DNA from: Candidatus Hydrogenedentota bacterium
GTDB lineage: Bacteria; Hydrogenedentota; Hydrogenedentia; Hydrogenedentales; SLHB01
Length of the DNA: 64,000 nucleotides
Direction of reading: 5' to 3'
NCBI GenBank assembly: GCA_016215105.1
Contig: JACRLJ010000045.1
Coordinates: forward strand, 6,373-70,372
Shown: positions 1-64,000 of the stretch, in pieces
Layout of the letters: every line of letters starts with the position of its first letter
How positions within the stretch are numbered: position 1 is the first letter of the stretch
Program-made: the position numbers and the translations under genes
The notes under the pieces: generated by a model
Told to the model about the DNA's origin: nothing
Databases searched by the model: none
Seen by the model: only the letters and a program-made list of their open reading frames with translations

Positions 1-1
1 G

Positions 2-871
2 ATTATTGGCGCGTTGGCAAATATAATGCTGGCGGCCGTCAAAGGAATTGCGGGAGTCTTGGGCAACTCCTACGCGCTTATTGCCGATGCGATGGAATCC
101 ACACTGGACGTGGTCGGTTCAATCGTGGTGTGGAGCGGTCTGCGGATCGCGATGACGCCTCCGGATGACGACCATCCCTACGGGCATGGTAAAGCAGAGC
201 CCCTGGCGGCCATTGTGGTCGCGTTGGGATTGATTGCGGCGGCAGTCGGAATCGCTATCGAGAGTATTCGAGAGATTCACACACCGCATCACGCGCCCCG
301 GGCGTTCACGCTGGTGGTCTTGGCGGCAGTGGTGATCGTCAAGGAGACGTTATTTCGCCTGGTGCTAACGGTGGGTACGGAAGTTCGCAGCACGGCGTCC
401 AAGTCGGACGCGTGGCATCACCGCAGTGACGCGCTGACATCCTGCGCGGCGTTTATTGGAATCAGTACCGCGTTAATTGGCGGGAAAGGGTATGAAATGG
501 CTGACGATTGGGCCGCCCTTTTCGCGTGTATCATCATCGCGTATAACGGGTGCCGCTTGATTCGGCCAGCGCTGGCGGAGGTGATGGACGCCGCCCTTTG
601 GAGCGATGTCGAGGAACATGTGCGGGAAATCGCGATTGGGGTGGACGGTGTGAAAGGGTTGGATATTTGCACGGTGCGCAAGATGGGGCTGGACTTTTTC
701 GTCGATCTGCATGTCGAGGTGGATGGAGGAATTTCCGTCCGGCAGGGGCACGACGTGGCGCATCGCGTAAAGGATAGTGTGCGCGCGGCGAATCCCGCCA
801 TTCGCGACGTACTAATTCACATCGAGCCGATTGGCGAAAGCCCCAAGAAGGGCGGGACACCGCAAATCTAA
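2..871 (+). CDS. Cation diffusion facilitator (CDF) transporter, 5' partial
   Basis: This is most of a CDF-family transporter, a cytoplasmic-membrane metal/proton antiporter that exports divalent metals. The frame is open to the left edge, so the first helix is probably lost. Visible signatures are DAMESTLD in an early helix, the HPYGHGKAEPLA loop, and DAWHHRSDALTS, which carries the H-x3-D metal site. A soluble C-terminal domain follows from about residue 195, with LHVEVD and IHIEP strands, as in CDF dimerisation domains. About 290 codons are present, close to full family length. Its stop overlaps by four bases the stop of the convergent oxidoreductase gene. The transported metal cannot be told from the sequence. 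Confidence 0.9.
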   Translation: MIGALANIMLAAVKGIAGVLGNSYALIADAMESTLDVVGSIVVWSGLRIAMTPPDDDHPYGHGKAEPLAAIVVALGLIAAAVGIAIESIREIHTPHHAPRAFTLVVLAAVVIVKETLFRLVLTVGTEVRSTASKSDAWHHRSDALTSCAAFIGISTALIGGKGYEMADDWAALFACIIIAYNGCRLIRPALAEVMDAALWSDVEEHVREIAIGVDGVKGLDICTVRKMGLDFFVDLHVEVDGGISVRQGHDVAHRVKDSVRAANPAIRDVLIHIEPIGESPKKGGTPQI

Positions 872-1893
872 GCGGGCAGGGGCAAGTGCAGGGGTAAGTG
901 TACGGTGCGCTTTTCCGCGGCGCTCTGATAGGCGGCCTGGGCCAATTCGACTGCCCGTAAGCCGTCCTCGCCGGGAATACTGATTTCGCGCTGGCCGAGA
1001 CACGCTTCTATGAACTCGCGCATTTCGCGCGCCACGCCGTTTTCCCACTCGGGGTGGATTTCCGCATAAGGAAACACTTCGCGCTCTTTTCCACTTTGGC
1101 CAATGAGCACTTGATCGAGAAGACTCTCGTAGTAGATGGTGCCGTTCGTCAGGAATACCTCGCCACTGTGACGCCCCAACTGATCGCCGCAACTGGAGGT
1201 GATGGTTCCAATCGAACCATTCTGAAATTCGATTTGTGCGGTGATGAAGTCGGAGAAATCAACTTCGGAATTCGGAAAACGGCGGTCGATCGCTGTGACA
1301 GAGGACGCCGGTCCGAGAATTTGCAGCATGAGATCAAGTTCATGGACGTTGACTTCCAGAAGCAGGCCACCGGAGGTCTCGCGCTGTAAGCGCCACGGAC
1401 GCGCCCAGCTTCCCCAGTTTCCCATCGTTCGTGTCGTACGCATGACCAAGGGGACACCGAGGTCGCCGGATGCGATACGTTCGAGGATAAAGCGATACGG
1501 GCCAATATACCGAAGTACTTGACCAATCATGAGTCCTTTGCCAACGGACTTTGCCGCGGCGATCATACTCATACATTGGTTAACGGATAAGCCCATGGGC
1601 TTCTCACAAAAAGTCGTAAGTCCGTGTTGAAGACAATCAATAGTTACCTGAGCGTGCAGGTGCTGAGGAACTGCGACGACAACTGCGTCAAGTTTTGCGT
1701 CGTGCAGCATCGTGCGGTAATCGGAAAATGTCGCGGGTTTTTCATTGGCGATACTCTTCGCTGAGGCCAACGCTTCCGGACTACCGTCGCATAGCGCAGT
1801 GACATCGGCTGCGGGGTGCGCAACCGCCGCGCGCAGCAGATCGGTTCCCATTGGGCCGAGCCCAATAAATGCCAGACGTACAACGTCTTTCAT
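868..1893 (-). CDS. Gfo/Idh/MocA family NAD(P)-dependent oxidoreductase
   Basis: This is a cytoplasmic sugar or inositol dehydrogenase-like protein of 341 residues. An N-terminal Rossmann motif (FIGLGPMG) begins near residue 9, the conserved EKP motif carrying the catalytic lysine lies near residue 97, and the C-terminal domain has a GGLLLEVNVHELD segment matching the family's active-site histidine region. There is no signal peptide, unlike the related Tat-exported protein at 42.6-44.0 kb. The start is supported by an AGGGGA ribosome site nine bases upstream. Upstream lies the candidate origin spacer, so any promoter must lie in that AT-rich DNA. The substrate is unknown. Confidence 0.88.
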   Translation of the reverse strand: MKDVVRLAFIGLGPMGTDLLRAAVAHPAADVTALCDGSPEALASAKSIANEKPATFSDYRTMLHDAKLDAVVVAVPQHLHAQVTIDCLQHGLTTFCEKPMGLSVNQCMSMIAAAKSVGKGLMIGQVLRYIGPYRFILERIASGDLGVPLVMRTTRTMGNWGSWARPWRLQRETSGGLLLEVNVHELDLMLQILGPASSVTAIDRRFPNSEVDFSDFITAQIEFQNGSIGTITSSCGDQLGRHSGEVFLTNGTIYYESLLDQVLIGQSGKEREVFPYAEIHPEWENGVAREMREFIEACLGQREISIPGEDGLRAVELAQAAYQSAAEKRTVHLPLHLPLPA

Positions 1894-2218
1894 TGTCTAG
1901 TTCCCCTAGATTTACCGATAACACAACATATTGTGAACGGGCGAAGAGCTACTTACGTAAGAGTTATCCACAGGTCAACCTGATCTATTGACGCAAAGAA
2001 CAGAATGCTTGAAAAAACAATTAATTTGAGTCGGAAACAGTTATTTCAATTCTAAGACACTGATACTAGATAGGTTACGCTTCGGTTTAAGACGGGCAAT
2101 TAGGCGCTACGTGGAATTCATCATATTCATCAACCGGGCGCCCATTGGAATCATTCACAAGTTATCCACACACACTAAGACGGGGATAGCGCGTAGCAAT
2201 ACACAATATATGGATGAA
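1894..2218. other. AT-rich spacer with DnaA boxes, candidate left half of oriC
   Basis: No gene is seen in these 325 bases. Two perfect DnaA boxes TTATCCACA lie at 1964-1972 and 2162-2170. The second is preceded, after an AG spacer, by a one-mismatch box TCATTCACA at 2151-2159, giving two boxes exactly 11 bases apart. Between them, about 2000-2070 is very AT-rich and could be an unwinding element. The same box-AG-box layout recurs on the other side of dnaN at 3910-3929. Confidence 0.6.
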
Positions 2219-3325
2219 TCAGATGCGGATCGGCATGATGACGTTGAGATACTTATCGGAAGGGGCTTCACTGAACGGCTTGAGAAGCCCTGGGCTCATG
2301 GCATCTTTCAAGACCAAACACACCATGTCAGACGACATGTGACGCAGAACGTCAAGCACAAAGTCCGGATTGAAGGCGATCTCGAGAGCTGTCCCGTCAT
2401 ACTCAATCGGCATATCTTCACTGTACTCGCCCACTTCAGGTGTTACAACACGCAAACTTAGCTGGCCTCGAGACAATCCGAAGCGCACTGAGTTAAACTT
2501 ATCACTCGTCATGGTTCGTGTACGGCGAACGGCTTCCAAGAACTGAGCGGCGTTTAGAACCGCTTCCTTATCGTGCTTCTTGGGAACAACCATGTCGTAG
2601 TTTGGGAATGAACCTTCGATAAGCGCGCTTACTAGACGCAGATTTCCAAAAGAAAACGCGGCCTGAGTCTCACCGATGTAGACATCGACTTCACCTTCAT
2701 CCGCCAGAAGACGCTCAAGCTCGCCAATCATTTTTCCTGGCACGATTACCTTGATATCGATCCCCTCGGGAATATTCTCGTTCTCGGCGTAGAGGCTCAT
2801 TCGACGGCCATCCGTAGCCACCGCTGTCAGTTTACCCCCGGTTATTTCAAGAAGTAACCCCGTAAGATTATATCGGGCCTGATCTGTGCAGAAGGCGAAC
2901 GACGTTCGCGCAAAGATGCCTTTTAATGTTGCTTGCGGCAATACCAGCGGTTCAACGCCCTCGAACGTTCGTATCGGAGGAAATTCATCCGGGGACATAC
3001 TAAACAAACGCGTTTGAATTCGACCGCAACTGAGCGTGATGACGTTGTTCTCAGACAACTCGATCGTAATTTCGTCTTGCGGTAATTCCGAAAGAATCGA
3101 CGCCATACGCTGAGAAGACACAGTCAACGAACCTGGCGCATCCACGGTGCAATCGACGGTACACTCGATACCAATCTTGAGATCAGTCGCCGACAAACGG
3201 ACAAAGCTGTCACCCGTTTCCACCAAGATATGCGAGAGAATAGGAAGCGCGGACTTTGAGGATACGACCGTCTTCACTTTGTTCACTGCATCGAGGAAAT
3301 CTTGGCGCTGAATTCTGATCTTCAT
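2219..3325 (-). CDS. dnaN: DNA polymerase III subunit beta (sliding clamp)
   Basis: This is the ring-shaped processivity clamp of the replicative polymerase. The 368-residue protein has the usual length and three repeated clamp domains (roughly 1-120, 121-245, 246-368). Typical segments are SALPILSHILVE, ATDGRRMS and the C-terminal PSDKYLNVIMPIRI, whose MPIR/MPMR type tail helps form the protein-binding pocket. I chose the ATG at 3325 because GGAG lies eight bases upstream; a GTG three bases earlier is possible. The gene stands alone, without dnaA, recF or gyrB beside it, but DnaA boxes flank it on both sides, as is usual for clamp genes near an origin. Confidence 0.96.
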   Translation of the reverse strand: MKIRIQRQDFLDAVNKVKTVVSSKSALPILSHILVETGDSFVRLSATDLKIGIECTVDCTVDAPGSLTVSSQRMASILSELPQDEITIELSENNVITLSCGRIQTRLFSMSPDEFPPIRTFEGVEPLVLPQATLKGIFARTSFAFCTDQARYNLTGLLLEITGGKLTAVATDGRRMSLYAENENIPEGIDIKVIVPGKMIGELERLLADEGEVDVYIGETQAAFSFGNLRLVSALIEGSFPNYDMVVPKKHDKEAVLNAAQFLEAVRRTRTMTSDKFNSVRFGLSRGQLSLRVVTPEVGEYSEDMPIEYDGTALEIAFNPDFVLDVLRHMSSDMVCLVLKDAMSPGLLKPFSEAPSDKYLNVIMPIRI

Positions 3326-3576
3326 CACTGGTTCTCCAGATTAGAGTCGAACGAACGGTTATTTGTGGTCTTAGTACAAGAATTTACTTAAGAGAAAAGC
3401 AGTCATAACAGTAAGGGGTGTGGATATACTGAGTAACACTGTAACTCTTTGATATTACGTAAGATATCATGTTAGTAACTTCTTGACTGCTATCCTCAAT
3501 TTATTCATTCTACCAACACATTAGCGGATTAGGTCTAAACGATATTCGTTAATCGGCGCCGGATAGTGTGTCAATT

Positions 3577-3613
3577 GTTGATAACATTGAACGGCGTGTT
3601 CAGTGTTATCAAC
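3577..3613. repeat. Near-perfect 16-bp-stem palindrome in the candidate origin
   Basis: The arms GTTGATAACA (3577-3586) and TGTTATCAAC (3604-3613) are perfect reverse complements. Inside them TGAAC (3588-3592) pairs with GTTCA (3598-3602), leaving one T/G position and the five-base loop GGCGT. Each outer arm resembles a DnaA box with one or two changes. It may be a protein-binding site or part of an origin structure. Confidence 0.75.
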
Positions 3614-3909
3614 CGAGTCCGTTTGCCGATGTTCCACGATACGCTTGATGTTATTCACACGCTCGTTTGAGGGTAATTTGTCGTAAGAAGCGACAATTTG
3701 ACATTACACAGACGGCCTGTGGAACACTCCCAATCACCGGAAAAACCAGAAAACGTGAAAAGTTGTAACTTGTTTATTATAAGCGTATTACAGAGAGCGA
3801 CATATCTCAACCGCGCCTGATTGTGATGTTCTAACTTATTACTTTACAACTACTTGCCTATGTGATAACCGATATAACTGCTAAGCGGTGGAAACACCCG
3901 GTGAACGAC

Positions 3910-3929
3910 TTATGCACAAGTTATTCACA
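3910..3929 (+). promoter_or_regulatory. Tandem DnaA boxes, 11-bp spacing
   Basis: TTATGCACA and TTATTCACA, both matching the DnaA consensus TTATNCACA, are separated by AG. The same arrangement with the same AG spacer is found at 2151-2170 on the other side of dnaN. Confidence 0.75.
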
Positions 3930-4083
3930 GGGAGCGAGCGGGTATCGTGACCCCGACGTATGCTAACAGAGGCGCCCTAGAATTGCAACTAGATCTTGTC
4001 CATAGCAATTCCAGGTGACAATAAACACGCATAAAAGCTTGTAAGCAAACGCCTTATAGACGTCTTGAATCGATCAAACAGGG

Positions 4084-6099
4084 CTAGGTTCTAATAACGC
4101 GTAAGAACTCCTCCGGAGAGACTATTCCAGCCTTTGTTTTCTCTCGACAGCGGTCAGCCATAGTCTTGAGTTTGACCGATTTTGCGATCTTATCAATGGG
4201 TTCATCGCTCGAGATCATTTTACGGAGATCAGGAGTAATCTCGACGACCTCGAAGATTCCGGTCCGGCCTTTGCTTCCGGTGTGGTAGCACGCCTCACAC
4301 CCTTTTCCGCGGTATAACTTCTTGGTGGCGTCCGGCAACCCGATGGACTTAAGAAGCGGCTTGGCAGGAACGAAGGGAGTCGCGCAGTTGCTGCAAATCT
4401 TTCGAACCAACCGTTGACCGATTACGGCAGTGAGGGCGCTTGCGATGAGGTACGAGGGGATACCCATGTTCCGCAGAGTGCTGATCGCTTCCGGAGCGTC
4501 ATTGGTGTGCATCGTACTGAAGACCAAGTGACCGGTCATGGCGGCCCGGATGGCGATTCGGGCAGTGTCCGCATCGCGGATTTCGCCGACGAGCAGGACG
4601 TCGATATCCTGACGTAACGCGGCGCGGAGTGTATTGGCGAAGGTAAGGTCAATGTCCGTATCGATTTGGACCTGGTTTATGCCTGAGAGCTGATATTCGA
4701 CCGGGTCTTCGAGCGTGACGATACTGTCGGTCATGACGTTCTTCTGGTTCAAGGCGGCGTAAAGTGTTGTCGTCTTACCGCTGCCGGTCGGTCCCGTAAC
4801 CAGGATCATACCGTAGGGCTGTTCGATCATACGGATGAGCTTCTGGTAATCGTCCTGCTCAAGACCCAAGTCTTTGATACCAGCCAGAACGGAGCTTTGG
4901 TCTAACAACCGCAACACTACGCGTTCACCGAGGTAGGTGGGTAAGGTGGCGACGCGGATGTCGAATTCCATATCGCCGACGACCATGCCAATATGGCCGT
5001 CTTGCGGATGGCGCGTTTCGGTTATGTCCATATCGGACATAATCTTGACGCGTGAGACGACGGCGGCTTCGATGTCTCGCGGAATGCTCATGACGTCGTG
5101 GAGAATGCCATCGATACGGTACCGCACGCGCATTTCGGGATCTTGCGGATCCAGGTGGATGTCCGTGGCTCCAGAGTTGGCCGCGCCCTCGATAATGGTT
5201 GACACGAGCTTCATAACCGGGGCGCCCGAAGCCTGCCGCGCGATTTCTTCGAATCGCGACTTATCCAACTTGGGACTCTCCACTGCAGCTTGTTCGTTGG
5301 CCATTGCATTCTTCTCCTCGGTAGCTTTTTCCTTGGACTTGGCTTTAGCTTTGGATTTGTCGTTCTTGCCGACAGCTTTTTCGGGGGTCTTGCTCAGCAT
5401 ATCCGGCGTTTTTGCGTCCGCAGGCCGTGTCGCCGGGCCAGCCTGCGCCAGCTTTTGTTTGAGCGCGACGTAGCGGGCGGCAATTTCTTGTCTGATATCG
5501 GGCGAGGTGGTCAAGACCGGATGAATATGTTTACCGAGGATCATGCCAGCGTCTTTGAGGCCGTCCCGTGTGTTGGGTTCTGTAATCAACACCGTGACCT
5601 TGTCCGCCTCGATGCGTATTGGCACCATCCGATGCTTGAGGGCGATATTCTCGGGAACGGCTTCCAAGGCGGTCTTTTGGCTTGGAGTCTTTTCGAGCTC
5701 CGCGAATTCCAGGCCATACTGCTTTGCCAGCGCCAGCGCCTTGGTGCGGGGCGTAATCCAGCCCCGATCCATGAGGATGTTGCCCAGCAGGCGTCCATTG
5801 CGCTTTTGTTCCGTCAAGGCGTCGGTGAGTTGCGTTTCCGTTATTGCCTTGAGTTCGACGAGGGCGCGGCCCAGGCTCTGGTGTTCATCTTTGACGGCTT
5901 TTCCAAACGGGTGGAACTCGTACCGCAGTACGTCTTCCATGACGCCGAAAGGAATCATCTTCAATTGCAGCAACTGCCGGTACCACGGAATGCCGCTTTC
6001 CTTTTCCCGCGCTTGCGCTCGGGCCAAGTCCTCGCGGGTAATCACGTCCTGCCGGATCAGTTCCTCACCTAGGTTTGCGCTACTGCGTTCATCAGCCAT
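4084..6099 (-). CDS. gspE: Type II secretion / type IV pilus assembly ATPase (GspE/PilB family)
   Basis: This hexameric cytoplasmic ATPase drives assembly of pilin-like fibres. Of 671 residues, the first ~215 hold repeated MshEN/GspE_N-type segments (LGEEL near 10, LGRALVELKAI near 77, LLGNILMDRGWI near 110), followed by a lysine-rich low-complexity linker (~216-275). The motor domain has a Walker A box GPTGSGKTTT near residue 436, a Walker B-type LLVGEIRD, the TGHLVFSTMHTND segment, and a tetracysteine zinc site (CSNC ... CEAC). The start ATG has AGGA eight bases upstream. It is alone here; its likely partners are the GspF and pseudopilin genes at 51-56 kb and the prepilins at 29-33 kb. GspE and PilB cannot be separated from sequence alone. 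Confidence 0.93.
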   Translation of the reverse strand: MADERSSANLGEELIRQDVITREDLARAQAREKESGIPWYRQLLQLKMIPFGVMEDVLRYEFHPFGKAVKDEHQSLGRALVELKAITETQLTDALTEQKRNGRLLGNILMDRGWITPRTKALALAKQYGLEFAELEKTPSQKTALEAVPENIALKHRMVPIRIEADKVTVLITEPNTRDGLKDAGMILGKHIHPVLTTSPDIRQEIAARYVALKQKLAQAGPATRPADAKTPDMLSKTPEKAVGKNDKSKAKAKSKEKATEEKNAMANEQAAVESPKLDKSRFEEIARQASGAPVMKLVSTIIEGAANSGATDIHLDPQDPEMRVRYRIDGILHDVMSIPRDIEAAVVSRVKIMSDMDITETRHPQDGHIGMVVGDMEFDIRVATLPTYLGERVVLRLLDQSSVLAGIKDLGLEQDDYQKLIRMIEQPYGMILVTGPTGSGKTTTLYAALNQKNVMTDSIVTLEDPVEYQLSGINQVQIDTDIDLTFANTLRAALRQDIDVLLVGEIRDADTARIAIRAAMTGHLVFSTMHTNDAPEAISTLRNMGIPSYLIASALTAVIGQRLVRKICSNCATPFVPAKPLLKSIGLPDATKKLYRGKGCEACYHTGSKGRTGIFEVVEITPDLRKMISSDEPIDKIAKSVKLKTMADRCREKTKAGIVSPEEFLRVIRT

Positions 6100-6254
6100 G
6101 TATCCGTCCTTTCTCAGTCAGGGGCCTTAGAGATCGCCGCATCATTCTATGAATAGTAATAATGAATCGCAAAGTATTTTTTTCAGCCGCTTGGACCGTA
6201 TCCAACTAGTGTACTGATTCGCACGGACATCGGTTGCGTTTCAACCGCTTTTCG

Positions 6255-6953
6255 TTACCTTGCGCAAGTTTCGTGACGGATGCCGCTGGAACCGGCGACG
6301 ATGAGATCCGTCGCCATGCCCAGAAACAGTCCGTGGCCTACGATACCGGCGTGCTCGTTCAATTTCTGGGCGATGGACCGGGGATCCGGGATAGGTCCGA
6401 AGGCGCAATCGAGAATGAGATTGCCCTGATCGGTGTTGAACGGCTGGCCGTCCGTAGCGCGGCGGAGTTTAGGGGTTGCGCCGATCGATTCGAGGTAGAG
6501 GGTGTGCGCGCGCAGTCCGAAGGGCAGTACTTCGACAGGAACGGGCCAAGTTGTTCCCAGAGTGGGTGAGCACTTTGACTCGTCGACGATGATGACGTAG
6601 CGCTTTGTGGCCTGGCCGACAATCTTTTCGCGGAGAAGAGCGCCACCGCCGCCTTTGATGACATTGAGGGCGGGGTCAACTTCGTCAGCGCCGTCAATGG
6701 TAATGTCTACTGCGGGCTGTTCTTCGAGTGTGGCGAGCGGGATACCGAGTTCTCGGGCGTCGCGCTCGACGGTCAGCGAACAAGGGATGGCCGCGATATC
6801 GCGCAGTTCTCCGGAGTGAATACGGTCCGCGATGCGCCGCACGGCCCAGATCGCGGTCGAGCCGTGACCTAGCCCGACTACCATACCGGGTTTGACAAAA
6901 GTGACCGCGTGTTCAGCGGCCATTCGTTTGAAGCTGGCTAGATCCTGATTCAT
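6255..6953 (-). CDS. rpiA: Ribose-5-phosphate isomerase A
   Basis: RpiA interconverts ribose 5-phosphate and ribulose 5-phosphate in the non-oxidative pentose phosphate pathway. The 232-residue protein has family length. The substrate loop reads GLGHGSTA (the usual GLGTGSTA with one change), the acidic motif is [10 protein letters not shown], and the catalytic-lysine segment is [11 protein letters not shown]. The frame stays open far upstream, but the family N-terminus starts at the ATG ending at 6953, so the longer version is rejected. It is transcribed away from the esterase gene; the two share a 121-base promoter region. The pentose product also feeds purine synthesis, whose genes lie 4 kb away. 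Confidence 0.93.
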
Positions 6954-7074
6954 CGTGCTTGTAGAATTCCGTTTGTCTGGCATTGAGTACGCACCGGCGG
7001 ATGAGACCGTCTTGCCTTTTGGCCTCCGCCGCGATAAGGTGTGCTTCGATTTTGGCGAGGAGGAGTATAGTGCA

Positions 7075-7821
7075 ATGACGATGAGATTGTATATTTCGGC
7101 GCTGATCGCGGTAGCCGCGTGTGGAGGGTGTGTGACACATCGTATGAGCAACGCAACTGCGGAGCGAGCCGGCATAGCGACCGGCTTCCTCAACAAGAGT
7201 TTGAAGGTCGACGGGAAAGAGCGCGGGTACGTGGTGTATGTGCCGCGCGCATATGATCCCGGCAAGAAATGGCCGCTCATCGTGTTCCTGCACGGCGCCG
7301 GCGAGCGCGGCGACGATGGGCTGATTCAGAGTGACGTGGGTCTTGGGCGCGCCATCCGTCAGAATCCGGACCGGTTTCCGTGTGTGGTGGTTATGCCGCA
7401 ATGCCCGGGCAGGGTGTGGTGGGACGAGGCCGCCGACGAGATTGAGTTGGCATACCAGAAGACGGTTAAGGAGTACTCGATCGACTCGAGCCGAACCTAT
7501 CTGACGGGACTTTCGATGGGCGGGTATGGAACGTGGGTCTACGGCGCCCAGCACATCGATCGATACGCTGCGCTGGCGCCGATTTGTGGGGGTGGAAAAC
7601 CGGAAGACGCCGCGACGTTGGCGAAGGTCCCCATCTGGGCGTTTCACGGCGCGGTGGACGAGGTGGTCAAGCCGGACGAATCGCGCAAGATGGTCGAGGC
7701 GGTCAAGGCCGCAGGTGGTAAAGTGAAGTACACCGAATATCCGGATCTGCACCATAATTCGTGGGACGCCACCTACGGCGACGCCGAGGTTATCAAGTGG
7801 CTGCTTTCGCAGAAGCGCTGA
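7075..7821 (+). CDS. Secreted alpha/beta-hydrolase (esterase-like) lipoprotein
   Basis: This 248-residue protein looks like a carboxylesterase/phospholipase of the prolyl-oligopeptidase-like group, often found beside polysaccharide-degrading enzymes. A short hydrophobic leader ends in VAAC, a plausible lipobox. The nucleophile motif is GLSMGGYG, the oxyanion segment is FLHGAGERG, the acid is likely in GAVDEVVKP and the histidine in DLHHNSWD. The start at 7075 has GAGGAGGAG nine bases upstream; a second ATG two codons later is possible. Its TGA overlaps an ATG (TGATG) that would begin the next gene, suggesting coupling to the glycosidase. The natural substrate is not known. Confidence 0.85.
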
Positions 7822-7866
7822 TGAGGGTGAATCGAAAGCGCGACTAAACCAGACGAGGGGCTGAAG

Positions 7867-10107
7867 ATGCCGCTATCTTTGGCAAACGGCGACATGGGGG
7901 CGATTATCTGGGGCGATGGCGCGCCGCTGAAGATTACGCTGGACAAGTACGACGCGTGGGAGTCGCGGGAGAAGTTTCCCGACGACGTCACCTACAAGCG
8001 GCTGCGGCAATTGGTGGCGGACAAGAAGACGGACGAGGCCGAGGGCATAATGCGCACGGAGCGCATCTATGAGAAGGGCCCGTATCCGACGCGGTTGCCG
8101 ATGCCGCGGCTCGAACTCAGCTTTGAGAAGCCGTTCGAGTGGGAACAGGGCCGGCTTCATCTGGCGACGGCGACAGCGGAGATTTCAGGGAAGGTCAACG
8201 GCGCCCCGACGACTGTTACGGCGCTGACAGCCGCGGACCGGAATGTGCTGGTGTTGGTTTTGCGCGGCAAGGCCGTGCCGAGTCCGGATGTGAAAGTCGG
8301 TCTGGCGTCAGAGGTGCAGGCGACGCTGCGCGGATGGGGCTATTCCGACCCTGAGGTACACGCCGAAGGCGGCGCGGGAACCTATTTCCAGAAGACACCG
8401 TCGGGGTACGCGTATGCGATTGCCTGGGGCCTTTTCCCGGGCACGGAGCCCGATACTCAAGCAATTGTTGTGTCGCTGGTATCGAGTGAAGAGAATCCGG
8501 ACCCGGTGGGCGCCGCGCGCGCCCTGGTCGAGGCGGCCTCGAAGGCGCCCGGTCAGCAGGACAAGCATCTGCGATGGTGGGCGGACTACTGGAATCGGTC
8601 GCGACTGACGATTCCAGACGCGCGGCTCGAAGCCCTGTACTACATCGAAATGTATAAGCTGGGGTGCGTGTCGCGTCCGGGGAAACTTCCGGTGACGCTG
8701 CAGGGTCTTTGGACACTGGACGGTGGCATGCCGCCGTGGTCCGGCGATTACCACTTGGACATGAACGTCCAGCAGTCGTACTGGCCAATTTACACGGCAA
8801 ATCGCCTGGAGCTTGGCCAGCCGCTATACGATACGTTTACGAAATGTGTTCCGCGGTGGCGGAAAGATTGCCAAAAGTTCTTCGGGTTTGATGGAATTTG
8901 GGCGGGTTGCGCGATCGGGCCGCGTGGCGAGCGGATCTGGGGCTACTCCGGGGTCGAGCTGTGGCCGGGCAACGCGGCGTGGCTGGCGCAGCACTACTGG
9001 CTGCATTTCCTATATTCCTGGGACAAGACCTTCTTGCGCGAGCAGGCGCTGCCGATGTTGCGTCTGTCGTTTCAAACGTACTCGAACCTGCTCGAAGCGG
9101 ATGCGGACGGCAAACTTCATGTTCCGCTGAGCTACTCGCCGGAATGGGGCGAGGGCGGGTTCAGCGCCTATTGCAAAGACCCAACGGTTGACCTTGCGTT
9201 GATTCGGTTCCTGTGCGGCGCGCTGCTACAGTCGAACGAGGCGCTGGGCGTTGAGGACCCGTTGACACCCCGCGTAAAGGAGGTGCTCGACAAGCTGGCG
9301 CCCTACCCGCAGCGCGATCATCGCCTGCTGATCAGCGCGGACACGCCGATGACGCATTCGCACCGTCATTTCTCCCATTTGATGGCAATACATCCGCTCG
9401 GGGTGTTGACCGTCGACGGGAGCGAGGACGACCGCGCGCTGATTCGGAATTCGCTGCTCGAGATACGAACCAAAGGTCTCGGCGAGTGGACTGGCTGGTC
9501 GTATCCGTGGATGTCGTTGATCGCATCGCGCGCGGGTTACGGCAACACGGCCTGGCAAATGCTCGATTTGTACGCCAACGCGTTCATCACGCCGAACACC
9601 TTCCATGTCAATGGCGATCCCCGCATTCACGGTGTGTCGCTTTTCGACTATGAGCCCATGACGCTCGAAGCGGGATTTGGGGCGGCGGCGGCGATCATGG
9701 AGATGCTGCTGCAGTCGTACAACGGGACCATTCGGGTGTTTCCCACGATGCCGGATCGCTGGCATGACGCGCACTTCGAAGATTTGCGCGCCGAGGGAGC
9801 GTTTGTCGTGACGGCAAAGATGGCCGCGGGCAAGGTGGTGTTTGCTAGTATCCGGTCCGAGGCGGGACGCCCGTGCCGTGTCAAGAATCCGTTTGGCGCC
9901 GCCGCCATGACGGTGGAAAACGTCACGAAGGGAACGCAGCAGGATGTCACGGGAGAATCCGCGATCTTTGACACGGAGGCCGGATCGGTTTACCTGCTCT
10001 ATCCCGCCGGCGCGAAACCGGACGCTCAGGCGATGGGGCTTGGGCCTCTGAATCGAGGGGCCGGGCAGGCGAACTATTACGGCGTGAAGCGTCTGGCGCG
10101 GTTCTAG
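7867..10107 (+). CDS. GH95-like glycoside hydrolase, probably 5'-damaged
   Basis: This 746-residue protein resembles family 95 glycosidases (alpha-L-fucosidase or alpha-galactosidase type), with an (alpha/alpha)6-barrel core. It opens with LANGDMGAIIWGDG, matching the family's N-terminal GNGRLGAMVFG strand. Late segments NTFHVNGDPRIHG and EAGFGAAAAIMEMLLQS match the family's C-terminal active-site region. Homologues normally have a signal peptide and N-terminal residues that are missing here. An ATG at 7821, overlapping the upstream stop, runs only eight codons before a stop, while the main frame is open from 7831 without an ATG. A frameshift or small deletion near 7821-7866 is likely. The usable start at 7867 has GAGGGG six bases upstream. 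Confidence 0.8.
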   Translation: MPLSLANGDMGAIIWGDGAPLKITLDKYDAWESREKFPDDVTYKRLRQLVADKKTDEAEGIMRTERIYEKGPYPTRLPMPRLELSFEKPFEWEQGRLHLATATAEISGKVNGAPTTVTALTAADRNVLVLVLRGKAVPSPDVKVGLASEVQATLRGWGYSDPEVHAEGGAGTYFQKTPSGYAYAIAWGLFPGTEPDTQAIVVSLVSSEENPDPVGAARALVEAASKAPGQQDKHLRWWADYWNRSRLTIPDARLEALYYIEMYKLGCVSRPGKLPVTLQGLWTLDGGMPPWSGDYHLDMNVQQSYWPIYTANRLELGQPLYDTFTKCVPRWRKDCQKFFGFDGIWAGCAIGPRGERIWGYSGVELWPGNAAWLAQHYWLHFLYSWDKTFLREQALPMLRLSFQTYSNLLEADADGKLHVPLSYSPEWGEGGFSAYCKDPTVDLALIRFLCGALLQSNEALGVEDPLTPRVKEVLDKLAPYPQRDHRLLISADTPMTHSHRHFSHLMAIHPLGVLTVDGSEDDRALIRNSLLEIRTKGLGEWTGWSYPWMSLIASRAGYGNTAWQMLDLYANAFITPNTFHVNGDPRIHGVSLFDYEPMTLEAGFGAAAAIMEMLLQSYNGTIRVFPTMPDRWHDAHFEDLRAEGAFVVTAKMAAGKVVFASIRSEAGRPCRVKNPFGAAAMTVENVTKGTQQDVTGESAIFDTEAGSVYLLYPAGAKPDAQAMGLGPLNRGAGQANYYGVKRLARF

Positions 10108-10319
10108 AGGCGCGGCCAGAAAGCCTCCGCGCGAGGCGCTTCGAGCGTGATGTGCGGCGCCGGGGACGTTTTTCTTCGCGTTCTTGGTCTGTGATATACT
10201 CTGGCCGCCTGTGAGTTACCTGTGAGCGCCATCCGCGCTTGGCGCTCCGTTGTCGTCGGCGCGGTAAACAAGTCGTATGTCATCCAGTCGCGGCCACACC
10301 GCCTTGGGCCGCCATAAGT

Positions 10320-10339
10320 CGAAAAGGCGCGCCTTTTCG
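10320..10339. promoter_or_regulatory. Perfect 20-bp palindrome just upstream of a start codon
   Basis: CGAAAAGGCGCGCCTTTTCG is a perfect palindrome ending 13 bases before the GTG start at 10353 and adjoining the GGGGAGAGAG ribosome site. It could be a regulator-binding site; with no loop it is a poor RNA hairpin. Confidence 0.45.
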
Positions 10340-10352
10340 CGGGGAGAGAGTC

Positions 10353-10880
10353 GTGAGTGAAGAAAAAGAATCTGTACAGACGAGTCAGTCCGGTCAGGCC
10401 GGCGAAGAAGCCGCGGCTACTCCGGCGGCGGTAGCGAAGAGCGGGTCCAATCTCCGGCTCAAGATCTTGCTGGGGTTGCTACTCTTGTGTGTTATCGATG
10501 TTGCCTACGAGAAGGTGTGGGGCAATATGTTGGCGCGCAGCCTGAAACCGTTCGCCGAGGAGAAGATGGCCGAGTTTAGCAAGAATCCCGGCGGGCTGAA
10601 GGAAGAATACGCGTCCGGTGTCTCCGCGGCGCGCGAGTATGTGATGTTCGGGGAACGCCTGGGAAAAGTCTCCATCTATATCCGGTCGTCCGATGAGGGC
10701 GGGGAGCACTACTCGGAAGTGGACTATTTCTACGAGAAAGACGGCAGCGGATGGAAGTTCAAGGAGAGCGGTGGCTGCGACGAGAGTCAGTGCCGTCCCG
10801 AAGCGATGAGAGCGTTTGGTCTGAAGCCGACCCCGGCTCCCCCGGTTCCGGTAAAGGCGCCGACAAAGGAAAAGTCCTAG
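10353..10880 (+). CDS. Hypothetical single-pass membrane protein
   Basis: I do not recognise this 175-residue protein. After an acidic, alanine-rich cytoplasmic tail (1-33) comes one hydrophobic helix (LKILLGLLLLCVIDVAY, about 35-51), then a soluble domain with mixed charge and a proline/lysine-rich end. The domain contains YIRSSDEGGEHYSEVDYFYEK, split here in description as a charged beta-like segment near 110-130, and two cysteines (CDESQC). I chose the GTG at 10353 because GGGGAGAGAG lies just upstream; an earlier start would add an arginine-rich stretch without homology. It stands alone between the glycosidase and the convergent purQ. Confidence 0.7.
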   Translation: MSEEKESVQTSQSGQAGEEAAATPAAVAKSGSNLRLKILLGLLLLCVIDVAYEKVWGNMLARSLKPFAEEKMAEFSKNPGGLKEEYASGVSAAREYVMFGERLGKVSIYIRSSDEGGEHYSEVDYFYEKDGSGWKFKESGGCDESQCRPEAMRAFGLKPTPAPPVPVKAPTKEKS

Positions 10881-10894
10881 GGTCTGGCGAGTGG

Positions 10895-11692
10895 CTAGTT
10901 GAAGGCGTCCCGAGCGTACTCGACCGCGTTTCGGAATAGCTGGAGGCCTGCGCCTTCGGCGGGCAGGGGTTCCCGCGTGGCGCGCGGGTGATGCGCGCGC
11001 TCGGTGTAGGCCTCGGGGTGGGGCATGAGTCCGAAGATGCGGCCGCTGGCGTCGCAGATTCCGGCGATATCGTCAACGGACGCGTTGGGATTGGCCGGAT
11101 AGGCGCCTTTGGCCGGAAGACCAGCCCGCGTGCAGTACCGCAACGCAACGTGGCCGCCGTCCTGCAATGCGCGCAGCAAAGTGTCGTCCTGTGCGAGAAA
11201 TCGGCCTTCCCCGTGTCGCACGGGCAACTCGAACGTGCGCAAATTCCTGGTCCAAACACAAGGTGACTGCGGGTTGGGTTGCAGGTAGACCCAGCGGTCC
11301 TCGAAGCGGCCGGACTCGTTGTGCGTGAGCGTGACCTCTTGCCGGAACAAGCCCCCGATCGCCGGCAGCAATCCCATCTTAACCATCACCTGAAATCCGT
11401 TACAGATCCCGATGGCGAGTTTTCCGTCGGCCACGAATTGCTTGAGCGCAGCGCCGAGCTTGTAGCGCAAGCGGTTCGCGAGAATTTTCCCGGACGCCAC
11501 GTCGTCGCCAAAGGAGAAGCCGCCGGGAATCGCGAGAATGTGATAGTCGCGAAGGCGATCCGGCGCGTCGATCAAATCGTTGAGATGCGCGCGTTCGGCG
11601 GTGGCGCCGGCGCGGGAGAACGCCACCTGCGTTTCGGCGTCGCAGTTGATTCCAAACCCTGTCAATACCAGCGCGCGAACGGCCACGGTCAC
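10895..11692 (-). CDS. purQ: Phosphoribosylformylglycinamidine synthase glutaminase subunit PurQ
   Basis: PurQ releases ammonia from glutamine for step four of purine synthesis. The 265-residue class-I amidotransferase has the nucleophile cysteine in GICNGFQ (near 91), the oxyanion segment PGGFSFGDD, and the His/Glu pair in LMPHPEAY. The GTG at 11692 overlaps the purL TGA as GTGA, typical of translational coupling; GTG codons at 11695 and 11686 are alternatives. The frame extends upstream inside purL, which is not used. It is the last gene of purM-purL-purQ and converges on the membrane protein gene. Confidence 0.93.
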   Translation of the reverse strand: MTVAVRALVLTGFGINCDAETQVAFSRAGATAERAHLNDLIDAPDRLRDYHILAIPGGFSFGDDVASGKILANRLRYKLGAALKQFVADGKLAIGICNGFQVMVKMGLLPAIGGLFRQEVTLTHNESGRFEDRWVYLQPNPQSPCVWTRNLRTFELPVRHGEGRFLAQDDTLLRALQDGGHVALRYCTRAGLPAKGAYPANPNASVDDIAGICDASGRIFGLMPHPEAYTERAHHPRATREPLPAEGAGLQLFRNAVEYARDAFN

Positions 11693-14632
11693 CACCTCAA
11701 GGGCTTCTGCCAAGCTTCTTTCAGCTCGGCTAACGGCGCATCCAAGAGCACGCCGGATTGTCCGACTATTTTCAACATGGGTTCTGGAATGACTTCGCCG
11801 AGCCGCACGACCACGCTGCCGATCAGCGCTCGCTCGAATGCGGCTGCGCTTGCGGCGGGAACGCTCACGACGAAGCGGCTTTGGGATTCGCTGAATAGCG
11901 CCACGACCGGATTGTCGACGCCGATTCCAGATAGGTCGAGTGACATGCCGTAGCCACCCGCGAACGCGGATTCGGCCAAGGCGACGGCCAAGCCTCCATC
12001 CGAACAATCGTGGCACGAAGCCACGAGTCCGTGCTCCATGGCCGTGGCGAGGGCGCGGTAGAGCCGCAGGGCAGACGCGAAGTCCACTTTCGGGACCGAG
12101 GCGCCGAGTTGGCCGCGCAGGCCGAGGTATTCGCTGCCGCCCATTTCGTGTGATGTCTTCCCGAGTACATAAACAATGTCACCGGGATTCTTGACGTCCA
12201 TCGAGACGACCTGGTTCACATCGTCGAGCACGGCGACCGCGGTAAAGAGCACGGTCGGCGGAATCGAGATCTTGGTGTCGCCGATCTTGTAGTCGTTCTT
12301 CATTCTGTCTTTGCCGCTGATGAGCGGAATGCCGTAGTACGTGCAGGCGTCGTACAGCGCTTCGCCACACCGGACCAGCTGTGCGAGCTTGTACTCGCCG
12401 TCGGGCGTCTTGTCGCTTTGCACGGGATCGGGCCAGCAGAAATTGTCGAGACCGGCGATTCGTCCCGGCTGGGCGCCAACGCAGACCAGATTGCGCACCG
12501 CCTCGTCCACCGCGCAGGCCATCATCCAGTAGGTGTCGAGGTCGCTGTACTTGGGGCAGATGCCGCAGGCGACGGCGACACCGCGCTGCGAGTCATGCAC
12601 CGGCCGAATTACGGCCGCGTCGCCGGGGCCGTCGTGATCCGCGCCTTGGAATTGTTTGAGGACGCTTTGCGCGAGCACTTCGTGGTCGTACATGCGCACG
12701 AAGGATTCTTTGCTGCACACGTTGAGCGAGCCGAGAACGGCTTTGAGTTCGGCTTCGAGATCGGCGTACGCGGGGATCGTCTCGGGACCGAGGACGGGAG
12801 GCGTCCACACCGCGTTGAGGTCCATGCGCGGCACGCCGTCGTGGAGGAACTCCATGTCGAGCGAGGCGATTCGCTTACCTTCGTAGTAACACTCGAGACG
12901 GCCGGAATTGGTGAAGGACCCGATTACAGTGGCTTCGACGGCGCGGCGGCGGGCCAGATCGAGAAACGCTTGGAGACGGTCCGGCGCCACGGCCAAGGTC
13001 ATGCGTTCTTGCGCCTCGGACAGAAAGATTTCCCACGGAGCAAGGCCGGCGTATTTGAGCGGGGCCTTGTCGAGATGGACTTCGGCGCCGCCGGGATCCT
13101 TGGCCATTTCGCCGACGCTCGACGAGAGGCCGCCGGCGCCGTTGTCAGTGATGCAGGTGTAGAGTTCGAGGTCGCGCGCCTCGAGCAGGAAATCGGTCAT
13201 CTTCTTCTGGGTGATGGCGTCGCCAATCTGCACCGCGGTGGCGGGAGATCCCTCGTGCAATTCCTCAGAGGAGAACGTGGCGCCGTGAATACCGTCTTTG
13301 CCGATGCGGCCGCCGGTCATAACGATGAGATCGCCGGGCCGGGCCGCCTTGACGTGACTGGGCTTGCCGCCTATGGTGGCGGGGATGAGGCCGCCGGTGC
13401 CGCAGAAGACCAGGGGCTTTCCGAGGAAGCGCTCGTGAAACACGATGGCGCCGTTCACGTCGGGGATGCCGCTTTGATTGCCGCCGTCCTTGACGCCCTG
13501 ATGCACGCCGCGCAGTACCCGGCGCGGGTGAAGCAGGCGCGAGGGAATGGCTGCGTCGTGAAAGGGGGAGGCAAAACAAAACACGTCGGTGTTGAAGATG
13601 CACTTGCATCCGAGACCGGCGCCGGCGATGTCGCGATTCACGCCGACTATGCCCGTGATGGCGCCGCCATAGGGGTCGAGCGCGGAGGGGCTGTTGTGCG
13701 TTTCGGCTTTGACGGCGATGTTCCACTGGTCGTCGAATTTGATGATGCCCGCATTGTCGTGGAAGACGCTGACCAGCCAATTGATGTGGCGGCCGACTTC
13801 CTCAGTGACGCGGCGAACGTAGGTCTTGAAGAGGCTGTCTATGACGCGTGTCTTTCCGGTCTCGTCGGTGTAGTGGACGCGCGCGTCGAAAATCTTGTGT
13901 TTGCAGTGTTCGGACCACGTCTGCGCGAGGATTTCGATCTCGATGTCCGTGGGCTGGATGGGCAGACCGAGTTTCTTGCGGCGGGCCTGCACATCGGGCG
14001 TGGCGTAGTAGGCTTGGATGGCCTTCATTTCGCGGAGTTCGAGCGCGAGGGTCATCGAGCGGCTCAGCGCGGTGAGCGCGTCGTCCGAAACGCCGAGATT
14101 GACCTGGTGGACTTCGGCGGAGCTGCGTTCGGTGACGACCGGCAGGCCGAGCAGGGATTGGCCCTGGAGTTTGGTCATCTCGTCGGCGGACTTGACGACC
14201 CAGCGTTGTATCAACTCGTTGGCCAGCAGATCCCGCGCAATGTGTTCGCACGTCTTTGCGTCGATGGCGCCGCTCAGCAGGTATTGGGTGGACTTGTAGA
14301 CGGCCTCGCCGGGGGCCAGGCTGCGGCCGAGGGTATCGGCGATGCCTTCCGCGGCGCTCTTGCCAACGTTGTCCGTGACGCCGGGCCGGAACCCGACCTC
14401 GATGAGATAGGAGAAATCGTCGGCGAGCGTAGCGTCGGTGACGGAGCGTTGAATCACGGGATCGGTAAACAACTCCGCGCGGACACGGTCGAGTTCCTCG
14501 GGCGTGACCGTCGCATTGACGGTGTAGACGTCAATGACGCGCACCGCATCGACGGCGATACCCAGGTCTTCGGCAAGTTGCTTACGAACGCCGGCCCCGG
14601 ACGCGTCCGGGAAGCCGGGTTTCATCGCGACT

Positions 14633-14649
<17 letters not shown>
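11689..14649 (-). CDS. purL: FGAM synthase PurL with fused tandem PurS-like domains
   Basis: This is the ATP-dependent synthetase subunit of phosphoribosylformylglycinamidine synthase. Of 986 residues, the first ~165 form two PurS-like repeats (one begins IEVAMKPGFPDASG, the other IEVGFRPGVTDN). The PurL core follows, with SEHCKHKIF near 250, VKAETHNSPSA, and a second ATP-grasp-like half with FQGADHDGPGDAAV. Large one-chain PurL enzymes also contain the glutaminase; here that is separate PurQ, so the architecture is intermediate. I chose the ATG at 14649, where PurS homology begins and GGAAG lies eight bases upstream; GTG 14685 and ATG 14667 are alternatives. It overlaps purM by 17 bases. No separate purS gene is present. 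Confidence 0.94.
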
Positions 14650-15703
<1,054 letters not shown>

Positions 15704-15741
15704 GAGAGGTTCCTTTGGTGTTGATAACTTGACTCGAACGT

Positions 15742-15771
15742 ACGATACGCCGCGGGCTGGTGATTAGTCAA
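15742..15771 (-). promoter_or_regulatory. Putative sigma-70 promoter of purM operon
   Basis: Read on the minus strand, TTGACT (15771-15766) and TATCGT (15747-15742) are 18 bases apart, about 40 bases before purM. It lies in the 106-base spacer shared with the divergent LysR gene, where that regulator could act. Confidence 0.45.
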
Positions 15772-15809
15772 ATGAAATGTTATGATGAATCCGATAAGGA
15801 GAAGTTATC

Positions 15810-16673
15810 ATGACGCTGGAGGCGTTGCGGTGCTTTTGCGCGGTGGCGGAGGTGGGCAACTTTCGCGCCGCGGCGGAGCGCGTCCACCGGTCGCAACCGG
15901 CGGTGAGCCAGCAAATCAAGGCGCTCGAACGCGAGACGGGGCACGTGCTGTTCGAGCGGCGCCGGCGCGCGCTGACGCCCGCCGGGCGGGCGCTGTACGA
16001 GCGGGCGCGGCGGCTCCTGAGCGATTCGGACGCGCTGGAGCGTGAGTTGCGCGATTTCGACGAGGCGGCGACCGGGGAACTGCGCCTGGGCGCGAGCGAT
16101 ACGACGACGCTGTATTTCCTGCCGCCGTACGTTAAGGCGTTCGCGAAGGCAATGCCGCGGACCCGGCTGGTGATCGTCAACCGGCCGACGGAGGCGGTGG
16201 CGGAGTTGGTCCTGCGGGGGGACATCGATCTCGGGATTACGACGTTGCCAATAGAACACGGCGAGCTCGTCGAGCGGGAACTGTTTCGGCAGGAGTTGGT
16301 TTTGGTGACCCCAAAGAGGCGGCGCCTGGGACACGGCGGAAAGGTGAATCTGGCGGACTTGCGCGACGAGCGGTTTCTGCTGCTGGACGCGCACACGCGG
16401 ACCGGAACGCTATTGCGGGACCACTTCCGGCAGGAGGGGTTCGAGCCGCAAGTGGTCATGGATAGCGGGAGTTTCGAGGTGATCAAGCGGTACGTGGCCG
16501 AGGGAATTGGACTGTCGTTCTTGCCGCGCTCGGTGGTCACCGCCGCTGACCGCGGCTTGGCCGTGACGCCGGTTCAGGGCCTGCCGGTGGTGCGAATAGG
16601 CGCAATCTGGCGGCGCGGGGCGTACCGAAGCAAAGGCGCAGCGGCGTTCTTGAGGGCGCTCAACGCGGAATGA
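15810..16673 (+). CDS. LysR-family transcriptional regulator
   Basis: This 287-residue DNA-binding regulator has the classical N-terminal winged helix-turn-helix (AVAEVGNFRAAAERVHRSQP then AVSQQIKALERETG), residues about 10-50, and a C-terminal periplasmic-binding-protein-like effector domain from about residue 90. GATAAGGAG lies just upstream of the ATG. It is divergent from purM; LysR proteins often control the divergent neighbour, but purine synthesis is not a usual LysR target, so the link is only suggestive. The effector is unknown. Confidence 0.92.
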   Translation: MTLEALRCFCAVAEVGNFRAAAERVHRSQPAVSQQIKALERETGHVLFERRRRALTPAGRALYERARRLLSDSDALERELRDFDEAATGELRLGASDTTTLYFLPPYVKAFAKAMPRTRLVIVNRPTEAVAELVLRGDIDLGITTLPIEHGELVERELFRQELVLVTPKRRRLGHGGKVNLADLRDERFLLLDAHTRTGTLLRDHFRQEGFEPQVVMDSGSFEVIKRYVAEGIGLSFLPRSVVTAADRGLAVTPVQGLPVVRIGAIWRRGAYRSKGAAAFLRALNAE

Positions 16674-16755
16674 CAGGTAAGATCAGGGAGATGAGGTTAG
16701 TTTTCCAGGAAAGTTCAGGCGCAGGCGCGTGTGCGTTGTTGTGGCGGGCATATGT

Positions 16756-16767
16756 CCTGATATCAGG
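16756..16767. promoter_or_regulatory. Palindrome upstream of dinD, candidate operator
   Basis: CCTGATATCAGG is a perfect 12-bp palindrome about 20 bases upstream of a TATTAT -10-like hexamer (16788-16793). dinD genes are damage-inducible in E. coli, so this could be a LexA-type site, but it matches no LexA consensus known to me. Confidence 0.35.
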
Positions 16768-16832
16768 TTCTTGCGACGAAAACGTGCTATTATTTGGTCT
16801 CGGTAGTCATGGGACTAAACAAGGGGAACACC

Positions 16833-17693
16833 ATGGATAAGAGGGTTATTCTGAAGCTTCACTCGAGTTTTGAAGAAATTGTGTTACACGACGACGCGAC
16901 AGGTGCGGAATTCTGGTGCGCACGGGACCTGCAGACGCTCTTGGGCTATGCCCGCTGGGAGAACTTCGTTAAGGTAATTGAGAAAGCCACCAAGGCTTGC
17001 AAGAATTCCGGCCACAGCCCACAGGACCATTTTCTTGAGATCACGAAAATGGTTGACGTAGGGTCGAACACAAAGCGCGAGATCGACGATTTTGCGCTTA
17101 CGCGGTATGCGTGCTATCTCATTGCCCAGAATGGAGATCCGGGGAAGGACCAGATAGCCTTTGCGCAGACGTATTTCGCTGTTCAGACGCGCAAGCAGGA
17201 GATAATAATCAGTCGACTAGCCGAGGCCGAGCGTGTTACGGCGCGCAAGAAGCTGACGAAGTCGGAGAAAGAACTATCCGGGATTATCTTTGAGCGGCTT
17301 CAGGACCATGAGAGTTTCGCTCGCATACGAAGTAAGGGTGACACGGCGCTTTTCGGGGGTAGAACTACGCACGATATGAAGCGCGCGCTGAGAGTTCCCA
17401 AGGGGCGTCCATTGGCGGACTTCCTTCCGACCATTACCATAAAGGCGAAGGACTTTGCCAACGAAATCACCAATTTCAACATCAAGCAGAATGAGCTTCG
17501 CACTGAGGCATCAGTAACAACTGAGCACGTCAAGAATAGCCAAGATGTTCGGGGCGTGTTGGTTGGGCGCGGAATAAAGCCTGAACTACTTCCTGCGGCG
17601 GAGGACGTCAAGAAGGTCGAACGACGAATGGAGTCCGAGCATAGGAAGTTGCCTGCAACAGCTAAGAGGAATAGGGCTTTGCCTAGTGACTAG
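16833..17693 (+). CDS. dinD: DNA damage-inducible protein D
   Basis: This 286-residue protein matches DinD, an SOS-induced protein with an N-terminal Bro-N-like domain (FWCARDLQTLLGYARWENF) followed by the DinD signature HFLEITKMVDVGSNTKREIDDFALTRYACYLIAQNGDP, spread over residues ~70-110. E. coli DinD limits RecA filament activity. AAGGGGAA six bases upstream supports the ATG at 16833 over an earlier one at 16794. The C-terminal tail (KVERRMESEHRKLPATAKR) is basic. The gene is solitary; its base composition is a little more AT-rich than its neighbours, as if transferred. Confidence 0.88.
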   Translation: MDKRVILKLHSSFEEIVLHDDATGAEFWCARDLQTLLGYARWENFVKVIEKATKACKNSGHSPQDHFLEITKMVDVGSNTKREIDDFALTRYACYLIAQNGDPGKDQIAFAQTYFAVQTRKQEIIISRLAEAERVTARKKLTKSEKELSGIIFERLQDHESFARIRSKGDTALFGGRTTHDMKRALRVPKGRPLADFLPTITIKAKDFANEITNFNIKQNELRTEASVTTEHVKNSQDVRGVLVGRGIKPELLPAAEDVKKVERRMESEHRKLPATAKRNRALPSD

Positions 17694-17726
17694 CCGAAAG
17701 AGTTGGCAGCGGGAAATCAGGGAAAT

Positions 17727-17755
17727 TTGAAAACTGCGCGGGGATCGGGTACACT
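17727..17755 (+). promoter_or_regulatory. Sigma-70-type promoter of the tRNA pair
   Basis: TTGAAA (17727-17732) and TACACT (17750-17755) are exactly 17 bases apart, about 58 bases upstream of the first tRNA. It lies just after the dinD stop codon. Confidence 0.6.
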
Positions 17756-17769
17756 TAGGATGGATGGTG

Positions 17770-17793
17770 GCGAGTCCGCGAGGACTCGCTTTT
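17770..17793 (+). terminator. Hairpin with T-run in the tRNA leader
   Basis: GCGAGTCC (17770-17777) and GGACTCGC (17782-17789) form a perfect 8-bp stem with loop GCGA, followed by TTTT. It looks like a small terminator, yet it sits downstream of the apparent tRNA promoter, so it may end dinD read-through or act as a leader attenuator. Confidence 0.5.
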
Positions 17794-17812
17794 GTTTGTC
17801 GCAATAGACCAC

Positions 17813-17888
17813 GAACGGGTAGCTCAGCTGGTAGAGCATCGGACTTTTAATCCGGTGGTCGCGGGTTCGAACCCCGCCCCGTTCACCA
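17813..17888 (+). tRNA. tRNA-Lys (UUU)
   Basis: A full cloverleaf is readable: acceptor GAACGGG/CCCGTTC, D-stem GCTC/GAGC, anticodon loop CTTTTAA with anticodon TTT, and T-arm GCGGG-TTCGAAC-CCCGC. The discriminator is A and CCA is encoded (17886-17888). It reads AAA and AAG lysine codons and is the first of two adjacent tRNAs. Confidence 0.97.
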
Positions 17889-17912
17889 TGTATACATAGA
17901 TTAATCTTCGGC

Positions 17913-17990
17913 GTCCCTATCGTCTAGCCTGGCCTAGGACACCGCCCTTTCACGGCGGCGACACGAGTTCAAATCTCGTTGGGGACGCCA
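17913..17990 (+). tRNA. tRNA-Glu (UUC)
   Basis: The acceptor GTCCCTA pairs with TGGGGAC, the anticodon stem CCGCC/GGCGG encloses CTTTCAC with anticodon TTC, and the T-arm is ACGAG-TTCAAAT-CTCGT. The discriminator is G and CCA is encoded. It lies 24 bases after tRNA-Lys and is probably cotranscribed with it. Confidence 0.97.
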
Positions 17991-18076
17991 ATTCTTTTTC
18001 TGCGGGGGTAGCGAGGGGCTAAAGGCGCCCTAGTCAACACAAAGAGTGGCTAACACAAGCCATGGCGATGGTACCC

Positions 18077-18180
18077 GGACGGCGAGGACGCCGTCCCTCC
18101 CGTTCGCTCTAACATAGGGTTTGTTGGAGGCCCCAACAGGATTGCCGCTCGGCCCGGGAGGGTCCGCGTCCCCGCGGACC
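18077..18180. repeat. Two intergenic hairpins of the TCCT-loop family
   Basis: GGACGGC-GAGGAC-GCCGTCC lies at 18077-18096 and GGTCCGC-GTCCCC-GCGGACC at 18161-18180. Both are perfect 7-bp stems with six-base loops in opposite orientation. Similar hairpins with different stems occur at 21372, 25182, 25218, 40539, 41705, 58677, 58782 and 62623. Confidence 0.7.
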
Positions 18181-18207
18181 GTAGCGTTCGCGGTATCGCC
18201 GGACTAT

Positions 18208-18621
18208 TCAAACCAGCAGTGTCGTCAATCCGGCCTTCCTCGCGGCCTGGGTTTGCTGCTTGTCCGCCGAAACGAAGTTGTCCGCGCCCCATTCGAGCGC
18301 GCACGCGATGTGGAGCGCGTCCATTGCCCTCAGGCTGTGGTTTTCCAGAAGCACGACGCTCCGTTCGATGACGCCGGGAGACAGATTCACAATGACCGCG
18401 TCACGAATGTCCTCCAGCAGGTGTGTCTTCGCTTCGCGGTATTCAGGCGCCGAAAGCGTCTTCTCACGGCGCCGGCGGTTAAGCGCGGAAACGATCTCTG
18501 GCACACAAATGACGCTCAGGGCGAGTTCGGAAGTGTGTTGGCAGATCTCCTCGATTCGGCCGCTTCCATCCTCATCAACATAGCGTTTCGCAAACGCGGA
18601 GGAGTCAAAGAAGCTTCGCAT
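18208..18621 (-). CDS. vapC: PIN-domain ribonuclease toxin (VapC-like)
   Basis: This 137-residue protein is a PIN-domain endoribonuclease toxin. The metal-binding acids are visible: the first Asp in FFDSSAFAKRY, a Glu in VPEIVSAL, an Asp in MDALHIACAL and an Asp in FVSADKQ. Its start overlaps the antitoxin stop by 17 bases, the usual order with antitoxin first. Free VapC toxins cut tRNA or rRNA and stop growth; the antitoxin holds it inactive. The target here is unknown. Confidence 0.92.
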   Translation of the reverse strand: MRSFFDSSAFAKRYVDEDGSGRIEEICQHTSELALSVICVPEIVSALNRRRREKTLSAPEYREAKTHLLEDIRDAVIVNLSPGVIERSVVLLENHSLRAMDALHIACALEWGADNFVSADKQQTQAARKAGLTTLLV

Positions 18622-18841
18622 TGCGCCGTTCCTTGAGTATAGCGTCGGCGAGTCCCTGGCCTTTGCTGGTCAATCGGAGTGCCGGCCGCTTCCAGGACGG
18701 TTCGTCGACACGCTCCGCGTAGGGAAGGATTTCCGCAATAGGGCGGCCATGCCGGACGATTACCACTGTTTCGCCGTTTTCGACTTCGGTGATCAACCCG
18801 GACGCGTGGCTGCGGAATTCCGTGAACGTGACTGTCTTCAT
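18605..18841 (-). CDS. Phd/YefM-family antitoxin
   Basis: This 78-residue antitoxin has the Phd/YefM DNA-binding fold at its N-terminus (KTVTFTEFRSHASGLITEVE, then NGETVVIVRHGRPIAEILPY) and a basic C-terminus that would wrap the toxin. I chose the ATG at 18841 because AGGAG lies eight bases upstream; an upstream ATG would start within the operator. Phd-type antitoxins repress their own operon, and a strong palindrome lies just upstream at 18860-18889. Confidence 0.9.
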   Translation of the reverse strand: MKTVTFTEFRSHASGLITEVENGETVVIVRHGRPIAEILPYAERVDEPSWKRPALRLTSKGQGLADAILKERRNAKLL

Positions 18842-18859
18842 GGCGTGTCTCCTAATGCA

Positions 18860-18892
18860 CACAACTGTACAGTATTATGTACAGTTGTGCAA
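18860..18892 (-). promoter_or_regulatory. Toxin-antitoxin promoter with palindromic operator
   Basis: CACAACTGTAC (18860-18870) and GTACAGTTGTG (18879-18889) are perfect 11-bp arms around an eight-base AT-rich centre. On the minus strand TTGCAC (18892-18887) and TACAGT (18869-18864) are 17 bases apart, so the operator covers the promoter. This fits autorepression by the antitoxin. Confidence 0.7.
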
Positions 18893-18967
18893 GCGCCGCT
18901 TTCGGCGTCATCGACCAGGCGTTCTTCGGCAACCCTCCCGGTGCTGATGCGCCGGTTCGGGATGCGT

Positions 18968-19483
18968 TTAGTCTTGCGGGGATTGTGTTTCGGGTTGTGG
19001 CAGGATGGTCTTGCGGGCCATCAGCGTGATGATCACGGCGCCTAGCCCTCGAAACAGCATGATCAGCGCAAGTACTTGGCCGGCTATGGGCGCGAGAAAC
19101 GCGGCTTCGGCGACGAGGCCTCCGAGGAGGGTTGTGCGCCAGGGTGTCTCGGGCGCGGGCGAGGCGAGCCGGGCGCCAAGGTCGCGGTAGCCGACTCCGT
19201 AGCCGATCACGACGAACGCGATCAGCGTGCCTGCGAGCAGGATTCCCACTAGGCCGAGCACTTTCGTGGCCACTAGAAACACGATGAGCAAGGCTCCAAC
19301 GATGGCATTTACGGCGCCGACGATGAGGCACTTGCGGCGGCGCGTTTGGTAGACCGCCAACATGCGGTCGCGGGCGCCGGGATAGGTGGCTTCGTACCAG
19401 AGGCCGAAGCCGATGCATCCGATCTTCGCCACCAGGACAAGGATAAGCAGGGCGGCCAGGCCCAGCGCTTTGTGCAGTTCCAT
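18968..19483 (-). CDS. Four-helix membrane protein of unknown function
   Basis: This 171-residue protein has about four hydrophobic segments (near 8-28, 53-75, 80-98, 120-150). Between the first two is a basic loop with YPGARDRMLAVYQTRRRK. It resembles the membrane protein at 23968-24498 in length, helix layout and the proline/arginine-rich loop, so the two are probably paralogues. The ATG has GGAGGAG about eight bases upstream. The gene is alone between the toxin-antitoxin operon and a repeat-rich spacer. No function is suggested by the sequence. Confidence 0.72.
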   Translation of the reverse strand: MELHKALGLAALLILVLVAKIGCIGFGLWYEATYPGARDRMLAVYQTRRRKCLIVGAVNAIVGALLIVFLVATKVLGLVGILLAGTLIAFVVIGYGVGYRDLGARLASPAPETPWRTTLLGGLVAEAAFLAPIAGQVLALIMLFRGLGAVIITLMARKTILPQPETQSPQD

Positions 19484-19590
19484 GTTGAACTCCTCCGTAA
19501 GCCGGCTCAGGCCGGATTCTTTAGCGTATAGGATGACTTAGTTGTACGAGGCATCTACGTATTCTGCAGCCAAGCGCCGGCAACCCGTAC

Positions 19591-19613
19591 GCCTGCGCTC
19601 GATGAGCGCAGGC
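19591..19613. repeat. Perfect 10-bp hairpin
   Basis: GCCTGCGCTC and GAGCGCAGGC are perfect complements around the loop GAT. There is no T-run, so it is more likely a repeat palindrome than a terminator. It lies in the 590-base gene-free spacer 19484-20073. Confidence 0.6.
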
Positions 19614-19738
19614 AGCCCCAGCGGCTGGGCCGACCGATTTGGGGTGGCTTACGTAAGGGCGCCCGTTACCGCTAAGTATTCGGTGGTCGTTCTCGGACAT
19701 TTCGATGCCGGCTCCAAGTAGCGGCTAATTCAGTCTTC

Positions 19739-19955
19739 GGCCCTGACGGGGCCGTTCTATACCAGCCCAGGGCATCGCCCTGGGAACACGTAACAACGCC
19801 ATCGCTAGCCCTGAAAGGGCGCGCTATGTCTCCGTCAGCGCCGTTACAAAAGGCCTTGACGCGGCCCACTAGGACGCCCTTTCAGGGCTTTCCTGGCTCC
19901 GAACCCTATTCCCAGGGCGATGCCCTGGTCTGGTATAGTCGAGCCCTTTCAGGGC
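19739..19955. repeat. Array of alternating REP-like palindromes in inverted arrangement
   Basis: The short palindromes are CCCAGGGC-ATC-GCCCTGGG (19766-19784), GCCCT-GAA-AGGGC (19808-19820), GCCCT-TTC-AGGGC (19876-19888), CCAGGGC-GAT-GCCCTGG (19912-19928) and GCCCT-TTC-AGGGC (19943-19955). The first two together are the reverse complement of the next two, so a ~60-base composite is present in both orientations. A smaller GGCCC/GGGCC stem starts at 19739. Such two-part palindromes are widespread REP-like elements. Confidence 0.7.
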
Positions 19956-19957
19956 TA

Positions 19958-20059
19958 GAAGACAGAACCAAGTCAGCGTACCTATAAGCGGCCTCCGGTC
20001 TACTGGCGGAAGACAGAACCAAGTCAGCGTACCTATAAGCGGCCTCCGGTCTACTGGCG
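19958..20059. repeat. Perfect 51-bp tandem duplication
   Basis: Bases 19958-20008 are repeated exactly at 20009-20059, directly after the palindrome array and just before the end of the anti-sigma gene. The lack of any difference suggests a recent duplication. The unit length is a multiple of three, but no convincing gene covers it. Confidence 0.9.
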
Positions 20060-20073
20060 ACATGCGATTTGGC

Positions 20074-20661
20074 TTAGCGCCTTGCGGTACGGTAACCGCC
20101 CCGCGATCCGTTTGTATGACTGCGAATACTGGCGGCTTCAAGAGTGTTAAACACCGCCAGCGCGAGTATCGAAACGGCAAGTCCTGTCCATAGCGCGACG
20201 GTGGGCAGGCCGGCCAGCGCGCTCAACTGGGTGAGTCCGTTTTCCCATGCGAGGCGCAAATCGGTTTGCGCCGATAGTAGCGCAGAAGACCAGTCCCACG
20301 CGGCGGGTTGGAATTGAACCGCGCCTATGATGGCCCCGAAATCGGCGGTGAGTGGGAAGAACCAGCCGAGCACGGCGGCCGCGGCTACACCAGCGGCGAG
20401 CAGCGCGGCGACATAGCTGCGCGTCTGCAATGCGCCGTCGAATTCGGTTTGGAGGCGGTCCTGGATGCGCAACGCCAGATCGGGCGCGGAAGTCGCAACG
20501 GGGAGCACGGCAAAGGACTGTTCGAGCTTGCGCAGGCGCGCCACATAGGCGCGGCATCCTTCGCAGGCGGCGACGTGGCCGTCGAAATCGCCGGTCAGCG
20601 GTTCCCCGGCGTCAAAGCGCTCACGCAAGCGCTGTTTCACGGATTCGCAGTGTGTTGTCAT
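20074..20661 (-). CDS. Zinc-finger anti-sigma factor
   Basis: This 195-residue protein begins with a zinc-binding anti-sigma domain: HVAACEGC near residue 28 is the H-x3-C-x2-C signature. Two hydrophobic helices follow (near 90-112 and 160-180), anchoring it in the cytoplasmic membrane. It would hold the ECF sigma factor encoded just upstream until released. Its ATG overlaps the sigma-factor TGA as ATGA, so the two are made together. The longer upstream frame runs through the sigma gene and is rejected. Confidence 0.85.
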   Translation of the reverse strand: MTTHCESVKQRLRERFDAGEPLTGDFDGHVAACEGCRAYVARLRKLEQSFAVLPVATSAPDLALRIQDRLQTEFDGALQTRSYVAALLAAGVAAAAVLGWFFPLTADFGAIIGAVQFQPAAWDWSSALLSAQTDLRLAWENGLTQLSALAGLPTVALWTGLAVSILALAVFNTLEAASIRSHTNGSRGGYRTARR

Positions 20662-21272
20662 GGTGTTTCGCCCTCGACCAGCCATTCGCGCAGGCTTCGG
20701 CGCGCCCGCAGCAGGGCCACTTTCGCGGCGCCTTCCGACATTCCGACAATTTCGCCCGCCTCGCGCAACGACATTTCCTCCCGATAGTGCAGGTGTACGA
20801 GGAGCGCGGACCGGGCCGGCAGTTTTTCGATGGCGCGCGCCACGTGCTCCGCGCGTTCTTCGCGTTCGAGCGCTTGCCATGCTTCTTCGATCTTGGCGTC
20901 CGACAACGAAAACGCGTCGTCTAACGGCACGGATTCGCCTCGCCGCCGCCGCGACCGTAGCGCGTTAAGTCCCGCATTGGTCGCGATGGTGTAGAGCCAC
21001 GTGCGGAACGGGCGCGCGGCGTCAAACCGATCCAACGCGCGGAACGCCCGCAGGAACGACTCCTGCGCCAGGTCCTCGGCCTCCTCGCGATTGCCGACCA
21101 GACGGTAGAGATGCGCGTAGATACGAGGCGCATAATGATTTACCAAGCGTCCGAACGCAGCCGGGTCGCCCTGGCGCGCTTGAAGCACGCAGTCGCGCTC
21201 CCATGCGCCGGAATCGTCGTCCGCGGCGCACCGGCTTGAGGGCTGGCCACCGCCCGAGGACTCGACGGTCAC
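20658..21272 (-). CDS. ECF-family RNA polymerase sigma factor
   Basis: This 204-residue group 4 sigma factor has region 2 (VGNREEAEDLAQESFLRAFR, then RPFRTWLYTIATN) and region 4 (LHYREEMSLREAGEIVGMSE followed by GAAKVALLRARRSLREW). I chose the GTG at 21272 because GGGAG lies about seven bases upstream and homology begins soon after. It is followed by its own anti-sigma gene and preceded by DUF1501 and DUF1800 genes on the same strand, so it probably controls that operon and itself. The inducing signal is unknown. Confidence 0.9.
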   Translation of the reverse strand: MTVESSGGGQPSSRCAADDDSGAWERDCVLQARQGDPAAFGRLVNHYAPRIYAHLYRLVGNREEAEDLAQESFLRAFRALDRFDAARPFRTWLYTIATNAGLNALRSRRRRGESVPLDDAFSLSDAKIEEAWQALEREERAEHVARAIEKLPARSALLVHLHYREEMSLREAGEIVGMSEGAAKVALLRARRSLREWLVEGETP

Positions 21273-21371
21273 GCGGTTCTCCCGATCTTGCCTGCTGGCG
21301 TCACTCGCGGCGCCTCTGGAGCGCCACCGCTGACGGCCATTGTGGGACAGGGTGGTGAACGCGTTCAATGT

Positions 21372-21390
21372 CATGGGCAGGATGCCCATG
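21372..21390. repeat. Intergenic hairpin between DUF1501 and sigma genes
   Basis: CATGGGCA-GGA-TGCCCATG is a perfect 8-bp stem. Its AGGA core is the complement of the TCCT core seen in the other hairpins of this window. It overlaps the end region of the DUF1501 gene rather than carrying a T-run, so it is listed as a repeat. Confidence 0.6.
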
Positions 21391-22512
21391 CTACGCGTAG
21401 AGGTCCAGGGGAGCGAGATCGAAATCGGGAAAGACACGGTTCAGGTTCTCCACGCCACCATGACGCGTTAAGATCGACGCCAGGACATTACGGTAATTGT
21501 GCAGGACGGGCAAGTCTCCCGGGCCCTCCAGTTTATCGCCATCGAGGCCGGGCCAGGTACAAAGGACGCGTCCGCCGCGCACGCCGCCGCCCAGAACGAA
21601 CATAACGCCGCCACGGCCGTGATCGGTCCCGCCGGAGGCGTTTTCGTAGGCACGGCGTCCGAATTCGGACATCGCCACGACCGTGACGTTATCCATTCTC
21701 GAACCGAGGTCCTGGCAAAACGCGGCCAATCCTTCGGACAGTTGGTCGAGGAGCGGGTCCATGATGGAAGCCGCGCCGAAGTGCGAGTCCCAACCACCGA
21801 GATCGATTGAAGCGGTCTCCAAACCGACGCGCGCCTTGATGAGTTGCGCAATCTGCCGGAGACCACGGGCGAACGGGCGCTGCGGATAGGTGGCGCCATG
21901 CTCGGGGCGATAATCCGCGTCGCGCAATGCACGGATCTTGTCCAAGGCGGAGAGCATCTGCGCGCCTGCGCCGCCGAGCAAATCGGTCTCATGCCGGTAC
22001 AGCGCAGCAAGTTGCGTGAGGAAATTCTCGGCGCGATCCCCGAACGAGAACACCTCGAACGACTCCATCGCGACGGCGGCTGGCGCGCCTCGGAGGGATT
22101 CGGGCTGCGTCTTTCCGATATGAACGGCGGCCAGCGGAGCGGCGCCAGCGCTGGGGCGCGCGCGCAGGTAGCGTCCGACCCAGCCACCGGCCACGACGCC
22201 CCCGTGTTCCATGAAGTCTTGCGCCTCGAAGTGCGAACGCGACGTATCTTCCGAGCCTGCGCCATGCACAATGGCCAAGGCGCCATTCGCGTAGAGTTCC
22301 AGTAACTTCGCGAGGCGCGGATTCAGGCGAAAGAACCCGTCGAGCGGGAGCGCCTGGTCTTTCGGAATCGCAATGCGCGGACGCAAGCGGTAGTAGGCGT
22401 CATCTTCGACGGGGGCGACCATGTTGAGTCCGTCGGCCCCGCCGCGCAGGAACACGACGACGAGCGTATGGGGCTGGTCGGGGTCGCCCGTAATTCTGCC
22501 GGTTTGCGCCAT
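21391..22512 (-). CDS. DUF1501 domain-containing protein
   Basis: This 373-residue protein is a DUF1501 member, a family related to the alkaline phosphatase/sulfatase fold and abundant in Planctomycetota. Recognisable parts are VVVFLRGGADGLNMVAP at the N-terminus, IDLGGWDSHFG and VVAMSEFGRRAYEN, and a GTDHG segment. DUF1501 and DUF1800 genes almost always sit together, with DUF1800 first as here, and only four bases separate them. No signal peptide is seen, so it may leave the cell with its Tat-exported partner or act inside. The biochemical activity is unproven. Confidence 0.88.
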   Translation of the reverse strand: MAQTGRITGDPDQPHTLVVVFLRGGADGLNMVAPVEDDAYYRLRPRIAIPKDQALPLDGFFRLNPRLAKLLELYANGALAIVHGAGSEDTSRSHFEAQDFMEHGGVVAGGWVGRYLRARPSAGAAPLAAVHIGKTQPESLRGAPAAVAMESFEVFSFGDRAENFLTQLAALYRHETDLLGGAGAQMLSALDKIRALRDADYRPEHGATYPQRPFARGLRQIAQLIKARVGLETASIDLGGWDSHFGAASIMDPLLDQLSEGLAAFCQDLGSRMDNVTVVAMSEFGRRAYENASGGTDHGRGGVMFVLGGGVRGGRVLCTWPGLDGDKLEGPGDLPVLHNYRNVLASILTRHGGVENLNRVFPDFDLAPLDLYA

Positions 22513-22516
22513 GGTG

Positions 22517-23971
22517 TCAGAACCTCTGGAAGCCCGGGGACGCGAGGAGCGTCGCAGGGTCCGCGTTGGTGGCTAACAGCGCGCGTTGCTCTTCTGGTGT
22601 CGGTTTGCGGCCGAGAGTATGCGCGGCGAGGCCCTCGGCGCCGTCGAACATGCTCGCGAGTTTCGGCCAGTCCACATGAACGCCGGGAAGGCGGTTATCC
22701 GCCAATGCGCGCGCAAAATGCCAGCGCCACATCAGGGAACCCATCCACGGCGCGGCCTCTTCGGGAAACCCGTCGGGCGTGGGATATTGGAACGGCGCAT
22801 GGCCCATGCGTAGCAGGTAATCCTGCAGCGCGGCGCCCGCGTCAGTTTTCGCGGCGGTAACGCGCAAGGCGGACGCGAGGTAGTGGAACGGCCGCTTAAT
22901 CTTGGTGTCGCTCGAGGTCCGGAACGCGTCGCTGCCGAAGAGCGTTCGCAAGGTGGCTTTGATGTCCCCGTTGGTGGTCTGGAAGGTCTGGGCAACGCTG
23001 GCGACGGCCGGCTCTGAGGGGCTGTCGCTGATAAATCGGCGGCACAGCTTGAACGCGATGTGGCGCCCGGTTGCGGGATGTTGAGCGGCGAGGCGCAGGA
23101 CTTCGTCCAAGTCGCGTTCGGCCAGTCCCGCGGGGATGGTGTGTCCCAAGACGGATTTCTCGGCGCCATCGTGTTGATCGGGATGGAACTCGACAGAGCC
23201 GTTGCGCAAGAACTGCTTTGACCGGACCGTCCAGCCGGTGAGGCAGCGCGCGGTCTCCATCACATCGCGCTGGGTATAGCCGCCGTTCACTCCGAGCGTG
23301 TGCAGCTCGAGCAGCTCGCGCGCGTAGTTTTCGTTCGGTTTGTCCGCGCGCGATGCTTTGCGATTGACGCGTCCATCGAGGTACCAGAGCATGGCCGGGC
23401 TCAAGGCGGACGCGCGCAGCAAGTCCGGGAACATGCCCAAGGCGTGAAGGCGAATCACATCACGATCATCGTCGGCTTTGAGCCAGCGGCAGTCGCCTTT
23501 CGACGAATCGATATTGAAGTGGTCGGACCAGAAGTCGACCATGACCTCGCACAGTTGCCGGCGGCTGTACACGGCCCGCAAGAGCTTGCCGCGGGTCATC
23601 TCGTCGAGAAGGAACTCCGGTTTGTACTCGAACAACTCGCCGCGGGGCTGAGTCAGACTTTCGAGGCGGCGGACGAGCGAATCGCAGTAGCTGTCGTCCA
23701 GTGCGTCGGGCGCCAGTTGCTCCTCGATATACGCTTCGGCGCCCATTTCGCGAACGCGCGCGTAATCGCCAGGACGTGGACCAAACGACAGGCGGGCGAG
23801 TGTATGCGACGCGAGATCGCGGACGTTCGAGTCGGGCGCCCGCCAGGAATCGCCGTCGATGGACGCCATTGGCGACAACCCGAGCGCCCGGAAGGCGTCA
23901 CAACCGGTCAGGGCCGCGGCGATTGACGCGGCGCCGGCCCATCGGACGAATTCGCGGCGGGAAAGCTTCAT
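22517..23971 (-). CDS. DUF1800 domain-containing Tat-exported lipoprotein
   Basis: This 484-residue protein starts with a Tat leader SRREFVRWAGAA followed by a lipobox-like LTGC. Family marks include LARLSFGPRPGD, VDFWSDHFNI and NENYARELLELHTLGVNGGY. Its ATG overlaps the stop of the upstream membrane-protein gene as ATGA (23968-23971), which fixes the start; the longer open frame is rejected. DUF1800 proteins have no established biochemical role; they co-occur with DUF1501 and are often called cellulose-related without proof. Confidence 0.9.
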   Translation of the reverse strand: MKLSRREFVRWAGAASIAAALTGCDAFRALGLSPMASIDGDSWRAPDSNVRDLASHTLARLSFGPRPGDYARVREMGAEAYIEEQLAPDALDDSYCDSLVRRLESLTQPRGELFEYKPEFLLDEMTRGKLLRAVYSRRQLCEVMVDFWSDHFNIDSSKGDCRWLKADDDRDVIRLHALGMFPDLLRASALSPAMLWYLDGRVNRKASRADKPNENYARELLELHTLGVNGGYTQRDVMETARCLTGWTVRSKQFLRNGSVEFHPDQHDGAEKSVLGHTIPAGLAERDLDEVLRLAAQHPATGRHIAFKLCRRFISDSPSEPAVASVAQTFQTTNGDIKATLRTLFGSDAFRTSSDTKIKRPFHYLASALRVTAAKTDAGAALQDYLLRMGHAPFQYPTPDGFPEEAAPWMGSLMWRWHFARALADNRLPGVHVDWPKLASMFDGAEGLAAHTLGRKPTPEEQRALLATNADPATLLASPGFQRF

Positions 23972-24498
23972 GCGCTGACAGCGTTCAAGGGCGGCTCCGC
24001 GATCGGGGCGGGCTGCGGCGCCGGGCTTGCTGGCGCGCGGCAGATGGTGGCGCCGACGCCGCTGATTAGCGCGAATGGTAACACCAGGAACCAGCCGATA
24101 AACGGCATCACGAACGATACGGCGAGTACAACGCCGCCCCGAAGCACGCGGCGCCAGGGCTGAGCGGAATCTACGGCGGACTCGAGGCGCTGGCCGATCA
24201 TCCTGGTAAGACCAGCGGAGCCGAGCAGGCCGGAGAGAACCAGGAGCATGATCAGGGTGAGTCCGATGACTTTGGCCAGCCCGGCCGGCGCGGATACCAT
24301 CGCCATGCCGATGGCTATCACGGGCGCCGACACGAGCAGGCCGAGCAGGGTGATTCGTATGGGTCGGCGCTCGTAGTTTCGCCGGGCGCGGTCGACTCGC
24401 GCGGGGGCGCAGGCCTCGAACAAGAGCCAGTAGCAGACGACGGTGACGAGAGTTCCGAGAATCAGGAAGAGTATCTTGAACACGTCGGCCATAATCAT
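23968..24498 (-). CDS. Four-helix membrane protein, first gene of the DUF1800/DUF1501 operon
   Basis: This 176-residue protein has four hydrophobic segments (about 5-25, 50-70, 78-98, 125-148), with the basic loop PARVDRARRNYERRPIR between the first two. It resembles the protein at 18968-19483. The ATG at 24498 has AAAGGA eight bases upstream; the ATG two codons later is possible. Its stop overlaps the DUF1800 start, so it is translationally coupled to it. It might be a membrane partner or sensor for the sigma system, but nothing direct shows this. Confidence 0.7.
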   Translation of the reverse strand: MIMADVFKILFLILGTLVTVVCYWLLFEACAPARVDRARRNYERRPIRITLLGLLVSAPVIAIGMAMVSAPAGLAKVIGLTLIMLLVLSGLLGSAGLTRMIGQRLESAVDSAQPWRRVLRGGVVLAVSFVMPFIGWFLVLPFALISGVGATICRAPASPAPQPAPIAEPPLNAVSA

Positions 24499-24908
24499 GA
24501 GCAAAGTCCTTTGAGTTGGCCGCGGGGCGGGTGTTCAGCCTCGGGCGCCGCGGTTTGTGGTTGTCTACTCTTGTGTACACCGTCGGCGGAGCGAGGTTAC
24601 GTCCGGAGAGGGGAGCATCCGATCTACGCGCAGTGCGCCTCGTGCTGTTCTCGACGTCTGGGTGAAGGACAGTATCTTGTTTCGCACAGAACGGCCGGGC
24701 GCAAGACGGGGTCAGCCCCGGCCAGCGGCCGAATTCGGGTTTGACCCTTCAGCCGATCCCGATACTCTGTCTCGGAATAGAGCATCCGGTGGCGATGTTG
24801 CCTAAGTGACCATAGGGTATGGACTTGAGCGAATACTGAATAAGTGGAGAAAACAGCGATCCAACTCGAGGCCAGAATGGGTCTGAGGGTGGGCGCCGGC
24901 GAGGCAGG

Positions 24909-25103
24909 ATGAATACCGAGAACGAAAGCGTATGTTTGGAGTGTGCGTCGCGGCTGGGGAAGCAGACGTTTCCGGACGTTCCCCAATTGGTCATGGGGTA
25001 TTGTCCGCAGTGCGGAGGTAGTGAGGCGCTAGAGGTCGTACGAACCCCGCGGGACGTGTTTCCGGATCGCGCGGTGGCGCCGGGGCGTCCGCGGGCCGCA
25101 TGA
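24909..25103 (+). CDS. Small zinc-ribbon-like protein
   Basis: This 64-residue frame has two C-x2-C knuckles (CLEC near 9 and CPQC near 32) about 19 residues apart, the pattern of a zinc ribbon. A GAGGCAGG sequence lies immediately before the ATG, closer than an ideal ribosome site. It sits alone in an ~800-base spacer (24499-25299) that otherwise shows only two hairpins. The C-terminal end is proline/arginine-rich. It could be a real small regulator or a chance frame. Confidence 0.45.
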   Translation: MNTENESVCLECASRLGKQTFPDVPQLVMGYCPQCGGSEALEVVRTPRDVFPDRAVAPGRPRAA

Positions 25104-25181
25104 TAGTAGATTCGGTGGCGGAATCTCGTCACAGAATTAAGAGCATCTAGCAAAGCCAAACGGGCTCGCTCGTGTTGTAGC

Positions 25182-25235
25182 GCCGCCGTCTCGGCGGCTC
25201 CGGAGCCTGTACGCCTTGCCGGCGGGGACGCCGGC
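25182..25235. repeat. Two adjacent hairpins of the TCCT-loop family
   Basis: GCCGCC-GTCTC-GGCGGC lies at 25182-25198 and GCCGGC-GGGGAC-GCCGGC at 25218-25235. As at 18077-18180, the two loops are in opposite orientation, and no T-run follows. Confidence 0.65.
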
Positions 25236-25299
25236 GCTGCAGGATTGTTCCGTCGCGGGGGGCTGAGAGAAACTAAGAATGGGACTCGGGAATCGCGCG

Positions 25300-25713
25300 C
25301 TACTCCCCCATCACTTTGATGATCAGCCGCTTGCGGCGTTGTCCGTCGAATTCAGCGTAGTACACCTGCTGCCACGGCCCGAGATCCAGTTGTCCTTCGG
25401 TGATTGGCACGATGACTTCGTGGTGAACGATTAGGCTTTTGAGGTGCGCGTCGCCGTTGGTTTCGCCGGTCCGGTGATGTCGGTAATTTGACTTGAACGG
25501 GGCGAGATTCTCGAGCCATTCGTCAATATCCTGGATGAGTCCGGACTCGGCGTCATTGACGTAGACGCCTGCGGTGATATGCATGGCGCTAACCAGGACG
25601 ATGCCTTCCTGGACGCCACTTTGCCGCACGACTCCCGCGACTCTATCGGTAATGTTGATGTATTCGCGCTTCTTCGTGGTGTTAAACCAGACGTATTCGG
25701 TCGTACACTTCAT
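25300..25713 (-). CDS. YjbQ/UPF0047 family protein
   Basis: This 137-residue protein belongs to the YjbQ (UPF0047) family, for which weak thiamine-phosphate synthase activity has been reported in E. coli. Visible conserved parts are [13 protein letters not shown], a NGDAHLKS segment, HHEVIVPI and [14 protein letters not shown]. An AGAGGA site nine bases upstream supports the ATG at 25713 over an earlier one. It is transcribed leftward, separate from the TPR gene by about 100 bases. Confidence 0.88.
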
Positions 25714-25811
25714 TGGATGATCCTCTCTTTCCATGGCACGATACCAGCGCACTTTTTTGGGCGGTGTTGTATCACATTCCGGGTTCTAACGCCACGTAGC
25801 CCCGCGATCGT

Positions 25812-26540
25812 TCAATCTGCGCTGGGCGGGTTTGAAAACCCGCGGAGCAATCGCTCGGCGGCTAGCCGGGCTTGCTCGGACTTACCGGCCACGCGGATGA
25901 TTTCGCGGAACAGCGCGGTGGCGGCGGGTTTGTCCCCGATATCGGCGTCGAGCAGATTGGCAAGCCGGTAGGTGGCCTCTGTCCAGACCGCGGGGTCCTT
26001 TCGGAAGCGCGCGCAGATTTCTCTCAGCACGGCTTCGGCCTCGGAGAAGCGGCGGCGATGCGCCAAGAGCTGGGCGGCGGAGAAAAGAGGTTCCGGTATG
26101 CTGGGGTGATCCTGAAAGTACTTTCGGTATTCACGCAAGGCGCCTTCGACATCGCCTCCGCGTTCCCGGGCGCGCGCCTTCCCGTAGTCCATGGAGTGAC
26201 GGTGTTCGGCGTTGACGCGATGCAGAAACTCGTCGAAATGCGCGGCGGCGGCCAGCCCCGTCATTCGGCCGGTGATCCAGAGCGAAGGAAGGAAAACACC
26301 GAGGCCGAATAGGAGCTTAAGCGGGACCGGCGCCGAGCCGAGTGGACCGGGAGAGGCCTTCATCGCAAAAGGCGCCACGATGGCGGCGCCTACGGTGAGC
26401 ACCAGCCCCAAGCAGAGTAGGGCGGCGCCAAGGCGGGGGGCCGGCCCAAAGCGGCGGCGTAACAGCGCCGCGAGCGCTGCGCAGAGCGCGCCGATGACGA
26501 GCACGGTCACTCCATCGGGTGGAACGCCCAACCTATCCAC
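25812..26540 (-). CDS. TPR-repeat membrane protein
   Basis: This 242-residue protein has three hydrophobic segments in its first 100 residues (about 12-28, 38-60, 74-95), then a helical tail with two or three TPR-like repeats (EGALREYRKYFQDHPSIPEP and EAEAVLREICARFRKDPAVW). TPRs scaffold protein partners, here on the cytoplasmic or periplasmic face of the membrane. The start is GTG with AGGAGG a few bases upstream. It ends before yjbQ and starts just after pabB, all on the minus strand. The partner is unknown. Confidence 0.7.
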   Translation of the reverse strand: MDRLGVPPDGVTVLVIGALCAALAALLRRRFGPAPRLGAALLCLGLVLTVGAAIVAPFAMKASPGPLGSAPVPLKLLFGLGVFLPSLWITGRMTGLAAAAHFDEFLHRVNAEHRHSMDYGKARARERGGDVEGALREYRKYFQDHPSIPEPLFSAAQLLAHRRRFSEAEAVLREICARFRKDPAVWTEATYRLANLLDADIGDKPAATALFREIIRVAGKSEQARLAAERLLRGFSNPPSAD

Positions 26541-26592
26541 ACAGCCTCCTGCGGCCTTTTACTGTGATTCGCCGGACACCCCGGGCGGCGCC

Positions 26593-28173
26593 TCAGTCCA
26601 CGAGCTTCGCGTCGACCCATTTCCGCACACTGTTAATGAGTTGGATGGACCCCGCGCGGCGAACGTCTTCTTTGGTAAGCCTGGCCTCGGACAGTTTACC
26701 CGAATGCAGCAGCTCGGCGCGCATGACGCCGCCCAGGAGTCCGCTATCGATGTGCGGCGTACGCAGTTCACCGTCCAATTCGAGGACGATGTTCGCAACC
26801 GTGGTCTCGGTGATTTCGTCCCGGCGATTCCAGAGAATCACGTCATCGCAATCCGGCCGCGACGCCCTGGCGCTATCGTACACGCCGCGATGCGTCGTTT
26901 TATGGTAGAGAAACACGTCCGATTCGTCTATGGGGTCAACCGCGAATCCGATCCGGACCGGCGTCGATGGTTTCGCGGGTTCGCACGTTGTGCGCACTGA
27001 TCCGTCGCGGGCCAGGAGCAGCCGCACCTTCCGCGGACCGGACCCTTTGTCACGGAGTACGGCCGCGTCTTCCGTTAGGACCGCGTGGACGGCAGCCATA
27101 TCGAGTTGGAATCCGAAGTAGTCCGCGCTCGCGCCCAAGCGCTCGAGATGCCGCGAAATGAGGAAGTATTCGCCATCGAACAGGAGTGATTCGAGCAGCT
27201 CGAACTCGGGCCGGTGGTGCGTGAGGATCTGCGCCTTGCCGACGCATTCGCTGTACTCGTCCCGCGCGTTCGAGTCCCAGGTCACCCCGCTGCCGACGTG
27301 GTATCGGGCGGTTCCAGGAAACAAGGCGCCGAGTATGTCCGGAACGGACGCACGTGTCCACGAGGTAACCGTGGACGTCATCTGCCAGATGGTCTCGTAC
27401 CGTTCGACCTCGAACAAGCGTTGCACACAAACAGACCCCGCTTCGCTGACTCGGCCCATGTCGTTCCGAAGCAAGTCAACGATCATGACGTTCTCGGCGC
27501 GATCCTTAGGGCTCTGCGCGAGTTCACGGGCGAGAAGACGGTCCGCGGCGGGCCAAAGGCCGCGCGGGCGTGTTCCCTTCATCGGACGGGTCTCGAGGGT
27601 GTTTCCATCGAGGCGAAAGAAGAGTTCCGGCGACGCGGACAAGATGCGATGGCGGCCGAGATTCAGGTGGGCGGCGAAATCGGCGTTCTGCGCGGCAGAT
27701 AGGGTTCGAAACCAGATATAGGGGTCCTCGCGAAAGGTGGATTCGAGCGGAAACGTGTAGTTGACCTGATAGGTGTCGCCAGCGGCGATGAGGCGCCGAA
27801 TCTGTTCGAGGGCGGCGCGGTAGGCGTTCTCGTCGATGAGGGACTTCCAGGGCGCGGCGCTTCCGCAAACCGCCGCCGGCGGTTTGCGGCTCGAGCTCAG
27901 CGTGGCGTGATCGTAGATACCAAACCACAGCAGGGGCATTCCAACATCCGCGCCGTTGTGGCACGTCAGCGCGGGATCAAACGCCGGGGCGGCTTCGTAG
28001 GCGATGTAACCGGCCGCGTGCAGTCCGCGCGCCACGCGGCCCTCGAGGTAGCCGAGGGCGCCGCAGACCTCATCCACGCGATCGGCGCGGACGATTTCGA
28101 CGGGTTGTTCGTACGTGCGCTCGGCGTGACGTGAAACGAACGCGATCGCGCCTGCTTGATTCGGATTGTTCAC
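26593..28173 (-). CDS. pabB: Fused aminodeoxychorismate synthase/lyase (PabB-PabC), catalytic motif missing
   Basis: This 526-residue fusion would make p-aminobenzoate for folate. The PabB half shows AAGDTYQVNYTFPL, the PMKGTRPRG motif with the nucleophilic lysine, and DRAENVMIVDLLRNDMGRV. It then jumps from ALFPG straight to ARYHVGSGVTWDS. Family members have about 53 residues between these points, including SITGAPK and the GAIG strand that bind chorismate and magnesium. The reading frame is kept, but this enzyme should be inactive. The C-terminal PabC-like aminotransferase-IV domain (FLYHKTTHRGVYD, NRRDEITETTVAN) looks whole. A 27-base hairpin insert lies at 27863-27889. The GTG at 28173 is chosen by homology. 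Confidence 0.82.
   Translation of the reverse strand: MNNPNQAGAIAFVSRHAERTYEQPVEIVRADRVDEVCGALGYLEGRVARGLHAAGYIAYEAAPAFDPALTCHNGADVGMPLLWFGIYDHATLSSSRKPPAAVCGSAAPWKSLIDENAYRAALEQIRRLIAAGDTYQVNYTFPLESTFREDPYIWFRTLSAAQNADFAAHLNLGRHRILSASPELFFRLDGNTLETRPMKGTRPRGLWPAADRLLARELAQSPKDRAENVMIVDLLRNDMGRVSEAGSVCVQRLFEVERYETIWQMTSTVTSWTRASVPDILGALFPGTARYHVGSGVTWDSNARDEYSECVGKAQILTHHRPEFELLESLLFDGEYFLISRHLERLGASADYFGFQLDMAAVHAVLTEDAAVLRDKGSGPRKVRLLLARDGSVRTTCEPAKPSTPVRIGFAVDPIDESDVFLYHKTTHRGVYDSARASRPDCDDVILWNRRDEITETTVANIVLELDGELRTPHIDSGLLGGVMRAELLHSGKLSEARLTKEDVRRAGSIQLINSVRKWVDAKLVD
27863..27889. repeat. Perfect 12-bp-stem palindrome inside the pabB frame
   Basis: CCGCAAACCGCC (27863-27874) and GGCGGTTTGCGG (27878-27889) are perfect complements around the loop GCC. 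It adds about nine codons between two PabB secondary-structure elements without breaking frame. The GCC loop matches the hairpins at 42423 and 50915. Confidence 0.65.
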
Positions 28174-28300
28174 GTGGGAGTGGTATCCTTGGTTCAACTC
28201 GGTCTCACGGTACCACGTTTGCGGGAAATGAGGCAATGGATGGCGGGACAGCGCGACTCGATGACGCATCGGGCAGCGCAACTGGGAGGGTATAGCTGAC

Positions 28301-29368
28301 ATGGCACATCCACTGAGACTTGGACTGACGATAGCCGCCGCGATTCTCCTTAGCGTGGCCTTGGTTCATGCGGAATCCGCCGTACCGGAAAGCCCCGCTC
28401 CGGGACATCACGTCTTGGTGTGCGCGGATGCGGGCGCTGGCGCGTACGAGGCGTTCCCGGACGTGTGCCGGCTCAAGGATGGACGCTTGTTCTGCGTGTT
28501 CTACGCCGGGTGGACCCACGTGTCGCTTCCGAATGCGGAGCATCCCAGGGGGGGGCGCGTGTCTGGTTGCTATTCGTCGGACGAGGGACGCACGTGGACG
28601 CCGGCGCAGACCGTGTACGACGGGCCGGACGACGACCGGGATCCGTCGGTCATGCAGTTGGCGGACGGCCGCATCCTGTGCAACTTCTTTTCGCTTGTAC
28701 CGAAGCCGGACGGCAAGTACGACGGCAAGGGAACGTGGCTGGTCGAGTCTTCGGACGCCGGGAAGACATGGTCGGACGCGCGGTGCATTAGCGCGACGTA
28801 TTATTGCAGTTCGCCCATTCGAGTCATTTCGGGCGGGGCGTTGATATTGGGACTGTATCAGGACGCGAACGGGGACGCGTTTGGCGCCGTCACGAGATCG
28901 GAGGATGGCGGCAAGACGTGGTCGCCCGCGGTGGACATTCCCAACGGGGGCCTGCGCCTGGACGCCGAGACCGATATCATCGAACTGAAGGACAAGCGTC
29001 TCTACGCGGCGCAGCGTACACAGAAGGAAAGCATGCGCTATTCGGTTTCGGGAGATGGCGGCAAGACCTGGGCGGTATCCAAACCGATGGGCTTCCCGGG
29101 GCATTGCCCGTACTTTCTTCGGACAGGGGAGGGAACGATAATCTGCGCGCATCGGCTTCCGAATACGAGTCTTCACTTCTCGCGGGACGAATGCCAGACC
29201 TGGAGTGACAACGTTCCGGTGGATTCACTGATCGGCGCTTACCCGAGCATGGTGAACCTGAAGGACGGAAGCGTGCTGATCGTGTATTACGAAGAAGGCG
29301 CGGGATCGAACATCCGGGCGCGCAAGTTCAAGACCGGCCCCTCGGGCGTTGAATGGATTACCTGGTAG
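28301..29368 (+). CDS. Secreted BNR-repeat sialidase-like protein
   Basis: This 355-residue protein has a Sec signal peptide cut near VHA-ES (residue 24) and a six-bladed propeller fold marked by five Asp-boxes of the S-x-D-x-G-x-T-W type: SSDEGRTW, SSDAGKTW, SEDGGKTW, SGDGGKTW and SRDECQTW. Such proteins bind or cut sialic acid or other sugars outside the cytoplasm. The full arginine triad of true sialidases cannot be confirmed by eye. GGGAGGG lies upstream of the ATG. It is divergent from pabB and convergent with the prepilin operon. Confidence 0.85.
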   Translation: MAHPLRLGLTIAAAILLSVALVHAESAVPESPAPGHHVLVCADAGAGAYEAFPDVCRLKDGRLFCVFYAGWTHVSLPNAEHPRGGRVSGCYSSDEGRTWTPAQTVYDGPDDDRDPSVMQLADGRILCNFFSLVPKPDGKYDGKGTWLVESSDAGKTWSDARCISATYYCSSPIRVISGGALILGLYQDANGDAFGAVTRSEDGGKTWSPAVDIPNGGLRLDAETDIIELKDKRLYAAQRTQKESMRYSVSGDGGKTWAVSKPMGFPGHCPYFLRTGEGTIICAHRLPNTSLHFSRDECQTWSDNVPVDSLIGAYPSMVNLKDGSVLIVYYEEGAGSNIRARKFKTGPSGVEWITW

Positions 29369-29383
29369 GCGGATATTCTCCGG

Positions 29384-29926
29384 CTACAAACCTAACTGGG
29401 TCTTCGCGTACAGATATTCTTGAGAGTCTTCGGGAAACGCTTTCATCATCATTTTGTAGACGCGCTGTTCGTTTTCGCGGTCACCGAGGCGTTGGTAGCA
29501 TGTCGCCAGTTGGTGATAGGCCGGCTTGATGCCGGGCCAATTCGGATAGCTGACGATGAGGAGGTCATAGCAGCGCGCCGCTTCCTTATAGCTGCTCATG
29601 CGCTGGTAGTAGAGATTTCCCATCGCGCTCAGAAGCCCGGGCGCGTCTTCTGATTGCGGATTCGCGTCGAACTTCTGTTGGTGCTCACGGATGGTGGCAA
29701 TAGTTTTCTCGACCTCAGACGCCTGAGAGGGCGGGTCCGCCGAGTCAACCACGGGCTGCGTGGCGGTGGCGCTCTGCGACGGCGCAGCGCGTTGGTCCGT
29801 CGTCTGGCGGAGCAGGGGCGGCGCAGCCACATTGCAGCGATAGACAGAAAATGCGATGAGTGCGACGAAGACCGCGATTAAGATTGCATTCTGGCGCATC
29901 CCCGCGTGGAGATGTGATGCGTTCAT
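29384..29926 (-). CDS. TPR protein with N-terminal membrane anchor
   Basis: This 180-residue protein has one hydrophobic helix (NAILIAVFVALIAFSVYRC, about 12-31), a serine/threonine/glutamine-rich linker, and a TPR region (EAARCYDLLIVSYPNWPG, QLATCYQRLGDRENEQRVY) typical of tol-pal or pilus-associated TPR proteins. Its ATG overlaps the stop of the upstream prepilin-like gene as ATGA, so it belongs to the prepilin operon. It may help pilus assembly; the sequence does not prove this. Confidence 0.72.
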   Translation of the reverse strand: MNASHLHAGMRQNAILIAVFVALIAFSVYRCNVAAPPLLRQTTDQRAAPSQSATATQPVVDSADPPSQASEVEKTIATIREHQQKFDANPQSEDAPGLLSAMGNLYYQRMSSYKEAARCYDLLIVSYPNWPGIKPAYHQLATCYQRLGDRENEQRVYKMMMKAFPEDSQEYLYAKTQLGL

Positions 29927-31608
29927 TGAGATACCTCCCTCCAGGACACCTGCGAGAAGATTAAGATGGGATAGGCGCCAATCATGCCCATTGGCAGGTT
30001 ATCCGCCAGTGTTGGCACCTGATAAATCTCGGGCACGTTCGTCCCCATGTTGAAATAGTTGCCGACGAAAGTGCCCATGGTGATCGTTTGCTTCGTGCTG
30101 GTCACTGTGCCTTGGGCGTAGAAAGCGCCCATGAGGTTGAGTTGCGAAATGGAGCCGACGGTCATATTTCCCGAGGCCATGATGCCGAAGAAATTGTTCG
30201 CGGGAAAACTCATAGCGGTTGTGCCGTCTGCGTTTTGGGATGTCAGGTCGGTGTCGAGCGAAGTATTGCCATTGACCAGAATCGCCGCGCGCCCCGTGTA
30301 GGTAATCGACTTGTCGCTGCCAGTGCCGCGCTGAATGCTCAGGTCGCCGTTCACCTCGATCTGGCCATTGATGTACATCACGTTGGTCGCCGCGTTGAAA
30401 TAAATATAGTGGTCGGTCGCGGCTCGCAAGGCCGGATCGGTCTGGGTGGGATGTGTGGCATTGTAGTAGAAATTCTGGTTAGCCTTGATGGTCATATTCC
30501 CCGTGTAAGGGGTCTGCGCGAGATTCGCGTGAAAGTATTCGGCGTGGGTGTAATTCACCCCGGTCGCCGGATTGATGACCGTGGCGCCGGTGACCGGATC
30601 GCGCCAGTCGTTGCTCAAGAATGGCATTGGGACTTTGTCGCCCATATCGTAGCCGTTATCCCACCCGTTATCGCTGTACAGGCGGGTGGGGTCGCCGCGC
30701 CCGCCGTCATTGTTTACGGACGTGCCCGTCCATCCGTCGCCAACATAGGTTCCATCCATGGTTTCCTTCAGCGCGTTGCCGGCAATATTGGCCTCGCCAA
30801 TTTCGGAATTCCCCGACATGCCAACCAACCCCTTCTTGACCCGGAGATTGGCGTTAAGCGTTTGAACGACTTCGCCATTCAGTGTGCGCGTGGGCAGCGC
30901 CGGAACGCGGCTGGCCAAATCCGCCGGTATACCGGTGTAGTTGTTGTGGATGAGGCTGGTTCCGCTCAAGTCCAGGGCGTCCACCGCGACGCCTCCAACC
31001 GGGAGGCTGCCTCCGAGCAGATGCACCGCCCCGTGGATACTGACGTTGCCGTTGATCAATCCGCCGGCCTGGCCGTTGCCCGCGAAGATGGCGTTGCGCC
31101 AGACATTGACATCCACCGCCTTCACGACGGCCTCGATGCCGCGCTCGATACCGTGCGCGCGGGCGAACGCATAGACCGTGTAATAGTCTCTTTCGGTGAC
31201 ATCGTCAATTGCGCCATTCGAGTTGTTGTCGATGCTGTCGGTAAACCAGTTGTCGACGTAGGACACGTATTGAACGGCGGGGCTGCCGAGTAGCGTGGCC
31301 GGAGTGAGTTGCGCGGCGTCGGCGCCAAACGAGGGCAGGACGATGGAGGTTCCGCCGGCCGGCGGCGCCCAGGTCCCGAGACCGATGTTGCCGGTGGCGC
31401 CGGCTTCGAGGTTGGCGACACTCTGAGCGTATCCGGACTGCGCGCCATTAAACGCCTCGGCAAAATACTCGAACTCCTGCGCTTGGCGGCTGGCGTTGAT
31501 CACCCGCATCCCCAAGGCGCCGATGATGATGACGGCGACAGCAATGAAAATGGCGGCGATGAGAAGCGCGACGCCTTCGTTTTGGCGGAACTTATGTGAG
31601 TGTTGCAT
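29923..31608 (-). CDS. PilX-like large pilus-assembly protein
   Basis: This 561-residue protein begins with a short basic stretch and a pilin-like helix (EGVALLIAAIFIAVAVIIIG), as in PilX/DUF4900 proteins that lack the usual glycine cleavage site. A long, asparagine/glycine-rich beta-type domain follows, with calcium-loop-like DNNSNGAIDD near 110. The ATG at 31608 has GAGGGA eight bases upstream. It follows PilV- and PilW-like genes, so it is likely a minor pilin or adhesive tip protein on the cell surface. Large PilX-like size suggests an adhesin role, which is only inferred. Confidence 0.72.
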   Translation of the reverse strand: MQHSHKFRQNEGVALLIAAIFIAVAVIIIGALGMRVINASRQAQEFEYFAEAFNGAQSGYAQSVANLEAGATGNIGLGTWAPPAGGTSIVLPSFGADAAQLTPATLLGSPAVQYVSYVDNWFTDSIDNNSNGAIDDVTERDYYTVYAFARAHGIERGIEAVVKAVDVNVWRNAIFAGNGQAGGLINGNVSIHGAVHLLGGSLPVGGVAVDALDLSGTSLIHNNYTGIPADLASRVPALPTRTLNGEVVQTLNANLRVKKGLVGMSGNSEIGEANIAGNALKETMDGTYVGDGWTGTSVNNDGGRGDPTRLYSDNGWDNGYDMGDKVPMPFLSNDWRDPVTGATVINPATGVNYTHAEYFHANLAQTPYTGNMTIKANQNFYYNATHPTQTDPALRAATDHYIYFNAATNVMYINGQIEVNGDLSIQRGTGSDKSITYTGRAAILVNGNTSLDTDLTSQNADGTTAMSFPANNFFGIMASGNMTVGSISQLNLMGAFYAQGTVTSTKQTITMGTFVGNYFNMGTNVPEIYQVPTLADNLPMGMIGAYPILIFSQVSWREVSQ

Positions 31609-31685
31609 AGGCGATTCCCTCCTCAGGCGGGTGAGCCGAGATCCCGTGGTCTTTTCGATCTGCGCCGTGGACGCCGATGAAAAGC

Positions 31686-32303
31686 CTAGTTTCGTGGGAT
31701 GACGGTTTCCCGCAGAGTAGTGTTTACAAACGCGCTTCGTACTCCGGGGCGGCGTTGCGTCTGAATGAGAACCTGTATGCCCGTACCCGACGCCTGAAAC
31801 CATATTCCGCGGTCGAGCACCCGGTTCGCGTTGCTGTCTTCGCCGCCATCGAGTGTTCCGTTGTTATTCGTGTCTTCGGTTTGGAGCAGGTCGTTGGTCA
31901 ATACGCGCACCCGTGCTCCGTCGTTCACAACCGCTTGCGTGGTGGTGCGGCCGTCGCCGTTGGCGTCGGTCGTGTCTCTCCCCAGCGTACGAACGGGGGT
32001 TACCTCGAGAAATCCGCCGGAATCGACCGCAGTGCCGTTGCCGTCGATGTCGGTAGCGATGCGGTACGTGATAGCGGGTCCCGGCAACGCGGCCCAATTG
32101 ATCGACGAGGACTGGGCCTGGCGCAACTCCTTCGCAATGACTTGCATGGCGTTGCGCGCCTGGTCTTGCGTGTAGGTGCGGGCGTCTTGAGACGCCGAGG
32201 CGGAGCTCAACGACGTCGAAACCAGGAACAGCATGGCCATTACCATCGTGAGGACCGTGATGGACACCATTACTTCAAGCAGGGTCATTCCGTCGTTGCG
32301 CAT
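31686..32303 (-). CDS. PilW-like prepilin
   Basis: This 205-residue protein has a type IV prepilin N-terminus: a short leader ending in G, then MTLLEVMVSITVLTMVMAML with the conserved Glu at +5. A prepilin peptidase (not in this window) would cut and methylate it. The body is rich in calcium-loop-like repeats (TDANGDGRTT, DTNNNGTLDGGEDSNANR), suggesting calcium-stabilised loops. It begins four bases after the PilV-like gene and is likely a minor pilin. Confidence 0.85.
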   Translation of the reverse strand: MRNDGMTLLEVMVSITVLTMVMAMLFLVSTSLSSASASQDARTYTQDQARNAMQVIAKELRQAQSSSINWAALPGPAITYRIATDIDGNGTAVDSGGFLEVTPVRTLGRDTTDANGDGRTTTQAVVNDGARVRVLTNDLLQTEDTNNNGTLDGGEDSNANRVLDRGIWFQASGTGIQVLIQTQRRPGVRSAFVNTTLRETVIPRN

Positions 32304-32306
32304 CGG

Positions 32307-32747
32307 CTACCTCCTGAACAATGCGGACTCGCGAAGCGAGCTTAACCGGCCGCGATCATCGCGCCACGTAATCGTCACACGCACTTCGACGGGATTGGGA
32401 AAGACGGTTGCGGCGGCAACCGGCAGGGTCAGTGCGGCGCCGGCGACGGTATAACACTGGACCTGCGCCGTAGCCGACGCCCCAAGCCCTTGCGGCGCCG
32501 GCGGCGTGTACGCTTTCAATTGGTCATACGTGAGGAGCCGCACGTTCTCGAGGATGGTAGACAACTGAGACTGCGCAACAGTGCGCTTCTGCGTCGACGC
32601 CCCAAGGTCGGCCATATTGATAAAGGAACCGAATAGCAGTACAAACGCCATGCCCATGATCGCGGTCGCAATGGTGATTTCGAGCAAGGTGAGACCGGCG
32701 TCGCGCGTATTCGCCGGCGCGCCGGGATATCGGTCGGGATGTCGCAT
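32307..32747 (-). CDS. PilV-like prepilin
   Basis: This 146-residue minor-pilin candidate has the cleavage context DAG-LTLLEITIATAIMGMAF, with Glu at +5 after a somewhat long leader of 18 residues. A beta-type C-terminal domain follows, ending WRDDRGRLSSLRESALF. It is the first gene of the leftward operon PilV-PilW-PilX-TPR. The assembly ATPase and platform protein would have to be those at 4-6 kb and 53-56 kb, or others elsewhere. Confidence 0.85.
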   Translation of the reverse strand: MRHPDRYPGAPANTRDAGLTLLEITIATAIMGMAFVLLFGSFINMADLGASTQKRTVAQSQLSTILENVRLLTYDQLKAYTPPAPQGLGASATAQVQCYTVAGAALTLPVAAATVFPNPVEVRVTITWRDDRGRLSSLRESALFRR

Positions 32748-33476
32748 TGGTCTCTGTACTCCTCTGCTCGCCCGTCAACTGCCGGCGAGAAACAACAAAA
32801 AAACGCAACGCCGCATGCACGATCCCATACACATGCGCCACTGCGTTCGTCGGCTATCGAAACGTGCCAATGCCGTCTATCACCGCTTCCAAAGCGCGGT
32901 GCTGTTCCACACATTCCCCAGCGGCAACAGCACGCGGCCTCTTCGGACGCGCAATCCTACACGTCCCTATCCGAGCAACTACTACGCCATATATGCGGCT
33001 AAGCGGTTGCGGGCGTTGTAAGTAACGCGTCTGTGCGCAATTGGAAGTTTTCACAGGTAAAGTGCCGGAGCCGACGCAGAAGCCAAAATTGCGTGGTTTT
33101 GCGCAGCGGCTGCGTGAAATTACGCCCCCGCGTCCGAGTGGCGCGAGTACGCGGCTCTTGGTCGATCCGGGGTTATCACCGGCGCCGCAGTGATCGGCAG
33201 CACAATCGAGCGCCCAAGCGGTGTAGGAGTTCGGGGCGGAAGCGGCGTGGTTTTCCGGGCCAAGGTTCTTGGGTGGGGACGCCCAAGCCACATGGCGGGC
33301 TATGTTTGATGCGATGCGTCTGGGAGATCACGCCACTGCGCTTGGGCGCGCAGCATGTGTGCCGCCGCTTACTCGCGGATAGTGATTGGCATTGAATGCC
33401 GCCGGCGAATCCAACACAATAGCGCCAAGTCATACCCGAAAAGTCGCGTTGGCGACTCGCCGCGAGAACGTCTCAA
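32748..33476. other. Gene-free spacer between divergent operons
   Basis: About 730 bases separate the divergent prepilin operon and histidine-kinase gene. Several short frames exist on both strands, none with a ribosome site, protein pattern or codon bias that convinces me. I see no sigma-54 site or long palindrome. It presumably holds both promoters and their control sites. Confidence 0.5.
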
Positions 33477-34943
33477 ATGCCGTTTACCTTTCTAGAGCTA
33501 AGTCGGTGGCCGATTCGATGGAAGCTTGCCGCCATTCTGTCCGTCGTCGTCGTGCTGAATATCGTGACAGATCTTCTCGTTCAGAAGCTGGTCATACTGC
33601 CGAGTTTCGAGCGCTTGGAGCAGGACGAAGCGCGCGAGGCCTCCGATCGGTGCGTCAAGGTGATTTCGCAGGAGGCGAAGCATCTGCGCTTGTTTGCGGA
33701 GGATTGGTCCTCATGGGACGATACCTACCAATTTGCGGTGGATGGCGGCGCGGCGTATATCGCGAGTAACCTGACTGCCGCAATGTTCCGCAGCGCGCAA
33801 CTGAATCTGGTTTGCGTGTTCAACGTGCGGGGCGAGGTCGTGTGGGGCGGCGTGCGTCACGAGGGATCGGACGGCGCGATCACCAAGGACGCTGTGCTCG
33901 AGCGGGAATTGGCTGAAACGCCCGCGATCCTGCGTCAGGACAGCAGCTTGAGCGCGGTTTCCGGCATTTTCCTTAGCCGCCGCGGACCACTGGTCGTTGC
34001 GTCGATGCCCATTCTGACCAATGACGGCCGCGGTCCATCCCGGGGCGCCTTTGTGATGGGTCGCGTGTTGGACGACGCCATGATTACATCGCTGGGCGAC
34101 CAGGCCGGCGTAACGCTGCGCGTTTGGCCGATCCGGCGAGGCGCGTTACCGCGCGACAAGGCGGCCGTGCTGGAGCGGATTACTCCGGCAAACCCTTCGG
34201 TGGTCCAAGTCAAGGATGACAAATCGATAGGCGTCTTCACCGTCTATCGAGATGTCGCGCGCGCGCCGGGCCTGCTTCTGGAATCGGTCATCGAGAGGGA
34301 CATTACCCCGAAAGGGAAATCGGCCGGCAAATACGCGCTTCTATCGAGCGCGGTTTCGGGCCTCGTGATTCTATTGGCGCTGATCTTTTCGCTTCGAAAC
34401 GCCGTTGTCGCTCCGATACGCAATTTAACTCGCCGCGTCATGGACTTCAGCGCGGGAGATTCCCGGTTACGCTCAAACTTGGACGAGCATGGCGACGAAG
34501 TTGCGCTCTTGTCGAAGGAATTTGGCGAAATGAAGGAACGGCTTGAAGCCGACATGGAACAGCGGCGCTTGAGCGAGGCGCGAATGCGGGCGATATTGGT
34601 ATCGGCTCCCGACGGCATCCTAACGGTGGATCAGTCGGGCGCAATCGAATCGCTGAACCCGGCCGGCGAAGCGATGTTCGGCTATAGCGCCGGAGAACTG
34701 GCCGGTAAGAATTGGCGCGTTCTGGTGTCGGGCGAGTTCCGGGACGCTGATGACAGACAAGTCGCGACGGCGATTCGCGAGCGCGCCGCGGCGGGGACTA
34801 TTCTTGGTCACGAAGTTGCGGGTGTCCGTAAGGACGGAAGCGTGTTTCCGATGCACGTCACGGCCAGCGAGGTCCAGTTGGGCGGACGGCGCGTGATACT
34901 CGGGATTCTGCGTGACATAACCGAACTTACGCAGATGCATTAG
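33477..34943 (+). CDS. Sensor histidine kinase, N-terminal part (CHASE4-HAMP-PAS)
   Basis: This 488-residue fragment holds the sensory half of a histidine kinase. A membrane helix near 17-37 precedes a periplasmic CHASE4-like domain (EDWSSWDDTYQFA near 80). A second helix near 285-305 is followed by HAMP (~306-360) and a PAS domain (MRAILVSAPDGILTVDQSG, then GILRDITELTQM). The frame stops right where the linker to the kinase core should go on. The kinase half continues in another frame from about 34931, but the H-box with the phosphorylated histidine is absent between them. It was clearly one gene with the next fragment. Confidence 0.85.
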   Translation: MPFTFLELSRWPIRWKLAAILSVVVVLNIVTDLLVQKLVILPSFERLEQDEAREASDRCVKVISQEAKHLRLFAEDWSSWDDTYQFAVDGGAAYIASNLTAAMFRSAQLNLVCVFNVRGEVVWGGVRHEGSDGAITKDAVLERELAETPAILRQDSSLSAVSGIFLSRRGPLVVASMPILTNDGRGPSRGAFVMGRVLDDAMITSLGDQAGVTLRVWPIRRGALPRDKAAVLERITPANPSVVQVKDDKSIGVFTVYRDVARAPGLLLESVIERDITPKGKSAGKYALLSSAVSGLVILLALIFSLRNAVVAPIRNLTRRVMDFSAGDSRLRSNLDEHGDEVALLSKEFGEMKERLEADMEQRRLSEARMRAILVSAPDGILTVDQSGAIESLNPAGEAMFGYSAGELAGKNWRVLVSGEFRDADDRQVATAIRERAAAGTILGHEVAGVRKDGSVFPMHVTASEVQLGGRRVILGILRDITELTQMH

Positions 34944-34981
34944 CGCGTTCTGCGCTTGATCCGGAGGACGAACGGCGCGGC

Positions 34982-35515
34982 GTGATGAAGGAAATCTTGG
35001 AGCAAGTGGGCCGCGTCGACTTGACGGTGCGTGAGTTGTTGATGTTCGCGAAACCGTGGCGGCCGGAGAAGTCCTTGTGCGAGTTGTGGCCGGTGGTAGC
35101 GGCGGTGGTCGCGCGCGCCGAGTCCAACTCCACGTTTAGGGATGTGGTATTCGAGGTGTCGGGGGATCTAACGGTGGCGGCCGCGCTCGATCCGTTTCTA
35201 TTCGAGCAGGTTATTTGGAACGTGTTCTTGAACGGCGCGCAGGCGATGCATCGTGGCGGGCGGATTCTGTGCGCCATCGAGAGTCTGCCGGAATCCGCGC
35301 GCGTCGCCATCACGGATACCGGAAGCGGCCTCTCGGCGGAGGCGCAGGACAACGTATTCCGGCCGTTCTTTACGACGAAGACCCGCGGCACCGGCTTGGG
35401 ACTGGCCGTGTCGCGTCAAATCATGGAAGCGCACGGCGGCTCGATTGCTATTGAGAGCACGCGTGGCGCCGGGACCCGGGTTACGCTCACGTTACCCAGG
35501 ACTATTAAGTCGTAG
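34982..35515 (+). CDS. Sensor histidine kinase, C-terminal ATPase fragment
   Basis: This is the second half of the broken kinase. It starts with the second dimerisation helix (VMKEILEQVGRVDLTVRELL), and in the same frame just upstream LARSALDPEDERRG is readable without a start codon. The HATPase core follows: N-box NVFLNGAQAM, G1 DTGSGL, F-box FRPFFTTK, G2 GTGLGLAVS. The HisKA H-box (usual HEIRNPL) is missing from both fragments. If translated alone from the GTG at 34982 it could bind ATP but not autophosphorylate. The downstream NtrC-like regulator is intact. Confidence 0.8.
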   Translation: MMKEILEQVGRVDLTVRELLMFAKPWRPEKSLCELWPVVAAVVARAESNSTFRDVVFEVSGDLTVAAALDPFLFEQVIWNVFLNGAQAMHRGGRILCAIESLPESARVAITDTGSGLSAEAQDNVFRPFFTTKTRGTGLGLAVSRQIMEAHGGSIAIESTRGAGTRVTLTLPRTIKS

Positions 35516-35601
35516 CGAGTTTGTCAAGGATGTGATTTCTTGTTCAGCAACATCTACACTTTACGGATAGGACGCTGACAAGGAGTCCAAAGGAGACCGC
35601 G

Positions 35602-36978
35602 ATGCCAGGGCGCATTTTGGTGGTGGACGACGAGAAGCTGATTCGATGGTCGATACGGGAACGGCTGACCCGCGATGGATACGAAGTTCTCGAGGCGGAG
35701 GATGGCGCGTCGGCGCGCCGTATCATCGAGAACAATAACCTCGGCCTGGCGCTGCTCGATCTCAAGCTTCCGGACACGAACGGAATGGACTTGCTGCGCT
35801 TCCTTCTCGAAGTCTCTCCGGACGTGCCCGTCATTATCATTACCGCGTATTCCTCGGTGGAGAGCGCCGTCGGCGCCATGAAGAGCGGGGCCTACGACTA
35901 TCTCACCAAACCCTTCAATCTCGACGAACTGTCGATCGTCGTTCAGCGGACGCTCGAGACCGTGTCGATGAGAAAGCGGCTGAGTAACGAAGTCCGGGAG
36001 CAGAAGGAGCGGTTCGGTCTGGCCAACGTCGTTGGCGAAAGTCCGAAGATGGCGGAGATCAAATCGCTGGTCCGGAAGATCGCGCGGAGCGAGGCGTCCA
36101 CCGTGTTGTTGCTGGGCGAGAGCGGCGTGGGCAAGGATCTGATAGCGCGCGCGATCCATGTCGAATCAAACCGCTCCGAGAGGCCGTTTATGAATATCAC
36201 GTGTACGGCCCTTCCGGACGCGTTACTCGAATCGGAATTGTTCGGTCACGAGCGCGGCGCGTTTACGGACGCGCATGCGCAGAAGAAGGGCTTGTTTGAA
36301 TTGGCGCAAGGCGGCACCGTCTTTATGGACGAGATCGGGGATATGTCCGCGGCGCTGCAGGCCAAGTTGTTGCGGGCGCTCGAGGATAAGGCGTTCAAGC
36401 GCATTGGCGGCACGGCGGACATTACGGTCAATGTGCGTGTCATTGCGGCGACGAATCGTTCCATCGATTCCGCCATCGAGGATAAGTCGTTCCGCGAGGA
36501 CCTCTACTATCGCCTGAGCACCCTGCCCATTTTCATCCCGCCGTTGCGGGAGCGCGCAGAAGATCTCCCTCGACTGATAGAGCATTTCTTCGTTCTGTAT
36601 AACAACGAGTTTCACCGCGGGCTGAAGAGCGTCGCGGCGCCGGCTATGGAGAAGCTGCTGCACTACGACTGGCCGGGAAACGTTCGCGAGCTGCGGAATG
36701 TGCTCGAGCGCGCCGTGTTGCTTTCAACCGGATCCGTCTTGACCGACGACGACATTTTGTTGGGTCGCGCGCATCTGGGGTCGGCGCCGCATGTCGAGAA
36801 GTTTCGTGTTCGTTTGCCGGAGAATGGCTGTAAGTTGAGCGAAGTCGAGGCCCAATTGGTCCAACAGGCGTTGCAGCGGTCGAAATGGAACCAGACGCGG
36901 GCGGCCGCCTTGTTGGGGATTTCGCGCGACCAGATTCGGTACAAGATGGAGAAGTTCAGTCTGGGCCATTCCGCGTAA
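35602..36978 (+). CDS. NtrC-family sigma-54-dependent response regulator
   Basis: This 458-residue activator has a receiver domain (VVDDEKLIRWS, phospho-Asp in LLDLKLPD near 53, Lys in DYLTKPFN), an AAA+ sigma-54 activation domain (Walker A LLGESGVGKD near 170, GAFTDA loop, Walker B GGTVFMDEIGD) and a Fis-type HTH (NQTRAAALLGISRDQIRYKM). GAFTDA replaces the usual GAFTGA, a known variant. AAAGGAG precedes the ATG by about eight bases. It pairs with the broken histidine kinase upstream. Its targets are unknown; prepilin operons are common NtrC-type targets, and one lies divergently 3 kb away. Confidence 0.93.
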   Translation: MPGRILVVDDEKLIRWSIRERLTRDGYEVLEAEDGASARRIIENNNLGLALLDLKLPDTNGMDLLRFLLEVSPDVPVIIITAYSSVESAVGAMKSGAYDYLTKPFNLDELSIVVQRTLETVSMRKRLSNEVREQKERFGLANVVGESPKMAEIKSLVRKIARSEASTVLLLGESGVGKDLIARAIHVESNRSERPFMNITCTALPDALLESELFGHERGAFTDAHAQKKGLFELAQGGTVFMDEIGDMSAALQAKLLRALEDKAFKRIGGTADITVNVRVIAATNRSIDSAIEDKSFREDLYYRLSTLPIFIPPLRERAEDLPRLIEHFFVLYNNEFHRGLKSVAAPAMEKLLHYDWPGNVRELRNVLERAVLLSTGSVLTDDDILLGRAHLGSAPHVEKFRVRLPENGCKLSEVEAQLVQQALQRSKWNQTRAAALLGISRDQIRYKMEKFSLGHSA

Positions 36979-37063
36979 GCCGCCGCGGCGCCTCTTCCGA
37001 GTTCTTTACAAGTACGCGAAACCTGTGATAGGCTCGTAGTGCCCAAGAGGTTGTGGGGAGACT

Positions 37064-39142
37064 ATGCTGAAACGACTCATAGTAGTAGCGCTTGCTTGCG
37101 GGACACTGGCGGGGTGCGCCACGCAGGGGGGGATCGACAAGGACGGTAAGCGGTACGGGGTCACCGAAGGCACGTTCCGCGGCCGCTGGTGGAGCTATTA
37201 CGAACGGGGCTCTTCGTACAACGCCGGGGAATTCTATCAGCAGGCGGAAGCGGACCTGCGCGAGGCCATTCGCGGCCGGTCGGTGGATACCTGGAGCGCC
37301 CGGACTTACGGCCTGCACTTCGTCGAGTACTTCCCAAACCGCGAACTGGGTGTCGCATGCTTCCACCTGGGCCGGTTGGACGACGCCGAGACCTACCTGA
37401 ACACCTCACTTAGGCAAATCGACACGGAGCGCGCCCACCACTATCTCGATCTAGTCAAGAAGGAGCGCATCGCGAAGGGCGAACTGAAGAATGACACTCC
37501 GCCGGCCCTGGGGGCGTCCGTCATCGATGGAGCGGTGCTGGCTTCGCGTGAGATCCCGCTCAATATCCGGGCGACCGACAATCTCGGCGTCGAAACGGTC
37601 AAAGTGAACGGGCAGCCGCTGCATCAGCGCGGCAGCGCGCTCGAAGTGGCGTTCCAGCAAGACTTGGTTCTCGACGAAGGGATGCACACCATCGCCATCG
37701 ACGCGAATAACCTCGGCGGCATAGCGTCCAGCCAGTCGATCACGCTGAACGTGGATATTAGCGGACCTTCGATAGGCATTTTCGAGCCTCCTTCGGACTT
37801 GGTGACTGACGCCGTGACGGTTAAGCTTCGGGGCGGAGCCGCGGATGCGACAGGCCTGGCCGCGGTGAAGTTGGACGACAAGGTGCTCGCGGATGCGAAG
37901 GGTGCGCGCGAGGCTTCGTTTGAGTCCGAGCTGGCGCTGAAGGACGGCGCAAACCAGTTTGTGATAATCGCAACCGACACGGCGGGGAATGAAACCCGTT
38001 CCGCCGTATCGGTTTACAAAGGTACACGAGATAAGACCGCCGCGTTTCTCATGGGCCTGCCGGACCGCTTGCTCGAGCCGCTGCGCTTCGCGCATGTCCG
38101 CTTCTCTGCGCCCCCGATCATGCTTCCAGGCCTTGCGAACCGCGTAAAGCCGGCGGTGGCGACGGCGGGCGGGGCGGCGTCACCCATCGAAATCGAATTG
38201 AAGTACCCGAAAGAGGACACCGACTCGCACAAGAGCGAGGTCCGCGTTACGGGCCGTATCGTTACGGAGAACAAGGTCGCCGGGCTCGAGTTTAATGGTC
38301 AGAAGTACGCCGTGCTCGCGGCGCCGGTCGTCGAGTTCAGCAAGCGTATCGTGCTGGCGCAGGGCGAGAACCCGATTCGGATCGCGGCGACGGATGACCA
38401 GGGCCATGCCGCCAACAAGGAAGTGAAAGTGGTCGGACAACCGGTCACTCTGGACACGCCGGATTCGAAGATGAGCGTTTCGGTGATGGCTTTTGGTGGC
38501 GCGGCGGAAGAATCACTACGTCAGAGCTTGCGCGCGCAGACGGAGAGCCGGTTGATCGACCGCAAACGGTTCGACATGGTGGACCGGCAGCGATTGGCGG
38601 AAGTGCTTCAGGAGCAACAACTTTCAGCGGCGCTTGCCGATCCCGACCGAGCCATCCAACTGGGCAAGGTTATTCCCGCAAACGTGTTTCTCGTCGGTGA
38701 AGTCATCGACCGGGGCAAGGCGCTCGAGGTCTATACGCGCGTCGTGAGCACGGAAACGTCGGAAATCGTGGGCAAGTTCGACATCCACATTGACGACAAG
38801 AGCGACGCCGACAAGATGAAGTTTGGCGTGGACGCCATCGCGGAAGGGATGACGAAATCGTATCCGCGGGTCACCGGCGATACGGTGAAGGTAGACGGGA
38901 AGAATCTCGTCTTCAATTTCGGCAAGGAAGAAGGGGTTCAGCCCGGAATGTACGTGTTAATTGTCCACCAGGAAGACCCGGTGAAAGACGACAAAACCGG
39001 CGAAATCCTGGTCGAGGGTGACTATCAGAAGTTGGGCAAGGCGGCCGTCCGGACTGTGTCCGAGAAGGCTTGCAAGGCGGAACGGGTGAAACAGGAGGGT
39101 GATGCGAAGCTTGAAGCGGGCATGCCGGCTGTCACCATGTAG
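37064..39142 (+). CDS. Multidomain outer-membrane lipoprotein with TPR, Ig-like and CsgG-type domains
   Basis: This 692-residue protein has a lipoprotein leader with lipobox LAGC (residue 18). TPR-like helices follow (GVACFHLGRLDDAETYLNTS, about 90-120), then two or three Ig-like or bacterial surface repeats (about 145-430, e.g. IAIDANNLGGIASSQS and IIATDTAGNETRS). A CsgG/FlgT-like domain comes next (about 470-600, RFDMVDRQRLAEVLQEQQ), and a final small beta domain (NFGKEEGVQPGMYVLI). CsgG domains form outer-membrane secretion pores or assemble factors with basal bodies. Its end overlaps the next gene by 41 bases, so the pair is coupled. The exact role is not known. Confidence 0.75.
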   Translation: MLKRLIVVALACGTLAGCATQGGIDKDGKRYGVTEGTFRGRWWSYYERGSSYNAGEFYQQAEADLREAIRGRSVDTWSARTYGLHFVEYFPNRELGVACFHLGRLDDAETYLNTSLRQIDTERAHHYLDLVKKERIAKGELKNDTPPALGASVIDGAVLASREIPLNIRATDNLGVETVKVNGQPLHQRGSALEVAFQQDLVLDEGMHTIAIDANNLGGIASSQSITLNVDISGPSIGIFEPPSDLVTDAVTVKLRGGAADATGLAAVKLDDKVLADAKGAREASFESELALKDGANQFVIIATDTAGNETRSAVSVYKGTRDKTAAFLMGLPDRLLEPLRFAHVRFSAPPIMLPGLANRVKPAVATAGGAASPIEIELKYPKEDTDSHKSEVRVTGRIVTENKVAGLEFNGQKYAVLAAPVVEFSKRIVLAQGENPIRIAATDDQGHAANKEVKVVGQPVTLDTPDSKMSVSVMAFGGAAEESLRQSLRAQTESRLIDRKRFDMVDRQRLAEVLQEQQLSAALADPDRAIQLGKVIPANVFLVGEVIDRGKALEVYTRVVSTETSEIVGKFDIHIDDKSDADKMKFGVDAIAEGMTKSYPRVTGDTVKVDGKNLVFNFGKEEGVQPGMYVLIVHQEDPVKDDKTGEILVEGDYQKLGKAAVRTVSEKACKAERVKQEGDAKLEAGMPAVTM

Positions 39143-40502
39143 CTTGGCCGCCGCGCTTGTGTTGGTGGCGCATGCGGCCGTGGCCCAGATCAACGTCAAC
39201 TCGTCACCCAACGTGGTGGGGAGCGGGGCGCGCGCTTTGGGTATGGGCGGCGCGTTTATCGCCGTGGCCGACGACGCGACCTCAGCCTCGTGGAATCCCG
39301 GCGGGCTAACCCAGCTCGAACGGCCGGAGTTGTCCATCGTATACAGTTGGAAGTGGGCCAGCGAAGACTTCGAGTCGAAGTATCATCCCGAGTTGGGCGG
39401 CAATTTCGATGTCAATTTCGATGACCTGAACTACCTCAGTGTTGTCTATCCCATTCCGTGGACGCTGGCGGGGCGCAATTTCGTCCTAAGTCTTAACTAC
39501 CAGCGAAAATATGACTTTACGCGCGCGCTGGATGTGGATTTCCGTGACAACACGGCGCTTTCGCTCGGCAATACGTTCGACCGCTACGTGAAAGTGCATT
39601 ATCGCCAGGATGGCGGGCTGAGCACGTTGTCCCCCGCCTTCGGGTTCGAAGTGACGGACAACCTCTCGTTGGGCGTCGTGGCCAACATCTGGGACGAGTC
39701 GCTGGTTCCGGGAAACGAGTGGAAGGAGCGGGACGCGTTCTGGACCCGGTCGCGCATCAATGGCGGAATTCCCAGCATCGTCTGGGGCGAGATCGTTGAT
39801 GACTACAAGGGCATCGAGGGGCTGAACTATACGTTCGGCGCCTTGTATAAGGCCACCGAGCGCCTCAGCTTCGGCGCGGTGTACAATTCCAAGTTCACCG
39901 CGGACGTGAATCACACGCAGTACTTCCGGTTGCGTGGCGGTACGCCGGCGTTTCAGTCGGCCTACAAGAAGGAAAAGCTGCACATCGAGTTTCCGACCGC
40001 GGCCGGCCTGGGCGTCGCCTACCGCTTTCCGAACGACAAACTGACGTTGTCGCTGGACATCACGCGCCGGGCCTGGGACGGGTTCGTGAAAGTAGATCGG
40101 GCCGGCCGGCGGACCTCGGGCGTGACCGGCCAAGCGGAGTTTCTCAGCAAAGTTGACCCGACCTACACGGTCCGGTTCGGCGCGGAATATGTCTTCATCG
40201 ACGCCAAGAAACCGTTGCAGGAGTACCTGCCCAGCTTGCGCTTCGGGCTACTGTACGATCCCGAGCCTTCGGGCGGCCGACGGGACCGCTGGTTTGGCTT
40301 GGACAAGGGGAACGGCGAGCCGGACAATTACTACGGGATTACGCTGGGGACCGGCGTGCTGATCAAGAACCGCGTCAACTTGGACGCCGCCTATCAGTAC
40401 CGCTGGGGTAATGGCGGGCGCAAGGACACCTTTGGCCTGCCGGGGACGACCGCGGACGTGGGGCAGCACCAATTCAACGTGTCCACGGTCATCTATTTCT
40501 AA
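39102..40502 (+). CDS. Outer-membrane beta-barrel protein (PorV/FadL-like)
   Basis: This 466-residue protein has a signal peptide ending near AVAQ (residue 29), then GARALGMGGAFIAVADDATS followed by WNPGGLTQL. That pattern is typical of PorV/UPF0164 and FadL-like outer-membrane barrels. The remainder alternates aromatic and polar strands and ends in aromatic F, as outer-membrane proteins do. It starts inside the CsgG-type lipoprotein gene; GGAGGG is very near the ATG. Both proteins would act in the outer membrane, perhaps in one export complex; PorV itself works in type IX secretion, but no other type IX gene is seen. Confidence 0.8.
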   Translation: MRSLKRACRLSPCSLAAALVLVAHAAVAQINVNSSPNVVGSGARALGMGGAFIAVADDATSASWNPGGLTQLERPELSIVYSWKWASEDFESKYHPELGGNFDVNFDDLNYLSVVYPIPWTLAGRNFVLSLNYQRKYDFTRALDVDFRDNTALSLGNTFDRYVKVHYRQDGGLSTLSPAFGFEVTDNLSLGVVANIWDESLVPGNEWKERDAFWTRSRINGGIPSIVWGEIVDDYKGIEGLNYTFGALYKATERLSFGAVYNSKFTADVNHTQYFRLRGGTPAFQSAYKKEKLHIEFPTAAGLGVAYRFPNDKLTLSLDITRRAWDGFVKVDRAGRRTSGVTGQAEFLSKVDPTYTVRFGAEYVFIDAKKPLQEYLPSLRFGLLYDPEPSGGRRDRWFGLDKGNGEPDNYYGITLGTGVLIKNRVNLDAAYQYRWGNGGRKDTFGLPGTTADVGQHQFNVSTVIYF

Positions 40503-40538
40503 GAGACTCTAACAAGACCAAGCCGGGGCGAATGGGAG

Positions 40539-40558
40539 GGCGGATGTCCTCATCCGCC
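40539..40558. repeat. Hairpin of the TCCT-loop family
   Basis: GGCGGAT-GTCCTC-ATCCGCC, perfect 7-bp stem, between the outer-membrane gene and the kinase gene. No T-run follows. Confidence 0.7.
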
Positions 40559-40638
40559 GGGTTAGCGCGTAGACTTCTGTTTGGCATCCGAACGGACTGC
40601 GCCGTGTACCAACAACACCGGGAGTGTGTCACGCCGTT

Positions 40639-41679
40639 ATGAATAAACGAGTAATCAATGCTGTCGCCCCCATACGCATCTGCGACCTCGGAGGCTGGAC
40701 GGACACGTGGTTTGCGGAACGCGGCGCGGTGCTCAACATCGGCGTGTATCCCTACGCGGAAGCGCAGATCTATGTTAGCGAAACGCCGCAGGGCGGTGAC
40801 CGGAAGATCACCATTCACGCGGAGAATTTCGGCGAACGCTACCAGATCGATCTGCGCCATATCGAGTACGATCGGCATCCGCTACTCGAGGCCTCGATCG
40901 ATATCATGGAGCTTCCGAGAAACCTCTCGTTCGAGGTCAACTTGTACTCCGCCGCGCCTGCAGGGTGTTCCACGGGAACGTCCGCAGCCGTCGCCGTCGC
41001 GTTGCTCGGGGCGCTGGACCTGCTCACGCCGGGCCGCCGCACGCCGCACGAGATTGCCGCCCTCGCGCACCGCGTCGAAACAGAGAAGCTCGGGCTTCAA
41101 TGCGGCATTCAGGACCAATTGTGCTCGGCGTACGGCGGAGTGTGCTTCATCGAGATATTCAATTACCCGCACGCGTCCGTTTCGCAACTGGGCATATCGA
41201 ACGAATTGTGGTGGGAGCTCGAGCGCCGCATGGTCTTGGTGTTTCTCGGCCGCACCCATTCCTCGAGTGACGTCCACTCGGAAGTCATTCAACGGCTTGA
41301 CCGGGCCGACGCCGACAAATCCGCGCTCGAGCCGCTGCGGCGGGCGGCGTTCGACGGCAAGAATGCGCTGTACGCAGGCGATTTCGGGGCGTTTGGAAAG
41401 TGCATGATCGAGAACACCGAGGCCCAGGCGGCGTTGCACTCCGCGCTGGTGCCGGACACAGCCCGCGCCGTGATGGCGCTGGCCAAAGAGCACGGCGCGA
41501 TGGGCTGGAAGGTCAACGGGGCCGGTGGAGAAGGCGGCTCGTTGAGCATTCTCTTCGGGCCGGAAGGCGAACGAAAGCGCGCATTCATCAACGCGCTGCC
41601 CGAGTTGAACCAAGCGTTTCAAGTGATACCGACGTACCTCTCGCGCACCGGACTGCGGCGCTGGGAGGCGACGGTATAG
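40639..41679 (+). CDS. GHMP-family sugar kinase
   Basis: This 346-residue protein resembles D-glycero-D-manno-heptose 7-phosphate kinase and related GHMP kinases. The N-terminus APIRICDLGGWTDTW matches the substrate-binding start of that group, PAGCSTGTSAAVAVALLGAL is the GHMP phosphate loop (usual PxGLGSS), and GWKVNGAGGEGGSL is the C-terminal GHMP motif. I place the start at the ATG 40639, where homology begins; the GTG five codons earlier is less likely. It may supply activated heptose or another sugar for surface glycans. The true substrate is unproven. Confidence 0.82.
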   Translation: MNKRVINAVAPIRICDLGGWTDTWFAERGAVLNIGVYPYAEAQIYVSETPQGGDRKITIHAENFGERYQIDLRHIEYDRHPLLEASIDIMELPRNLSFEVNLYSAAPAGCSTGTSAAVAVALLGALDLLTPGRRTPHEIAALAHRVETEKLGLQCGIQDQLCSAYGGVCFIEIFNYPHASVSQLGISNELWWELERRMVLVFLGRTHSSSDVHSEVIQRLDRADADKSALEPLRRAAFDGKNALYAGDFGAFGKCMIENTEAQAALHSALVPDTARAVMALAKEHGAMGWKVNGAGGEGGSLSILFGPEGERKRAFINALPELNQAFQVIPTYLSRTGLRRWEATV

Positions 41680-41696
41680 GGTTCGCGGGTCGAGCC

Positions 41697-41990
41697 CTAT
41701 AGTAGACGCGGCGTCCTCGCCGCGTCCGATGGCCTATCCGGTGCGTCGCGATCTCCCCATTCATGGTTCACCTGCCAAGAGGGGAGTTCAACCGTGGACT
41801 TTCCTATTGTCCTCGTTCCCAAAGTTGCACTTGGGAACGCACCCGGCCAAGAGTTCCGGCGCACACGCTGGGGAATACAAAGGTCAGCTTTTGAGGCACG
41901 CGCATTCCCAAAGTACAACTTGGGAACGAGTCGGCGGCGGGAGGTCTGTAAGCGGGCGCCAAAGTAGACGCGCCGTCTCGCCGCGTCCGC
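41697..41990. repeat. Cluster of composite palindromic repeats
   Basis: Hairpin GACGCGGC-GTCCTC-GCCGCGTC lies at 41705-41726 and a decayed copy at 41967-41987. TTCCCAA/TTGGGAA palindromes lie at 41812-41839 and, in the opposite orientation, 41903-41930. The same pair, hairpin then TTCCCAA palindrome in the same order, recurs at 62623-62741. The rest of the 902-base spacer 41680-42581 shows only two more hairpins (42139-42158 and 42423-42445). Confidence 0.7.
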
Positions 41991-42422
41991 CCGAGCGCCG
42001 CGAACACAGTCCACGACGATGGCCTTGTCTGGCGGCTTTCGCTGCTCCAGCGGGTGGTCCGAGGCCACACGAATGGCTTCAGGTTAGCGCCATTTCGCTC
42101 AAGTTTCTGGCAGACTAGCCGATACATTGTGCAGAGAGCTGAGACACGGAGGTCTCAGTAAGACCTAGACACGGATGTCGCCCAGATAAAAGCGCCGGTA
42201 CCAAGCGCTGATATGCGTCCTGGAGCTCCAGGCTTCTACTCCGAAGCCACAGAAGACTTCCTTCCTCCGAATCCCGGGGATTCTTCCCGGCGCCTTCCAC
42301 TTCATTATTTGTCCTGTTTGCAGTTCCAGAATCATCGGCCAATTCGCCGTGCGGCGGGTCCGTTCGGCGATAGCGCCCTACCTCGGTGCGGCCGCCCCAA
42401 GAAGGCAATGGCTACGGGGTAG

Positions 42423-42445
42423 GGACGTTTTGCCAAAACGTCCCG
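42423..42445. repeat. Hairpin of the GCC-loop family
   Basis: GGGACGTTTT-GCC-AAAACGTCCC, perfect 10-bp stem, preceded by GGGGTA. The same layout with another stem occurs at 50915-50937. It lies about 135 bases before the Tat oxidoreductase gene. Confidence 0.7.
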
Positions 42446-42581
42446 AAGTTGGCGCCTTTCCTCATATTGACGCCCCGCTCGGATTTCGCTATGCTCCAAA
42501 GGTTGCCCCGGCAAGCCCAATGCGGGGCGTGATTCTTCCAGGCACGAGTGAAATCGATACTACATTGAGAAAGGCGCCAAA

Positions 42582-43970
42582 ATGAGTGAGCCCAAGTTGA
42601 CACGGCGAATCTTCCTTATGGGGTCGCTGGCCGCCGCCGCAGGGTGTGCGACCGGGACCAAGCGCGTTTCCAAGCGCCGGACCATTTCGCCAAACGAGAA
42701 ACTGAACATCGCGGGTATTGGCATAGGCGGCAAGGGGCGCACCGACATCGCCGAGTCCGGCAAGAACGAGAACGTCGTGGCATTGTGCGACGTGGATTGG
42801 GGATACAAAGGAACGCAAGAGACGTTCGCCCGTTTCCCAAAGGCAAAACAGTATAAAGACTTCCGGACGATGCTCGAAAAAGAAAAGAGCATTGACGCGG
42901 TGACGATTTCGACACCGGACCATATGCACGCGTTCATTGCCTTGACCGCCATGCAGCTCGGCAAGCATGTCTATGTGCAAAAGCCGTTGACGCACACGAT
43001 CCAGGAAGCGCGCATGTTGACCGAAGCGGCGCGCAAGTACAAGGTCGCTACGCAGATGGGCAATCAAGGCCATTCGAGCAACGACGTCCGCCAGATTTGC
43101 GAGTGGGTGTGGTCGGGCGCGATCGGCAACGTCACAGAGGCGCATGTCTGGACGGATCGTCCGCTATGGCAGCAGGGCCGTACGCGGCCGGCGGGTTCGG
43201 ATCCGGTTCCCAAGACGCTGGACTGGGATCTGTGGCTCGGCGTGGCGCCGTTCCGGCCGTATGTCGCGAACTACCCGGGCGTCACCGAAGGACGGAAAGA
43301 CTGCTATTGTCCGTGGGTGTGTCGCGGTTGGTGGGGTTTCGGCTGCGGTGCGCTGGGCGACATGGCGTGTCACATTATGGACGCGTCGAATTGGGCGCTG
43401 AAGTTGGGTTACCCGACCAGCGTCGAGGTCGTGAGCCAAGAGGGCGGCACGAGCGAGCAGGCCCCGAAGAAATCGGTACTCAAGTACGAGTTTCCGAAGC
43501 GCGGCGACATGGCGCCCGTCACCTTGTATTGGTACGACGGGGGAAATGAGCCGGCGCATCCCAAAGATCTCCCGGCGACCGATGTGTTAGGCGAAGGCCC
43601 GAAGGACCACAACGGCACGCTGCTGGTAGGTGACAAGGGTTACATTACAAGCAACACTTACAGCGAGAATCCGAGGCTCTATCCGTCGGCGAAGTTCAAG
43701 GACTACAAGAATCCGGCGCCGACTCTGGCGCGTATCCCGAAACAGGATCACTACCAAGATTGGGTTCAGGCGTGCAAAGGCGGTACACCCGCCTGCTCGA
43801 ATTTCGACTACGCGGGTCCGTTCACCGAAGTGGTCCTTCTCGGCAACCTGGCCCTCCGCACCGGCAAGAAGATCGAATGTGACGGCCCGAACATGAAGGT
43901 CACCAACGCGCCCGAGGCGAACGCATTGGTGAAGAACAACTATCGCAAAGGCTGGTCGATCTCGGTCTAA
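42582..43970 (+). CDS. Tat-exported Gfo/Idh/MocA family oxidoreductase
   Basis: This 462-residue protein has a Tat leader TRRIFLMGSLAAAAGC whose end is also a lipobox. A Rossmann domain follows (IAGIGIGGKGRTDI near 45), with a VQKPLTH segment in place of the usual EKP, and then the characteristic long PVC-type C-terminal domain with CRGWWGFGCGALGDMACH. In Planctomycetota such Tat-exported oxidoreductases are abundant and thought to work on sugars in the periplasm. No signal of an operon is seen. A strong terminator follows. Confidence 0.88.
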   Translation: MSEPKLTRRIFLMGSLAAAAGCATGTKRVSKRRTISPNEKLNIAGIGIGGKGRTDIAESGKNENVVALCDVDWGYKGTQETFARFPKAKQYKDFRTMLEKEKSIDAVTISTPDHMHAFIALTAMQLGKHVYVQKPLTHTIQEARMLTEAARKYKVATQMGNQGHSSNDVRQICEWVWSGAIGNVTEAHVWTDRPLWQQGRTRPAGSDPVPKTLDWDLWLGVAPFRPYVANYPGVTEGRKDCYCPWVCRGWWGFGCGALGDMACHIMDASNWALKLGYPTSVEVVSQEGGTSEQAPKKSVLKYEFPKRGDMAPVTLYWYDGGNEPAHPKDLPATDVLGEGPKDHNGTLLVGDKGYITSNTYSENPRLYPSAKFKDYKNPAPTLARIPKQDHYQDWVQACKGGTPACSNFDYAGPFTEVVLLGNLALRTGKKIECDGPNMKVTNAPEANALVKNNYRKGWSISV

Positions 43971-43995
43971 GCGTTCCGCCAATCAAGACATTATC

Positions 43996-44032
43996 TTCCC
44001 CTGCCGGGTTCTACACGCGGCAGGGGAATTTT
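43996..44032 (+). terminator. Rho-independent terminator
   Basis: TTCCCCTGCCG (43996-44006) and CGGCAGGGGAA (44018-44028) form a perfect 11-bp stem with an 11-base loop, followed directly by TTTT. It lies 26 bases after the oxidoreductase stop. Confidence 0.9.
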
Positions 44033-44159
44033 CTTGCTACGCATACGCGGTTAGAAGACGTCATCAAACTTTCTTGCGCAATGTGTGGATGTGGCTGACG
44101 TTGACCCTATATCATGCCGTGGGTAGTTAACCGCGTGGGATGCACTGGGGAGATTGGTG

Positions 44160-46577
44160 ATGAGCGCTATCTCATTCCTGCTGGCAGTTATGACCGTGAC
44201 AGGCGCCGCGCCTGCGGATGCTCTGCGGACATGCGAAGTCCGCGACGTCGTTCCGCAGGTGACGGATGAAACGGTGTACTGTTGGTTGAACGGATGGGTG
44301 GGTGACATTGGCGAGATGCGCGCGCCGGCTTCGCCACAGTGGGTCGCTGTTCATACGGGTCAGTACGGATTTGTCTTGGACCCGCAAAGTATCACGACGC
44401 CGCATGCGGGCCGCTTGGATCCAAACAGCCCTGGCGATATCGGTAACTCCTTGAAGGCGCTCCCTTCGGCCGCGTTCAGTTTGGAAATCACCATTGGCGG
44501 CGTGAGCTATCGCTGCGTGCGCGGGGCGGAAGCACAGAAGGACTATCTCAACTTCCCCGTCCGTTTGATTGAAGGCGGCCGATTCCTTCAACGATTCGAT
44601 GTGCTGAATCTCGTATTCGAGAGCGCGGACGGGCAACGTGCGCCGGTTGATGCGCGGCTGGAGGTTATCGCATGGCCGGACCGCTTGGGCTTTGTTCTCG
44701 AGGCCACGCCGCGCGGCGATCTTCCGGCGGCGGAATTGCGCATCGCATTTGGTCCGAACGGCAAGGACCTCGAAGCGCGCGCCAAAGCCGCAGACGCGTG
44801 GAAAGCGGGCGCGTCGGCGCGCGTAGCGTTGTCGTGGATGCCGACGCCGGTTTCGGACGCCGAGGCGGGTAGCGTGGCGGCGCGAAACATTCGCGGGGAC
44901 AAAGCTGCGCTCGATGCGACTACAGACGCGGACCGCGGCTGGCAGCGCATTGCGCTTCCGAAAGAGTCGTGGTCGGTGGCGAGCGATCCGGATCATCTTG
45001 ATCGGATTCAGGTGGATTTGACAAACCCATCCGACGCGGAGCGCGTGTTTCGGCTGATGTTCGCGCTTGACGAGGGTTTCGAGGGCGTGACAGGGATGTG
45101 TCCGATGATTCGCGATGAATCCGGCCAGCCGGCGGGAATTCCGGTGCAGATCTCAAAGAATTGGCACCAGCAGAAAGACAGACGGCTGCTGTATGAGGGG
45201 CCGTGGTTCCATGGCGTTACCGTATTACGTCTGCCCGCGAAATCGAAGTTCGCGTTCGAGTTTACGATGGCGTATGCGCGGTGGGGCGGTGTTCCCGCGG
45301 CTTCGCATGCGCAGCTGTGTCTGATTGGCTGGGGCCACAATCAAGTCTGGGAACAGGCGGCCATCGGGAGTTGGGGTGAGTCAATCTGTTACGAGCCGGA
45401 CGCGATCCAGAAGCGGTGCCGCATCACGGACGTGCGCCCGCTGATGGTCCGGAGCATGAGCGAGAATCAGCCGCAGTGGACGTGGACCAACAATGTGGGC
45501 GGCGGCGACTTCCTGGTGTACTACGATGCGGAGAATCGGTATCAGCCACTGAAAGAGGTCGAGAGCCGGTACGTGTCGCAGGGACCCTGTCTGACGCGCG
45601 CGGTGTACCGCGGCGTCACGACGGACGAGCGCATTCGCACGACGGTGGAAGCGTCATTGCCTCGGAGTGACGATTACGTGCGCGTCTTTCATAAGGTCCG
45701 CTATGACGTGTTGAAACCTACGCCGTTCAAACGGCTGGCGTTTTATCAGTTGGGCGCGGACGACTACAACTGGCATCGGGACGGCCGAATCGCGCGCGGT
45801 GACGCGGCGGGGGTGAAGGAAGAGTGGAAGCCGAACTACGGCGGGCGCGTGTATGACCGGACCGGCATACGGTGCGATGGCGCCGCGCCGTGGTTCGCGA
45901 TGCTGGAAAGCGACGGAGGCAATGATAAGAACTCCGGCGCGTGGGCGAATCGGGGCATCATGCTGCGCGCGTGGAACGCGCGGCTGGGGGGCAAAGACGC
46001 CGCGCCCTCTGCCTCGGTATATCGCAGCACGTCCGGCAAATTCGACAGCGCCCTCATCGAGTTGGCGCCGCCGGCGGACCTGAAACAATTGGAGCCGGGT
46101 GACTTTGTCGAGGCGGAAGTCGAGATGGTGATCATGCCGCTGGCCGCGGGCGACTATTACGGTCCGAACGAGGCGCTGCGCAAGGCGCTCGTTGCGGACG
46201 CGAACACGTGGAAGATGTTCCACCGTGAAGCCGCGGGAAACAACCTCGACGTGCGGTGTTCGCGGGGCGAACTGCTGCACACCTATCCGCTGGCGATTCA
46301 AGTCGCGCCGGATCAATCGGCCGTGTTCGAGGTGACGGGCGGCGTCGGGTACGTTCCAATCACCTTCTCCGGTCTGAGAAGACACAACGGCCACCAAGTC
46401 GTGATCCGTGACGATGGCAAAGATACGGTCCTGAACCAGTCTGTCCACGGCGCCGATTTCTGGCAAACGACCTACGACCCGGCTGCGCGCACGTGGTCAC
46501 AGACGTACAACATCTCCTTCGACACAGATCAGCCGAGGAGGACGCGCGTGATTCGGTTCGAGCGGAAAGCGAGTTAG
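44160..46577 (+). CDS. Large secreted protein of unknown function
   Basis: I do not recognise this 805-residue protein. It has a signal-peptide-like start (AISFLLAVMTVTGAAPADA) and no later membrane helix. Its content is rich in beta-type segments and aromatic residues, e.g. YCWLNGWVGDIGE, WFHGVTVLRLP, MVRSMSENQPQWTWTNN and FYQLGADDYNW, like large carbohydrate-active or carbohydrate-binding proteins. I chose the ATG at 44160, with GGGGAGA about seven bases upstream. It lies alone between the terminator and dnaB. A glycoside hydrolase or lyase of an undescribed family is one possibility, but no catalytic motif is clear. Confidence 0.8.
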   Translation: MSAISFLLAVMTVTGAAPADALRTCEVRDVVPQVTDETVYCWLNGWVGDIGEMRAPASPQWVAVHTGQYGFVLDPQSITTPHAGRLDPNSPGDIGNSLKALPSAAFSLEITIGGVSYRCVRGAEAQKDYLNFPVRLIEGGRFLQRFDVLNLVFESADGQRAPVDARLEVIAWPDRLGFVLEATPRGDLPAAELRIAFGPNGKDLEARAKAADAWKAGASARVALSWMPTPVSDAEAGSVAARNIRGDKAALDATTDADRGWQRIALPKESWSVASDPDHLDRIQVDLTNPSDAERVFRLMFALDEGFEGVTGMCPMIRDESGQPAGIPVQISKNWHQQKDRRLLYEGPWFHGVTVLRLPAKSKFAFEFTMAYARWGGVPAASHAQLCLIGWGHNQVWEQAAIGSWGESICYEPDAIQKRCRITDVRPLMVRSMSENQPQWTWTNNVGGGDFLVYYDAENRYQPLKEVESRYVSQGPCLTRAVYRGVTTDERIRTTVEASLPRSDDYVRVFHKVRYDVLKPTPFKRLAFYQLGADDYNWHRDGRIARGDAAGVKEEWKPNYGGRVYDRTGIRCDGAAPWFAMLESDGGNDKNSGAWANRGIMLRAWNARLGGKDAAPSASVYRSTSGKFDSALIELAPPADLKQLEPGDFVEAEVEMVIMPLAAGDYYGPNEALRKALVADANTWKMFHREAAGNNLDVRCSRGELLHTYPLAIQVAPDQSAVFEVTGGVGYVPITFSGLRRHNGHQVVIRDDGKDTVLNQSVHGADFWQTTYDPAARTWSQTYNISFDTDQPRRTRVIRFERKAS

Positions 46578-46582
46578 GGAGA

Positions 46583-48019
46583 TCAGAACGGCGTGTCGTC
46601 GTCGGTGTAGATGTCTTCGGCGTCGTAGGAGGCTTCTTCGGCGGAGGGGCTGATATGGGCGGCTTCGCCGCCGGGCATGACGCTCTTGAAGCGCTGGATG
46701 TTGCGGTCGAACAGCAACTCGATTTTTCCGGTGGGGCCATTGCGCTGTTTGGCGATGTCCAGGCGGATGAGATTCTCGTTGCCCTCGGCCTCGTGCGCGG
46801 GCGGGCGCGACAACATGAGGACCACGTCGGCGTCTTGTTCGATGGCGCCGGATTCGCGCAAGTGGGACAGTTTCGGACCGCCGGAATCGTCCTTCTCGGC
46901 TTCGCGGCTGAGTTGCGATAGCGCGACGACCGGAATGCGCAACTCGCGCGCGATACCTTTGATCGAGCGGGAAATATCGGAGATTTCAGTCTGCCGGTTC
47001 TCCGCGCGGCCCTGCGATCCCATGAGCTGCATGTAATCGATGATGATAAGATCGAGGCCGTGGGTGGACTTGTGGCGCCGCGCCTTGGACTTGAGATCGA
47101 GCACGGTGACGCGTGGCGTATCGTCGATATAGATCGGCGCGCGGCTGAGCTTGTCGGCGGCGCGGGTAAGTTTGGGAAATTCGGACTGCGCCAAATAGCC
47201 CGTGCGCAAACGCCGCGAGTCGATCTGGCCTTCCATGCAAAGGAGGCGCTGCACGAGTTGCTCTTTGGACATTTCGAGGCTGAAGATCAGCGCCGACTTG
47301 TTGAGGTGAATCGCGATGTGCGACGCCATGTTCAGCGCGAAGGCGGTCTTTCCAACGGAAGGCCGCGCAGCCAGCACGACCATGTCCGAGGGCTGGAGAC
47401 CCGAGAGCATCTCATCGAGTTTGGCGAAGCCTGTCGCCAGACCGGTAATGCCGTCGTGGGCCTTGATGATGGCCTCGATGCGGTGGATGCTGTCTTCGAG
47501 GAGATCGCCGACGCGGTGGATCGGAGTGAGCTGGCGCGCTTCGGCAATCGCGAAGATGTGAGACTCGGCGCGGTCCAGCAGCGCGTTGGTGTCGGGCGGA
47601 AGCGAATACGCCTCGCCGGCCAGTTGCGTACACGCGCTGATGAGCTTGCGCAGCACCGCCGCATCCAGCACGATGCGCGCGTAGTAATCCACGTTGGCGG
47701 AGGTCGGCACCGCGCTCGACAAATCCGCCACGTAGCTTACGCCACCAACGCTCTCGAGGTGTCCCGCCCGCGACAATTGCTCGGTCAGGGTCACGGGATC
47801 GATGGGCACGTTCTTGCGAAACAGCGCGACCATGGCGCCGTAGATATGCTGATGCGCTTCCGCGTAGAACGCATCGGCGGCGTTCTCGCGGAGCACTTCA
47901 ATCGCGGCGCCCACGGCGTCGGAATTCAACAGCATTGCGCCTAGAACGGAGCGCTCCGCGTCGATATTCTGCGGAGGCATCCGATCAAAGACCGGTTGCG
48001 GCGTCCGCTCCCTGGCCAC
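46583..48019 (-). CDS. dnaB: Replicative DNA helicase
   Basis: DnaB is the hexameric helicase that unwinds DNA at the replication fork. The 478-residue protein has the N-terminal dimer domain (PPQNIDAERSVLGAML), the Walker A box ARPSVGKTAF near 218, Walker B LIIIDYMQLM and the arginine-finger segment LSQLSREAE. A C-terminal acidic tail ends DDDTPF, like the SSB tail. It starts with GTG one base after rplI's stop, so it closes the rpsF-ssb-rpsR-DUF2232-rplI-dnaB operon. Confidence 0.96.
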   Translation of the reverse strand: MARERTPQPVFDRMPPQNIDAERSVLGAMLLNSDAVGAAIEVLRENAADAFYAEAHQHIYGAMVALFRKNVPIDPVTLTEQLSRAGHLESVGGVSYVADLSSAVPTSANVDYYARIVLDAAVLRKLISACTQLAGEAYSLPPDTNALLDRAESHIFAIAEARQLTPIHRVGDLLEDSIHRIEAIIKAHDGITGLATGFAKLDEMLSGLQPSDMVVLAARPSVGKTAFALNMASHIAIHLNKSALIFSLEMSKEQLVQRLLCMEGQIDSRRLRTGYLAQSEFPKLTRAADKLSRAPIYIDDTPRVTVLDLKSKARRHKSTHGLDLIIIDYMQLMGSQGRAENRQTEISDISRSIKGIARELRIPVVALSQLSREAEKDDSGGPKLSHLRESGAIEQDADVVLMLSRPPAHEAEGNENLIRLDIAKQRNGPTGKIELLFDRNIQRFKSVMPGGEAAHISPSAEEASYDAEDIYTDDDTPF

Positions 48020-48020
48020 G

Positions 48021-48488
48021 TTACGCAGTGACCTCTTCTTCTTTCACTTCGGCCGCAACCCAAACTTTCACGTTGGCGTCGACACCTTTGGCCAAGCGGA
48101 CGGGTACGGTATAAATGCCAAGCGCCTTGATCGGTTCGTCAAGGTGGATGGCCTTGCGGTCAATGGCGTGACCCAGCTCCTTGAGCTTCTCCGCGATGTT
48201 GGCCGACGTCACCGATCCGAAGATCTTGTCCTCTTCGCCGGCGCGGACCTTGATTTCGACGGTCAACGCTTCGAGGGTCTTGCCGTACTCAGCCATCTTG
48301 CTGAGGTGCTTCTCCTCGCGCTTGCGGATGATGCGCATCTCATGCTCGATCTGCTTCGCGCTGCCGGACTGGGCGGGGACGGCAAGCTTGCGAGGCAGCA
48401 GGAAATTGCGCGCGTAGCCGGCGGCGACCTTTACGGTCGCGCCCATGTCTCCCAGGTTCGGGACGTTCTCACTGAGAATCACTTTCAT
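48021..48488 (-). CDS. rplI: 50S ribosomal protein L9
   Basis: This is the 155-residue L9 of the large ribosomal subunit. The N-terminal domain reads MKVILSENVPNLGDMGATVK then VAAGYARNFLLPR, followed by the long connecting helix and C-terminal domain (GSVTSANIAEKLKELG). GGGAGGTGG lies seven bases before the ATG at 48488, making it the likely start rather than an ATG three codons earlier. It lies between the DUF2232 gene and dnaB, an order found in many bacteria. Confidence 0.97.
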   Translation of the reverse strand: MKVILSENVPNLGDMGATVKVAAGYARNFLLPRKLAVPAQSGSAKQIEHEMRIIRKREEKHLSKMAEYGKTLEALTVEIKVRAGEEDKIFGSVTSANIAEKLKELGHAIDRKAIHLDEPIKALGIYTVPVRLAKGVDANVKVWVAAEVKEEEVTA

Positions 48489-48524
48489 ACGATCCACCTC
48501 CCTTCATAAGGATGGGTATAGAAT

Positions 48525-49565
48525 TCAGTCATCGTCATGGCGGGACTGATCAAGGAGGCGCTTGGCCTCGATGAGCTTGTCCAGCTTCTTTCGGAAACTA
48601 AACCACGTGTCGAACAACCCGACCGGGGCCAACGCCTGCGGAAACAACAACAGCGTGGCGCCCGTCATCAGGTACCCTGCGAACCGCGCGTTGATCGCGT
48701 TGGCCACGTACACCGCGTAGACCAGGATCGCCAGGCCGTTCAGCCAGTACGTAATGGTCAACGCCAAGCCCAGGTTCCAAGCCACAACGCGCACCGGCGT
48801 GCCGGGCCAGCGGTAATCCACATACGCCAAGACGGCTGCGGCGATCACCGCCCACGCCAGCCAGTCCGGTACGCCAAAAGTCCGAAACCCGCCGACCGGC
48901 CCCGGGCGCTGCAACACGCGCCGTAACCACAGCGACGTAAACGAAATCGCCATGCAGGCGCCAAACAGCGCAATCGCGAAAATATGCCCGGCCATCCACG
49001 CAGTCCAGTGTTCAGATAACCACTGGCACTGTTCCAGGAACGCCTTCATCAATTCACTAGGCGGCTGGCTCAGCGGCGCCTGCAGTTCGGCTTGGAGCGA
49101 TTCAATACTCGCGCTGAACCACGCCTGAAGCGTTTCCCGCCGCAAGACCATGTTCACGGCCTGGGTGACAAACACCGGGGCGGCTACCGCGATCGCCAGC
49201 TTCCCGTAACTCCAACACCGCGAAATACCCGCGGCCAGGACAATTCCCGCAGCCGCCATGCATGCGTTGAGCACGGCGTTCCAGGGGCTGGCCCACACCG
49301 GCGCGGTACCGAGCATCGCGCTTGCCGCCAGTTCGGCGCAGGCCGTTCCCATTGCGGCGCAGGCAATTAACGCGCCGCAGAAATAGGGCTTGCCGGTCAT
49401 GGCATAGATGGCTACGGGAACCGCCAGGAACGGAAGGCCTCCCGGCCCTGGGCCTAACAGGCCAAGAACGGCGGCTACCACAAAGACAGCCGCGCAATTC
49501 AACGCAAACAACGCCAGGGCTTGCACGTCTCGGGTCAGTCGGGGCGCGGCGCTAATCCGCGGCAA
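48525..49565 (-). CDS. DUF2232 (YybS-like) membrane protein
   Basis: This 346-residue protein has about eight hydrophobic segments and belongs to the DUF2232/YybS group, a multi-pass protein often encoded between rpsR and rplI. The C-terminal tail [21 protein letters not shown] is cytoplasmic and charged. The longest frame starts with TTG at 49565 and overlaps rpsR by 14 bases; a GTG at 49526 is an alternative start that removes the polar N-terminus. Its function is unknown. Confidence 0.8.
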
Positions 49566-49821
49566 ACGGCAACAACGCGATTTGCCGCGCGAGCTTGATG
49601 GCCCGCGTGAGCATGCGCTGATGCCGCGCCGTAGCTCCGGTAATCCGGCGGGGGATAATCTTCCCGCGCTCGGTCACATAATGCTTGAGCATGGCTACAT
49701 CCTTGTAATCGATGTATTCCACGCGGTCAACGGTCAAACGGCAAATCTTTGGGCGCGCTGGTCCTTTTTTCTTCTTATTCTTGCGCGCCTTTGCCTTTGA
49801 CTTCGGCAGAAACTTAGGCAT
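49552..49821 (-). CDS. rpsR: 30S ribosomal protein S18
   Basis: This 89-residue S18 has the conserved core [20 protein letters not shown] followed by [20 protein letters not shown] and the [10 protein letters not shown] tail. A lysine-rich N-terminal extension ([19 protein letters not shown]) precedes the core, longer than in many bacteria. The single CPxC-type zinc motif found in some S18 proteins is absent. It follows ssb and precedes DUF2232. Confidence 0.96.
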
Positions 49822-49855
49822 TTCCGTATTCTCCGATCTCACAGAATGTATTGGG

Positions 49856-50290
49856 TTAGAACGGGATGTCGTCTTCGGGAACGGGTTCCTCAATGGCGCG
49901 GGGTTGCGGCCGTGGCGCGGGCGAACCACCGCTACCAGCCTGATCCCAATCCAATTGCTGCACGCGATCCGCGCGGATTTCGATCATGCTCCGTTTCTGG
50001 CCGGTGGCCTTGTCTTCCCATTCGTTGCTGGTTAGACGCCCTTCGACCAAAACGGGACGGCCTTTCTTCAAGTGTTCGCCAAGATACTCCGCTCCTTTAT
50101 CCCATGCCGAGGCATTGATATAGAAGGTATCCTCTTTGCGCTCGCCGTCCTTGCTCTTATAGGAGCGCGAGACGGCCAGTCTGAGCTTGCAGAAGGCCGT
50201 GCCCGACGGCAGATACTTGAGTTCCGGGTCGTGGGTGAGACGTCCCGCAACATAGACCTTGTTGAAGTCCGGCATTCGAAAGTCCGACAT
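49856..50290 (-). CDS. ssb: Single-stranded DNA-binding protein
   Basis: SSB coats single-stranded DNA in replication and repair. The 144-residue protein has the OB fold ([20 protein letters not shown], then [20 protein letters not shown]), a glycine/proline-rich linker and the acidic tail PEDDIPF that recruits partners. A GAGGG site eight bases upstream supports the ATG at 50290; the ATG at 50275 is also possible. It lies between rpsF and rpsR, the usual order. Confidence 0.96.
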
Positions 50291-50316
50291 GTACCCGCCC
50301 TCTCAGTTTGTCAGTT

Positions 50317-50754
50317 CTAATCGTCGTCGTCTCTGTCACCGCGCCCGCGGTAGACAGGGCCGGAAAGATCGTCATCGTCGTCATCGTCGTCGCGGTTGGC
50401 CGCGGCGGCGCTGGCGCGAATCTGCTCTTCCACGCGCTTCTTCTGCTGTTCTTCCAGACGCAAGGTCTTCTCGTCGAAATGAACCGTGATGTACCGGATG
50501 ATGTTTTCCGTGAGCCGGAAATGATTTTCGAGCTTGGCAACGAACGCCGGCTGCGCTTGAAAGCGCAGCAGCACGTAGGCGCCTTCAGCAAAGCCGTCTA
50601 CTTCGTAGGCGAGCCTGCGTTTGCCCCAGATCTCCGAGCGCACGATAGAACCGCCGGCTTGGCCGACCATGTTTTCCACTTCGCTTGCTATCGTCTGGAT
50701 TTCATCGTCCTTCAATTCAGGTTTGGCGATGTAAAGCGCTTCGTAAGTCCTCAA
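50317..50754 (-). CDS. rpsF: 30S ribosomal protein S6 with poly-aspartate tail
   Basis: This 145-residue S6 has the usual ferredoxin-like core (RTYEALYIAKPELKDDE, GKRRLAYEVDGFAEGAYVLL). The tail ends with a run of eight aspartates and RGRGDRDDDD, reminiscent of glutamate tails added to S6 by RimK. I chose the TTG at 50754, with GGAGGGAGG six bases upstream, because homology starts there; a GTG three codons earlier and the far upstream frame are less likely. It heads the ribosomal-replication operon. Confidence 0.9.
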   Translation of the reverse strand: MRTYEALYIAKPELKDDEIQTIASEVENMVGQAGGSIVRSEIWGKRRLAYEVDGFAEGAYVLLRFQAQPAFVAKLENHFRLTENIIRYITVHFDEKTLRLEEQQKKRVEEQIRASAAAANRDDDDDDDDLSGPVYRGRGDRDDDD

Positions 50755-50908
50755 GTTGTCCACCTCCCTCCAGAGGATTCGCTTCCGTGGCAGTGTCATC
50801 GATGCAAGAGACACCGGCGCTGACAGGGAAGTCATACCATTGACTAGGCAATTGCGGCGGCGCCGCAACGGCGGATCACACCCTTCGCGACCCACACACA
50901 AACCAATA

Positions 50909-51014
50909 GGGGTAGGGCGCTTTCGCCGAAAGCGCCCAGCGCGTGTGCATCCGCCGATCATCTCGGCCGGCCAACTCGAACGCATGGACGTTGTTGGCGA
51001 TACGTCCCTACCCC
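50909..51014. repeat. Inverted pair of GCC-loop REP-like elements
   Basis: GGGGTAGGG (50909-50917) and CCCTACCCC (51006-51014) are inverted ends. The left end runs into the hairpin GGGCGCTTTC-GCC-GAAAGCGCCC (50915-50937). It fills the spacer between the pseudopilin operon and rpsF. Length and inverted ends resemble a short mobile palindromic element or BIME. Confidence 0.6.
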
Positions 51015-51035
51015 ATCCCTATTCCTCTGCCGTGA

Positions 51036-51770
51036 TTACCGGCGGCGCCGGGAAGAGAATGGGGACGGCGAACTCCCGGTATCATCCGTCTTGTCCGGTT
51101 TCGCGAATTGGCGGGGCGGGTCGAACGCGACGGCGTCCGTGCGGCTTGGAAGGTCCCAATCCACCCATTCCGGCTTCTTCATGAACGTGACAGACCCGTC
51201 AAGCCATAGGACGTTGCCGCCACCAGGTATATGGTTCCAATACGAAGTGGAGCTACCCGTTTCAGGCAGGGAACCGGTGAGGTCCCACATGATGGGCGCC
51301 ACAGGAATCGGGGCGGGCAACTCCGGCAGCACGATCGGCCCATGGCTGTAGACGCCCAGATAATCGTAGCTGCATCGGATACTGCGTATTTCAGGTTTCG
51401 TGCGATCCGACCAGGCGCCGAGTTCGTCGGTCGTGAACGCCGGATTTCCGCTCTCGACCGCGTCAAAGCCAGTGGCAGTGGGGTCAGAAGGACAGATGAA
51501 ACTTCGGGGGTCCGTCACGTAGTCCGCCCAGAACGTCAACAGGCACTTCGCGTCACCCTTTCCCCCGCTCCACGGCAATGATCCATCATGTTCCGCGGCG
51601 TACATGTGCAGCGCGATACCCAGTTGGGAGAGATTGTTCAGGCACGAGGCGCGCCGGGCCGATTCGCGCGCGCGCGCCAGCGCAGGCAACAAGATCGCCG
51701 CCAGTATGCCAATCGTGGCGATGACCGCCGTCAGTTCAAGGACGGTAAACCCGCGCCTGCGCGTGCTCAT
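51036..51770 (-). CDS. DUF1559-like prepilin with H-x-G type C-terminus
   Basis: This 244-residue protein has a prepilin start ([20 protein letters not shown] then [20 protein letters not shown]), cut after G, with Glu at +5. The rest resembles the DUF1559 prepilin-like proteins common in Planctomycetota, with cysteine pairs ([16 protein letters not shown]) and the late [15 protein letters not shown] motif. It overlaps the previous gene as ATGA (51767-51770) and ends the pseudopilin operon. It is likely a pseudopilin or secreted prepilin. Confidence 0.85.
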
Positions 51771-52189
51771 TGGCTCGCCTCCATCCAATGCAGTTCGGCG
51801 ATGCGCGGCCCGGCGAGAACCACATTCGCCGCAAGTTTCCGTTCACCAGCCACCGTCGCGCCGCGAATGAGTCTGCCGGTCGCGAGGATCCGGTAAGCGC
51901 CGGGCCGGTTTTCGGGAGTGACCACGACGGAGAACGCGCCATCCCCCAATGGCGTATCCTGTTCCCCTCGATACCCCGCGGCATTCACTCGCAATTCCGC
52001 CACGGCCTTCTCGATGCCGGCCTCCGCCAAATATATGCACTGGTTTCGGCGTTCTACTGTACGCGCCTGTGACATGGTCCGGTGTACGGTAGCGAAGAAT
52101 GTCGTGGTTAGCGATGTCACAATGACAAGGTAGACAATCACCGCGATCAGCGCTGTTCCCTGATTTCGTTTCTGCCTACACGTGGTCAT
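51767..52189 (-). CDS. PilX/GspK-like pilus protein
   Basis: This 140-residue protein has a pilin-like hydrophobic start ([20 protein letters not shown]) without a Glu at +5, as in PilX/GspK-type minor pilins. The body carries [20 protein letters not shown], the typical post-helix segment. Its ATG and stop overlap both neighbours as ATGA, so it is translated with them. Confidence 0.78.
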
Positions 52190-52809
52190 CGCGGCGCCTC
52201 CACGGCGGCCGTCTTGGCGCCCATGCCCCGCAAGGCCTCGGTAACGCGCCGCACAGCTTCAGTCTTCGAGGACTTGCGCGCAGCGGCCGTCGTAATGTCC
52301 ATACTGACAAGGCGCGCGTTGCGAGGATCGGCGCTGTCGTACGTGAACGCGATAGTGCGCACTGCTAGCGGATACGTGACGACGCTTTCCGCTTTCAATT
52401 CGCCGCCTTCGTCGCGGAGTACCAGCTTGCTGAAGCTTTCTGGAGACCTGAGACTACCCATGACCGTAAACTCGCGAACGCCGGTCTCGGCCGTACTCCG
52501 CCCCAAGACGAGTGTTCCCGGCCCGGTTTTGTATGCGCCAACGCCGTTCACCCCCGCATCGGCTTGCCCGGCCGCCTTACGGAACGCCTGCTCTACTTCC
52601 GCAGCCTGACCCATTCGATCCGCCACCACGGACCCGTAGTGCGACAGCCGCATGCATGAGATAAGCGCTTGCGCGGAGACGTTCAGAACAACAGCCATGA
52701 TCACCAAGTACCCGAGCATCTCGAGGAGAGTTGTACCTTCGCGCGCGAAGACGCCAGTCGAGGATGGCCGCCGAACGTGGGCGGGCGCCGGAAACGCTTC
52801 GCGCGTCAT
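52186..52809 (-). CDS. Pseudopilin (GspJ/PilW-like)
   Basis: This 207-residue protein has a long leader, then the prepilin motif EG-TTLLEMLGYLVIMAVVLN with Glu at +5. A beta-rich C-terminal domain follows. The ATG at 52809 overlaps the upstream stop (ATGA); the longer upstream frame is rejected. It is one of four pilin-like genes in a row and probably part of a secretion pseudopilus. Confidence 0.8.
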   Translation of the reverse strand: MTREAFPAPAHVRRPSSTGVFAREGTTLLEMLGYLVIMAVVLNVSAQALISCMRLSHYGSVVADRMGQAAEVEQAFRKAAGQADAGVNGVGAYKTGPGTLVLGRSTAETGVREFTVMGSLRSPESFSKLVLRDEGGELKAESVVTYPLAVRTIAFTYDSADPRNARLVSMDITTAAARKSSKTEAVRRVTEALRGMGAKTAAVEAPR

Positions 52810-53252
52810 GGCCCCTCCTTGTCCGCCACGAGCGTGGTCGCGGTTCGGTGAACCGTCCTGCCGTGCTCCCCGGACCACGCGGCGTCCACCGTGATCTTCT
52901 TAATCCGTTTACTGGGCTCGAACGCATCCTCGATCGAGACCGCGGCATGCAGGTTCGGCAAGCGGTCAATTCCTGGAGTCGAGCTGACGAACGGGCGATT
53001 GGCGCCGTTCTGAAGCGCGGCAAACGGCTGCGCGCGGAGCGTTTCGACCTCGTTCCGGATCGCGGACGATACCAGCGCCGCCTCGCGGACCGTGTTCATT
53101 GCCTCGATGCCCCGGAAATAGAGATGGATAGACCCAAGCAATCCGACGGTCAGCACGAACAAGGCCGTGATTAGCTCCAACAGCGAAAAGCCTAGTTTGC
53201 CCGCGTCCGGCGATACTCGCGTGTCGAAACGTGTCGCTTTTCGGCTTCTCAT
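52806..53252 (-). CDS. Pseudopilin (GspI/PilV-like)
   Basis: This 148-residue protein has the cleavage context GKLG-FSLLELITALFVLTVGLLG, with Glu at +5, and a small C-terminal domain. The ATG at 53252 overlaps the gspF stop as ATGA. GspI/PilV-type minor pseudopilins start the fibre tip. The upstream open frame inside gspF is not used. Confidence 0.82.
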   Translation of the reverse strand: MRSRKATRFDTRVSPDAGKLGFSLLELITALFVLTVGLLGSIHLYFRGIEAMNTVREAALVSSAIRNEVETLRAQPFAALQNGANRPFVSSTPGIDRLPNLHAAVSIEDAFEPSKRIKKITVDAAWSGEHGRTVHRTATTLVADKEGP

Positions 53253-54412
53253 AGCTTGTCCACCAATGCGGCGCAGGTTGCCGCGAGAAACTCGAGGTAG
53301 GATGCGAACAACAGCAGCGCGCCCGCGCCCGCCGCGATTACGCCCAGCGGCGACAGCAGATCCAAGAGGATGCGGGTGACCTTGGCCACCTGCCGCCGGT
53401 ACAAATCGCCAGCTTGCGCCAACGCGTTCGGCAAGAGATTGGAACTCTCGCCGACCGAAACAAATCCGCGAAACGACCGAGGGAAACAGCGTTCCTTGCT
53501 GAAAGAGTCCTTTAGGGTGGCGCCGCCCTGGACCCGTTTCCGGACGCGCTGTAACGCCGCCGCGAAGAGCGGATGTACATCCAGGCCCGCCGCGGCGTCG
53601 AGAGCGGCGTCTATGGGCATCCCCGCCGCCAACAGTTTCTCCAGTACGAGGGCGACGTGAGCAAGCGCGCTCTTTCGGAGGAGCCCGCCCAGTCCGGGCG
53701 TGTAAAGAAGGAGCCACCCGAGAGCGTTGTTCAGGAACCGGATCTTGAGCAGAAAACAACCGGCGATGATCGCCGCGTTGAAAAGCAGAAGCAGCGCCCA
53801 CCACCGATAGGCCAAGAAGTCGCCGAGATCCACCAGGAACTGCATCGCGGGAGGAATCTTCTCGCCGAAATCTTTGAGTACCTCACGGAAGACCGGCTGA
53901 ACCTTGACGGATAGAAACGCAAATACCGCGAGAAGGAACACCCATATCATTCCGATATAGGCGCGATACTGCGCAATCCGAGTTCTCCGGTTGATAATCT
54001 CCACGAGAATTTCGCGCAGGAGGTCGAAACTGTGCAACAGCGTTCCCGAGGCCTCCCCTGACTTGAGCAGGTCCGAGTAAAATCCCGGGAAGAAGCGGCG
54101 ATTGCCGGCGGCGCTTTCCGATAGCGGCATTCCCAATGCCAAATCCTGCTCGAGTCCCGTGAGAACCCGCCACAGCGGATACCGCGGCGCGTCGTGCGCG
54201 GCCATTTGCAGTCCCCCGACCAAAGGCGCATTGGCGCGGACCAGGCCCTGCAGGATACCGGTTACGGTCAGGAGATCTTTCCAGTAGCGCCCTTTGCGAA
54301 AGTACCGCGGCGCCCACGACCTCGAACGGGTCGAGCCGCGGCGGGGCTTCCTATCGCGCTTCGATCCCGACAGGAATCGGATATCTTTATGTAGTGCGTC
54401 GCGCCAGTTCAT
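53249..54412 (-). CDS. gspF: GspF-family inner-membrane platform protein
   Basis: GspF/PilC is the polytopic platform that binds the assembly ATPase. The 387-residue protein has a basic N-terminus (KRDRKPRRGSTRSRSW), two repeated F domains (LLKSGEASGTLLHSFDLL; FVSVGESSNLLPNALAQAGD), and three helices near 145, 200 and 355. The last helix (LSPLGVIAAGAGALLLFASY) is present, unlike in its neighbour. Its start overlaps the out-of-frame end of the upstream gspF. Two platform proteins in one operon is unusual. Confidence 0.85.
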   Translation of the reverse strand: MNWRDALHKDIRFLSGSKRDRKPRRGSTRSRSWAPRYFRKGRYWKDLLTVTGILQGLVRANAPLVGGLQMAAHDAPRYPLWRVLTGLEQDLALGMPLSESAAGNRRFFPGFYSDLLKSGEASGTLLHSFDLLREILVEIINRRTRIAQYRAYIGMIWVFLLAVFAFLSVKVQPVFREVLKDFGEKIPPAMQFLVDLGDFLAYRWWALLLLFNAAIIAGCFLLKIRFLNNALGWLLLYTPGLGGLLRKSALAHVALVLEKLLAAGMPIDAALDAAAGLDVHPLFAAALQRVRKRVQGGATLKDSFSKERCFPRSFRGFVSVGESSNLLPNALAQAGDLYRRQVAKVTRILLDLLSPLGVIAAGAGALLLFASYLEFLAATCAALVDKL

Positions 54413-54446
54413 CAGCCTGAGATCGCATCCCCAAAGAAAGACGCGC

Positions 54447-55589
54447 CTATGATGTGGTAGAGGACCCCGTACACGCTACCACGGACCGGCTGCGCTTATC
54501 CGCCTCACGCTCGGCTTGCTCCGCAAGCCCCAGGAGCGCTTGTTCGACCGCGCCGCGCTCTTCGCCGTTGCGCAGCAACCAGCAGTACGTGTTGCTGAAA
54601 TATCGTGTGGCGGACAAGCTTTCGCTAAGGCCGTGGCCGGCTTGGATCGAAGCGACGGCGTTGTTCGCCGCGGCTAGAAGGCGCGGGTTGCCCGCCGCCG
54701 CGGCCGCCAGACTCACACTCTCCGGCAACGGCACGCGCGAGGCGAGCAGCATGCCCAGCGCGTTTGAGAATCGCGCGATCGAAGCATCGTACAGCAGCTT
54801 TCGAATAACCGGTGTTCGCATGCCCAGCGCTTGAAGCGCGCGCTGGCCGGCCGCCGTCGAACGCGCGGCAACCATGATCCCTGCCAGCAGCAACGCAGCC
54901 CCTAACGCCGTAAAGGCGATGGCGCCGCGATGATAGCCGATGGTCTCGATCAGATTGGCGATGGACGCCAGTCCCTCGTGCTTTTTCTCGTTCCATAACC
55001 CCCAATCCAATGGCGTGGACGATGGAAATAACTCAAGCAGGAAGTACATACCCACGGCTAACGCCACGAAGAAAACAAACAACGGATACGCCAGGGTTTC
55101 TTGGAGCCGGTTCTTGAACTCCACGCTGCGGGCGGAGTAGGTGGTTAGGGTTTGAAAGACCCCGGTCAGATTCCCGGTCTGTTCGCCAGCGCCGACAAGA
55201 GCGCGGTACACGGGCGAGAAACTTTGCGGGTGACGTTCCAAGGCGTCACTGAGCGGTTCCCCGCGGTCGAGCCCCTGTTGGAGATCGTTGATGACAGGGC
55301 GCAGACGCGGGTTTTGAATGTCATCGGCCAAATTCTGCAAGGATGCGGACAAGGGCAGGCCGCTCTTAAGTATGGCGTGGACTTGTTCGTTCAGAAGATT
55401 CAAGTCGTCCGCAGTGAGCTTCTTCTCCCGCAGCGGAATGGCGGAAACGCCTTCCGCAGGCTCGATGGCGCTGACGGCCAGCTCCTGCTGTTCCAGGGCT
55501 TTGATCACCTCGCGCGAGGTTTCGGCCGTCATCGTGCCTTCCGCGGGCTTACCGCTGCGGTCAACAGCGCGGTACCTATAGTTGGGCAT
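54447..55589 (-). CDS. gspF: GspF-family inner-membrane platform protein, C-terminus damaged
   Basis: This 380-residue protein starts like PilC/GspF (MPNYRYRAVDRSGKPAEG) and has both F domains (ALVGAGEQTGNLTGVFQTL; RNGEERGAVEQALLGLAEQ) and the first two helices. It then ends abruptly SRSVVACTGSSTTS where the third helix should be. In another frame the next bases read VYGVLYHIIG and continue to a TGA that overlaps the ATG of the second gspF (54410-54414), matching the coupling style of this operon. So a frame-changing deletion has probably removed the last helix. It follows the anti-sigma gene. Confidence 0.82.
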   Translation of the reverse strand: MPNYRYRAVDRSGKPAEGTMTAETSREVIKALEQQELAVSAIEPAEGVSAIPLREKKLTADDLNLLNEQVHAILKSGLPLSASLQNLADDIQNPRLRPVINDLQQGLDRGEPLSDALERHPQSFSPVYRALVGAGEQTGNLTGVFQTLTTYSARSVEFKNRLQETLAYPLFVFFVALAVGMYFLLELFPSSTPLDWGLWNEKKHEGLASIANLIETIGYHRGAIAFTALGAALLLAGIMVAARSTAAGQRALQALGMRTPVIRKLLYDASIARFSNALGMLLASRVPLPESVSLAAAAAGNPRLLAAANNAVASIQAGHGLSESLSATRYFSNTYCWLLRNGEERGAVEQALLGLAEQAEREADKRSRSVVACTGSSTTS

Positions 55590-55627
55590 TGGGCAATCTC
55601 CGGTCCAGTAACCGTGGCGCGGCGTCG

Positions 55628-56239
55628 TTACGCATAGATATGGCTCGTCATCAGCAAACTGATCGACGGGCCGGTAACGTCTGGCGCCTTTTGAGGTGAG
55701 GGAGTGGTTTCGGCGTCTGGTCCGGATGGCTTGGGCGCATCGAGGTCCAAGGAGTGGAAATAGTAGCTGACGGTGTCCTTGTACCGCTGTAACGGAGCCG
55801 CTTCCCGCGAGGCCGCTACGACGGAGATCAGTCCGTCCGGGGCCAGCGAAATCGGCGCCGAGGCAAGGGCGTCCTCGCCCAGCCCTTCATCGGATTGAGT
55901 AAGCGGCGCCGGGGCAAACACGGTCCGCACCACCAACACCAGCGTCGCCGCCGTCGCCAGGACTGCGGCCACGGCGCGCCGGCGGACCAGCTTCCGCCAG
56001 CCAGGGAATTGGCGCGGGACGTCCAAATCCATGATCGCCCGCAGCTCGTCCCAGCGGTCCAGAGGTAGCGGGTGGCGCAGCGCCGTCCTGCACGCGTTCA
56101 GCAGCGCCTCGTGTTGGGACAATTCCTCGCGGCACACGTAACAGTGAGCCAGATGGGCTTCGATCGCGTCACGCAGGGCGTGACTCGTATCGTCCGACGC
56201 ATAGTCGGCCAACTTCTCTCGGATTTCGTTGCATTCCAT
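55628..56239 (-). CDS. Zinc-finger anti-sigma factor
   Basis: This 203-residue protein has the anti-sigma zinc signature HLAHCYVCREE near residue 30 (H-x3-C-x2-C), a membrane helix near 95-113 (AVAAVLATAATLVLVVRTVF), and a periplasmic alanine/serine-rich domain. I chose the ATG at 56239 because the GTG upstream lacks support. It follows its ECF sigma gene by 28 bases and precedes the gspF genes, suggesting it controls their expression. Confidence 0.82.
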   Translation of the reverse strand: MECNEIREKLADYASDDTSHALRDAIEAHLAHCYVCREELSQHEALLNACRTALRHPLPLDRWDELRAIMDLDVPRQFPGWRKLVRRRAVAAVLATAATLVLVVRTVFAPAPLTQSDEGLGEDALASAPISLAPDGLISVVAASREAAPLQRYKDTVSYYFHSLDLDAPKPSGPDAETTPSPQKAPDVTGPSISLLMTSHIYA

Positions 56240-56267
56240 AATAGCGCCTCGCACATTGTTATGAGAT

Positions 56268-56855
56268 TTATAACACCAAGAGGCCGCGCAGGGCCTCGCG
56301 TAACCGTTTCATCGCGGACAATTTCCGGGAGCGCACTGTATTCACCGGACAGGCCATGACGCGCGCAATCTCTTCCAGCGGAAGGCCCTGTATGGTGCGT
56401 AACAAAAAAGCCATGCGCTGGTCTTCCGTCAGACCCGCCACCGCCTTGAGAATGGCTTCTTCGATCTCCACCCGGGACGCCAATGCGTCGGGAAGCGCGC
56501 GCGAGTCGGTCGCGTCGAAGCCGTTCACTTGCGCTTCGGAGAGCGATTTGACCCGCTGGTCCCGGTAGATTTTGGGGCGTTGTTCGTACCACACGTATCG
56601 GCCTATGGTGAAGAGGTAGCCCACTACGGATCCGGTGGGCGCATACCGTTCGCGCAGACGCCAGACCCGCAGGAAACACTCCTGACACAAATCTTCGGCG
56701 GTGGATGCGCTGCCCGACATCGCGTAGAAGAAGTCGAGCAGTTTCCGGTAATGGCGGTGGTACAAGACGGCAAAGGCGTCCCCGTCTCCGCGGCCCACGC
56801 GAAGCATGAGCGCGGCATCGGGGATATCATGCTGCGGTTGGCGCCTGTTCCCCAT
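56268..56855 (-). CDS. ECF-family RNA polymerase sigma factor
   Basis: This 195-residue group 4 sigma factor has region 2 (STAEDLCQECFLRVWRLRER) and region 4 (DQRMAFLLRTIQGLPLEEIA, then RVMACPVNTVRSRKLSAMKR). It begins the group sigma, anti-sigma, gspF, gspF and pseudopilins on the minus strand. The gap to the RlmB gene is 97 bases. It is the second sigma/anti-sigma pair in this window, with little similarity to that at 20-21 kb outside the common motifs. Confidence 0.9.
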   Translation of the reverse strand: MGNRRQPQHDIPDAALMLRVGRGDGDAFAVLYHRHYRKLLDFFYAMSGSASTAEDLCQECFLRVWRLRERYAPTGSVVGYLFTIGRYVWYEQRPKIYRDQRVKSLSEAQVNGFDATDSRALPDALASRVEIEEAILKAVAGLTEDQRMAFLLRTIQGLPLEEIARVMACPVNTVRSRKLSAMKRLREALRGLLVL

Positions 56856-56952
56856 GCACGTCTTCCCGGGTTCTACGATAAGAATGGCCCCGCGGGAGGG
56901 AAGCGATCAAGCCGGAGAGACGGGGTTTGGGGTTTGGGTGACGAGACAGACC

Positions 56953-57666
56953 CTAAACCCTCTGCCTCAAACACTCCGCCAGCGCGATCGCCGCACTCAC
57001 GGACGCATTCAGCGAAGGAATAGGCCCCGTGAGCGGGATACGCAGATGGAGATCGCAGTGTTCGTGAACCAAGCGCCGGATGCCCTTGCCTTCGTTCCCA
57101 ATCACGAGCGCGATTTTCCCCTTGAGGTCGGCGTCCCAGAGAACCTGTTTGCCTTCCGGGTCGAGCGCGGCGACCCAGAAACCGGCCTGTTTGAGGCCTT
57201 CGAGGCAACGCACAACATTCGTCGCCTGGACGAGGTCCACGTATTCCATGGCGCCGGCGGCGCTCTTTTGGGACACGGTCGAAATGGGGGCGGAGCGGTC
57301 TTTTCCAAAGACGACACCGCACGCGCCGCAGGCGACCGCGCTGCGAACGATAGCGCCGAAGTTTTGCGGGTCTTCGATACTATCGAGGACAACCACCAAG
57401 TCGTTGGGTCCGAAGTCGCGTTTGACCCAGTCCTCCGCGCGGCAAAGGGGTAAGGGATCGGCTTCCAGCACCACGCCTTGATGGACTCCGCCTTCGACGA
57501 GCATGTCGAGTTCCATACGCGACCGCGTCTCGATCGGAAGCCCCTTCGCCGCTTCCAGAATGGCCTCGAAACCCCTGCCTTCCCGAAGCACAAAAAGCCT
57601 GCGCGCCTTTCGTTTCTTGGCGCGCAAGCTTTCAAGCACGGGAATCCTGCCGGCAATTCGATCCAT
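56953..57666 (-). CDS. rlmB: RlmB/TrmH-type rRNA 2'-O-methyltransferase
   Basis: This SPOUT methyltransferase of 237 residues has the substrate-binding N-terminus IAGRIPVLESLRA, found in RlmB, then the three SpoU motifs: VVLDSIEDPQNFGAIVRSA, LVIGNEGKGI and IPLTGPIPSLNASVSAAIAL. RlmB adds a 2'-O-methyl group to a guanosine of 23S rRNA with S-adenosylmethionine. It starts three bases after the TPR gene's stop. The exact target base is unproven. Confidence 0.88.
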   Translation of the reverse strand: MDRIAGRIPVLESLRAKKRKARRLFVLREGRGFEAILEAAKGLPIETRSRMELDMLVEGGVHQGVVLEADPLPLCRAEDWVKRDFGPNDLVVVLDSIEDPQNFGAIVRSAVACGACGVVFGKDRSAPISTVSQKSAAGAMEYVDLVQATNVVRCLEGLKQAGFWVAALDPEGKQVLWDADLKGKIALVIGNEGKGIRRLVHEHCDLHLRIPLTGPIPSLNASVSAAIALAECLRQRV

Positions 57667-57669
57667 ACG

Positions 57670-58119
57670 CTACGGGATCAATTCGCCAAGACTATGCGTC
57701 TCGATCAGCTTATTCGTCCGCAACTTCAGGATCTCCACTTCCGGAACACGGTCGTCGAACTGATGGGCGTTGGCCTTTATCAACGCGACAAGCAAGCCTA
57801 CGGCCCCCTCGTAATCTTCGCGTTTTTCGTGGCACTTCACCAGGCGGTAGCCGTTGTAGTAGACGTTCTTCCCTTTAGGATAGCGGTCAATCGAAAGCTG
57901 AAAAACTTCCTCCGCCTTTTCGTAGCGCAGGGTCTGAAAAAGGTATCCGCCAAACTTGCTGAGACTCGCTTCGTTTACGACGTCGTTTTCCGCGCTCTGC
58001 CCCGGCGTGTACGCCTTCAGCTTGTTGAACCACCACTCGGTTCCCGGTGAAGACAGCGACCAGCCTACTCCGGCGACGACCGCGATGATCGCCGCCCATT
58101 TCACTTTGCTGAGATCCAT
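57670..58119 (-). CDS. Membrane-anchored TPR-like protein
   Basis: This 149-residue protein has one N-terminal helix (AAIIAVVAGVGWSLSS) then a TPR-like helical domain (FQTLRYEKAEEVFQLSIDRY, KCHEKREDYEGAVGLLVALI). AAGGAGG lies about nine bases before the ATG. It lies between a zinc-finger membrane protein and rlmB on the minus strand, all tightly packed. It may be a scaffold; no function is known. Confidence 0.72.
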   Translation of the reverse strand: MDLSKVKWAAIIAVVAGVGWSLSSPGTEWWFNKLKAYTPGQSAENDVVNEASLSKFGGYLFQTLRYEKAEEVFQLSIDRYPKGKNVYYNGYRLVKCHEKREDYEGAVGLLVALIKANAHQFDDRVPEVEILKLRTNKLIETHSLGELIP

Positions 58120-58159
58120 AAAGCCGTTCCTCCTTATATGTTATGAAACCTTGATGACG

Positions 58160-58507
58160 CTACGCGCCAACATACCGCCGCAATAAATCACTAAGAATGG
58201 GCACTTCGATTTGGGCGTATTTCGTAAGAATAAAGGCCACGGCCAGGATCGCGACGGCCCAGATCACCAGTTTGATGGCCATGCTCCGTAGCTTGCGCAA
58301 AAACCCGCCGCTCACGACCTGCCGGTCGAGTTGTTGCGCTCGCTGAATGAACACTTGATGTTTTTCTTTGCAGGTATCGCTGCAAAATCTACCGGTCGGA
58401 CCCGACACGGCGCACGCGTTGCAGAAGGGTTTACCGCATTGTTTGCAGCGGCCGGTGGCTTCGACGCCCGGATGATTGAGACAGCTGGAAGGCGCTCCCA
58501 ATGCCAT
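58160..58507 (-). CDS. Small zinc-finger membrane protein
   Basis: This 115-residue protein opens with two C-x2-C knuckles and related cysteines (CLNHPGVEATGRCKQCGKPF, then CNACAV and FCSDTCKEKH), as in B-box or MYND-like treble-clef zinc domains. A membrane helix follows near residue 80 (LVIWAVAILAVAFILTKY). An AGGAG site lies eight bases before the ATG at 58507; an ATG at 58513 is also possible. B-box-zinc plus helix proteins are widespread, with unknown roles. Confidence 0.75.
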   Translation of the reverse strand: MALGAPSSCLNHPGVEATGRCKQCGKPFCNACAVSGPTGRFCSDTCKEKHQVFIQRAQQLDRQVVSGGFLRKLRSMAIKLVIWAVAILAVAFILTKYAQIEVPILSDLLRRYVGA

Positions 58508-58676
58508 ACGCATAACTCCTCTTCGCGCGCGCCACACGTGTACGAGTACAGTTGCGGGGACGACACGCTGTGTTCACCTCGTCCGGTCCTGATTGTGCCA
58601 CGGCGGGTTCTCCAAAACAACGGGCCGTAGTCGCGGCATTCGCCGAAGCATTGCGCGGCTCGGCGTCGTTCGGGAG

Positions 58677-58805
58677 GGTCGGCGTCCTCGCCGACCGGTT
58701 TGTGCGCGGGTACTACGCCACGGACCGGCGCCACAGATTGCGCGGGAAGGTTCTTGGCGAACCGTGGATTCGCGTGCGACGATGGTCGGCGTCCTCGCCG
58801 ACCAT
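58677..58805. repeat. Two hairpins of the TCCT-loop family
   Basis: GGTCGGC-GTCCTC-GCCGACC lies at 58677-58696 and ATGGTCGGC-GTCCTC-GCCGACCAT at 58782-58805. Both are perfect and in the same orientation. They sit in the 470-base spacer 58508-58977, which otherwise shows no gene. Confidence 0.75.
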
Positions 58806-58977
58806 ACCGGGGCCATTTGGCGCCACCCGTGCCCAGCCGATAACTGGTCCAAACACGGCTGGTTCAAGTCCCAAAAGGGACGCCAGGAGAGTAGCCGGGG
58901 GTGACCAACGGGAACCCCCGGATCACAAACCCACACCGTGTGAGCCCCGGATGGGGCGCAGCAGCGTACGGGTCGCC

Positions 58978-60177
58978 CTATTTCCTCGCCAGGGCTTTCA
59001 CGCTCTCGATGAGGTAATCCAGCGCCTCGCGCGTCTGGCGGGGATTAATAGGCAGCGTGACGAGGCGTTCGGCGGCGGCCTCCGCGACCGGGAACTGCCC
59101 CTTCTTGAATCCGCGCTTCTTGAACGCGGTCGAGTAGTGAAGCGGAATGTAGTGCGTGCCGACCTTGACGCCGCGCTCGTGAAGCATGGCGTAGACGAAG
59201 TCCTCTTTCGTCATGCCGTATTCCTTCGGATCGAGCTGGACGGGGTAAAGGTGGAATACATGTTTCACGCCGGGCGCGATCGTCGGGAGCGTGAGGCCGG
59301 GAACATCCTTCAAGCCGGCGCTGAGGTACGCGGCGTTGTCGATGCGGCGCTGGTTGAGGGTATCGAGCTTTCTCAACTGAATGACGCCCACCGCGGCCTG
59401 GATATCGGTCATGCGGAAGTTGTAGCCGCAATCATCAAAATCCTGGTACCAGAAGCGCTTGCCCATGGGGACCTTGGTCTCGTCCAGCGAACAATACTTG
59501 GTGCTCTTGCCGTAGACGCGCGTGCAATGAGACCGGTACAGCGCGATCCGCTCGAACGCGGCCGGGTCGTTCGTCACGATCATCCCGCCTTCACCAAGCG
59601 TGGACATGTTCTTTTGCTCGTGGAAACTGAAGCATCCCGTGTACCCCATGCTGCCGGCCTTATGCTTCTTGTACTCGGCGCCGACGGCGTGGCAGGCGTC
59701 TTCGATGACCGCGGCGCCGTGTTTCCCGGCGATGGCGAGAATTGCGTCCATGTCGCAAGGCTGGCCGTAGAGATGCACTGGCAGAATCGCCTTGGTGTTG
59801 GGCGTGATCTTGGCCTCGAGATTCTTCGGGTCCAGGTTGTACGTCACGGGATCGATATCCACGAAATCCACCTCAGCGCCGAGCGTAACGGCGGCGGCGG
59901 CGGTGGCGATCCACGTGATCGGCGTGGTCAACACCCGGTCTCCAGGCTTGATATCGAGCGCTACCAGGGATAGAAACAATGCCGCAGTGCCGTTGCTGAC
60001 GGTCCGCGCATGGGTTGTCCCGCAATAGGCCGCAAAGTCCTTCTCGAACTGGATACAGGCGTCGCCACTCGTGGGCGCCTCCTTATGCAGGATATCAATG
60101 ATCGCGCGTTCTTCTTCGGCTCCATATTCCGAGCCGAACTTTATCTGCAAATCGTGCTGTAACTTGGGAGTGCTCAT
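58978..60177 (-). CDS. DegT/DnrJ/EryC1 family sugar aminotransferase
   Basis: This PLP-dependent enzyme of 399 residues aminates nucleotide keto-sugars for surface glycans or antibiotics. The PLP lysine is in FSFHEQKNMSTLGEGG near 200, and the N-terminal SGDACIQFEKDFAAYCG and LPVHLYGQPCDMD segments are typical. Its start overlaps the stop of the RmlD-like gene as ATGA. With the reductase and transporter upstream it may form a small sugar-modification operon. The sugar is unknown. Confidence 0.92.
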   Translation of the reverse strand: MSTPKLQHDLQIKFGSEYGAEEERAIIDILHKEAPTSGDACIQFEKDFAAYCGTTHARTVSNGTAALFLSLVALDIKPGDRVLTTPITWIATAAAAVTLGAEVDFVDIDPVTYNLDPKNLEAKITPNTKAILPVHLYGQPCDMDAILAIAGKHGAAVIEDACHAVGAEYKKHKAGSMGYTGCFSFHEQKNMSTLGEGGMIVTNDPAAFERIALYRSHCTRVYGKSTKYCSLDETKVPMGKRFWYQDFDDCGYNFRMTDIQAAVGVIQLRKLDTLNQRRIDNAAYLSAGLKDVPGLTLPTIAPGVKHVFHLYPVQLDPKEYGMTKEDFVYAMLHERGVKVGTHYIPLHYSTAFKKRGFKKGQFPVAEAAAERLVTLPINPRQTREALDYLIESVKALARK

Positions 60178-61043
60178 TTCACTAACCGCCTTTCCGCATC
60201 GAGGATAAGCGCCAACCCGTCGTCCAGGCTGCGCATTGGTGTCTTCAAATGGTTTCTTGCTTTGGCATTGTCTAATGATACATCGCGGGGTCGGGAGGCG
60301 CGCCCTGGAATTCCGGTCGGGTCGTTCGGAACAACGAGGCCTTCGGAAAAGCCCAAGCGCGCCGCGATTCGCCTAACCATCTCGTATCGATTCAGTATAT
60401 CGTTTCCGGCGAGGTGGAAAATACCCGTATGGGCGTCACCCGCGAGTTCCAGCAGCGCCTGTCCCAACGTGATCACGTCCACCGGAGTGCGCACCTCCGC
60501 CGGGGGCACCCCCACTTCGCGCCCGTGCTCAAACGACGCGCGCATCCGGGAAAGAAACGAATTCCCGGCGCCAAGCACAGGAAGCCCTACCACGGCGGCC
60601 AAGCGCGCAACAACGGCCGGGACCGGCAGAGCCAGCACAATCCGCTCCGCGGCCACCTTGGTCTCGGCATAGCAGTTCACCGGGCCGGGCGCATCCTCCT
60701 CCCGGTACGGAGCGTGTTCCCCGTCGAAAACGTTGTCCGTCGAGCAGTGGACTAGCTTTGCGCCGAGTTCGACGCACAACTCCGCCAGAGTTTGCGTAAG
60801 TCCAACGTTGATCTTGTCCGCGAGATCCCGATGCGCCTCGCAGTAATCAATGTCGGCGATGGCCGCCGTATGGACTATCGCATGGGGCCGGATGTCCTGG
60901 AGCAGGCGGCGAAGCCGGGCCGGGTCGCACGGATCGGCGAGCGTATACCAGTACAGCCCCTCGCGCTCGAGCAGCGCCGGCCCGCGCGACAGCGCATGGA
61001 CTTCCCATTCGGCGCCCGCCTGCCAAAGTACGCTACCAGCCAC
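60174..61043 (-). CDS. RmlD-like NAD-dependent sugar reductase, N-terminus out of frame
   Basis: This short-chain reductase of the dTDP-4-dehydrorhamnose reductase group reads 289 residues from a GTG at 61043. It has the catalytic YAETK motif near 125 and HCSTDNVFDG. Its Rossmann start is missing from this version: the same frame upstream of the GTG reads IIVTGANGFVAGSV, with the TGxxGxxG motif, but no ATG, GTG or TTG lies between there and an upstream stop. The MFS gene overlaps in another frame and ends in an odd tail. A non-standard start or a small deletion or frameshift near 61033-61110 is likely. The product feeds the aminotransferase. Confidence 0.85.
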   Translation of the reverse strand: MAGSVLWQAGAEWEVHALSRGPALLEREGLYWYTLADPCDPARLRRLLQDIRPHAIVHTAAIADIDYCEAHRDLADKINVGLTQTLAELCVELGAKLVHCSTDNVFDGEHAPYREEDAPGPVNCYAETKVAAERIVLALPVPAVVARLAAVVGLPVLGAGNSFLSRMRASFEHGREVGVPPAEVRTPVDVITLGQALLELAGDAHTGIFHLAGNDILNRYEMVRRIAARLGFSEGLVVPNDPTGIPGRASRPRDVSLDNAKARNHLKTPMRSLDDGLALILDAERRLVK

Positions 61044-62445
61044 AAACCCGTTTGCGCCAGTAACAATGATTCCGGTCGGCTTCGCGATTGTTCCGATGCG
61101 CCACGTGAACCCGGCGCATGACCAGCAGCATCATCAGGACAAAAAAGACGCTCATCCCCAGCGCCAACTGGTTCGATACGTGAATGCTGGCCGCATCATC
61201 CTTCCCCGCCATCAAACGAGGGATCAGTTGCTCCTGGACGATGGGGCCAATGCTTCCTATGCCGTTGATCAGCGCCGCTAACGCCACGGCGTTCTTCTCG
61301 CCGGCCACTGCTACCGCCGCGGCGCCATTTATTACCGTGTCCGGACCATATAGCATAAAGCCCACAACGCCATAACTCAAGGCGACGAGCAAAGGATTGG
61401 CTTCAAACAAGACCACCAGGACGTAGCCGCCCATCAACCCCACGCCGCCCACGAAACACAGGCGCGCCCAGTTTCCTTTGAATATGCGGTCCAGCGCCCA
61501 TCCGGTCAAGGCGCACGGGATAATCCCTCCGATGTCGAAGAACATTGAGTAGAGCGCCGCCTGGTCGCCGGTCAGCCCTTCCATCGACAAGAACGTGGGC
61601 AACCAGGAGTCAAGCGCATACCTGAGGAATTTGAGGCAGAAATAGGCCATGCCCATCGCCAGGACGACCGGATTATACGCCAGAGTAATATAATCGCGCA
61701 GGGTCACGTGGCCATCGCCGGGTTGCCGGATGGCGCGCACGTCTTCGGCGTTGGGGTCTACAATGGGTTCCAAACCGACTTCCTGTGGGGTGTCCCTATG
61801 CCAAAAGTACGAAACCCACCATAGCACAAAGGCAATTGCCGTACAGCCCAGGTACAGGCGCCGCCACCCCTCGCTGACCATGACCAGGGATCCGACGCCC
61901 ATCGCCGCGATCATCCCCGTCAATTTGTTACCCAGAAGGAGACCGCCCACGCCCTTCACCGCGAGATTCCCGATGATGTAACTCGTGCTCCAGGGGCCCA
62001 TGTAGCGCCCCCGCTCGAAGGGGCGAAGCCACTGGGCGACGCCCCCTACAACTCCAGGCCAGCCAGTGGCTTGCACAAAACCGTTGCACACCATGAAGGC
62101 CATGAACAGCGCATACGAACTGTTGGCGGCGAACGCAACATTTATGGCGATTGAAGCGCCCAAACCGCCCAATAGAAGCATACGGGCGCCGCGCCGCTGG
62201 CCGATGTACCCGTTCAAGAACTGTCCCAGCATGTAGGCGACCAGGAAGGCCGTCCAGATGTTCGCAACCTCTTGTTTCGTCCAGCCAAATTGCGTAATCA
62301 GGGAGACTTTGACGAGCGGGAACACTTTTCGCACAAAGTAGAACGCGATGTAGGCGAGGTAGGTCGAAATCAGAATTCGCCAGCGCCAGAGCTGCTGCTC
62401 GCGCGAGAGCGGCGCCGGTTCGGCGACGGATGACAACGATGACAT
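61033..62445 (-). CDS. Major facilitator transporter of the OPA (GlpT/UhpT) family
   Basis: This 470-residue transporter has about 12 helices. The N-terminus (ILISTYLAYIAFYFVRKVFPL) and GPWSTSYIIGNLAVKGVGGLL are typical of organophosphate:phosphate antiporters such as GlpT and UhpC. The last 18 residues (NREADRNHCYWRKRVCGW) look unlike a transporter end and are the reductase N-terminus read out of frame. It heads the leftward transporter, reductase, aminotransferase group. The substrate, perhaps a sugar phosphate, is unproven. Confidence 0.87.
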   Translation of the reverse strand: MSSLSSVAEPAPLSREQQLWRWRILISTYLAYIAFYFVRKVFPLVKVSLITQFGWTKQEVANIWTAFLVAYMLGQFLNGYIGQRRGARMLLLGGLGASIAINVAFAANSSYALFMAFMVCNGFVQATGWPGVVGGVAQWLRPFERGRYMGPWSTSYIIGNLAVKGVGGLLLGNKLTGMIAAMGVGSLVMVSEGWRRLYLGCTAIAFVLWWVSYFWHRDTPQEVGLEPIVDPNAEDVRAIRQPGDGHVTLRDYITLAYNPVVLAMGMAYFCLKFLRYALDSWLPTFLSMEGLTGDQAALYSMFFDIGGIIPCALTGWALDRIFKGNWARLCFVGGVGLMGGYVLVVLFEANPLLVALSYGVVGFMLYGPDTVINGAAAVAVAGEKNAVALAALINGIGSIGPIVQEQLIPRLMAGKDDAASIHVSNQLALGMSVFFVLMMLLVMRRVHVAHRNNREADRNHCYWRKRVCGW

Positions 62446-62613
62446 TTACACACTCCAAGGACCCAGATGCGAGAGCGAAGAACAGTCCCAAGGCGGAATA
62501 CCCAGAATAGCGCGCCCCACGAATCCGTGATTAAGGTGCGCAAACTATACGCAACCGTCCGCCCCGATGCAACACCACGCCGCCCCAAGCGCCGCGCCGG
62601 ACGGGGAATAGGC

Positions 62614-62741
62614 CCTAAAGTAGACGCGGCGTCCTCGCCGCGTCCGATAGCCTACCCATTTCGCCGTGAACACCCACGTTCGCGCACCCGCCAAACCGAA
62701 TTCCCTCTTGTGCCTCGTTCCCAAAGTTGTATTTGGGGACG
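62614..62741. repeat. Composite palindromic repeat, second copy
   Basis: Hairpin GACGCGGC-GTCCTC-GCCGCGTC (62623-62644) is followed by a TTCCCAA/TTGGGGA palindrome (62714-62741). Order and orientation match the copy at 41697-41839, and the flanking CCTAAAG and CGATAGCCTA match too. The rest of the 504-base spacer 62446-62949 has no gene that I accept. Confidence 0.7.
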
Positions 62742-62949
62742 GGGGGATGCATCGCGAGGCCGCTGCCGTGAGGTCCCGCCTGTTGATCGCATTGTGCTTC
62801 TGCGATAAGATGCATGCGGCAATTTGTGTTCGAACGCGGCAGTACCGCGCCGCTAGTGTCACATAGTCAAGAGACTTGGGCTGGATCGGCGGAACGAAAC
62901 CGTTCAGTCCCCAAAAGCCACGGGGGGCGCCTCGTGCGGGAGGAGCACT

Positions 62950-63741
62950 ATGATTGGGAAATTCTGGGCGGTGTTTCGAGCCCAAATCAACAAGCTCGCC
63001 AATTTCTTCTGGCAGGCCGACCCCATCGCGCTCATGCAACTCGAATACGACACCGCGGTCGAGCAGCTCAAGGAAGGGCGGATCGGCCTCGAGCAGTACC
63101 GGGCGCTGGTCGAGCGCGTTACGCGCCAAGTCAAAGGTGACGAAAAACGCGTGGCGGACATCGGCGCCAAAATCAAGAGCTACCTGGCGGTGAACGACCG
63201 CGTCACCGCGGGCAAATATGCCGTCGAGTTGAAGCGGGCGCAAGACGACCTCAAGGAAAACCAGGCGCAACTCGCCTTGCACGAGCAAAGCTATCAGAAC
63301 AATCTGACCAAGATTCAGCACGCGTCACAGAAGCTCAATCAGGTCCAGATGAAGATCCACAAGTACGACGCTGAACTGAAGATGAGCTCTGCCGAGGCCG
63401 AAATGGCCAAACTCGCCCAGACCTTCAATTTCGACGTAACCACGGATTTCGGCCAGCTCGAAAACATGATCCAGGACAAGATCGACACGAACCGCGCCAA
63501 GGTCAGGGTCGCGAGCGATCTTTCCAGCGAGGGTATCGCCGAGATCGCGGCGGAAAAACGCATGGAAGAAGCCCAAGGCGAGGATCTGCTGCGTCAGTTC
63601 GAGGTGGACATGGGCATCAAGACTCCGGAAACCGCCGGAGTGAAGCCCCAGGAAAAGAGTCTCGGCCAAAAGGACGCCGAGGAAACGGCCAAGGCGCAAG
63701 AGGCCGCTCTCAAGGACGTGGAAAAGCAGATTGGCGGTTGA
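62950..63741 (+). CDS. pspA: PspA/IM30 (ESCRT-III-like) membrane-stress protein
   Basis: This 263-residue coiled-coil protein belongs to the PspA/IM30/Vipp1 family, which coats and repairs the inner membrane under stress. The amphipathic N-terminus (MIGKFWAVFRAQINKLANFF) and the long helices (QYRALVERVTRQVKGDEKRV, then IGAKIKSYLAVNDRVTAGKY) are typical, and the C-terminal tail is rich in Glu/Ala/Lys. GGGAGGAG lies six bases before the ATG. No other psp gene is visible, except the partial membrane protein that follows. Confidence 0.9.
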   Translation: MIGKFWAVFRAQINKLANFFWQADPIALMQLEYDTAVEQLKEGRIGLEQYRALVERVTRQVKGDEKRVADIGAKIKSYLAVNDRVTAGKYAVELKRAQDDLKENQAQLALHEQSYQNNLTKIQHASQKLNQVQMKIHKYDAELKMSSAEAEMAKLAQTFNFDVTTDFGQLENMIQDKIDTNRAKVRVASDLSSEGIAEIAAEKRMEEAQGEDLLRQFEVDMGIKTPETAGVKPQEKSLGQKDAEETAKAQEAALKDVEKQIGG

Positions 63742-63745
63742 TCTC

Positions 63746-63771
63746 GCGCGGACCGTGTCGCCGGTCCGCGC
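63746..63771. repeat. Hairpin after pspA
   Basis: GCGCGGACCG and CGGTCCGCGC form a perfect 10-bp stem around TGTCGC, five bases after the pspA stop. No T-run follows, so it is not a standard terminator. Confidence 0.6.
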
Positions 63772-63918
63772 CGCGTAAGCAGATCGAATTCCCGTGTCAA
63801 TCGTTGGCGGGCGGGATCTTCCGCCGCCTATGTAGGTACGTGACCAAGCGGTCGTAGACCCGCCGTTTCGGCGCGGTCACATAGCAATGGCGCGAGGGCG
63901 CCAGGGGAGGTACGTTAC

Positions 63919-64000
63919 ATGTTTCGTGAAGAGCTTGGCGGAGGCCCAAAAGGCTCCTTCTACGTCGCGCTATTTGTCGTTGTCGCAGGGTTGGTAGTCT
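63919..64000 (+). CDS. N-terminal fragment of a membrane protein, 3' partial
   Basis: A frame starts at ATG 63919 with GGGGAGG eight bases upstream and runs to the right edge. It reads MFREELGGGPKGSFYVALFV and continues VVAGLVV, a short polar start then a membrane helix. It follows pspA on the same strand and may be in its operon. Nothing more can be said. Confidence 0.6.
   Translation, partial: MFREELGGGPKGSFYVALFVVVAGLVV

Follow-up and report, generated by a model that had tools for sequence, protein, structure and literature searches.

A predicted chromosomal replication origin at dnaN in a Hydrogenedentota bacterium, with DnaA boxes on both sides of the gene

Described origins and the dnaN locus

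Replication origins consisting of two parts split by dnaA are known from Bacillus and Helicobacter (PMC4285127), and in the cyanobacteria Cyanothece 51142 and Anabaena oriC lies directly beside dnaN, with dnaA often distant (PMC4674748, PMC6323995). The Hydrogenedentota locus described here resembles the cyanobacterial origins in both of the latter respects. However, their boxes are of the TTTTCCACA type and, as described, lie on one side of dnaN (PMC4674748, PMC6323995), whereas the present locus has TTATNCACA boxes, which form another cluster past dnaN, and its other neighbour is GspE. With oriC of Bacillus subtilis (incC, basal unwinding system) the locus shares the succession of box, GC run, trios (3'-GAT-5') and AT-rich DNA opening towards dnaN, clear in the phylum alignment but degenerate in the window; in both, a distal group of boxes is accompanied by another cluster on the far side of a gene (PMC6669920, PMC8287927). 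The gene between the halves is dnaA there and dnaN here, and in Hydrogenedentota dnaA is unlinked and the second cluster is found in part of the phylum only. Likewise, the two-part oriC of Helicobacter pylori has two box clusters with one gene between them and trios in one half (PMC5043019, PMC8235120), but its spacer gene is dnaA, and both its box consensus and its phylum are different. No origin of Hydrogenedentota, and none that is split by dnaN or has boxes on both its sides, was found described in the open-licence papers searched. The suggestion in the initial annotation that dnaN in the middle would be a new layout stands to this extent, but an oriC beside dnaN with a distant dnaA is already known from cyanobacteria. 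The predicted origin is of a recognisable type, in a layout for which we found no description in these papers.

The window, i.e. the whole stretch of 64,000 nucleotides that was analysed, is located on contig C85 of a genome bin of 171 contigs and 6.68 Mb. Central to the locus is dnaN for the beta sliding clamp (2219-3328, minus strand, ATG at 3325), which is single copy in the genome and 62-73% identical to most Hydrogenedentota dnaN; nearly all relatives in this identity range are labelled Candidatus Hydrogenedentota. Hydrogenedentota-type dnaN was also observed on contigs labelled Nitrospiraceae, Balneolaceae and Rhodothermaeota (L071, L081, L090), which are probably mislabelled or mixed bins. 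An upstream spacer (3329-4083) separates dnaN from a gene for a GspE/PilB-type ATPase (T2SSE; 4084-6099, minus strand), which adjoins the predicted origin in nearly all relatives. On the other side, a spacer at 1894-2221 leads to a gene for a Gfo/Idh/MocA oxidoreductase (868-1893, minus strand). This neighbourhood is not conserved, and depending on the locus the next gene encodes Gfo/Idh, CheX, an alginate lyase, DUF502 or an epimerase. As had been proposed, the two spacers framing the clamp gene are AT-rich, with 58% AT upstream and 59% downstream vs 40% for the window. An Rfam search of window positions 1-12000 gave no match.

DnaA boxes and an unwinding module upstream of dnaN

Exact TTATNCACA boxes are located at 1964, 2162, 3651, 3910 and 3921, all on the plus strand, and there are no others in the 64 kb. 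The expectation was 0.65, and none of 100 shuffles contained five or more. Both of the annotated box-AG-box pairs are present (2151-2159/AG/2162-2170 and 3910-3918/AG/3921-3929), the first box of the left pair having one mismatch. Since single boxes show no excess genome-wide (66 vs 74 for the reversed-pattern control), the signal at dnaN is one of local clustering. The exact box-NN-box layout was found at two sites in the 6.68 Mb, namely the dnaN locus and a position ~370 bp upstream of dnaA.

Across 33 dnaN loci, the density of exact boxes was 2.17 per kb over the first kb upstream and 0.61 over the first kb downstream, compared to 0 within dnaN and 0.014-0.019 elsewhere. At the ~30 loci of Candidatus Hydrogenedentota the enrichment was 100-fold upstream and 30-fold downstream, and the reversed-pattern control was nearly empty. 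The upstream spacer, the predicted oriC core, has a similar length in most relatives; over 31 loci it contains 64 exact boxes vs 1.3 expected from shuffles of the same spacers. Within this spacer the boxes recur at set positions, as judged by locus counts taken by eye from the box table of the 31 loci. The predicted distal pair, with TTATGCACA as its outer box (3910-3918, plus strand) and TTATTCACA as its second (3921-3929, plus strand), corresponds to tandem boxes spaced by 11 bp that are located near -590 to -660 from dnaN in 22 of 31 loci. The predicted mid box TTATTCACA (3651-3659, plus strand, at -331) has a same-strand counterpart near -332 in ~24 of 31. Two further predicted boxes, each with one mismatch, lie on the minus strand: TTATCAACA (3576-3584), which faces dnaN, and ATATCCACA (3419-3427), beside the trios. 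Opposite-facing boxes near -246, -160 and -106 occur in many of the 31 loci; TTATCAACA, near -246, and ATATCCACA, near -100, hold positions that recur in relatives. The boxes upstream of dnaN are conserved, at fixed distances and on fixed strands.

Approximately 100 bp before dnaN, 30 aligned spacers show a box, a C-rich run, an A at every third position and then TTTATATA. The successive trio middle positions carry A in 97, 90, 87, 93 and 73% of the 30 loci, and on the opposite strand such A-phased columns read as the repeated 3'-GAT-5' DnaA-trio known from the basal unwinding system (PMC8287927, PMC6669920). These column statistics replaced an automatic trio score, which was noisy and did not single out the window's site; the best matches of relatives by this score cluster near -100. 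In the window, a CCCC run (3415-3418) and the predicted trio array TAC TGT TAT GAC TGC (3399-3413) together span 3399-3418 on the minus strand. This array starts five bases past ATATCCACA and is degenerate: three of its five triplets, not consecutive, fit NAN. A box beside at least three trios within 16 bp (the BUS criterion) is clear in the phylum alignment, the window copy differing as just stated. Next to it lies the AT-rich stretch that is predicted to be the first DNA unwound (3370-3397, minus strand); positions 3350-3399 are 68% AT, and in relatives the trios are followed by a TTTTATATATA-like consensus and the conserved TTTATATA. Judged by its sequence, the ~750 bp spacer has the appearance of a complete oriC upstream of dnaN, with a distal pair, a mid box and a box/C-run/trio/AT-rich module.

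Box clusters beyond dnaN

Downstream of dnaN, the window carries a predicted pair formed by TCATTCACA (2151-2159, plus strand, one mismatch) and the exact TTATCCACA (2162-2170, plus strand), and a far box, also TTATCCACA (1964-1972, plus strand), 198 bp from the one at 2162. Two box clusters separated by dnaN were found in the window and 12 other loci. The bipartite origin of the initial annotation finds partial support: the second cluster, with boxes on the same strand, keeps its position and spacing, but does so in 13 of 31 loci.

Conceivably, the origin consists of one part that is wholly upstream of dnaN, and the boxes past the gene represent a site of their own for DnaA binding or titration, or a relic, with no role in opening. 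All unwinding features are indeed upstream, 18 of 31 loci lack the downstream boxes, and similar box clusters exist on other contigs of relatives. Moreover, the downstream boxes are scattered on the dnaN tree, with a patchy distribution and no phylogenetic clustering of the module. Against this stands the fact that the 31 downstream regions contain 16 exact boxes, all on one strand, vs 0.7 expected, a 23-fold excess over shuffles. Two downstream boxes lie 178-211 bp apart in eight loci although the next gene differs, and it is chiefly the loci with a long spacer that have downstream boxes. We consider a one-part origin to come close to an even chance. We regard the downstream spacer as a candidate for the second half of the origin or for an accessory site of DnaA binding, and it is about equally probable that its cluster does or does not function as a true second half. 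Regulation of the next gene by these boxes was rejected because that gene differs while the box positions hold.

Box groups were also observed away from dnaN. A box pair with a third box 187-199 bp away occurs on contigs without dnaN in three relatives (L239, L241 and L242, in G007, G028 and G025, respectively); these groups are alike the cluster downstream of dnaN and may be relocated copies. In one relative, TTATGCACA/TTATACACA repeats at distances of 11 bp are arrayed on several contigs (L244, G009:C15) and look like an iteron or repeat element.

GC skew, dnaA and partition sites

A GC-skew step was defined over 15 kb on each side of a site and compared with 335 control positions. At dnaN, the minus-to-plus step exceeded the 99th percentile of controls in G006, G010 and G033 and was at or above the ~94th percentile in G034, G037 and G039, while the cumulative skew minimum of G030, likewise a weaker case than the first three, fell inside dnaN. 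For dnaN loci with short flanks, the right skew was higher than the left in 16 of 19. G003 had next to no step, and that of G021 was reversed. In the genome of the window itself, dnaN is flanked by positive skew on either side, mildly so on the left, and this test gave no support because only 8.3 kb of contig is assembled on that side. The skew switch that the initial annotation proposed to look for is found at dnaN in several relatives, but not in the window's own genome.

In other phyla, the same search mostly returned dnaA directly before dnaN. In contrast, dnaA is absent from every Hydrogenedentota dnaN locus and is on another contig (C5) in the window's own genome, so the search for dnaA elsewhere showed it to be remote. 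The DnaA protein possesses a box-binding domain. Another, long ATPase of the DnaA type, in which no box-binding C-terminus is evident, was observed as well (L002, G000:C24:93493-94212, a 790-codon frame), and similar long proteins occur in most relatives.

An alternative that has to be weighed is that the boxes only control dnaN transcription via DnaA, with the origin being elsewhere, for instance at dnaA or at a box cluster on contig C89. A similar tandem box pair does lie upstream of dnaA, and in the own genome parAB and dnaA share a contig, at a distance of 15 kb. Furthermore, C89 contains the densest box cluster, and a minus-to-plus skew step of 0.10 is present at 44 kb, ~10 kb from it. 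However, neither dnaA nor C89 was found to have a trio array or is strongly AT-rich, and the dnaA promoter region has just 1-3 tandem boxes. The skew across dnaA is flat in the own and most related genomes, and no step at the dnaA loci of five genomes exceeded 0.053 (G003, ~95th percentile of controls). With no clear skew step and no trios, the dnaA locus was rejected as origin. In addition, parS/rsmG accompanies dnaN, and regulation would not require boxes at fixed spacing over 700 bp together with an unwinding module. A purely regulatory role is therefore improbable. The C89 cluster itself comprises six boxes in 128 bp on one strand (C89:33784-33911; L234:17785-17912), three exact and three with one mismatch, and is located upstream of an rsmD-like gene. 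In G031 and G025, box pairs likewise precede rsmD, and the cluster is possibly a datA-like titration or regulatory site. Chance matches in spacers that are AT-richer than the genome can be dismissed, since the conserved boxes, their excess over same-spacer shuffles on both sides of dnaN and the reversed-pattern control refute this reading.

Full parS sites (GTTCCACGTGGAAC) adjoin rsmG. This gene shares its contig with dnaN in 11 genomes (10 with a listed parS site, one with rsmG only) and with dnaA in none. The contigs in this test average 2% of a genome, and with random placement assumed, sharing in 11 of 29 cases has a chance probability of <1e-7 even at 5% per contig. In the own genome, no full parS site was present near dnaN on C85 within three mismatches; the nearest true match is C10:7480, at the rsmG end, on a contig separate from that of dnaN. 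Conversely, the own genome, G002 and G019 each have parB and dnaA on one contig. Most simply, an old gidB-parAB-dnaA-dnaN neighbourhood would have been split, whereby dnaN kept the sites and the genes for initiation and partition left.

Inside the predicted origin, two parS half-sites form a split inverted pair, with GTGGAACA as the outer arm (3719-3726, plus strand) and TGTTCCAC as the inner arm (3630-3637, plus strand). The inverted pair, 87-93 bp apart, is conserved in 17 of 30 loci, while 0.16 loci would be expected by chance at any spacing of 70-110 bp. The same heptamer, GTTCCAC, is bound as a half-site by ParB of Pseudomonas aeruginosa, where hundreds are scattered, in contrast to the one fixed-spacing pair here (PMC10419367). 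The pair probably provides ParB contacts that tie the origin to segregation. A fuller scenario, in which a two-part origin surrounds dnaN, its site elements, from DnaA boxes and trios to the half-sites and the full parS close by, stayed with dnaN and rsmG, dnaA and parAB moved away together and the half-parS pair couples initiation to segregation, is, taken as a whole, less likely than not.

Together, the boxes, the trio and AT-rich element, the skew switch of relatives, the parS linkage and the remoteness of dnaA give good support to an oriC at dnaN, in agreement with the initial annotation once the comparison was extended to the phylum. We conclude that the region flanking dnaN is very probably the chromosomal replication origin of this bacterium. 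We infer that DnaA from the distant gene would bind upstream of dnaN, both at the distal pair (3910-3929) and at the mid box (3651), and that bending or looping of the DNA could carry it to the box at 3419-3427. DnaA-ATP would extend from there over the trio repeat (3399-3413) and open the AT-rich stretch that immediately precedes dnaN. On the other side of the gene, the boxes at 1964-2170 may serve as an accessory second cluster adding DnaA by looping, comparable to the two-part origins of Bacillus and Helicobacter, and the half-sites at 3630 and 3719 would link the origin to segregation through ParB.

These findings offer a testable origin for a whole uncultured phylum, and estimates of growth rate from the peak-to-trough ratio of read depth need the position of the origin. 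They also indicate that a box and trio architecture can persist after the departure of dnaA, and the split parS pair suggests that the origin is physically and directly coupled to segregation. Lastly, the loci with and without the second cluster represent a natural comparison for why some origins are split.
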